From: Bacteroidia bacterium
GTDB taxonomy: Bacteria > Bacteroidota > Bacteroidia > Bacteroidales > VadinHA17
Assembly (NCBI GenBank): GCA_026391215.1
Contig: JAPLDX010000049.1
Span: 1-32,279, forward strand
Direction: 5' to 3'
Length of the DNA: 32,279 nt
Part shown: piece after piece, positions 1 to 32,279 of the stretch
How positions within the stretch are numbered: position 1 is the stretch's first letter
Layout: each line of letters starts with the position of its first letter
Made by a program: the position numbers and the translations under genes
Notes under the pieces: generated by a model
The model's database searches: none
What the model was told of the DNA's origin: nothing
The model's input: only the letters and a program-made list of their open reading frames with translations

Positions 1-2560
1 AGTTACAGACGAGTCAGATAACTGCACGGCAGCACCGGTAGTAGCGTGGGTAAGTGATGTAAGTGACCTTAACACATGTCCGGAGGTCATCACGAGGACG
101 TACTCAGTAACGGATGCATGCGGGAACAGTATCAATGTAACGCAGACTATCACCGTAGATGACATTACAGCACCGATCATCACCGGCTGCCTGGCTAATA
201 TAACTGTATCCAATGATGCAGGAGACTGTTCGGCGGATGTTTCATGGGTGGCTCCTTCTGCAACAGATAATTGCGGATCAGTAACTCTTACAAGCACTTA
301 CGATCCGGGTGATACATTCCCGATAGGTACAACTACCGTGACATATACAGCTACAGATAACTGCGGAAATACGGCAACATGTACATTCACTATAACAGTA
401 ACTGATACTGAAATACCGGCAATAGCATGTCCTGCTGATATTATTGTAAATAACGAAGCAGGACTATGCGGTGCAATTGTTAATTTCATTGCTCCCATCG
501 GAACAGATAATTGTCCCGGAGCAACCACAATCCAGACTGCTGGTAAGGTAAGCGGGGCATTATATCCTGTCGGAACAACTGTAAATATGTACCAGGTAAC
601 CGATGCATATGGAAATACAAATACCTGCAGCTTCAATGTTACAGTCGTAGATGCTGAAAATCCTAATATAGTATGTCCGGGAAATCTAAGCGTTACCGGA
701 GTATGCAGTACAATAGTGACTTATGTTACTCCGGTCGGTACAGATAATTGCCCGGGTGCAACAACTGTTCAGACTGCTGGTCTTCCAAGCGGATCAACAT
801 TTACTGTTGGAATAACTACCAATTCATTTATGGTTACTGATGCTGCAGGACATACAGCGACTTGCAGCTTCACTGTTGAAGTCATCGATAATACTCCTCC
901 GGTAATTACCTGCCCGGCTGATATAGTTGTAAATAATACTTCCGGAACCTGCAGTGCAGTAGTTACTTATACAGCACCTGTTGGTACAGATAACTGCCCA
1001 GGAGCAACAACAGTTCAGATCGCAGGACTTGCCAGCGGTTCAACATTTCCTGTAGGAACAACCGTTAATACCTTCAGGGTGACCGATGGTTACGGTAATA
1101 CTGCACAATGCAGCTTCAATGTCACTGTAAATGATATTGATCTTCCAGTGATATCATGCCCTGCAGACATAAATGTTAATAACGATGCAGGGATTTGTGG
1201 TGCCGTTGTAACTTACGTGGCACCTGTTGGAACGGATAACTGTCCGGGAGCAATAACTACTCTGACCTCAGGACTTGCAAGCGGATCAGTATTCCCGGTT
1301 GGAACAACAACCAATGTGTTTACTGTTGTCGATGGTTCCGGAAACAGCGCCAGCTGCAGCTTTACTGTAACTGTCGTTGATAATACTTTGCCGGTTCGTG
1401 ATCTGTCACCTCTGCCAGATGTAACTGATGAGTGTTCAGTAACATCACTTATTGCACCAACAGCTTCAGATAACTGTGTCGCGGTGATAACAGGAACACA
1501 TAATGCATCCTTACCGATTACGACACAGGGTACAACCGTTGTCACCTGGACCTATGACGATGGCAATGGCAATATCTCTACACAGACACAGAATGTGGTG
1601 ATCGATGATGTCACAGCGCCAGTAACTGCAGCATTGACTGATGTAACAGGTGAATGCACAGCAACTATTGCAGTAATTCCGACAGCAACAGATAATTGTT
1701 CAGGTGTAATCACAGGTACAACAAGCGATCCTCTGACCTACAACACCCAGGGTACACATACTGTTACCTGGAGCTATGACGATGGCAATGGCAATATCTC
1801 TACACAGACACAGAATGTGGTGATTGATGATGTCACAGCACCAGTAACTGCAGCATTACCTGATGTAACTGGTGAATGCACAGCAACTATTGCTGTAACT
1901 CCGACAGCAATAGATAATTGTTCAGGTGTTATTACGGGTACAACTGCCGATCCTTTGACCTACAACACCCAGGGTACACATACTGTTACCTGGAGCTATG
2001 ATGACGGCAATGGCAATATCTCTACACAGACACAGAATGTGGTGATCAATGATATTACTGCACCGACACCTGATAGCCCGGGTCTGTCTGATGTTACAGC
2101 GGAGTGTACTGTAACATCTCTAACTGCACCGACAGCCACAGATAACTGCGGAGGCGCTGTAACTGTAAGCAATAATGCCACCTTGCCAATAACAACACAG
2201 GGAACAACAGTAGTTACCTGGACGTATGATGACGGAAACGGGAATACAGCAACACAGACTCAGAATGTTGTACTTGATGATATTACAGCACCAGTACCTG
2301 ATGTTGCAGTTCTTGCTGACGTCAATGCAGCATGCTCGGTTGCAGCTCTGACAGCACCTACAGCAACTGATAATTGTGCCGGAACAGTCACCGGAACACA
2401 TACAGCGACGTTGCCGATCACAGTCACAACATTAGTCACATGGACGTATGATGATGGTAACGGCAATACTGTAACACAGACTCAGAATGTAGTTATAGCA
2501 GATGTTACAGCACCAGTTCCTGATGTGGCAACCCTGACTGAATTACATTACCTGTTATAA
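1..2560 (+). CDS. HYR-repeat giant surface adhesin, 5'-truncated part before a frameshift
   Basis: The reading frame is open from base 2, so the true start lies left of the window; a GTG at 248 is an internal codon. The product is a chain of HYR/Ig-like modules of about 75-83 residues, each with an ATDNC-type motif, a VGTTxV or QGTxxVTWxYDDGNGN strand and an FxVTVxD linker. The first modules are classical HYR (ITCPADIxVNN). Later ones are a shorter variant, two of them nearly identical. Such domains are extracellular beta-sandwiches of adhesins. The frame ends in TAA at 2558-2560, but the same protein clearly continues in another frame from about 2542 to 4035, so this is the N-proximal part of one broken gene. 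Family assignment is firm; adhesion is inferred from family. Confidence 0.85.
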   Translation, partial: VTDESDNCTAAPVVAWVSDVSDLNTCPEVITRTYSVTDACGNSINVTQTITVDDITAPIITGCLANITVSNDAGDCSADVSWVAPSATDNCGSVTLTSTYDPGDTFPIGTTTVTYTATDNCGNTATCTFTITVTDTEIPAIACPADIIVNNEAGLCGAIVNFIAPIGTDNCPGATTIQTAGKVSGALYPVGTTVNMYQVTDAYGNTNTCSFNVTVVDAENPNIVCPGNLSVTGVCSTIVTYVTPVGTDNCPGATTVQTAGLPSGSTFTVGITTNSFMVTDAAGHTATCSFTVEVIDNTPPVITCPADIVVNNTSGTCSAVVTYTAPVGTDNCPGATTVQIAGLASGSTFPVGTTVNTFRVTDGYGNTAQCSFNVTVNDIDLPVISCPADINVNNDAGICGAVVTYVAPVGTDNCPGAITTLTSGLASGSVFPVGTTTNVFTVVDGSGNSASCSFTVTVVDNTLPVRDLSPLPDVTDECSVTSLIAPTASDNCVAVITGTHNASLPITTQGTTVVTWTYDDGNGNISTQTQNVVIDDVTAPVTAALTDVTGECTATIAVIPTATDNCSGVITGTTSDPLTYNTQGTHTVTWSYDDGNGNISTQTQNVVIDDVTAPVTAALPDVTGECTATIAVTPTAIDNCSGVITGTTADPLTYNTQGTHTVTWSYDDGNGNISTQTQNVVINDITAPTPDSPGLSDVTAECTVTSLTAPTATDNCGGAVTVSNNATLPITTQGTTVVTWTYDDGNGNTATQTQNVVLDDITAPVPDVAVLADVNAACSVAALTAPTATDNCAGTVTGTHTATLPITVTTLVTWTYDDGNGNTVTQTQNVVIADVTAPVPDVATLTELHYLL
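1604..2047 (+). repeat. two near-identical 222-bp tandem repeats inside the adhesin gene
   Basis: The segment beginning at 1604 (GATGATGTCACAG) recurs at 1826, and the following module begins at about 2048, giving a period of 222 bp or 74 codons. The copies are nearly identical over long stretches, including silent positions. A related, more diverged sequence precedes them. This points to recent duplication or gene conversion inside the coding region. Confidence 0.8.
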
Positions 2561-4035
2561 CATGTTCATCAGATATTACACAGTTTGAAGATAATGGTTT
2601 CTCATATGCAACAGTCTTAGTTCCTGATGCTGTTATTTCCGATAACTGCTCAGTTTCAAGCCTTACATGGACATTGAGTGGTGGTACAGTTGCATCATCA
2701 CCTGCGGCTGGAATTAATCAGCTTGGAACATATGTTTTTAATTCAGGCGCTACTTCTGTTTCATATACTTTAACTGACGGTGCAGGGAACTCAGCGACAT
2801 GCAGCTTCAATGTCACTGTTGTTACACCGCTTCCTTTATCAGGAAGTATTGTAACACAGACCGATGTTGCATGTTATGGTACATCAACGGGAAGTGTCAC
2901 TGTAGCCGGTTCCGGAGGAGTAGCTCCTTATGAATACAGTCTTGATGGCAACCCTTATCTGGCATCGGATACATTTGATTCTCTTTATGCAGGATCATAC
3001 ACAGTTACTGTAAGAGATACCTACTTGAGTACTTTTGATATACTGGTTGCCATTACAGAACCTGCCGCACTTACGGTTTCGACAGTACAGACTGATGTGC
3101 TCTGTTCCGGTGGAACTTCCGGTACAGCTACAGCAACAGGTGCTGGAGGATCAAGCCTGTATACATACTCATGGAATACAACCCCTGCCCAGACATCAGC
3201 AACTGCAACTGGCCTTGCAGCAGGATTATACACAGTGATAGCAATCGACTCGAACGGATGTGCAGATACTGCAAGTGTAACAATCGTTGAACCTTTGCCT
3301 TTAGCTGCCTCGGTTACAGTTGCCAATGTCCTGTGCAACGGAGGAGCCAGCGGAAGCGCTGCTACTGTAGCAACAGGAGGAACAGGACCTTACAGCTACT
3401 CATGGAATACATCACCAGTCCTTACCACTGCTTCAATTGCCGGTCTGATAACAGGTTCTTATACAGTAACAGTAACAGATTCACTGGGTTGTACGGCTAC
3501 AGGAACTGCTCAGATAACCGAACCGAGTGCACTGTCGCTTGATGCAACACCTTCTTCAGCCAGCTGCCCTGATTCACCTGATGGTTCAATTACTCTTGTC
3601 ATCACAGGAGGAACATCGCCCTACGGCGTAATTTGGTCGGATGGCATAACAATTCAGAACAGAACTGGTTTGCTTCCAACCACATATAGTGTAGTGGTAA
3701 CCGACGCCAATGGATGCGCTGAAACACTTGATACTGAAGTTGATTATACCGGATCATTCGATTGTTTGTCCATACCTCAGATCATCACACCAAACAATGA
3801 CGGACATAATGATGAGTGGATAATAAGGAATATTGATATTTATCCTGACGCGGAGATCCTGGTCTTCAACAGATGGGGAAGGCTTATCTACCGTGAAAGG
3901 AATGTCCTGTCAAATCCCTGGGATGGTACGTTTAAAGGAAAACTGGTACCGACGGATTCATATCATTATATACTATATTTGAATGACGGATCTGCACCAC
4001 GGTCAGGAGTTATAAGTGTATTAAGGGAAGATTAA
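2542..4035 (+). CDS. C-terminal part of the adhesin: HYR module, four SprB repeats, type B T9SS sorting domain
   Basis: This frame has no credible start of its own: from 2542 it reads ITLPVITCSSDIT, the natural continuation of the upstream HYR chain, so it is the 3' part of the gene broken near 2540. After the last HYR module come four SprB-type repeats of about 75 residues, each opening with a V(A/L)C-type motif, carrying YxYSW or YEYS and closing with ITEP or IVEP. The last about 85 residues (IPQIITPNNDGHND, VFNRWGRLIYR, NPWDGTFKG, YILYL) form the gliding-motility-associated, type B T9SS domain that directs export through the type IX system. The PorP/SprF gene 21 bp downstream is the usual partner of type B cargo. 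An ATG-like start at 2674 would split a module and is not favoured. Confidence 0.85.
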   Translation: MTLPVITCSSDITQFEDNGFSYATVLVPDAVISDNCSVSSLTWTLSGGTVASSPAAGINQLGTYVFNSGATSVSYTLTDGAGNSATCSFNVTVVTPLPLSGSIVTQTDVACYGTSTGSVTVAGSGGVAPYEYSLDGNPYLASDTFDSLYAGSYTVTVRDTYLSTFDILVAITEPAALTVSTVQTDVLCSGGTSGTATATGAGGSSLYTYSWNTTPAQTSATATGLAAGLYTVIAIDSNGCADTASVTIVEPLPLAASVTVANVLCNGGASGSAATVATGGTGPYSYSWNTSPVLTTASIAGLITGSYTVTVTDSLGCTATGTAQITEPSALSLDATPSSASCPDSPDGSITLVITGGTSPYGVIWSDGITIQNRTGLLPTTYSVVVTDANGCAETLDTEVDYTGSFDCLSIPQIITPNNDGHNDEWIIRNIDIYPDAEILVFNRWGRLIYRERNVLSNPWDGTFKGKLVPTDSYHYILYLNDGSAPRSGVISVLRED

Positions 4036-4056
4036 CGGAAAATCTGAAGGAAGAAT

Positions 4057-5055
4057 ATGAGATTTCTGAAAAACATATTATCGCTGATCCTGCTGAGTCT
4101 GTTGTGCGGAGAAGCATTTGCACAGCAGGTTCCTATGTACAGTCAGTACATAATGAACGGTTTCCTTATTAATCCGTCATTAGCCGGGCGTGACGGCTAT
4201 ACAACTGTCAACCTTACCATAAGGGAACAGTGGGTAGGCATGGATCAGGCACCAGGTACTTACGCAGCCAGCTTCCAGACACGTATCCTGAAGAACAGCT
4301 ATATCTCAAAATCCACCTCAGTAAGGAAGAAGAACGTTATGCCGACCAAAGGAGGAAAGGTTGGGCTTGGCGGGTACCTGTTCAATGATCAGAACGGTAT
4401 CATGAGGCGAACAGGTATGCAGTTTGCCTATTCTTATCATATCCAGATGGGACTGTCAAGATTGGGTCCGAGTGACCTGGCTTTTGGCCTTGCTCTGACA
4501 GCCTATCAGTTTGCTGTAAATACCCAGGGTTTAGTTTATGATCCCGATGATCCTTTGATAAATAACTATGACAGGTCAGTTTTCATCCCCGATTTTAACT
4601 TTGGTGCGAGCTATACAACATCAAAATACTATGTCGGATTCGCGATGACTAACCTCATCAGGGGACAACTTATGTTTGCAGATACTACTAAAACAGCAAG
4701 AACGGAACTGGGACATTATTTCCTTACGGGAGGAGTGAAATTTGATCTGGCTCCTGACTGGATACTTGAACCATCAGCATTCATCAAATCTTCTGACATG
4801 TTCTTTAAATCAATCCAGATGGACCTTACAGCAAGGGTTTATTATAAGGAAGACTACTGGGCAGGATTATCCTGGAGAACTGGTGATGCAATTATTCTTA
4901 TGATGGGTTTGAAATATGACAGGTTCCTTGTCGGATATGCAGTTGATTTTACATTTACCGATATCAGGAAACAAAGCTTTGGAACACATGAAATTACCCT
5001 GGCGATGAAATTTGGCGAAAGCGCCAGAAGATACCGCTGGATTAACTCATTTTAG
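4057..5055 (+). CDS. PorP/SprF family T9SS outer-membrane protein
   Basis: A 332-residue protein beginning with a signal peptide (MRFLKNILSLILLSLLCGEAFAQ) followed by the family signature QQVPMYSQYIMNGFLINPSLAG. The rest is rich in alternating aromatic and glycine strands, as expected of an outer-membrane beta-barrel (YLFNDQNGIMRRTG, ILEPSAFIKSS, AGLSWRTGDAIILMMGLKYD). The ATG at 4057 has a purine-rich ribosome site (GAAGGAAG) just upstream. It lies 21 bp after the type B cargo gene on the same strand, so the two are probably one transcript. Known family role: PorP/SprF proteins help dock or anchor type B T9SS cargo at the cell surface. This member is probably specific to the adjacent adhesin. 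Confidence 0.92.
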   Translation: MRFLKNILSLILLSLLCGEAFAQQVPMYSQYIMNGFLINPSLAGRDGYTTVNLTIREQWVGMDQAPGTYAASFQTRILKNSYISKSTSVRKKNVMPTKGGKVGLGGYLFNDQNGIMRRTGMQFAYSYHIQMGLSRLGPSDLAFGLALTAYQFAVNTQGLVYDPDDPLINNYDRSVFIPDFNFGASYTTSKYYVGFAMTNLIRGQLMFADTTKTARTELGHYFLTGGVKFDLAPDWILEPSAFIKSSDMFFKSIQMDLTARVYYKEDYWAGLSWRTGDAIILMMGLKYDRFLVGYAVDFTFTDIRKQSFGTHEITLAMKFGESARRYRWINSF

Positions 5056-5063
5056 TACTTTTG
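5056..5063 (+). promoter_or_regulatory. candidate -7 box TACTTTTG for the EEP gene
   Basis: It matches the Bacteroidota TAnnTTTG consensus exactly, starts on the base after the porP-like stop codon and sits 13 bp before the ATG at 5077. No convincing TTG -33 element is visible, so this may be a weak internal promoter. Confidence 0.45.
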
Positions 5064-5076
5064 CATAATAAATAAT

Positions 5077-6093
5077 ATGTCAGGAGGTATCGTTAAAAAA
5101 ACTACCGGTACTCTTTCGCTGCTTTTTCTGTTTTTAATCGAAGGCTATCCTCAGGAGACTTCTCCTCCTATACGTTTTATGTTTTATAATATTGAAAATC
5201 TGTTTGATACATACGATGATTCTCTCACTGACGATAATGAATTTCTGCCTGGCGGACTGAGAAGATGGAATTATCAGAGATATAACAGGAAGATCAGCTC
5301 CGTTTACAAGACGATTATGGCAGCAGGCGAGTGGGAACCTCCGGCCGTAGTTGCATTCTGCGAAATAGAGAACATCAGAGTCCTTGAAGATCTTGTATAT
5401 GGAACATATTTATCGAAATATGATTATAAAATAGTGCACGATGATTCCCCTGATGCCAGGGGCATTGATGTCTGTTTAATTTACAGGAAAGATATTACTG
5501 AGATAATTGATTACAGTTATTTTCAGCCTGCCGGAATAAATAAAGAAGAATATAATACAAGAAATGTCCTTTATGCCAGGTTCGTGATCCGAAGCGATAC
5601 TATTCACCTCTTTGTTAATCACTGGCCTTCAAGAAGGGGAGGGGTGCTTGCGGGCGAGCCCCTCAGGGTAAGAATAGCCGAAACGGTCAGAAGCAAGCTT
5701 GATTCAATAAACGAATCAGAAAATGGAAATGCAAGAATAATTGTCATGGGAGACTTCAATGCTACACCTGACGATCAGGTAATAGGCATACTCACCGGAA
5801 GTTTAAAGATTAGCAGCCTGATGATAAACCTGTCAGAGAAGTTGCAGGGTACATACCGTTATATGGGAACATGGGAAACAATTGATCAGGTCATTGTCTC
5901 TGGCATGCTTATTAATTGCAGGGACGGGATTTTTACTGATCCCGGACTTGTAAAGGTCTTCAGGCCTGATTTTCTTCTGAAACGTGATTTAAAATACCCG
6001 GGATTAAGTCCTTTTTCGACCTATTCAGGATACAAGTACCAGGGAGGATACAGTGATCATCTTCCTGTTTTACTTGATCTAAAGTCACGATGA
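5077..6093 (+). CDS. secreted endonuclease/exonuclease/phosphatase (EEP) family protein
   Basis: A 338-residue protein with a hydrophobic N-terminal segment at about residues 10-22, consistent with a signal peptide, then the EEP (DNase I-like) fold. Visible motifs are FYNIENLFD near the start of the domain, FCEIEN (metal-binding Glu), [21 protein letters not shown] (His/Asn strand), [12 protein letters not shown] (catalytic Asp and Asn) and [13 protein letters not shown] (final Asp-His). All the usual metal and catalytic residues are present. The family cuts phosphodiester bonds in nucleic acids, inositol phosphates or sphingolipids; the substrate here cannot be told. The stop codon lies inside the 3' end of the convergent CCA-enzyme gene (9-bp overlap). 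Confidence 0.88.
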
Positions 6094-7515
6094 TCTGGGA
6101 TGTTTGAGGGGAGTGAGACCGATCTCTTTCCCTTTTTTTATCATGATTTTCCGTGCAGCTTTTTTCTCATTGGGGATTACCCCGTCAAGTATCGCGTCTC
6201 TTATTGCATTTTTAATTATCCCGACTTCCTTCCCAGGCTTAATGCCGAAGGTGCTTATGATCTCGCTTCCATCGACAGGGGGCTGAAAGTTTCTTAATGC
6301 ATCTTTCTCTTCAATTTCCCTGAGTTTTTTCCTGACATACTTGAAATTCTCGAGATGCCTGGTTTTCTTTTCTTCATTTTTAGAGGTAATGTCAGCTTCG
6401 CAAAGCAGCATCAGATCATCAATATCATCACCTGCATCAAAGAGCAGCCTCCTCACAGCCGAATCTGTCACTTCCTCCTGTGATAATACAATGGGACGGA
6501 GATGCAGCTCAACGAGTTTCTGAACATATTTCATCTTCTCATTCAGCGGCAGTTTCAGCTTTCTGAATATGTCAGGGATCATTTTTGATCCGATATATTC
6601 ATGACCATGAAATGACCATCCTGTTTCAGGCGTGTACTTTTTCGTTACCGGTTTGGCAATGTCATGAAGAAGAGCTGCCCACCTGAGCCATTGATTATCA
6701 GTTCGTTTGGAAATATTGTCCAGAACTTTTACTGAATGATGGAAATTATCCTTGTGAGCCTTCCCTTCTTTTTTGTCAACTCCTTTAAGCTTATCAAGCT
6801 CAGGAAAAATGATACTGAGCAATCCTGATTTCTCAAGCATAATAAATCCCATGGAGGGATGATCACTAATTATAATTTTATTCAGCTCGGTAGTTATCCT
6901 TTCCGGTGAAACAATCCTGATCCTTTCAGCATTTTCCGAGATTGAATCAAATGTATTCTTTTCGATAGTGAAATTCAGTTGTGCTGCAAACCGGATTGCA
7001 CGCATCATCCTTAAAGGATCGTCGGAAAATGTCCTGACAGGATCAAGCGGAGTGCGGATGATTTTATTCTTAAGGTCATCAATGCCGTTGAAAGGATCAA
7101 GAAATTCACCATATGTCTCTTTATTCAGGCTGATAGCAAGAGCATTAATCGTGAAATCTCTCCTTTTCTGGTCATCTTCAAGTGTACCTCCTTCAACAAC
7201 CGGTTTTCGTGATCCTCTCCTGTATGACTCTTTCCTTGCACCGACAAACTCGATATCATAATCATTCCACCGGAACATGGCAGTTCCAAAATTCTTAAAT
7301 ATGCTTACCCTGATCTTTGGATCAATCTTTCTGGCTGTTTTTCTTGCCGTTTCAATACCGTTTCCAATAATGACAATATCGATATCCTTTTCCGGATGCT
7401 CCCTGCTTAAGATACAATCCCTTACCCAGCCTCCAATCACAAAAGCTTTTACATCTTCAGCTGTCACTACCTCTGAAAGTATCTCAAATATTCTGTCATT
7501 CAGACATATATTCAT
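6085..7515 (-). CDS. cca: CCA tRNA nucleotidyltransferase with HD domain
   Basis: Adds or repairs the 3' CCA of tRNAs. The N-terminal polymerase-beta-like nucleotidyltransferase domain shows FVIGGWVRD, then the metal-binding pair in KDIDIVI, then [10 protein letters not shown] and the [20 protein letters not shown] segment that follows in class II enzymes. A C-terminal HD domain ([21 protein letters not shown]) may add phosphohydrolase activity. A TTG at 7530 is possible, but the ATG at 7515 (476 residues) starts closer to the conserved core and sits about 25 nt after the predicted transcription start. The tRNA-Met in this window has no encoded CCA, so this enzyme is needed to finish it. The 3' end overlaps the convergent EEP gene by 9 bp. 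Confidence 0.93.
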
Positions 7516-7548
7516 ATATAGATATGACAATTTGTTTCTAAATCATGA

Positions 7549-7556
7549 CAAAGTTA
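7549..7556 (-). promoter_or_regulatory. -7 box TAACTTTG for the CCA-enzyme gene
   Basis: Read on the minus strand the sequence is TAACTTTG, an exact TAnnTTTG match, 33 bp before the ATG at 7515. It supports the ATG over the TTG at 7530, which would lie within about 10 nt of the predicted transcript start. No clear -33 TTG is seen. Confidence 0.6.
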
Positions 7557-7601
7557 CAATTAATAAGTAATTTTCTGTTAATTTAAAACTTTGCGGATAC
7601 G

Positions 7602-7617
7602 TGGCACAATGGTTGCA
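7602..7617 (+). promoter_or_regulatory. sigma-54-type (-24/-12) promoter before thioredoxin
   Basis: The sequence TGGCACAATGGTTGCA matches the RpoN consensus TGGCAC-N5-TTGCA. The GG (7603-7604) and GC (7615-7616) are exactly 10 nt apart, the spacing sigma-54 requires. The predicted transcript start is near 7628, leaving a leader of about 39 nt before the ATG at 7667. No perfect housekeeping TAnnTTTG box lies in the same gap (AAACTTTG at 7586-7593 has one mismatch). An activator of the NtrC class would be needed; none is encoded in the window. Confidence 0.65.
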
Positions 7618-7666
7618 GCAGATCAAACAATAATAGCTTTCAGGTGTTTAATAAAATAAAAACAAG

Positions 7667-8044
7667 ATGATAGAGCATTTGACGAAAGAGACATTTTTGA
7701 ATAAGGTATTCAATTATGAAAAGAATAAAGAATGGAAATTTGAAGGAGAAAAGCCTTGTATAATAGATTTCTATGCTGACTGGTGTGGCCCATGTAAAAT
7801 GGTAGCTCCAATTCTTGAGGATCTGGCTAAGGATTATCAGGGTAAACTGGATGTTTATAAGGTAAATACTGAGGAAGAGCAGGAGCTGGCTGGTGCCTTT
7901 GGTATAAGGAGTATCCCATCCTTCCTGTTTATACCGTCAAAAGGTCAGCCTCAGATGGCTATGGGGGCATTACCCAGGGAAACATTCATTAAAGCATTCA
8001 AAGATGTTCTTGGTGTAGAAAAAGAGTCAGTTCGTCAAAATTAG
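7667..8044 (+). CDS. trxA: thioredoxin
   Basis: A 125-residue cytoplasmic thioredoxin with no signal peptide. The redox motif WCGPC is at residues 39-43, inside the canonical strand IIDFYADWCGPCKMVAP. The cis-proline loop is seen as GIRSIPSF. The protein has an N-terminal extension of about 15 residues relative to minimal thioredoxins and a third cysteine at position 31. It reduces disulfides in proteins such as ribonucleotide reductase and peroxiredoxins and supports oxidative-stress defence. It is a single-gene transcript: a sigma-54-type promoter at 7602-7617 before it and a strong hairpin terminator after it. ATG 7667 is the only sensible start. Confidence 0.95.
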   Translation: MIEHLTKETFLNKVFNYEKNKEWKFEGEKPCIIDFYADWCGPCKMVAPILEDLAKDYQGKLDVYKVNTEEEQELAGAFGIRSIPSFLFIPSKGQPQMAMGALPRETFIKAFKDVLGVEKESVRQN

Positions 8045-8170
8045 CCTGTTTCGTTTCAAAAAATAACGGCTTTGGTGAAACATTTCAAGTCTTTAATACG
8101 TTTAATCTTATAAGAGCAGTAACAGAAGGTTACAAGAATTTTTTTCATGGATTTAGGTTTAGGGTAGTAG

Positions 8171-8201
8171 TAAATCAGGGCTGAGGCCCTGATTTATTTT
8201 T
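8171..8201. terminator. bidirectional hairpin terminator between trxA and xseB
   Basis: TAAATCAGGG at 8171-8180 pairs perfectly with CCCTGATTTA at 8187-8196, and one further C-G pair leaves a TGAG loop. A T run follows on the plus strand. The hairpin lies between two convergent genes and its 3' side abuts the xseB stop codon (8200-8202). Confidence 0.85.
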
Positions 8202-8397
8202 ATACCAGATCCTTGAAGATACTGTTAATCTCTTCCTCCGTTGTCCTCAGTTTCTTCTGACATTGCTTTATAAGCTCCGATGCCCGCTTCACAGCTACAG
8301 AAAGCTTATCAATATCAAGATCCCCGTTTTCAATCTCACCGAGTATCTTTTCAATCTCGGCTACTGCTTCACTAAATGAAAATTCCTTTTTTACCAT
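8200..8397 (-). CDS. xseB: exodeoxyribonuclease VII small subunit
   Basis: A 65-residue helical protein with the family pattern FSFSEAVAEIEKILGEIENG followed by LDIDKLSVAVKRASELI and a C-terminal acidic, coiled-coil-like end. It forms the small subunit of exonuclease VII, which degrades single-stranded DNA in both directions. The ATG at 8397, preceded by a purine-rich stretch, is preferred to a TTG at 8421 that would add eight residues. The gene follows xseA on the minus strand with about 33 bp between the xseA stop and this ATG, so the two are co-transcribed. It ends against the terminator shared with trxA. Confidence 0.9.
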   Translation of the reverse strand: MVKKEFSFSEAVAEIEKILGEIENGDLDIDKLSVAVKRASELIKQCQKKLRTTEEEINSIFKDLV

Positions 8398-8430
8398 AAT
8401 CTTTTTCTTAAGGTCATGCAATCTTTTTTC

Positions 8431-9804
8431 TTATTTCTTTTGAATCACTTTGCTCTTTATGCTTCCATCGCTGAACCTGGTATCAATCAAATCATTTTCT
8501 GAAACCTGAACAACACTCTTAATTACCATGTTGTTACAGGTTGTTATTGTATATCCTCTTTTAAGCACATTCACAGGATCCAGGATCATCAGTTTATTTT
8601 CCAGGATCTCAGCTCTGCTGCTGATCTTTTCAATAAAATTTTTTGATCTGCTTATCAGTTCATGCCTCATATTTTCAACAAGCGTATTTTTTACAGTCGA
8701 ATAATAACCTGTGGCAGAAATCAGTCTGGATTTATGATTTGCCGGTATCAGGCCGGCTTTAACTATATATTCCTTACCAAAATTGATCAGTTCAATCAAC
8801 TTTTCAGAAAGGTTCTCTTTATTATCGGAGATCATAAGCTTTGCTACAGGGATCAGCTTCATACGGAAAGTCTCGAGCCGATTACGGTTATCATCAATTA
8901 TAAGCCTGGCGGTATCGCTCATCTCGTTGCTTATTTCCTCAAGGTGAGACTCAGTATTGGCAACACAGTCTATCAGGTGATCTGCGACTGCCGTAGGGGT
9001 CCTTAGTGACTGAAATGCAACCATATCAGTCACTGAAAGGTCCTTTTCATGACCGATGCCTGTTATCACCGGCAACGGGAACTGGGTTACATAATATGCA
9101 ATATTATAATTATCGAACCAGCTCAGGTCGCTTTGAGAACCTCCTCCCCTGATAATAGCAACGACATCAAACATTCCGGGATAAGCCGCGATCCTGTCAA
9201 GGGAATTTATGACACTCTGCTCTGTTTCAGACCCCTGCATAACTGTCTCAAACAGGGCAGTATAAAATATATATCCAAAGCTGTTCTTTGTAAGATGATT
9301 TATGAAATCAGAGTAGCCTGCAGCACCCTTTGAGGAGATCACTGCAATCCTTTGCGGGAGGAGCGGGAAAAAGAGTTCCTTATTCATAGTAAAGACTCCT
9401 TCTTCCTCAAGCCTTTTGATGATCATCTGGCGCTTCAATGCCATTTCTCCCATAGTGAATGAGGGATCAATATCGGATATTATGAGACTTAATCCATAAA
9501 GTTCATGATACTCAACCTTTGTCCTGACAAGAACTTTCATTCCCTCCCTTAGTTGTTCTCCGGTAATATTTTCAAATAATGATCTGAGGAAGTTGTACTT
9601 TTTGTTCCAGATAACGGCTTTTATCCGTGCCCGTGCATTTTTTTCGTCAGGATGTTTTTCAATAAGCTCCAGGTAGCAATGGCCGGCATAATTCTCCTTC
9701 ATTTCCGATATTTCAGCTATAACCCAGTACATGTCAGGCAGAGCCATGTAAAGGGAATCCTTTATAATAAGCTGTAATTCAGTCAGTGAGAGCCTTTCTT
9801 CCAT
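8431..9804 (-). CDS. xseA: exodeoxyribonuclease VII large subunit
   Basis: A 457-residue protein with the family architecture: an N-terminal OB-fold (VIAEISEMKENYAGHCYLELIE, about residues 20-110), then the catalytic domain with RIAVISSKGAAGYSDF, VVAIIRGGGSQSDLSWFDNYNIA and PVITGIGHEKDLSVTDMVA-FQSLRTPTAVAD, then a long helical region and the terminal LKRGYTITT segment. It is the catalytic subunit that binds several copies of XseB and trims single-stranded DNA in repair. It is followed by xseB and begins only 2 bp after the stop codon of the upstream protease gene, so it is probably translated from a longer minus-strand transcript with the protease and MORN genes. Confidence 0.95.
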   Translation of the reverse strand: MEERLSLTELQLIIKDSLYMALPDMYWVIAEISEMKENYAGHCYLELIEKHPDEKNARARIKAVIWNKKYNFLRSLFENITGEQLREGMKVLVRTKVEYHELYGLSLIISDIDPSFTMGEMALKRQMIIKRLEEEGVFTMNKELFFPLLPQRIAVISSKGAAGYSDFINHLTKNSFGYIFYTALFETVMQGSETEQSVINSLDRIAAYPGMFDVVAIIRGGGSQSDLSWFDNYNIAYYVTQFPLPVITGIGHEKDLSVTDMVAFQSLRTPTAVADHLIDCVANTESHLEEISNEMSDTARLIIDDNRNRLETFRMKLIPVAKLMISDNKENLSEKLIELINFGKEYIVKAGLIPANHKSRLISATGYYSTVKNTLVENMRHELISRSKNFIEKISSRAEILENKLMILDPVNVLKRGYTITTCNNMVIKSVVQVSENDLIDTRFSDGSIKSKVIQKK

Positions 9805-9806
9805 GA

Positions 9807-11447
9807 TCAGTTGCTGAGCTTGATGATCTTATGGGTAAATGTGCCTGTACCGGTTATTACCCTGATGAAATACATCCCCTGTCGCATGTTATTAAGAGCC
9901 TGAATTCTTAATGTACGACCTGCATATTCCTCGAATTCTTTTCTGAAGAAAATAGTTCCCGATGCATTGAATATCTCAATCAGAATACTGCCCGGAGCTT
10001 CCCTGAAGGTAATCTCAACATCTCCGGTTGTAGGATTTGGCCCCGCAACAGATCCGATATCCGGCTTTATTACGTGCCTGTCCTGAAGCTGTTCCAGAGC
10101 TGTCAGCATATCCGGGATCCCATAGCCATAGAGCGAATCAGGGAGGCTGTATCTGTCGGCTGAGTAATGAAGAGCATCAATAATTTCAATATTCACGGCT
10201 GCCGGAACTGCCTGCATAAGGCAGGCGGCCATTCCGCTTAAGACCGGACAGGAGAAAGAAGTGCCGCTTGATCTGGTGACCAGTGAGACATCAGTTTGAA
10301 CGGCAACGCTGACTCCCATTGTGGCAATATCCGGTTTGATTCTCCTGTCAGCCGACGGACCGGCAGAAGAGAAAGCTGATATTAAGCTGTAACCGTCTAC
10401 GGCTCCCACTGAGATTACGCTGTCGCCATCCGAAGGGGCGAGAATACGTTGCCATGTTTTATTTCTTTCATTTCCGGCACTGCAGATCACCAGTATTCCT
10501 TTCGAAGCCGCAATATCGGCAGCCCTGGTTACAAAAGCCGTGTTCCCGTCAAGATCTGAAAATTTATAATTAAGAGATGGGTCATCAAAAGTAGAATAGC
10601 CTAATGATGAGGATATTATATCTGCACCTGCAGAGTCCGCAAATTCGGCTCCTGCAGCCCAGAGATCCTCTTCCACAGGAAATTCGCTCCCCGTATCTTC
10701 GGTCCGCAGGAGCAAAAAATCAGCCCCGGGAGCAGTTCCTTCAATCATCCCGGCAATTTGTCCTGCAAGAACAGAAAGAACTGCTGTTCCATGATTATGA
10801 TAGCTATAAACAAATGCATCATTATCAACAAAATCATAAGTCCCTTTAATACCATGACGGTTTCTGAGATGCTGCAGTGAGGAGACCATATCGGCATTAA
10901 AAAATCCGCCATCCAGAACGGCTATCAGGATCCCGTTGCCGTTAAAACCTGAGGTATGAAGCGGTAAGCCATTGACCATTGATATCGGCCGGTCATACGG
11001 AGGAGCATCAGCCTGTTCAGCTGGAAAAGCGAGCTTATCGGTATGGCCGCTTTTACCGGCAGGATTTTTAACTATTTTTACATCTGCCACATATGGCATG
11101 CTGAGGAGAATCCCCGGATCAACAGGGAGATTTGTCTTAAATAATCCCGTATTCATCCATTTTGATGTGCAGTGGAGAGTCAAACCAAGCGATGAAACTC
11201 CGGCCAGATAACCGGGAAATACAGGAAGATCCCTGGTATCCGGTACAGGTATTGCAGATCTGGCTCTTCGTTCAAGTGATCTTTCTGATAATAGCTGAGA
11301 AGCTGAAAAGCTCTCGGTATTGTATTCTCCCTTGTCCCTGAAATAAACTCTGTAGAAATAATTGAATTGTCCGCCCTGCCCTGATAAGATAGTGCATGTG
11401 AAAATAAGAAACAGTACAAATAGAGGTTGAATCCTTTTATTCTTCAA
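9807..11447 (-). CDS. subtilisin-like (S8) serine protease with type A T9SS sorting domain
   Basis: A 546-residue secreted protease. A signal peptide occupies about residues 1-23. A pro-region of about 150 residues follows. The S8 catalytic triad is complete: Asp179 in IAVLDGG, His219 in NHGTAVLSVLAG and Ser397 in SGTSFSCPVLSG; the oxyanion Asn326 is in CSAGNE. The last 80 residues (AGPNPTTGDVEI, IEIFNASGTIF, MRQGMYFIRV, HKIIKLSN) are the T9SS type A C-terminal domain, so it should cross the outer membrane by type IX secretion and be cleaved or attached at the surface. It sits 17 bp after the MORN-repeat gene and 2 bp before xseA on the same strand. Substrate unknown. Confidence 0.93.
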   Translation of the reverse strand: MKNKRIQPLFVLFLIFTCTILSGQGGQFNYFYRVYFRDKGEYNTESFSASQLLSERSLERRARSAIPVPDTRDLPVFPGYLAGVSSLGLTLHCTSKWMNTGLFKTNLPVDPGILLSMPYVADVKIVKNPAGKSGHTDKLAFPAEQADAPPYDRPISMVNGLPLHTSGFNGNGILIAVLDGGFFNADMVSSLQHLRNRHGIKGTYDFVDNDAFVYSYHNHGTAVLSVLAGQIAGMIEGTAPGADFLLLRTEDTGSEFPVEEDLWAAGAEFADSAGADIISSSLGYSTFDDPSLNYKFSDLDGNTAFVTRAADIAASKGILVICSAGNERNKTWQRILAPSDGDSVISVGAVDGYSLISAFSSAGPSADRRIKPDIATMGVSVAVQTDVSLVTRSSGTSFSCPVLSGMAACLMQAVPAAVNIEIIDALHYSADRYSLPDSLYGYGIPDMLTALEQLQDRHVIKPDIGSVAGPNPTTGDVEITFREAPGSILIEIFNASGTIFFRKEFEEYAGRTLRIQALNNMRQGMYFIRVITGTGTFTHKIIKLSN

Positions 11448-11464
11448 AGGAATAATATAAGTTA

Positions 11465-12253
11465 TTATCTTATTTCCCCCGTTTTTTCGGGATCAGCAAT
11501 TTTCTCTGAGTTTTTTTCAAGGGTATCGATATATTTTGAAACATCGATTTCCAGCTGCCTGTCATTTGTAACACCGTCAATGTAGTCCATCTTGTACAAC
11601 AGGTTCCCGTCCTGGTTATAAAGAAGCCATGTACCTTCCCGGCTGTCGTTTTCATAAAATCCCGAGAATTCAATCAGTCCGTTCTCAAACCATACCTCAA
11701 ATTTGCCGTTGAGCATGTCTCCTGAATAGAATGACCTGAGGAACATATTGCCATTCATGCGATACTGAAGCCATTCTCCCTCGCGTTTATCATTTATATA
11801 ATTCAGCCTTTCTGCAACAGTACCATCGGGATAATATTTCAGTGATGGTCCGTTTCTCAGATTTCCCCTGTATTCTTCTTCACTGATAAGATATCCTTCA
11901 ACATTTGCAGAATAGAATTTCCATTTGCCTTCTTTAAGCTGATTTATATATTTACCCTTTGATGATATGAAACCATTGCGGTGATAAATTGCAGCATCAG
12001 CTTCAATTCCATCGCTGCTATAGACAAGCACCGATTTCAATTTACTGTCTTCATAGTATCTTTTAAATTCTCCGACCGGATGATCATCCTTGAATTCTCC
12101 TTCATATTGAATTATGCCGTTTGGATATTTCTTCATCCAGTGTCCTTGTTTCATGCCCTGCTGGTCAGTTTTATTTATTTCCGGTCCCGTCTGACATGCT
12201 GCTATGGCGGGAAGGGCAAGTATTAAGGCTGCTGCTATTATCTTAAGATTCAT
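11465..12253 (-). CDS. MORN-repeat (YwqK-like) exported protein
   Basis: A 262-residue protein with an N-terminal hydrophobic signal (MNLKIIAAALILALPAIAACQ; the cysteine could also be a lipidation site, A-A-C) followed by about eight short repeats of the MORN_2 type, each like GxWxxYxxNGxIxxEGxY. Visible examples are KQGHWMKKYPNGIIQYEGEF, KEGKWKFYS, REGEWLQYRMNGNMF and REGTWLLYNQDGNLL. Families with this repeat are often labelled toxin-antitoxin YwqK-like, but no toxin partner is visible and the signal sequence argues for an envelope role. It is the first gene of a probable minus-strand operon with the protease, xseA and xseB. Its role is unknown. Confidence 0.8.
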   Translation of the reverse strand: MNLKIIAAALILALPAIAACQTGPEINKTDQQGMKQGHWMKKYPNGIIQYEGEFKDDHPVGEFKRYYEDSKLKSVLVYSSDGIEADAAIYHRNGFISSKGKYINQLKEGKWKFYSANVEGYLISEEEYRGNLRNGPSLKYYPDGTVAERLNYINDKREGEWLQYRMNGNMFLRSFYSGDMLNGKFEVWFENGLIEFSGFYENDSREGTWLLYNQDGNLLYKMDYIDGVTNDRQLEIDVSKYIDTLEKNSEKIADPEKTGEIR

Positions 12254-12283
12254 AATAATAAAACGAAATATTCACCATAAAAG

Positions 12284-12316
12284 TACAAAAAAACAGCGTA
12301 GTTAAAAACTACGCTG
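12284..12316 (-). terminator. hairpin terminator downstream of dnaK
   Basis: On the minus strand CAGCGTAGTT (read from 12316 to 12307) pairs with the sequence at 12294-12303 around a 3-nt loop, and a run of T follows (12287-12293). It is the last structured element before the MORN gene and fits a Rho-independent terminator of dnaK. Confidence 0.7.
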
Positions 12317-12372
12317 ATCGGTTAATAATATGCTGATCTTTTAATAGCTGGGCGTAGTTTCTAACTACGCCC
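12294..12372. repeat. composite intergenic repeat: two related hairpins with an internal direct repeat
   Basis: Hairpin 1 (12294-12316) and hairpin 2 (12350-12372) share the same stem core, CGTAGTT paired with AACTACG, with different outer base pairs and loops. Between them a 14-mer GCTGATCnnTTAAT occurs twice, at 12313-12326 and 12332-12345. The arrangement is hairpin, repeat, repeat, hairpin. It resembles a REP-like intergenic element; it is not a gene. Confidence 0.75.
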
Positions 12373-12380
12373 GACGCTAT

Positions 12381-14303
12381 TTATTTGACTTCCTCAAAAT
12401 CTACATCGGTAACCTCATCGTTCCCGGATTTGGAGCTGCCTCCTGTATGGTCCTGACCAGGCTGTTCAGGTCCGGGCTGTGAGGTGGCCTGTCCGGTATT
12501 CTGAGCTGTTTTGTACATCTCTTCTGATGCTACCTGCCAAACGGCATTAAGGTCAGCAAGCGCCTTATCGATAGAAACAGGATCCTGGCTTTTATGAGCT
12601 TCCTTAAGCTTTGCAAGTGCATCTTCAATAGACTGCTTCTTATCTCCGGGTATCTTATCTCCATATTCACGGAGCTGCTTTTCAGTACTGAATATCATAC
12701 TGTCAGCAGCATTGACCTTATCAACTTTTTCCTTTGCTTTGCGGTCGGTTTCAGCGTTTGCCAGTGCCTCTTCGCGCATTCTTTTTATTTCATCGTCGCT
12801 TAATCCTGAAGAAGCTTCAATCCTGATTCTCTGCTCTTTACCTGTACCACGATCTTTTGCGGTAACATGCAGAATTCCGTTAGCGTCTATGTCAAAGGTC
12901 ACTTCTATCTGGGGGATGCCTCTGGGGGCTGGCGGAATGCCATCAAGATGAAAACGTCCAATAGTTTTATTACCTGAAGCTATAGGTCTTTCTCCCTGCA
13001 GGACATGAATTTCCACAGATGGCTGTGAGTCGGCAGCAGTGGTGAACACTTCAGTCTTCTTGGTCGGGATGGTCGTGTTTGATTCAATCAGCTTGGTCAT
13101 TACACCACCCATTGTTTCTATTCCAAGTGACAACGGAGTGACGTCAAGAAGAAGAACATCCTTGACTTCTCCTGTAAGAACGCCACCCTGTATTGCTGCA
13201 CCTACTGCAACGACTTCATCAGGATTGACTCCTTTTGAAGGGGTCTTGCCAAAGAATTTCTCAACAAGCTGCTGTACTGCAGGTATACGTGTTGAACCGC
13301 CCACAAGCAGAACCTCGTCAATTTCAGAAGCTTTATAACCTGAGTCGCTAAGGGCTTTCTGGCAAGGTTCAATACATGACTGGAACAGCTTATCACAAAT
13401 TTGTTCAAACTGAGAGCGTGTCAGAGTCTTTACAAGATGCTTTGGAATTCCGTCTACGGGCATAATGTAAGGGAGGTTGATCTCTGTTGAAGTTGTACTC
13501 GAGAGCTCAATCTTGGCTTTTTCAGCTGCTTCTTTAAGACGCTGGAGAGCCATTGGATCCTTTCTCAGATCGATACCTTCATTCTTCAGGAATTCATCAG
13601 CCAGCCAGTCAATTATCAGGTGGTCAAAATCGTCACCGCCCAGGTGGGTATCACCATTTGTTGACTTGACTTCAAATACTCCGTCGCCGAGCTCAAGAAT
13701 TGATATATCGAATGTGCCGCCTCCAAGGTCAAAGACAGCGATCTTAAGATCCTGCGACTTTTTGTCAAGGCCATAGGCAAGCGATGCTGCCGTTGGCTCG
13801 TTGATTATCCTTTTCACATTCAGTCCTGCTATCTCACCAGCCTCTTTGGTTGCCTGGCGTTGTGAGTCGCTGAAATATGCCGGTACTGTAATAACAGCAT
13901 CAGTAACTGACTGTCCGAGATAATCTTCTGCCGTCTTCTTCATTTTCTGAAGTACCATTGCAGATATCTCCTGGGGTGAATATAACCTGTTTTCAATTTT
14001 CACGCGGGGAGTGTTGTTATCACCTCTTACCACAGTGTATGTAACTCTTTTTATCTCCTTGTTCATTTTGTCAAATGTCTCACCCATGAACCTCTTGATA
14101 GAGTATACGGTGTTCCTTGCGTTGGTAATTGCCTGACGCTTTGCAGGATCACCTATTTTACGCTCACCTTTTTCAACAAATGCAACGATTGAAGGAGTGG
14201 TTCTTTTTCCCTCGCTGTTTGGGATAACCACAGGTTCGTTGCCTTCCATTACGGCGACGCATGAATTTGTAGTTCCCAGATCTATGCCAATAATTTTTCC
14301 CAT
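12381..14303 (-). CDS. dnaK: chaperone DnaK (Hsp70)
   Basis: A 640-residue cytoplasmic Hsp70, the family's usual length. The ATPase domain opens with [18 protein letters not shown] and contains [15 protein letters not shown] and [14 protein letters not shown]. The linker [19 protein letters not shown] leads to the peptide-binding domain, and the tail ends in the acidic [12 protein letters not shown] typical of bacterial DnaK. It folds and protects proteins with DnaJ and GrpE, neither of which is in the window. It stands alone between a sigma-54-type promoter (14346-14361) and a hairpin terminator. No CIRCE operator was found upstream. Confidence 0.98.
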
Positions 14304-14345
14304 TTTATGATGTTTTACGAAATTTCAAAATTGATATACATATCC

Positions 14346-14361
14346 TGCAATCCTTATGCCA
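14346..14361 (-). promoter_or_regulatory. sigma-54-type (-24/-12) promoter before dnaK
   Basis: On the minus strand the sequence is TGGCATAAGGATTGCA, which fits TGGCAY-N5-TTGCA with GG and GC exactly 10 nt apart. The predicted transcript start is near 14335, leaving about 32 nt before the ATG at 14303. A CAATTTTG closer to the gene is a one-mismatch housekeeping -7 box, so a second promoter is possible. Confidence 0.6.
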
Positions 14362-14440
14362 TTTGAATTTTATGACAAAACGGCAGTTTAATTGAAAAAA
14401 AGTAATTATGAGCACTCCCTATTCATCTGTTACAAATTAG

Positions 14441-14448
14441 TAACTTTG
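14441..14448 (+). promoter_or_regulatory. -7 box TAACTTTG for panB
   Basis: An exact TAnnTTTG box 26 nt before the ATG at 14475. The last base of the box is the G of a GTG codon that would otherwise be taken as a start, so the GTG start is ruled out. A short inverted repeat (GTTAC at 14429-14433, GTAAC at 14440-14444) overlaps the box and might be an operator, though five-base arms can arise by chance. Confidence 0.65.
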
Positions 14449-14474
14449 TGTCCTGTTATAAAAAGGTTGAAATT

Positions 14475-15290
14475 ATGCCTGTACATAAATCTGTCAAAAA
14501 GATCACCACTCATGTTCTTAATGAGATGAAGCTCAAGGGCGAAAAGATAGCAATGCTTACCGCCTATGATTATTCCATGGCCAGGATTCTTGATGAGGCC
14601 GAAATTGACGTCATTCTGGTTGGTGATTCGGCATCAAATGTTATGGCAGGTTTTGACACAACGCTGCCGATTACCCTTGATAACATGATCTATCATGCAG
14701 CCTCTGTCGTCAGGGCAGTTAAAAGAGCCCTTGTGGTCGTAGATCTGCCGTTCGGAACATACCAGGGAAATTCAAAGGAAGCGCTTGCTTCCTCAATAAG
14801 GATAATGAAAGAGACCGGCGCATCTGCTGTCAAGCTTGAAGGGGGTCAGCAGATTGAAGAATCAATAGAGAGGATACTTTCGGCCGGGATACCTGTTATG
14901 GGTCATCTCGGTCTCACTCCCCAGTCCATTCACAAGTTTGGCACTTATGTAGTCAGAGCGAAAGAGGAAGAGGAAGCCCGCCAGCTAATGGATGATGCAA
15001 AACTTCTGGAAAGAGCCGGCTGTTTTGCAGTCGTACTCGAAAAAATCCCTGCAAAACTGGCAGAAGAGGTCACAAACAGCATCAGGATTCCGACAATCGG
15101 AATAGGTGCAGGACCAAAAACAGACGGGCAGGTGCTCGTTCTTCATGATATGCTGGGTATAACACAGGAATTCTCACCAAGGTTTCTCAGAAGATATCAT
15201 AACCTTTATTCTGAGATAAAAGGGGCAGTGCAGACATATATCAGCGACGTCAGAACATTTAAGTTCCCGAACGAAAAGGAACAATATTAG
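14475..15290 (+). CDS. panB: 3-methyl-2-oxobutanoate hydroxymethyltransferase (pantothenate synthesis)
   Basis: A 271-residue cytoplasmic enzyme that transfers a hydroxymethyl group from 5,10-methylene-tetrahydrofolate to 2-oxoisovalerate, the first committed step to pantothenate and coenzyme A. Family segments seen are [86 protein letters not shown] and [24 protein letters not shown]. The ATG at 14475 is used because the GTG at 14448 falls inside the promoter box. The pseudouridine synthase gene begins 2 bp after the stop, so the two form an operon. No panC or panD is present. Confidence 0.95.
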
Positions 15291-15292
15291 CT

Positions 15293-15973
15293 ATGCCTGA
15301 GATACTCTACGAAGACAATCACATCATTGCCATTAATAAAAGAGCATCCGATCTTTCTCAGGGCGATAAAACAGGAGATGCATCTCTGGATTCTGAAATA
15401 AAGAAATATATTGCTAAAAAGTACAACAAGCCGGGAGATGTCTTTCTTGGTATTGTTCACAGGCTTGATCGTCCTGTAAGCGGTGTTATATTATATGCCC
15501 GTACAAGCAAGGCGCTTGAGAGACTAAATGAAATGTTCAGGACAAACCAGGTGAGAAAATTCTACCTGGTAATTATTAAGGACAGGCCTCCTGAAGATAA
15601 AGCAACCATAAAACATTTCCTGAAGAAGAACGAAAAACAGAATAAAACTTTTGTATATGATACGGAAGTAAAAGGATCAAAGGAGGCGAGTCTTACATAT
15701 ACTCTTGCCGGACGGTCAGAACGTTATTATCTTCTTGAAATAGAGCTTCATACAGGAAGGCACCACCAGATAAGGGCACAGCTTGCAAAGATAGGTTGCC
15801 CGGTAAAGGGTGACCTTAAATACGGGTACCCGAGATCGAATAAGGATGGCAGTATCAGCCTCATGGCAAGAAGGCTGGAATTCATTCACCCTGTAAAAAA
15901 GGAACCGATGGTGATCACGGCGCCATTTCATGAGGGTGATATCTGGAAAGAGTTCCATTATGCAGAAGCATAA
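15293..15973 (+). CDS. RluA-family RNA pseudouridine synthase
   Basis: A 226-residue enzyme that isomerises uridine to pseudouridine in rRNA or tRNA. The catalytic motif HRLDRPVSG holds Asp59. Other family segments are the ILYEDNHIIAINKRASDLSQ start, LEIELHTGRHHQIRAQLAKIGCPVKGDLKYG and the terminal LMARRLEFIHPVKKEPMVITAP. No N-terminal S4 domain is present, so it is the short RluA/RluC-like form; the target nucleotide cannot be read from sequence. It begins 2 bp after panB and ends before a hairpin at 15977-16010, so it closes this transcript. Confidence 0.92.
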   Translation: MPEILYEDNHIIAINKRASDLSQGDKTGDASLDSEIKKYIAKKYNKPGDVFLGIVHRLDRPVSGVILYARTSKALERLNEMFRTNQVRKFYLVIIKDRPPEDKATIKHFLKKNEKQNKTFVYDTEVKGSKEASLTYTLAGRSERYYLLEIELHTGRHHQIRAQLAKIGCPVKGDLKYGYPRSNKDGSISLMARRLEFIHPVKKEPMVITAPFHEGDIWKEFHYAEA

Positions 15974-15976
15974 AAA

Positions 15977-16010
15977 GAAAATGAGCACGGATTACTCCGC
16001 ACTCATTTTC
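15977..16010. terminator. hairpin terminator between convergent genes
   Basis: GAAAATGAG at 15977-15985 pairs with CTCATTTTC at 16002-16010. Two mismatched positions follow, and then CGGA/TCCG around a TTAC loop. A/T-rich outer arms give a short T stretch on either strand, so it can serve the pseudouridine synthase gene and the opposing secreted-protein gene. Confidence 0.65.
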
Positions 16011-16077
16011 GGGAATGAACATGAAAGCCTGACCTGAATTATTTTTTCTCTGTCTTCTTTGTTTCAGTTTTTACAAC

Positions 16078-16701
16078 TTACTTTTTAGCTTCATCGCCGC
16101 TTTTTATGCCAAGTTTGCTCTCAACCATCTTAATTATCTCATTAGCTTTAGCTTCATCATCACTTTCTACGGTTACAACCACACCGTCTTTCGCAATTAC
16201 ATATTTGGTTACATCGGCACTCTCTCCATGATTTTCTGTGACTTTCCCGTCTTTAATAACAATGACCTCTTCACCTTCCCATTCATCCATTTTTTCTCCG
16301 GTACCCTTATCATTGCTATAGATATAAAGATGTCCCTTATCTCCTGCAGATGATACTGTCCATTTTGCTGAATCAGAACTCATTACGAAGATGTCCTTTT
16401 CCATATGTTTATTCCCGTTCTCATCAGCTTCGATGCTTACAATAACTTTTTTCCCCTCTGAAACATGCTTAAGGCCTGCTTCAGGTTCACCTATGAAAAT
16501 TACATTTCCGTCCTTTAGTTTTATTACCTCAGGATGAGAGGTTCCAGTTATAATGGTATCCAGAACAGTTTTAGCTCCTGATCCATCGTCAACAATGACC
16601 TTGATTTTCTTTTCATTCTTCTTTTCCTGGCCAAATGCCATCGATAAAGGAATCGAACAGGCCATAAATATTAAAAATAGGTTTCTGGTTATTCTTTTCA
16701 T
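16078..16701 (-). CDS. small secreted protein divergent from the two-component system
   Basis: A 207-residue protein I cannot place in a named family. A signal peptide (residues 1-24, ending MAFGQ) predicts export. The mature part is highly charged, rich in Lys, Glu and Asp, with beta-like stretches (KIKVIVDDGSG, EVIKLKDGNVIFIG, EEVIVIKDGKV, VVVTVESDDEAKANEI) and no cysteines. It is transcribed away from the histidine kinase gene 129 bp distant, from a -7 box (16725-16732) that lacks a good -33 element, with four GTTAA-type repeats in the activator position. It is therefore a likely target and perhaps a periplasmic modulator of that system, by analogy with CpxP; this is inference. The reading frame continues for 12 Lys/Thr-rich codons past its stop. 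Confidence 0.75.
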   Translation of the reverse strand: MKRITRNLFLIFMACSIPLSMAFGQEKKNEKKIKVIVDDGSGAKTVLDTIITGTSHPEVIKLKDGNVIFIGEPEAGLKHVSEGKKVIVSIEADENGNKHMEKDIFVMSSDSAKWTVSSAGDKGHLYIYSNDKGTGEKMDEWEGEEVIVIKDGKVTENHGESADVTKYVIAKDGVVVTVESDDEAKANEIIKMVESKLGIKSGDEAKK

Positions 16702-16724
16702 GACTGGCTGGTTTTGATTTATAA

Positions 16725-16732
16725 CAAAATTA
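16725..16732 (-). promoter_or_regulatory. -7 box TAATTTTG for the secreted protein gene
   Basis: An exact TAnnTTTG match on the minus strand, 24 bp before the ATG at 16701, with the transcript start expected near 16718. No TTG lies about 20 nt upstream, which suggests that an activator is needed. Confidence 0.6.
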
Positions 16733-16753
16733 GTTCATTACCTGTATGATACA

Positions 16754-16790
16754 GTTAATTTCAGGTTAATAAGAGTTAATGAAAAGTTAA
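16754..16790. promoter_or_regulatory. candidate OmpR-type regulator binding site: four phased GTTAA(T) direct repeats
   Basis: GTTAAT occurs at 16754-16759, 16765-16770 and 16775-16780, and GTTAA at 16786-16790. The spacings are 11, 10 and 11 bp, so all lie on one face of the helix, as expected of tandem OmpR/PhoB-type winged-helix dimers. The array is about 36-72 bp upstream of the predicted start of the secreted gene and about 41-77 bp upstream of that of the kinase gene, activator positions for both. Confidence 0.65.
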
Positions 16791-16818
16791 AACGCGTGCG
16801 AATTTTAGTCGGATAAGT

Positions 16819-16826
16819 TAAATTTG
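16819..16826 (+). promoter_or_regulatory. -7 box TAAATTTG for the kinase/regulator operon
   Basis: An exact TAnnTTTG match ending 4 bp before the GTG at 16831. With the usual start 5-7 nt after the box, the transcript would begin at or next to the GTG, giving a leaderless message. No -33 TTG is visible. Confidence 0.6.
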
Positions 16827-16830
16827 TGTC

Positions 16831-18456
16831 GTGAGCAGAAATAAATTCATAGGCCTCATCTTCATGATGCTCTTTTCGATTATCGGGATCATCTGGGTTC
16901 AGGTAATCTGGATAAGGAATGCAGTGGCTATCCGGAACGAAAGCTTCGATGCTTTTGTATCAGCAAGCATAAGGGATGCTGCAAAGTCAATTGAGTCATC
17001 CAGGAAGATGAGCTTCTTCAATGATAATATCCTGAAGGCTCCTTATGAATCGGAAAATCAGTCTGCTTCCGTTTCTGATTATGTAAATATAGAAAGTTAC
17101 ACTGTTGGAGGTGAAGGTAATTTCAGCGTCAGGATCACCAATCAGTCAGTTACAAAGAATCCCGGTGAAAAGCCTGTTATCATAACTCATGATACGACGA
17201 TTACCTCTGATTCGGAATCTTTTGTTGTGAGATCATCTGATGATCCTGGCAAAATTACCATTATAAAAAGCAGAGATTCTGCTCTGAAAAGCACAGGATC
17301 AGTTTATATAAAACAGCAGGAATTTATTGACTGGGTTAAAAAGAGGCAAGATGAATTCCAGAATATGAGCGATCAGATGATTGCCGACGTGTATCAGTGG
17401 GAAAAGACCATGGAGCTTGATAATCAGGCAATTGAATATGCACTGAACCGGTCATTGATGTTTTCAAATATACGGACACCTTTTGAATTTGCTGTAATCA
17501 GGGACGGTGTTGTAGCTGATGGCACTTTTAAGAAATCGAACAAAAATGATTTCCTTAAAAGCAGATATATGGTGCGCCTGTTCCCGGATAATATTATCCG
17601 CCAGGATCTTATCCTTTCTGTGGTTTTCCCTGAACGTGCCAATTATATCCTGGGATCATTAGCCTGGATGCTTGGAGGATCCTTTCTCTTTTCACTGATC
17701 ATCCTTGCCACATTTGCACTGAGCCTCTTTTTCCTTATAAGGCAAAAAAAGATATCGGAAATGAAATCTGATTTCCTCAATAATATGACTCACGAGTTCA
17801 AAACCCCGATAGCAACAATTTCACTGGCAGCAGATACAATAACCAATCCAAAGGTAATAAGTGACGAATCGAGCATCAGGCATTTCATAAGCCTGATAAA
17901 GAAGGAAAACAGCAGGATGAATAAGAAGGTTGAAACAATTCTGCAGATTGCATCGCTCGACAAAAAGGAAATAGAATTTAAGTACGAAAGCATCTCACTT
18001 CATTCTGTAATTGAACATGCAGTAGAAACAATAGAAATTTTGCTATTGCAGAGAGGCGGTACGATAAAGCTCAATCTTGATGCCTCTCAGCCCTCAATTC
18101 AGGGAGACAGCGAGCACCTGACAAACCTGGTGAACAATCTCCTGGATAATGCAATTAAATATTCTGAGGGTGCGCCCGAAATCTTTATTGAAACAAAAAA
18201 TAATGAAAAAGGCATTATCTTGTCAGTCAGTGATAAGGGAATAGGAATGAGCAAAACCGTACAGCATCGGATTTTCGATAGATTTTACAGACAAGCCTCC
18301 GGCAACGTGCACGATGTAAAAGGTTTTGGTCTCGGACTGAATTATGCCCTTGCTATTGTTGATGCCCATAAAGGAGATATAAAAGTATTCAGTGAGCCGG
18401 GAAAGGGCAGCCGGTTTGATGTATTTTTACCATTTAACCTGGAGAACGGAAAATGA
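16831..18456 (+). CDS. membrane sensor histidine kinase
   Basis: A 541-residue class I kinase. TM1 is at about residues 7-28 and TM2 at about 278-304, enclosing an extracytoplasmic sensor region of about 250 residues with no family I recognise. The HisKA domain has the phospho-acceptor His321 in MTHEFKTPIATIS, and the ATPase domain shows NLVNNLLDNAIKYS (N box), SDKGIGM (G1) and GFGLGLNYA (G2). No HAMP domain is evident. The GTG at 16831 keeps the basic residues before TM1 and is preferred to the ATG at 16864, which would start inside the membrane segment. The regulator gene overlaps the stop codon by 4 bp (ATGA). The pair resembles the RprXY type of Bacteroidetes systems, but I would not assign that name. 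Confidence 0.93.
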   Translation: MSRNKFIGLIFMMLFSIIGIIWVQVIWIRNAVAIRNESFDAFVSASIRDAAKSIESSRKMSFFNDNILKAPYESENQSASVSDYVNIESYTVGGEGNFSVRITNQSVTKNPGEKPVIITHDTTITSDSESFVVRSSDDPGKITIIKSRDSALKSTGSVYIKQQEFIDWVKKRQDEFQNMSDQMIADVYQWEKTMELDNQAIEYALNRSLMFSNIRTPFEFAVIRDGVVADGTFKKSNKNDFLKSRYMVRLFPDNIIRQDLILSVVFPERANYILGSLAWMLGGSFLFSLIILATFALSLFFLIRQKKISEMKSDFLNNMTHEFKTPIATISLAADTITNPKVISDESSIRHFISLIKKENSRMNKKVETILQIASLDKKEIEFKYESISLHSVIEHAVETIEILLLQRGGTIKLNLDASQPSIQGDSEHLTNLVNNLLDNAIKYSEGAPEIFIETKNNEKGIILSVSDKGIGMSKTVQHRIFDRFYRQASGNVHDVKGFGLGLNYALAIVDAHKGDIKVFSEPGKGSRFDVFLPFNLENGK

Positions 18457-19148
18457 ACATGAAGCCTTTTAATATATTTCTTGTCGAAGATGATCTGAGC
18501 TTCGGATCAGTATTGAAATCCTATCTTGAGATTAATGATTTTTCCGTTGACTGGATTGATGACGGGAAATATGCTGTTGATCATTTCAGAAAAGGGATGT
18601 TTGATATTTGCATCCTCGATGTAATGCTGCCTCATGTTGACGGTTTTACGATCGCAAATGAAATACGACAGATCAATAATTCAATACCTATCATATTCCT
18701 GACAGCCAAAAAGCTTAAGGAGGATGTCCTGAGGGGTTATGGGGCAGGAGGGGATGATTATATAACCAAACCATTTGATACTGATATTCTCCTGGCTAAA
18801 ATACGTGCAATAGTCGCACGGCTTGATTTTCAGAGCGGGACAAAGGATATTTTTGAAATTGGCAAGTTCATTTTCAATGCAAAGCTCAGAACACTGACAG
18901 CAGGTGATGATGAGAAGAAGTTGTCACCCAAGGAAGCTCAATTGCTGGAGCTCCTGGCCGTTAATCCTAATGCATTGATAAGCAGAGAGATGGCGCTTAA
19001 GAAGATATGGGGCAACGATGATTATTTTACTGCACGAAGTATGGATGTCTATATCACCAAGCTTAGAAAGATGCTGTCAGACGATCCACACCTTAATATA
19101 AAGAATATTCATGGGGCTGGATTCCAGCTTATCGTCAGCAAGGAGTGA
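18453..19148 (+). CDS. OmpR/PhoB-family response regulator
   Basis: A 231-residue regulator. The receiver domain (about 1-125) has the acidic pair Glu12-Asp13, phospho-acceptor Asp56 in CILDVMLPHVDGF, Thr84 in IIFLTAK and Lys106 in YITKPF. The C-terminal winged helix (about 135-230) shows LSPKEAQLLELLAVNPNALISREMALKKIW and the recognition-helix region RSMDVYITKLRKML, ending HGAGFQLIV. It is translationally coupled to the kinase by an ATGA overlap. A second ATG two codons in is also possible. It probably binds the phased GTTAA repeats at 16754-16790. Its 3' end overlaps the convergent cdd gene by 14 bp. Confidence 0.95.
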   Translation: MNMKPFNIFLVEDDLSFGSVLKSYLEINDFSVDWIDDGKYAVDHFRKGMFDICILDVMLPHVDGFTIANEIRQINNSIPIIFLTAKKLKEDVLRGYGAGGDDYITKPFDTDILLAKIRAIVARLDFQSGTKDIFEIGKFIFNAKLRTLTAGDDEKKLSPKEAQLLELLAVNPNALISREMALKKIWGNDDYFTARSMDVYITKLRKMLSDDPHLNIKNIHGAGFQLIVSKE

Positions 19149-19632
19149 CAGGTAAATTGTTCCTGCTGAACTGAAGAGGAAGAAGATCTCCTCCCTGCTC
19201 AATAACCTGAATTTTATTTTTGCTGCTGAGTATGATCCTGATGCTTTTACCGCTTCTGATCTCTTCTTCGGCGATCACCTGCCGGCAGTTGCCGCATGGA
19301 GATACAGGCTCATATGAGTTACCTGCTTCAGTAATTGCTGCTACGGCTAATACCATCGGAATATTACCCGGGTGATTTGCGGATGCATTTGATAAAGCAT
19401 TCCTCTCTGCACAGATACCTGAAGGAAATGCTGCGTTTTCAACATTGCTGCCAGTTACAATAATACCGCTGGCGAGTCGTACTGCCGCACCAACCCTGAA
19501 TCCGGAATATGGAGCATAGGCATTAAGGGCAGCTTCACTTGCTGATTTCACCAACTCACGATCCGAAGATTCCAACTCTTCGACAGTATCAAATTCTTTG
19601 AAAGTAAATGAGATATTATTGGTCTTTATCAT
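19135..19632 (-). CDS. cdd: cytidine deaminase
   Basis: A 165-residue zinc enzyme of pyrimidine salvage that deaminates cytidine and deoxycytidine to uridines. The zinc and catalytic residues are all visible: Cys74-Ala-Glu76 in SGICAERNAL and Cys113 and Cys116 in SPCGNCRQVI. The substrate-binding segment PYSGFRVGAAVR and GSNVENAAFPSG are typical of the small homotetrameric form, and the protein is somewhat longer than the usual 130-140 residues at both ends. The ATG at 19632 fits the start. The gene converges on the response regulator with a 14-bp overlap and diverges from the glucosaminidase gene. Confidence 0.94.
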   Translation of the reverse strand: MIKTNNISFTFKEFDTVEELESSDRELVKSASEAALNAYAPYSGFRVGAAVRLASGIIVTGSNVENAAFPSGICAERNALSNASANHPGNIPMVLAVAAITEAGNSYEPVSPCGNCRQVIAEEEIRSGKSIRIILSSKNKIQVIEQGGDLLPLQFSRNNLPVTPC

Positions 19633-19686
19633 ACCAGTGAAACTCTGTGGTTAATAAAAATACATGAAACCAAAACTCCTTTTTAT

Positions 19687-19694
19687 TATTTTTG
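19687..19694 (+). promoter_or_regulatory. -7 box TATTTTTG for the glucosaminidase gene
   Basis: An exact TAnnTTTG match. It overlaps a TTG codon at 19692, so translation must start further on, at the ATG at 19710. The leader would be only about 10 nt. No -33 TTG is seen. Confidence 0.55.
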
Positions 19695-19709
19695 TCGAAA
19701 CTAATTGTT

Positions 19710-20747
19710 ATGCCGAGAAAAAGGTACCTTATATTTTTCTTTCTGATTCCCGTAATTTTTTATTCCTGCAGACCAGCAAGGCATGCAGTACAGCCATCTG
19801 GTGGAGAAGCAAATGCTGCAGCCTATATTGAAAAATATAAAGACCTGGCTATCAGTGAGATGAAAAGAACAGGAGTTCCTGCCAGCATAACACTGGCGCA
19901 GGGTATGATCGAATCTGATTTTGGCCACAGTACGCTTGCCCGCGAAGGAAATAATCATTTCGGTATAAAATGTCACAGCGACTGGACAGGACCTACCATC
20001 AGGCATCATGATGACCGCAGGAACGATTGCTTCCGGAAATATAAGAGACCGGAGGACTCCTTTTATGACCATTCAGATTTTCTTAGATCAGGTTCGCGGT
20101 ACAGTTTTCTTTTTGATATTGACAGAACCGATTATAAAGGATGGGCAAAGGGTTTGAAAAAAGCAGGTTATGCTACAAATCCTGATTATGCAAATATGCT
20201 TATAACAAAAATTGAAGAGAACAACCTGTATTACTTTGACCAGGATAAGCCTCTGGCGGAACAACCCGGAAAAACGAAAGCTAAAGTAGAAATTGAAACA
20301 GAAACAGCTAATGAAGCTGAAAAACCTGTCAGTGACAGCCTGACTGTAAAAGTACCCTTAGAAAATAATAAACCGGCTGTTGTCTCACAAGTTCAGAGAA
20401 TTATGGAAAACAACCGGGTTCAGTACATCATAGCAAAGGACGGAGAGACCCGTGAAATGATTGAAAATGAATTCCAGCTGCTCAAATGGGAGCTGTCAAA
20501 GTACAATGAGCTCAGCGAAGATTTCACTCCTGTTTCAGGACAGATGCTCTATCTTCAGCCAAAGAGGGATAAGGCAGAACCGGGTAAAGAGGTTCATGTT
20601 GCAAGTGAAGGAGATACAATGTATTCAATATCTCAGTCTTACGGAATAAAAAAGAATAAACTGTACGAGATGAACCGCATGATTGAAGGGGAAGAGCCTG
20701 TAGCTGGTAGCAGATTATGGCTGAGGACAATGAAGCCGGTTAACTGA
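19710..20747 (+). CDS. LysM-containing glucosaminidase lipoprotein (peptidoglycan hydrolase)
   Basis: A 345-residue protein. A lipoprotein signal ends at Cys20 (VIFYSC), so it is probably anchored in an envelope membrane. A GH73-type N-acetylglucosaminidase domain (about 38-180) shows the catalytic Glu68 in ITLAQGMIESDFG, then GNNHFGIKC, FRKYKRPEDSFYDHSDFL and GWAKGLKKAGYATNPDYANMLI. After a charged linker come two LysM-like segments (about 228-275 and 283-340), the second clear (EGDTMYSISQSYGIKKNKLYEMNRM). It should cut glycan strands during wall growth or division. The ATG at 19710 is chosen because the TTG at 19692 lies in the promoter and the lipobox then falls correctly. Its last 8 bp overlap the convergent fmt gene. 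Confidence 0.92.
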   Translation: MPRKRYLIFFFLIPVIFYSCRPARHAVQPSGGEANAAAYIEKYKDLAISEMKRTGVPASITLAQGMIESDFGHSTLAREGNNHFGIKCHSDWTGPTIRHHDDRRNDCFRKYKRPEDSFYDHSDFLRSGSRYSFLFDIDRTDYKGWAKGLKKAGYATNPDYANMLITKIEENNLYYFDQDKPLAEQPGKTKAKVEIETETANEAEKPVSDSLTVKVPLENNKPAVVSQVQRIMENNRVQYIIAKDGETREMIENEFQLLKWELSKYNELSEDFTPVSGQMLYLQPKRDKAEPGKEVHVASEGDTMYSISQSYGIKKNKLYEMNRMIEGEEPVAGSRLWLRTMKPVN

Positions 20748-21705
20748 TATGTATGGAATAGTCGGCGATTCTGAAACCACGCAGAAATTCAACAGTATTC
20801 ATCTTTTTTTTACCTTCAATCTGAAGATTTAATATATGTATGAATCCGTTCCTGCATGCTATTTTTATAAAGTGCTTCGCATCTGAAATTATATGGCCCG
20901 GCTTAAACCGGTGTTCCATATTTTCAGGTTCACTTTCATAGATCTTTAATGAAGAGACCTCTGTCCTTCGCCAGAGAAAGGTTCTCGCACAGGGATATGG
21001 AGCAAGACCCCTGATAAGATTATGAATCTTATCAGGATCGCTGTTCCAGTCAATAGTACAATTTTCAGACAGGATGCGGGGAGCTGTCTTAAGCACTTCG
21101 CCCGGCTTTATAAACTTTGACTGGTTTTGCGGCTTAATATTGTTTTCAACGAGTCCTTCCAGAGTTTTGATCATAAGCCTGGCCCCTTGTCTCATTAGCC
21201 GGTCATGAAGATCTCCGGCATTTTCGAATGGAATGATCTGAACCGTCTCCCTCAGGAGTATGTTCCCGGTATCAATTTTTTCATCAATAAGGAAAGTAGT
21301 AATTCCGGTTTCTGTTTCTCCGTTCATTATTGCATGGTTGATAGGAGCTGCGCCGCGATACTGAGGAAGCAGGGATGCATGGAGATTTATCGTTCCTAAG
21401 GATGGAATTCTCCACACAACTTCAGGAAGCATACGGAAAGCAACAACAATAATTATATCCGGCTTTAGTTTCTTTAAAGTAGTGATGAAAGAAGGATCTT
21501 TAAGGTTATCAGGCTGAATGATTGGCAGATAGCTGAATTCAGCAAATTCTTTTACAGCCGATTTGGTTATCTTTCTTCCTCTGCCGGCAGGTTTATCGGG
21601 CGCAGTAACGACGCCAACCACACTAAAGCCATTCATGATCAATGACCCAAGAGTTGCTACTGCAAACTCAGGAGTCCCCATGAAAACTATCCTGAGGCTT
21701 TTCAT
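20740..21705 (-). CDS. fmt: methionyl-tRNA formyltransferase
   Basis: A 321-residue cytoplasmic enzyme that formylates initiator Met-tRNA using 10-formyl-tetrahydrofolate. Family segments are LRIVFMGTPEFAVATL, VVTAPDKPAGRGRK, the catalytic region GTINLHASLLPQYRGAAPINHAIMNGETETGITTFLIDEKIDTG and the C-terminal RGLAPYPCARTFL. The length is normal. No def (deformylase) lies next to it. A promoter with -33 and -7 boxes sits in the 40 bp between it and ribBA, so it can be expressed separately from the genes upstream. Its 3' end overlaps the convergent lipoprotein gene by 8 bp. Confidence 0.96.
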   Translation of the reverse strand: MKSLRIVFMGTPEFAVATLGSLIMNGFSVVGVVTAPDKPAGRGRKITKSAVKEFAEFSYLPIIQPDNLKDPSFITTLKKLKPDIIIVVAFRMLPEVVWRIPSLGTINLHASLLPQYRGAAPINHAIMNGETETGITTFLIDEKIDTGNILLRETVQIIPFENAGDLHDRLMRQGARLMIKTLEGLVENNIKPQNQSKFIKPGEVLKTAPRILSENCTIDWNSDPDKIHNLIRGLAPYPCARTFLWRRTEVSSLKIYESEPENMEHRFKPGHIISDAKHFIKIACRNGFIHILNLQIEGKKKMNTVEFLRGFRIADYSIHIS

Positions 21706-21729
21706 AAATGGTTAATTCAGCTAATATTA

Positions 21730-21759
21730 CAAATCTATAAAAAAATCAGTCCTTGGCAA
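21730..21759 (-). promoter_or_regulatory. promoter for fmt (TTG-N19-TAGATTTG)
   Basis: On the minus strand TTG (21757-21759) is 19 nt from TAGATTTG (21730-21737), a full Bacteroidota-type promoter. The -33 element lies inside the last codons of ribBA; transcription would begin near 21723, about 18 nt before the fmt ATG. Confidence 0.65.
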
Positions 21760-22978
21760 AATGCTTGTAACATGTAAGATTGTGCCCCATTTTATTTGCT
21801 TTTGTCTCAAGATAGAACTGATTATGAGGATTGGGTTTAATAATAAGGGGAATAGTCTCAACTATTTGTATGCCATACCCTTCAAGCCCTGCACGTTTAA
21901 CCGGATTATTTGAAATAAGCTTTATTTTTCCAAGTCCAAGCTCCCTCATTATATTAGCTCCAACGCCATAATCCCTTTCATCCTCGCCGAATCCCAGTTT
22001 CAGGTTTGCCTGGACAGTATCCATACCTTCATCCTGGAGGCGGTAAGCTTTTATTTTGTTAAGGAGTCCAATGCCCCTGCCTTCCTGGCTCAGGTAAATG
22101 ACCACTCCTTTGCCTTCTTTCTCAACCATTTCCATTGCCTTGTGAAGCTGCGGGCCGCAATCACATCTCAGTGATCCGAAGATGTCGCCGGTAAAACAGG
22201 AGGAATGAACGCGAACCATTACAGTCTCATCTTTTGTCCATGTTCCTTTTACCAGTGCACAGTGTTCCTGCCCATTACTGATCTGCCTGAATGGAATGAA
22301 CTCGAAGTCTCCGCTTACAGTTGGCAGCATAACTCTTTCTCCTTTCTGTAAAATAGATTCCCTTTCGAGTTTATATTTAATAAGGTCGCGGATAGTTATT
22401 ATTTTGATGTCGAACTTTTTCCGGAGCTTTACCAGGTCATGAAGCCTTGCCATTGAACCGTCATCATTCATAATCTCAACAAGGGCACCTCCCGGATTAA
22501 GGCCTGCAAAGCGTGTAAGGTCAACAACAGCTTCAGTATGACCGGCTCTTCTCAATACACCTTTTGCTTTTGCCTTCAGCGGGAATATATGGCCTGGACG
22601 ACCGAGATCTGTCGGTCTTGTTATAGGATTTACCAGAGATTTTATCGTAAGCGCCCTGTCCTTTGCTGATACACCTGTAGATGTTTCTTCATTTATAAGA
22701 TCAACCGATACTGTAAACTGTGTTTCATGGAACGAAGTATTGTTCCCCACCATCAGATCGAGGTCAAGCTCTTCACATCTTTCTTCGGGCAATGCGGCAC
22801 AGATAAGACCGCGTCCGTGTTTTGCCATGAAATTGACAGTCTCCGGAGTTATCAGTTCAGCGGCACAGATGAAATCTCCCTCATTTTCACGATCTTCATC
22901 GTCAACCACGATCAGCAGCCTGCCATTCCTTATGTCCTCAATAGCTTCCTCAATAGTGTTTAATCTGATATTATTCAT
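21746..22978 (-). CDS. ribBA: bifunctional DHBP synthase / GTP cyclohydrolase II
   Basis: A 410-residue fusion making both precursors of riboflavin. The N-terminal RibB domain (about 1-205) makes 3,4-dihydroxy-2-butanone 4-phosphate and shows [30 protein letters not shown] and [17 protein letters not shown]. The C-terminal RibA domain opens GTP and shows [21 protein letters not shown] (three zinc-binding Cys), [14 protein letters not shown] and [12 protein letters not shown]. The ATG at 22978 fits the family start ([13 protein letters not shown]); an upstream start at 23017 would lie deep in lptF. The ATG overlaps the permease stop as ATGAATAA, so the two are translationally coupled. No FMN riboswitch is possible at this internal position. 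Confidence 0.96.
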
Positions 22979-24482
22979 TTTGTTCTGTTTTATTATCAGG
23001 ATTAACTGTCTTCCCAAAGAATGTAATCCTGTATATAGAATCTTTTATCCTGCGTAAAAATGAAAGGTATGTTTCAATATTCATTATTACTGAATCTGTT
23101 GCTGCCTTATATGTAAGAAACAGTCCGATAGGCAGCAGTATATATGATGATGCCCACATTCCTGCAACTCCGCTGACAAGGTCTTCCTCAACAAGTTTCT
23201 CGCCAGATAATGAGATAACATACCAGATCACAAAGAAAAAAATCGATATTACAGCAGGAGTTCCAAGTCCTCCTTTTCTTATTATAGCGCCAAGGGGAGC
23301 TCCGAAAAAGAAGAAGATAAGGCAAGCAACAGGAAGAGTCAGCTTCCTGTGCCATTCAACCTCATACCTTTTATTACTCCTCGATTCATATTTCAGTGAC
23401 TCCAGATTATCAGTAAGAGCCAGGTTCGCATCCTTTAATTGTTCAATAGTTCTTGACAGTGTTACCCTCCTGTCTGAAATTGAGAGGGAGTCAAAAACCG
23501 CTTGCGGGTTAAATGTACTGATTGCTGTCCGTGATTTCAGTGAATAGTTTTTCTCTGATAAATCTTTTGATCCCAGCGGTTCAACGAAAATTTTCGATTG
23601 GGCGAATTCGCCAACCCATGACATTTGTTTTCCGGCATATCTTCCGCCTAGGGAATCAACGAAATGGGCAAGCTGTGACATATCCAGGCTCCAGGAAGTA
23701 GATGTAAACATCTCATTACCACTGCGTTCCAGGTCGAATCCGGTAAGACCAAGTACAATTGTCTGCTCTTTGAAAGTGTCCTTCCTGGAGGGATATCTTT
23801 TCTGATCAACTCCCGGATTTTCTTCTTCCATTTCATAGAACGATTCACCATTGTATAGGGTCATAATCAATGCTGTTTCATCCGGTGTGATCTTTATATA
23901 ACCTGAATCAGCACATATTACCGCAATGTTGCCCTTTTTGTCGCGATGGTCATAGACAATCAGTCCATCAAGACGGGTGGAAAAAGGATCTTTAGATGTT
24001 ATTTTGATGCTAAAGCCATCTATATCGTTATTGAACGAACCGGCCTGAAGATTAATATCTGGACGTTTGCGCCTTATATCTAAAAGCAGAGTTCTGGCCT
24101 GCCTGTTTGAATAGGGGAGAACAAAATTTGAAAAAAGAAAAGACACAAGAACCAGGAAAGATATCAGCACTATCAAAGGTCTCATTATTCTCTGAAGGGG
24201 AATCCCTGATGATTTTAGTGCCGTAAGTTCGCTGAATTCGCCCATGTTGCCGAATGTCATCAGAGAGGCCAGAAGGACTGCCAGTGGAAGCGCGGTTGGG
24301 ACAAAGGAAAGCGAGAACTGGAACAAGAGCTCCGAAATTATCTTAAGATCAAGCCCTTTGCCGGCAAGGTCATCGATATACATCCACAGGAACTGCAAAA
24401 GGAGGATGATAAGCACAATAAAAAATGTGAGTATCAGCGGGCCGATAAATGATCTCAAGACGAATTTGTCAACCTTCTTCAC
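22971..24482 (-). CDS. LptF/LptG family lipopolysaccharide export permease
   Basis: A 503-residue inner-membrane protein of the YjgP/YjgQ family, which with LptB drives LPS from the inner membrane to the Lpt bridge. There are six membrane segments: three near the N-terminus (about 15-37, 56-77, 100-122) and three near the C-terminus (about 385-405, 410-428, 440-460), around a large periplasmic beta-jellyroll region. Family signatures are the [17 protein letters not shown] start, [22 protein letters not shown] [10 protein letters not shown] and [17 protein letters not shown]. It is longer than proteobacterial LptF or LptG, as is usual in Bacteroidota. It precedes ribBA with an 8-bp overlap. 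The four-helix-bundle cassette lies directly upstream and may have displaced its original promoter or operon partner. Confidence 0.92.
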
Positions 24483-24542
24483 TGTCTGGCTGAATTTGGG
24501 AGCGAAAATACTCGAATTTTGGGAAAAAACATAACTGATTAG

Positions 24543-24590
24543 CGGTGTAGTGGTATAATGGTATAACGGTATAATGGTAAATATGGTATG
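24543..24590. repeat. left array of 8-bp repeats (YGGTRTAR), in opposite orientation to the right array
   Basis: The octamers CGGTGTAG, TGGTATAA, TGGTATAA and CGGTATAA run without a gap from 24543 to 24574, followed by two decayed copies (TGGTAAATA, TGGTATGA). The segment TAGTGGTATAATGGT (24548-24562) is the exact reverse complement of 25019-25033 on the other side of the four-helix-bundle gene. Confidence 0.85.
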
Positions 24591-24610
24591 ATCAGATAAT
24601 GGGAAGAAGA

Positions 24611-24964
24611 CTAATGACTACGGGCAGCTATTAATTTTGAAAGCATTACAGAAATCTTCCTGCATTCATCTTTCAGAGCATTAGCATCATCAGCATTTAA
24701 ATAGCCAATTTCTTGAGCAATGATAATCTGGGTCAATAATTCAGCAGAAGAACCTTTAGCTATATAAAAGTGTTTTATTGATTGTTTATTGGTTTCCAGT
24801 TCATCACCTTCAGCAATGTTAGAAGGAATACTTACAGAAGACCGTTGAATCTGATCTTTGAAACCAAAGTCTTTGGAAAAAGACTGAGATTTTGTTATTC
24901 TATAAATGTTTACAGCGAGCATTTTGGCAGTTTGCCAAACACGAAGTTCTTGAAAATTTCCCAT
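24611..24964 (-). CDS. four-helix-bundle (S23/IVS-type) protein
   Basis: A 117-residue protein with the family pattern: MGNFQELRVWQTAKMLAVNIYRIT, FGFKDQIQRSSVSIPSNIAEG, and the C-terminal AELLTQIIIAQEIGYL followed by LKDECRKISVMLSKLI. Relatives form helical pentamers or bundles. They are encoded by intervening sequences in 23S rRNA of some bacteria, by diversity-generating retroelements (Avd) and, most often, by stand-alone accessory genes whose function is unknown. Here there is no rRNA, reverse transcriptase or variable repeat nearby. The gene is bounded by opposed arrays of 8-bp repeats and lies between a START-like gene and lptF, which suggests an inserted cassette. No TAnnTTTG promoter is visible. 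Confidence 0.88.
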   Translation of the reverse strand: MGNFQELRVWQTAKMLAVNIYRITKSQSFSKDFGFKDQIQRSSVSIPSNIAEGDELETNKQSIKHFYIAKGSSAELLTQIIIAQEIGYLNADDANALKDECRKISVMLSKLIAARSH

Positions 24965-25018
24965 GATACAGCGAGATTAAAATATTAGCACTAAAAATTT
25001 AAAACCAGATTCTCGAAA

Positions 25019-25033
25019 ACCATTATACCACTA
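25019..25033. repeat. right copy of a 15-bp perfect inverted repeat
   Basis: ACCATTATACCACTA is the reverse complement of 24548-24562. The two copies enclose the four-helix-bundle gene; the pair could fold into a hairpin carrying the whole gene in its loop. Confidence 0.85.
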
Positions 25034-25115
25034 AACCACTAAACCACTAAACCACTACACCACTACACCACTACACCACTACACCACTACACCTTTGCTC
25101 CTTTGTGCCTTTATA
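25028..25115. repeat. right array of 8-bp repeats (CCACTAAA x3, CCACTACA x5, then CCTTTGnn)
   Basis: Eight perfect octamers run from 25028 to 25091: three CCACTAAA followed by five CCACTACA. The 8-bp phase then continues with a changed sequence (CCTTTGCT, CCTTTGTG, CCTTTATA) into the stop codon of the START-like gene. Copy number in such arrays often varies by replication slippage. Confidence 0.9.
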
Positions 25116-25491
25116 TTCCCAACGCCCTTTTCAGATCTTCAATCTGACTATTCCACAAGCTGATGGCATCCTCTTTTTCTTCCGGTTCCGCGAAATCGGT
25201 TATAAGGAGGGCGAGGCTGCCGCTGAGTTCTTCAATATTGATTTTGAATTCAAAATAATTAGACTCTTCATCATCCGCATCGAGCCATTCAAACCTGACG
25301 AATTTATTTTCCTTAAATGCTGAAAGTCTTGCCTTAAGCTCTGACTTATTCCAGATGAAAGTAAAGATATCCCCTTCTACATTAACATCTTCAGCGAACC
25401 ACTCACCAAGTCCTTCCGGTGTGCTGAGCCGGGAGAAAAGGACTTTTGGAGAACAATTCAATGTATATTCCAGTTCGTACTTCAGTCTCAT
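25111..25491 (-). CDS. START-like (SRPBCC superfamily) domain protein
   Basis: A 126-residue cytoplasmic protein. The start LKYELEYTLNCSPKVLFSRLSTPEGLGEWFAEDV and the following strands FTFIWNKSELKARLSAF and FVRFEWLDAD, and the long C-terminal helix (AISLWNSQIEDLKRALGI) fit the helix-grip fold of AHSA1/START-like proteins. The single compact domain is common in Bacteroidota. Members bind hydrophobic ligands or chaperone partners; none is known for this group. It is on the same strand as lptF and ribBA, 629 bp upstream of lptF, and may once have been closer before the four-helix-bundle cassette entered. Its stop codon is inside the last unit of the octamer array. Confidence 0.82.
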   Translation of the reverse strand: MRLKYELEYTLNCSPKVLFSRLSTPEGLGEWFAEDVNVEGDIFTFIWNKSELKARLSAFKENKFVRFEWLDADDEESNYFEFKINIEELSGSLALLITDFAEPEEKEDAISLWNSQIEDLKRALGI

Positions 25492-25553
25492 TATTAGTTC
25501 AATCTGTACTGCAATGCAATATAGAAAAAATATCGGAACATTAATAAATCTTG

Positions 25554-25584
25554 TTGTTCATTAACGGTAAACTGATTATATTTG
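25554..25584 (+). promoter_or_regulatory. promoter of tRNA-Met (TTG-N20-TATATTTG)
   Basis: TTG at 25554-25556 and TATATTTG at 25577-25584 form a complete Bacteroidota-type promoter. The predicted start, near 25590, is about 16 nt before the mature tRNA 5' end. Confidence 0.75.
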
Positions 25585-25605
25585 CACCCGCAAAAGATGA
25601 CTGTT

Positions 25606-25679
25606 GGCGAGATAGCTCAGTTGGTTAGAGCGCATGATTCATAATCATGAGGTCCGGGGATCATTCCCCCGTCTCGCTA
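25606..25679 (+). tRNA. tRNA-Met (anticodon CAT), elongator type
   Basis: A 74-nt cloverleaf. The acceptor stem GGCGAGA pairs with TCTCGCT (ending in a G1-U72 wobble), the D arm is GCTC/GAGC, the anticodon stem CATGA/TCATG holds the loop TTCATAA, and the T stem is CGGGG/CCCCG. The anticodon stem lacks the three G-C pairs of initiator tRNA, so it is an elongator Met tRNA; a tRNA-Ile with lysidine at CAT is less likely but not excluded. The 3' CCA is not encoded (ACCTG follows). The T loop reads ATCATTC, with both T54 and A58 of the usual loop changed. Confidence 0.92.
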
Positions 25680-25690
25680 CCTGAAAATGA

Positions 25691-25725
25691 AGCAGTTATG
25701 AAAACGATATTCATAACTGCTTTTT
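25691..25725 (+). terminator. hairpin terminator after tRNA-Met
   Basis: AGCAGTTATGAA (25691-25702) pairs perfectly with TTCATAACTGCT (25710-25721) around a 7-nt loop and is followed by a run of five T. It is 11 nt after the tRNA. Confidence 0.88.
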
Positions 25726-25881
25726 GTTTGAATACAAAGGTGCAAATATAAAATTATGGCTTGATGTAAAATGGTTGACAAAAAAAGTTCAAGGAATAGG
25801 CTTTTTGTTATTTGATTACATCAAAGTCTTTTTTACCTTTAATAGAAATAAGTCACTTGGTAGTTATTCATAGTCTTGGCA

Positions 25882-26691
25882 ATGAAAAAAGCAGCTCTTT
25901 CTTCAATTCTAATGGTAACCTGCATCCTGGCTTTATCCCAGGTCCCGGAATCCTTCAACTACCAGGTGGTGGTGCGTGATGGCTCTACAAATAGTCCATT
26001 AACGGATCAGAATGTATCGTTCCGGATGAGCATTCTCAAGGGTAACAGTTCGGGTGAATCTCAATATTCTGAATTGCATAGCGCTAATACCGGTACTTTA
26101 GGTATAGTGAATCTGGTAATTGGAAATGGGACCGACAAGACAGGTGACATTACTACCATTGACTGGGGAGCCGATACATACTATTTAAAAGTTGAGGTTG
26201 ATAAGACCGGAGGAGAGAGTTTTTTTGAGATGGGGACTACACAGTTGTTAAGTGTTCCTTATGCATTGTATGCGAATAAATCAGGTTTAAGTAAGGATAA
26301 CAAAGCATTTGATAGTTATATAAAAGATGATTTTACTTTAATTGCTTTACCTAAAATATTTGTTGAATATCCATATAGTTTAGTGCCAGCAGTAACCGAT
26401 GAAGATTGGAATACCTATAGCACTGTTAAAATTGGAACACAAATTTGGATGGCAGAAAACCTGAGAACTACGAAATACAACGATGGCTCTGATATACCAA
26501 ATTTGACATCAAGTGATGATTGGATATTGGAAGATGGAACAACAGGCATGATGGAGCATATTGTTGGTATGGTAATGAAGAGGCTACATATAAAGCCACT
26601 TGCGGTGCGTTGTATAACGGATATGCGGTGGTTAATACAAGAAAACTATGCCCCACTGGATGGCATATACCTGCTAATGAAGAATTTATAA
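25882..26691 (+). CDS. FISUMP-type surface protein, N-terminal part (frameshifted)
   Basis: It begins with a signal peptide (MKKAALSSILMVTCILALSQ) and a domain of about 115 residues often found at the N-terminus of such Bacteroidota proteins (VPESFNYQVVVRDG, NVSFRMSILKG, YYLKVEVD, LLSVPYALYA). The FISUMP domain, named from Fibrobacter succinogenes major paralogous proteins, then starts at VKIGTQIWMAENLRTTKYNDGS. After DGTTG near base 26548 this frame turns to unrelated sequence and stops at 26691, while the FISUMP domain continues in another frame. The ATG at 25882 is used instead of the TTG two codons earlier. The role is unknown; such proteins are exported and surface-associated. The gene stands alone after the tRNA. 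Confidence 0.8.
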   Translation: MKKAALSSILMVTCILALSQVPESFNYQVVVRDGSTNSPLTDQNVSFRMSILKGNSSGESQYSELHSANTGTLGIVNLVIGNGTDKTGDITTIDWGADTYYLKVEVDKTGGESFFEMGTTQLLSVPYALYANKSGLSKDNKAFDSYIKDDFTLIALPKIFVEYPYSLVPAVTDEDWNTYSTVKIGTQIWMAENLRTTKYNDGSDIPNLTSSDDWILEDGTTGMMEHIVGMVMKRLHIKPLAVRCITDMRWLIQENYAPLDGIYLLMKNL

Positions 26692-26990
26692 CATTTACAA
26701 CATATTTAGGTTCCTTGAAAGGTGGCAGATTAAAAGAATCAGGCACAACCCATTGGGAAGCGCCCAATACTGATGCAATAAATGATTGTAAATTTACAGC
26801 GCTCCCGGGTGGTTCCCGCGGTAATGATGGTGCGTTCGGTTATATTAGATACGACGGTTATTATTGGTCGGCTACAGAGGTTAATCCGACTCTCGCATGG
26901 ATCAGGCACCTAACCAACGTCAGCAGTGAAGAGCTTGAGGGCTATGTCAGTAAGAAGCAAGGCTTATCTGTTCGTTGCATCAAAGAATAA
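26520..26990 (+). CDS. FISUMP-type surface protein, C-terminal part (frameshifted)
   Basis: From about base 26550 this frame reads DGAYCWYGNEEATYKATCGALYNGYAV, KLCPTGWHIPANEEF, FTALPGGSRGNDGAFGYIRYDGYYWSATE and ends GLSVRCIKE, the complete second half of a FISUMP domain (with its paired Cys and GWHIP motif). The listed ATG at 26520 lies before the crossover, so its first residues are not authentic. Restoring one base between about 26545 and 26556 would join it to the upstream part and give a protein of about 370 residues. As it stands the gene is broken, or the sequence carries a one-base error. Confidence 0.8.
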   Translation: MDIGRWNNRHDGAYCWYGNEEATYKATCGALYNGYAVVNTRKLCPTGWHIPANEEFITFTTYLGSLKGGRLKESGTTHWEAPNTDAINDCKFTALPGGSRGNDGAFGYIRYDGYYWSATEVNPTLAWIRHLTNVSSEELEGYVSKKQGLSVRCIKE

Positions 26991-27065
26991 TTAATAACGA
27001 GTTGGCAATTTAGGTTATCTCTTCCACAAGTGTAATATTAAGAATATTAACTAATTATTATAATT

Positions 27066-27260
27066 ATGTTCATCGGATCACGCAACAGGTTTAATGAATT
27101 CAAAGATGATTTCATTAAGGATACAGGAAAGAAAGCTGAAGAGAATATCGAGCTCTATACACAGTATGTGACAGCAAGATTTGCAGATCAGAACCATGCC
27201 CTGCTTAAGGAGCTCTCAATTGAAATACAGGACCTGTATAAAGTGCTGAAAAAGGTGTAG
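27066..27260 (+). CDS. small helical cytoplasmic protein (64 aa), unknown
   Basis: A short charged protein, probably two helices (RNRFNEFKDDFIKDTGKKAEENIELYTQYVTARF and QNHALLKELSIEIQDLYKVLKKV), with no signal peptide or cysteine. I do not recognise a family. It precedes the YtxH gene on the same strand with 93 bp between. The YtxH gene has its own promoter, so this one may be a separate transcript. Codon use and length look like those of a real gene, and the ATG follows an A/T-rich leader. An accidental frame cannot be fully excluded. Confidence 0.6.
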   Translation: MFIGSRNRFNEFKDDFIKDTGKKAEENIELYTQYVTARFADQNHALLKELSIEIQDLYKVLKKV

Positions 27261-27296
27261 TCCGGGTTGTTCACCCACCGGTACTAAAGTTTGCTT

Positions 27297-27328
27297 TTGT
27301 GTTTTTTGATGAACTTTTATTATCTTTG
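27297..27328 (+). promoter_or_regulatory. promoter for the YtxH operon (TTG-N21-TATCTTTG)
   Basis: TTG at 27297-27299 and the exact -7 box TATCTTTG at 27321-27328. Transcription would begin near 27334, about 20 nt before the ATG at 27354. The TTG or ATG codons upstream of 27334 cannot then be starts. Confidence 0.7.
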
Positions 27329-27353
27329 TTTATCATCTTTAAATCATAAAAAC

Positions 27354-27605
27354 ATGAAACCAGGTTCATTTATTGCCGGATTGCTGACAGGTGCAGTTGT
27401 CGGCGGAGTTATTGCCCTTCTCTATGCGCCCAAAAGCGGAAAAGAAACTCGTGAAGATCTTAAGCAAAAACTTGAGGAATACGGCAAAAAGGTAGAAAAC
27501 ATTAAAGCCAAAGCCAGCCAGAAATCAAAACAGGTCCGCGAAGACCTGGCAGGCAAGATTGAGGATCTGGCAAAAGAGATAGATAACCTGTCAAAGGCCG
27601 TCTGA
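27354..27605 (+). CDS. YtxH domain protein
   Basis: An 83-residue protein. It starts with one glycine-rich membrane segment (KPGSFIAGLLTGAVVGGVIALLYAPKSGKETREDL), the hallmark of the YtxH family, followed by a long charged helix with coiled-coil character (EEYGKKVENIKAKASQKSKQVREDLAGKIEDLAKEIDNLSKAV). Family members are general-stress or envelope-associated proteins of unknown mechanism. The start at 27354 is set by the promoter just upstream and by the family N-terminus. The holin-like gene begins 16 bp later and the 80-residue gene overlaps that, so the three form an operon. Confidence 0.85.
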   Translation: MKPGSFIAGLLTGAVVGGVIALLYAPKSGKETREDLKQKLEEYGKKVENIKAKASQKSKQVREDLAGKIEDLAKEIDNLSKAV

Positions 27606-27621
27606 CCAGAATCCCTTTATC

Positions 27622-27978
27622 ATGCTTGAGGAAATTGAGAATATCAAAAAAGATATTCAGGAGTATATTGAGGTGAAGCTTGACCTGTTCAAGCTTCAGT
27701 CGGCTGAAAATATCTCCAGGGTCGTAAGCAATGTTGTGGTTGCAGTAATTGCTTTGCTGCTTGGTTCCCTTGTCCTTTTCTTACTTTCTTTTGCTGCCGG
27801 TTACTTCATGGCTTCTCTCCTTCATTCAAATGAACTGGGCTTCTTATGTGTGGCAGGTTTTTATATTCTTCTTATACTGATTATTCTGATTTTCAGGAAA
27901 TCGATCATCGATCGTCCTGTGATAAAATCAGTGATTAAGATATTCTTTCCAAAAACAGGCAGCGATGAAAAGAATTAA
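27622..27978 (+). CDS. holin-superfamily-like (phage_holin_3_6 type) membrane protein
   Basis: A 118-residue protein. A helical amphipathic N-terminus (EEIENIKKDIQEYIEVKLDLFKLQSAENISRVVSNV) precedes two membrane helices (about 38-63 and 71-93) and a basic tail. This matches the bacterial group labelled phage holin family or DUF1469, which in chromosomal settings is found next to YtxH genes and is not linked to phage. No other phage genes are nearby, so lysis is unlikely; a role in membrane or stress physiology is inferred from context. Its stop is overlapped by 14 bp by the next gene. Confidence 0.82.
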   Translation: MLEEIENIKKDIQEYIEVKLDLFKLQSAENISRVVSNVVVAVIALLLGSLVLFLLSFAAGYFMASLLHSNELGFLCVAGFYILLILIILIFRKSIIDRPVIKSVIKIFFPKTGSDEKN

Positions 27979-28207
27979 TCAATATGATTATTCAGGTATC
28001 TCCTCTTTTAAGGATTTTCGCAAGGAGAAAGAGAGGCTGACTCTGAAAAGCAAAATCATTGATGCAAAGCTGTCACTTGGCTTTATGAAAATAAAGCAGG
28101 ACCTCACACCTTCAAACCTGCTGATCTCTCTGGCCAGGGAATATTTGCTGCCCCGGATTGCTAAGTTAACAGGATTGTCCTCTGCAGAGAGAGAAGATAT
28201 AACTTAG
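27965..28207 (+). CDS. small basic protein (80 aa), unknown, last gene of the YtxH operon
   Basis: No family is recognised. The protein is charged and probably helical (FKDFRKEKERLTLKSKIIDAKLSLGFMKIKQDLTPSNLLISLAREYLLPRIAKL) with a weakly hydrophobic stretch near residues 50-68 that could lie on the membrane. It overlaps the holin-like gene by 14 bp, a strong sign of translational coupling, and similar small proteins commonly follow YtxH/holin-like pairs in Bacteroidota. Its stop overlaps the convergent lipoprotein gene by 4 bp. Confidence 0.72.
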   Translation: MKRINQYDYSGISSFKDFRKEKERLTLKSKIIDAKLSLGFMKIKQDLTPSNLLISLAREYLLPRIAKLTGLSSAEREDIT

Positions 28208-29232
28208 TCCCTCATCCATTCGATAAGGTTATCGATGAATGGCTGGGGCATGATCTCCAGTCCGTTCATGTCGCCGATGAAGAATATCTTGCTCTTTTCC
28301 CATTTAAGTGTTCCCATCACGGGAGGAGCCAACGGCTCATTCTCATCCAATCCTCCGTTAAAGTTAAGATCGCCATATTCCTCTTCACCCAGCCAGCCGA
28401 GGACTTCAATGTCAGGATTCTGATCAAGGTTGGTCAGTACCGAGCCTGCGATATAGTCGATAGATGTGATATTCTTTGTTATCATGTGCGGAGTCAGCTT
28501 TGTGACCTTGCCATATGCGACACCCTCAAATTTCAATCCCAGGTGGTCGCCAAGCTCATCAACCCTGTCATATTTTTTGTGATCGGTGAAAAACACCAGG
28601 TTCATTCCGCGCCGTGCCAGTTTTGTATATATTTCAAGTTCATTTTCAGTATATCTTTCAAAGCCGTTGGTTCTTATGACAATATAACTTCCGAAGAACA
28701 TGCCCTCCTTAAGCTCTTCTCCCCGCCCCAGTTCCCTTACTTCCAATCCCTTTGACCTGAGCATATCGGCGAATGGTTTTCCCTGGTGCCATTGATCTTC
28801 ACTGAACCCGGTAAGAGGCGATTGTGGAAACCACCAGACACCTCCGTCGTGAGATGCATCAATGAGAATCTTCTTATTAAGCTGAACTGCTGATACTTCC
28901 CAGGTTGTTTTGTGCGATTCAAGATCCTGTATCTCGTACAGAACAGGCTGTGAAAAATCAACTGTCGATCCGCCGGAAACCTGCTCCCTTCCGTTTAAAA
29001 GAACACTGCATCCTTCCGGTACATTGAAGTCAGGGACCAGACGCGTGACATCCACACCAAAGTCCACTTCAAACCTTACTTCTCTCCTTGAATCATTGAA
29101 TTCTGTTGAGAGGGTTTGTCCGTTCGTATTGAAGGACAGGAAACCTGTCTGTTTGTAATTGACCTGTTCACTTCTCTCGCACGACAACAGAATCAGGAGC
29201 AAACCTGCAAGAATGATTTTACATGTTCTCAT
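28204..29232 (-). CDS. lipoprotein with N-terminal DUF5018-like domain and a GATase-like/DUF4350-type fold
   Basis: A 342-residue protein. The lipoprotein signal ends at the Cys in LLLILLSCERSEQ. Residues about 25-112 look like the beta-sandwich seen at the start of many Bacteroidota lipoproteins (VDFGVDVTRLVPDFNVPEGCSVLL, YEIQDLESHKTTWEVSA). The C-terminal part (KILIDASHDGGVWWFPQ, GKPFADMLRSKGLEVRELGRGEEL, SYIVIRTNGFERYTENELEIYTKLARRGMNLVFFTDHKKYDRVDELGDHLGLKFEG, KIFFIGDMNGLEIMPQPFIDNLIEWMRD) resembles the class I glutamine-amidotransferase-like fold of DUF4350 proteins. No catalytic cysteine is evident. It is probably a ligand-binding or scaffold protein. It has its own promoter at 29258-29288. 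Confidence 0.72.
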   Translation of the reverse strand: MRTCKIILAGLLLILLSCERSEQVNYKQTGFLSFNTNGQTLSTEFNDSRREVRFEVDFGVDVTRLVPDFNVPEGCSVLLNGREQVSGGSTVDFSQPVLYEIQDLESHKTTWEVSAVQLNKKILIDASHDGGVWWFPQSPLTGFSEDQWHQGKPFADMLRSKGLEVRELGRGEELKEGMFFGSYIVIRTNGFERYTENELEIYTKLARRGMNLVFFTDHKKYDRVDELGDHLGLKFEGVAYGKVTKLTPHMITKNITSIDYIAGSVLTNLDQNPDIEVLGWLGEEEYGDLNFNGGLDENEPLAPPVMGTLKWEKSKIFFIGDMNGLEIMPQPFIDNLIEWMRD

Positions 29233-29257
29233 AGCTGTGCAATTCTGTTCTTAATCA

Positions 29258-29288
29258 CAAAGTTACGCTATTAAAACGCTAAAGTCAA
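29258..29288 (-). promoter_or_regulatory. promoter for the 342-aa lipoprotein (TTG-N20-TAACTTTG)
   Basis: On the minus strand TTG (29286-29288) and TAACTTTG (29258-29265) are 20 nt apart, a full match to the Bacteroidota consensus. Transcription would start near 29251, 19 nt before the ATG at 29232. Confidence 0.75.
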
Positions 29289-29295
29289 TTTTTAA

Positions 29296-29324
29296 TAAAA
29301 AACCCAGCTTCACAGCAAGGCTTT
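29296..29324 (-). terminator. possible terminator after the DUF1080 gene
   Basis: On the minus strand AGCCTTGCTGTGAAGCT can fold with one bulge into a short stem, followed by GGGTTTTTTATT. The stem is weak, so this is tentative. Confidence 0.35.
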
Positions 29325-29330
29325 TATTCT

Positions 29331-29365
29331 CCTGACGCCCGATGCCTGACGCCTGATGCCTAAAG
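29331..29365. repeat. 7-bp tandem repeats (CCTGACG variants)
   Basis: CCTGACG, CCCGATG, CCTGACG, CCTGATG and CCTAAAG follow one another without a gap. The first four units can also be read as two copies of a 14-mer. The array runs into the stop codon of the DUF1080 gene. Confidence 0.75.
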
Positions 29366-30121
29366 CTCCTTCATCTTTATATTCCTGAACCACACTTTAC
29401 TGCCGTGATTCTGAAGCGAGATATGCCCTTCATCATATTTCCCGTAATCAGGATAATCTGCCCATTTCCCGCTGTTGCGAAGTTTTATCCATTCTTCAGA
29501 ATTTTTAACATACCTGACTGTAACTGAGTCGTTAAGAATAAATGTCACATCATTGCCATTCACAACGATCAAAGCCCGGTTCCACTCGCCGACCGGTTTG
29601 TAAGGTTTGACTAACGGAGGATTCATTGCGTAATTGGCTCCGCTTACCTGCCATACTTCCAGAGTGTCAGGCCAGCCTTCCTGGTCAATAATCTGGAACT
29701 CAGGACCTGTTTCATAAGGATAATGATAAAGGGTATCTTCAGCAACCTGGAAAATAAGACCGCTGTTGGCCTTTTTTGCCAGCTTGAATTCAGCATAAAA
29801 TGCATAACTCCTGTAAACTTTATCGGTTATGATGTCCTGGCTTTCAGCCCCACCCTCGGTGTTCATGGTTAATGTTCCATCTTCAATGGTCCAGCAATCG
29901 GGGAACTTACCCATATTATAACCATGCCATCCGTTTGTGGTCGTACCATCAAAGAGAAGCTGCCATCCCAGCTTCTTTTCCTTATTAGTTAAAGTGTTAG
30001 GTGCTGCTGTTTTATCAATTTCTGAATAAAGCGACACAGGATCCTTGCTTGGTTCCGATCCACAGGAACATAACAGGATCAGCAGAAGACCAATAAATGG
30101 TTTTGTTATTGATTTTTTCAT
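29360..30121 (-). CDS. DUF1080 (3-keto-disaccharide hydrolase-like) lipoprotein
   Basis: A 253-residue protein. The lipoprotein signal ends at Cys20 (LLLILLCSCGSEPS). The rest is a concanavalin-like beta-sandwich of the DUF1080/PF06439 family, with LGWQLLFDGTTTNGWHGYN, CWTIEDGTLTMN, YAFYAEFKLAKKANSGLIFQV, TGPEFQIIDQEGWPD, GEWNRALIVVNGNDVTFILND and GHISLQNHGSKVWFRNIKMKEL. Members act on or bind sugars and are frequent in polysaccharide-degrading Bacteroidota; some hydrolyse 3-keto-glycosides. No other sugar-degrading genes are seen here, so the substrate is open. It follows the propeller/TPR gene by 38 bp on the same strand, and the two are probably co-transcribed. Confidence 0.9.
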   Translation of the reverse strand: MKKSITKPFIGLLLILLCSCGSEPSKDPVSLYSEIDKTAAPNTLTNKEKKLGWQLLFDGTTTNGWHGYNMGKFPDCWTIEDGTLTMNTEGGAESQDIITDKVYRSYAFYAEFKLAKKANSGLIFQVAEDTLYHYPYETGPEFQIIDQEGWPDTLEVWQVSGANYAMNPPLVKPYKPVGEWNRALIVVNGNDVTFILNDSVTVRYVKNSEEWIKLRNSGKWADYPDYGKYDEGHISLQNHGSKVWFRNIKMKEL

Positions 30122-30159
30122 TTTAGATAGTTATTAATTATTTATAATAAAGAAACATT

Positions 30160-32279
30160 TTAACGGGCATTTGGTGCATCATTCAACAGCTTTTGAATTA
30201 ATGATAACAGATCTTGTTCTTCTTTGTCAAGTTTTCTTTTTATCCTTTGTTCGTTTAATAAGACAGCTGAAGTTTTAAGATCGCTCTTATAACCGGAATT
30301 ATCACCCATCTGATATCGTAATCTTGACCTGAAATAGTAATAAGGGTATTCATCGGGACCCAGCTGAACAGCCTTATTCAGGTCATTTAATGCTTCCTGT
30401 AAATTTTCTGATTGCTGGAAAGCCAGGCCTCTGCTTAGGAAAACTTTTGCATCTTCAGGAAAGTTGTCAATAATTGTCGTAAATGCGAGTATTGCCTCCT
30501 TCCAGCGCTTCATGGAAGAATATATCTGCCCTGTCTTTTTCAGGACAGAAAAATTGAGAGACCATGTTTTCAGATAGTTTTCATATTCACCGAGTGCACC
30601 CTGAATGTTGCCGTTTTGTTCCATGATTTCAGCGCGGTCGATTAATAATGGGGCATTTTGAGGATTTTTTCCTATTTCTTCGTTCAGCAATGAAATTGCT
30701 TTGTCATAATCTATCCGCGCCAGGTCAGGAGATGAATTATTCCTGAAGAAAGAACCTCTTTCACGAAATCCTGTATAACTATTGGGATCAACTGATACTG
30801 CTTTGTCAAAATCAGCTTTTGCAGCCAGCCTGTCGCCTTTCGCTAAAGATAAGTTTGCCCGGGAAATATAGAACGCGGACTCGTTCGGATACCTCTCTAT
30901 TAATCTGTTCAACAAATCAAGAGATAGTTCCCTCTGGTTATTATTCTGATACAAAGTGGCCAGATTATAGGTAACTTTCATATTGTCAGGCTGCAATCCC
31001 AGCATCTTTTTTAAATAGGTTGCAGCTTTATTCCATTGCCCCATTTTTTGATAGCTTGTCGCAACTAATTCATATCCACTGAAGTTTTTCGGATTTGATT
31101 CCAGGACATTTAATCCATCCTTCAGTGCTCCATCATTGTCGTCCATCAATAATCGCAATTCGCCACGTTTGGCATATAATGATTTATCTGCCGGATTCTT
31201 CTGAATTTGGTCTTCAATCAGTCTTTTGGCAACAGCTCTGTCCTGAAGATCATTTTTCGACTTCGATCTCCCCAAAACTAAATCTACAGAAAGCCTGTTA
31301 TTATATGCATCAAAATATGTACTATCTGCTTTTAATGCGTTTTCAATGTTTACCAGGGCATCGCTGTACTCTTTAATAAATATGCTTAACGTAGCCAGCC
31401 GGTTGTAATACATCGCATTTTTGGAAAATTCATCAGTCATGTTCCTTAAATTCTGGACCTTACTGGCAAAAAACTCCGGGATATTAGCAGCTCTTTTATC
31501 AAAAACTAAATTTTCGAGTAAAACAGGAGGGGAATCGTTGCCATTTTCATCTATATGGGTAATGTATAGCTGGGTGTAAGGACCTCTGTTTTTTGAAGAA
31601 AAAACAAGCCATCTGCTATTGGGTGACCAGGAGTGCCATGAATTCATTTTTTCTGTATTGCATTTCATTAAGCGTGGATTTCCTCCCCTGGCTGGCATAA
31701 TATACAGTTTGCTGTCACCTTGTAACAGCATGAAGTTTTCCGACTGACAAAACACAATCCATTTACCATCGGGTGAATACCTGGCAAAGAAGTTGCTTTT
31801 ATTGTTATTTGAAGCGCCGGCAACAGGTATGGCCTTCCCGCCCTGGCCTTCATTAAACGGAATATGGTACAGATCAAACTTAAATTCCTTCTGTCTTGAA
31901 ATGAATTCTTTAACATCCTCTGAATTAAGCAATACGCTCTGTGAATTTTCAATTTTAGAAGAAATATACCTGTCAGCCCGGGTGAACAATACTTCAAGGC
32001 CGTCAGGCGACCAGTTCGGGTTGCTTTGAACATATTTTTTATCGGAAGCTCCCGGGAGCTCATAAAATTTCTTTGCATCCCTGTCATATACGCCAATTAT
32101 ACCTTTAATCGGGAAAAACAATTGCGAATAATCAAGGTTATCCACAGCCACAAACACGGAACGATCCTTTACCGTGGATAGCACATATTTACCATCAGGT
32201 GAAATCTGAGACAGTAAACCATATGTTGGTTCCCCTTCATCTCTTTTATAATCGCTCCATGTGATTATTTTATCAAAAG
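30160..32279 (-). CDS. PD40 beta-propeller plus TPR repeat protein, N-terminus beyond the window
   Basis: The reading frame is open to the right edge (the codons before 32184 read ISPDGKYV and continue upstream), so the true start lies outside. The first part carries PD40/TolB-like propeller blades (NPNWSPDGLEVLFTR, FARYSPDGKWIVFCQ, HSWSPNSRWLVFSSKN). From about base 31450 to the end there are about nine TPR units (DALVNIENALKADSTYFDAYNN, ALNDLNKAVQLGPDEYPYYYFRS and others). The combination suggests a periplasmic or surface scaffold in protein-protein contacts; related propeller-TPR proteins in Bacteroidota are often membrane-anchored. The function of this one is unknown. The DUF1080 gene follows. 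Confidence 0.82.
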   Translation of the reverse strand, partial: FDKIITWSDYKRDEGEPTYGLLSQISPDGKYVLSTVKDRSVFVAVDNLDYSQLFFPIKGIIGVYDRDAKKFYELPGASDKKYVQSNPNWSPDGLEVLFTRADRYISSKIENSQSVLLNSEDVKEFISRQKEFKFDLYHIPFNEGQGGKAIPVAGASNNNKSNFFARYSPDGKWIVFCQSENFMLLQGDSKLYIMPARGGNPRLMKCNTEKMNSWHSWSPNSRWLVFSSKNRGPYTQLYITHIDENGNDSPPVLLENLVFDKRAANIPEFFASKVQNLRNMTDEFSKNAMYYNRLATLSIFIKEYSDALVNIENALKADSTYFDAYNNRLSVDLVLGRSKSKNDLQDRAVAKRLIEDQIQKNPADKSLYAKRGELRLLMDDNDGALKDGLNVLESNPKNFSGYELVATSYQKMGQWNKAATYLKKMLGLQPDNMKVTYNLATLYQNNNQRELSLDLLNRLIERYPNESAFYISRANLSLAKGDRLAAKADFDKAVSVDPNSYTGFRERGSFFRNNSSPDLARIDYDKAISLLNEEIGKNPQNAPLLIDRAEIMEQNGNIQGALGEYENYLKTWSLNFSVLKKTGQIYSSMKRWKEAILAFTTIIDNFPEDAKVFLSRGLAFQQSENLQEALNDLNKAVQLGPDEYPYYYFRSRLRYQMGDNSGYKSDLKTSAVLLNEQRIKRKLDKEEQDLLSLIQKLLNDAPNAR

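Follow-up and report, generated by a model that had tools for sequence, protein, structure and literature searches.

A phased GTTAA array in a Bacteroidia bacterium (VadinHA17) as the probable operator of the neighbouring OmpR-family two-component operon and of a divergent secreted-protein gene

In Escherichia coli, cpxP is divergent to cpxRA, and the CpxP/Spy domain corresponds to the Pfam family LTXXQ. For the Cpx system, an exported member of the regulon has been proposed to inhibit the kinase, and DegP and efflux genes are among the targets (PMC8831704). Sites of a second E. coli regulator, ArcA, consist of two to five direct repeats, mostly 11 bp apart, which are bound by adjacent dimers (PMC3798270). 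Regulator binding sites have been worked out in few Bacteroidota cases. In Porphyromonas gingivalis, RprY has been described as a repressor with binding sites at its own promoter, where EMSA showed the binding, and at chaperone and nqrA promoters (PMC3646045, PMC6032018). For PhoPR of Riemerella anatipestifer, DAP-seq gave a motif with TTTAACA as its most conserved bases, which the authors rate as highly similar to the E. coli ArcA motif, and EMSA showed that PhoP binds moxR as well as its own promoter. Upon deletion of phoP, moxR, batA and batC were lower and 50 direct candidate genes changed, 34 up and 16 down (PMC9603813, PMC5399024); on these counts, Riemerella PhoP thus represses more genes than it activates. 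Apart from the Riemerella paper, no title or abstract start among the literature matches listed named a GTTAA array of this kind or a Cpx-like response in the phylum.

The locus studied here comes from a Bacteroidia bacterium (VadinHA17), assembly GCA_026391215.1, contig JAPLDX010000049.1, positions 1-32,279; this whole stretch of 32,279 nucleotides is called the window, and all positions are given in it. A two-component operon and a divergent gene for a secreted protein flank an array of four GTTAA units, as follows:

16078..16701, minus strand: gene for a 207-residue, probably exported protein whose N-terminus, judged by eye, looks like a signal peptide
16725..16732, minus strand: -7 box of the secreted-protein gene, TAATTTTG (TAnnTTTG)
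16754..16790, plus strand: putative operator, four GTTAA units starting at 16754, 16765, 16775 and 16786 (spacing 11-10-11)
16754..16769, plus strand: units 1-2, nearer the secreted gene, with losses confined to genomes without an adjacent secreted gene
16775..16791, plus strand: units 3-4, GTTAATGAAAAGTTAAA, the invariant, kinase-proximal core, exact in 35/35 genus orthologs
16819..16826, plus strand: -7 box of the kinase operon, TAAATTTG (TAnnTTTG), with the start site predicted on the start codon at 16831
16831..18456, plus strand: sensor histidine kinase (HisKA and HATPase_c)
18453..19148, plus strand: OmpR-family response regulator (Response_reg and Trans_reg_C)

The regulator has the marks of the OmpR/PhoB family, a receiver followed by Trans_reg_C (94.6 bits for Response_reg and 64.8 bits for Trans_reg_C, both above the cutoffs) together with direct repeats that recur every 10-11 bp on the upstream side of the promoter. 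Its best NCBIfam model was RprY (NF051850), at 276 bits below the cutoff of 370, and the scores against the ArcA model (94 bits, cutoff 334) and the CpxR model (100.9 bits, cutoff 341) were below their cutoffs as well. In a tree of 83 rows, prepared without four duplicate loci and without L034, which was too short, the regulator grouped with those of Carboxylicivirga, Salinivirgaceae, Saprospiraceae, Chitinophagaceae and Weeksellaceae (L008/L010) with a support of 100/99. The Porphyromonas and Prevotella regulators, a group that we take as RprY, formed a separate clade, and this clade included another regulator of the window genome, C133 (351.5 bits on the RprY model, cutoff 370). The RprXY system of Bacteroides and Porphyromonas therefore resembles the present pair in that RprY is the best model of the regulator and binds its own promoter, but differs from it in that the regulator is sub-cutoff and belongs to the other clade, with C133 being nearer to RprY; the low score and the separate clade together rule out naming the regulator RprY.

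A putative link leads from this clade to Riemerella PhoPR. The published R. anatipestifer phoPR primers encode the peptides GYQLGAD, TLATDG and KGQGLG, all of them matching the pair from Chryseobacterium in the regulator's clade, and a fourth primer peptide, GEEGLK, matches the Weeksellaceae regulator L008, where Chryseobacterium has GEQGLK. Riemerella PhoP is tied to the clade via these primer peptides, the tree itself holding Weeksellaceae L008/L010 in place of the Riemerella sequence. The two systems are alike also in their sites, as TTTAACA contains TTAAC, the complement of GTTAA, and TTAAC/GTTAA repeats occur at the own promoter and at moxR here, matching the reported self-binding and moxR target of Riemerella PhoP; not all of the units show the full TTTAACA. 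They differ in that the own site of Riemerella PhoP is reported at -156 to -121 relative to the start codon, and the passages cited mention neither a four-unit array nor a divergent secreted gene for it. An earlier sequence-only reading of this DNA had considered the locus a possible undescribed envelope-sensing module. This does not stand for the two-component system, since apparently the same clade has been described as Riemerella PhoPR, but it does stand for the secreted protein, for whose family neither Pfam nor NCBIfam has a matching model. ArcA, for its part, shares with the regulator the superfamily and the clustering of direct repeats at intervals of about one helical turn, but its role in E. 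coli is largely the repression of carbon oxidation genes (PMC3798270).

The units read GTTAAT at 16754, 16765 and 16775 and GTTAA at 16786 on the plus strand, with gaps of 5 or 6 bases between them, and both the positions and the 11, 10 and 11 bp spacing agree to the base with the sequence-only reading. Within the window, 10- or 11-bp-spaced GTTAA pairs on either strand were formed by the array units only. The triple pattern gave no match in 100 dinucleotide shuffles, and 300 first-order Markov windows of the same composition contained 0.133 pairs, 0 triples and 0 quadruples per window. When 395 genomes of the phylum were scanned for the exact four-unit pattern, 8 sites in 6 genomes were obtained, whereas the reversed control gave 1. 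A further, fifth GTTAA, at 16817, overlaps the -7 box of the kinase and was excluded from the array because it was found in only 9/35 orthologs, the window's own included.

Sequence inspection found neither TTTG nor TTG near -33 in either of the two promoters, and the divergent -7 boxes were confirmed at the positions, and with the missing -33 TTG, that had been noted before. In Flavobacterium psychrophilum, the sigma-A box is reported at positions -12 to -5 relative to the transcription start (PMC9723704), which places the predicted start of the kinase operon on the start codon at 16831, with no leader, and the predicted start of the secreted gene at approximately 16720, with a 19-nt leader. 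Counted from these predicted starts, the array spans -77 to -41 on the kinase side, as stated previously, and about -34 to -70 on the secreted-gene side, a refinement of the earlier value of -36 to -72. The kinase start codon is GTG in the window and in G007 and ATG in the other 33 orthologs, and a TAnnTTTG box at -12 from it was present in 34/35 genus orthologs. The kinase mRNA is thus predicted to be leaderless and to begin on its start codon. Only a minority of mRNAs in the phylum are of this type: 5.5% of the F. psychrophilum mRNAs with a mapped start are leaderless (PMC9723704), and in B. thetaiotaomicron about 3.7% of 5' UTRs are shorter than 10 nt, with two sensor kinases among the examples.

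We analysed the conservation of the array in 36 genomes of the genus, 35 of which have an ortholog of the kinase (G032 has none). Units 3 and 4 were exact in all 35, with unit 4 starting 44 or 45 bp before the kinase start codon in every case, and all four units were retained in 30/35. The spacer columns were mostly more variable than the GTTAA columns, the chief exception being GAAAA between units 3 and 4. The secreted gene was found in 18/36 genus genomes (17 of the 35 others plus the window's) and in 0/24 genomes of other genera in the order. It adjoins the array in 17 genomes, one of them (G023) inferred across a contig end, and in these relatives with the same gene order all four units were kept in 17/17, in line with what the sequence-only reading had expected of a working site. 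Loss of at least one of units 1-2 was seen in 0/17 genomes with the adjacent secreted gene vs 5/18 without it (p = 0.045 with shared ancestry ignored); the array is still present in all of these 18, and 13 of them hold all four units. A -7 box for the secreted gene at -105 to -107 relative to the kinase start was present in 17/17 genomes with the adjacent gene vs 7/18 without it (Fisher p = 0.0001, again with shared ancestry ignored). In G024, the secreted gene lies on another contig together with a complete array of its own, and the kinase keeps one too, an arrangement for which an assembly error is possible.

Taken together, we consider that the array is probably the operator of the neighbouring regulator, bound by stacked dimers and most likely activating both the kinase-regulator operon and the secreted gene. 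The regulator encoded at 18453 would bind the array as stacked head-to-tail dimers and, once bound, would activate its own kinase-regulator operon and, divergently, the gene of the secreted protein. Units 3-4 may serve mainly the kinase, and units 1-2 may add the control of the secreted gene, a division suggested by their different patterns of loss. As the most speculative step, the exported protein might dampen the kinase in the way that CpxP is proposed to act on CpxA. The OmpR-family operator proposed in the sequence-only reading is upheld for control of the own operon, by the conservation and by the clade-linked PhoP, and in part for co-control of the secreted gene, by the near-fixed distance of the -7 box in 17/17, the losses of units 1-2 only where the adjacent gene is missing and the array copy in G024.

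The direction of control is the less sure part of this proposal because most of the direct targets reported for Riemerella rose upon phoP deletion, although moxR-bat fell. A regulator that mainly represses one or both promoters would fit the 34 of 50 direct candidate genes that went up in that mutant and the description of P. gingivalis RprY as a repressor at its own, chaperone and nqrA promoters; on the other hand, both -7 boxes have the array on their upstream side, the position of an activator, both promoters are without a -33 element, and moxR, batA and batC went down in the Riemerella deletion, so that we regard repression as somewhat unlikely. Another explanation, which we judge to be unlikely, is that the array serves the kinase-regulator operon only, with the secreted gene as a passenger driven by an independent promoter. 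The persistence of the array in the 18 genomes without the adjacent gene, 13 with all four units, is what a passenger would leave behind, but the losses of units 1-2 fall on just these genomes (5/18 vs 0/17), the -7 box of the secreted gene is held at a near-constant distance from the array, and the separated gene in G024 has an array of its own.

The main binder could also be a different GTTAA-reading regulator, which would make the array a node of cross-talk. Two other RprY-like regulators of the window genome, G000:C133 and G000:C38, have GTTAA repeats upstream of their own kinases, and in P. gingivalis, as cited above, the promoter of RprY is bound by RprY itself; cross-binding is therefore possible, and the moxR and htrA sites described below could belong to any of the three regulators. 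For the present array we think a foreign main binder rather improbable, as own repeats at each system are the usual sign of self-control, units 3-4 accompany the window-type kinase in 35/35 genomes and the published TTTAACA motif belongs to the clade-linked Riemerella regulator. Finally, the AT-rich intergenic DNA could in principle throw up such repeats, yet a functionless chance or slippage product is hardly credible in view of the mixed 11-10-11 spacing, the dissimilar spacers, the conservation over 35 genomes and the complete lack of triples in the Markov windows.

Through the array, a secreted family without a name in Pfam or NCBIfam gains a genetic context: the protein gave 0 Pfam families at E 0.001 and no NCBIfam family, the CpxP/Spy domain being among those absent at this threshold. 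A database search with the secreted protein matched 91 proteins, and an alignment of 53 of these with that of the window showed conserved ends and a variable middle, the conserved parts being the N-terminal region and a C-terminal TKYVIAKDGVVVTVE block. Structure prediction from these 54 sequences gave a mean pLDDT of 52 and a pTM of 0.26, so that the model was unfit for a fold search; values above 70 were reached only in an N-terminal helix and a C-terminal hairpin-helix (about residues 165-197). The profile of the family found nothing below E 0.13 among solved structures, and its probability of 4% against the sensor region of the window kinase does not support a shared ancestry of the secreted protein and the sensor. 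In its layout, the locus resembles Cpx, with a two-component operon, a divergent exported protein and HtrA among the candidate targets. The CpxR box, GTAAA(N5)GTAAA (PMC8831704), is also similar in form to the array, but the half-site of the array is GTTAA and 5 or 6 bases lie between the units. Judged by sequence, the locus is not a member of the Cpx system, considering that no CpxP-type domain was found, that the half-site is another one and that the CpxR score was far below the cutoff.

Outside the genus, 80 loci were collected, of which 57 (L005-L061) were scanned first and the remaining 23 separately. Four units precede the kinase at 11-10-11 in L005, L006, L007, L042, L050 and L054, and at 10-10-11 in L041. 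The pair count used 36 of the 57 loci, 18 without a recognised kinase and three with an unsure kinase start having been left out, and gave 36 tandem GTTAA pairs in the 11.5 kb upstream of the kinases vs 5 in the 345.6 kb elsewhere in those loci. These upstream pairs came from 19/36 loci and 34/36 of them were in the orientation of the kinase; 17/36 loci, the two of Weeksellaceae included, had no GTTAA pair near the kinase. The 22 regulator loci that are more distant and whose titles do not name Bacteroidota had no GTTAA pair anywhere, and the single Sphingobacterium locus had one. A phased GTTAA array before related kinases offers a sequence handle for the targets of this clade of regulators.

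In the window genome as a whole, GTTAA pairs were not more frequent than the reversed pattern (29 vs 31), although they were mostly intergenic, at 24/29 vs 6/30 for the reversed pattern (the control covering 30 of its 31 sites), or 18/23 after merging to separate sites; pairs alone are hence a weak predictor of a genome-wide regulon. Among others, they precede two HlyD-type genes and one for a MacB-type permease. The promoters of moxR (G000:C73:47755) and htrA (G000:C62:3988) in the window genome have such sites as well. A second conserved GTTAA triple had the start of moxR beside it in 18/22 genus loci, these 22 having been preselected by their match to the triple pattern, and in the four outside genomes examined a TTAAC pair was located 420 bp or less upstream of moxR. 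The dapF-htrA junction held a GTTAA pair in 23/23 genus loci scored and in 3/8 others, where scoring used the best dapF matches only and covered 23/24 genus loci and 8/12 others (dapF starting outside the locus in the rest), and nine further genus genomes, whose dapF match was weak or partial, and three lacking one are outside the count. The pair at this junction abuts the start of dapF, a coding position that could itself account for some of the conservation.

GTTAA sites may mark an envelope-stress regulon of htrA, moxR-bat and exporter genes, and as candidate targets the htrA, moxR-bat, HlyD-type and MacB-type genes suggest a counterpart of Cpx in this phylum. It is possible, if on balance doubtful, that Bacteroidota have a Cpx-like response of their own that is built on GTTAA arrays, in which a PhoP-type regulator clade controls its own operon, a kinase-silencing exported protein, HtrA, MoxR-Bat and exporters, and the kinase mRNA is leaderless. 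The dapF-htrA junction accounts for 3/7 of the four-unit sites outside the window genome, and in the two of these that were inspected a -7 box follows 32 or 33 bp after the start of the last unit, as it does at the kinase. The htrA products carried Trypsin_2 and PDZ domains in the two proteins tested.

The end of the −7 box is separated from the kinase start codon by 4 nt in 34 of the 35 kinase orthologs (16819-16831 in the window), and the kinase mRNA is predicted from the sequence to carry no leader. In one genome, G024, the secreted gene and the kinase are found on different contigs, C36 and C58 (loci L174 and L182). Both contigs carry an identical stretch of approximately 50 bp containing the complete array of four GTTAA units, and the split may represent either a rearrangement or an assembly chimera. 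Two further loci, L009 and L053, are titled Azovibrio and Krumholzibacteriia, yet their regulators group with those of Bacteroidota in the 83-row tree of OmpR-family regulators, the L053 regulator on a long branch and with weak placement; both are possibly misbinned contigs.

GTTAA repeats were also seen beside a second two-component system of the source genome (G000:C38:122577-125534, corresponding to L232:1078-4035), where a triple spaced 11-11 separates the kinase from another divergent, probably exported protein of ~240 residues. Exact four-unit arrays occurred at most three times per genome in a distant family (G338 and G346; L290-L293), some of them near probably exported proteins, with no kinase motif detected within 1.5 kb of the arrays at these loci.

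Upstream of htrA in the genus (L235 and L294-L317), inspection by eye revealed a recurrent inverted repeat around AAAGATATGAATCTTT as well as a GCATGATCTTTGTAAAACA block. Short separate dapF matches, limited to the first 21-28 codons, were observed in G006:C84, G031:C119 and G020:C4. Those in G006 and G031 could be remnants retained because the htrA control site adjoins them, and for the G020 fragment a frame break is just as likely as a retained remnant.
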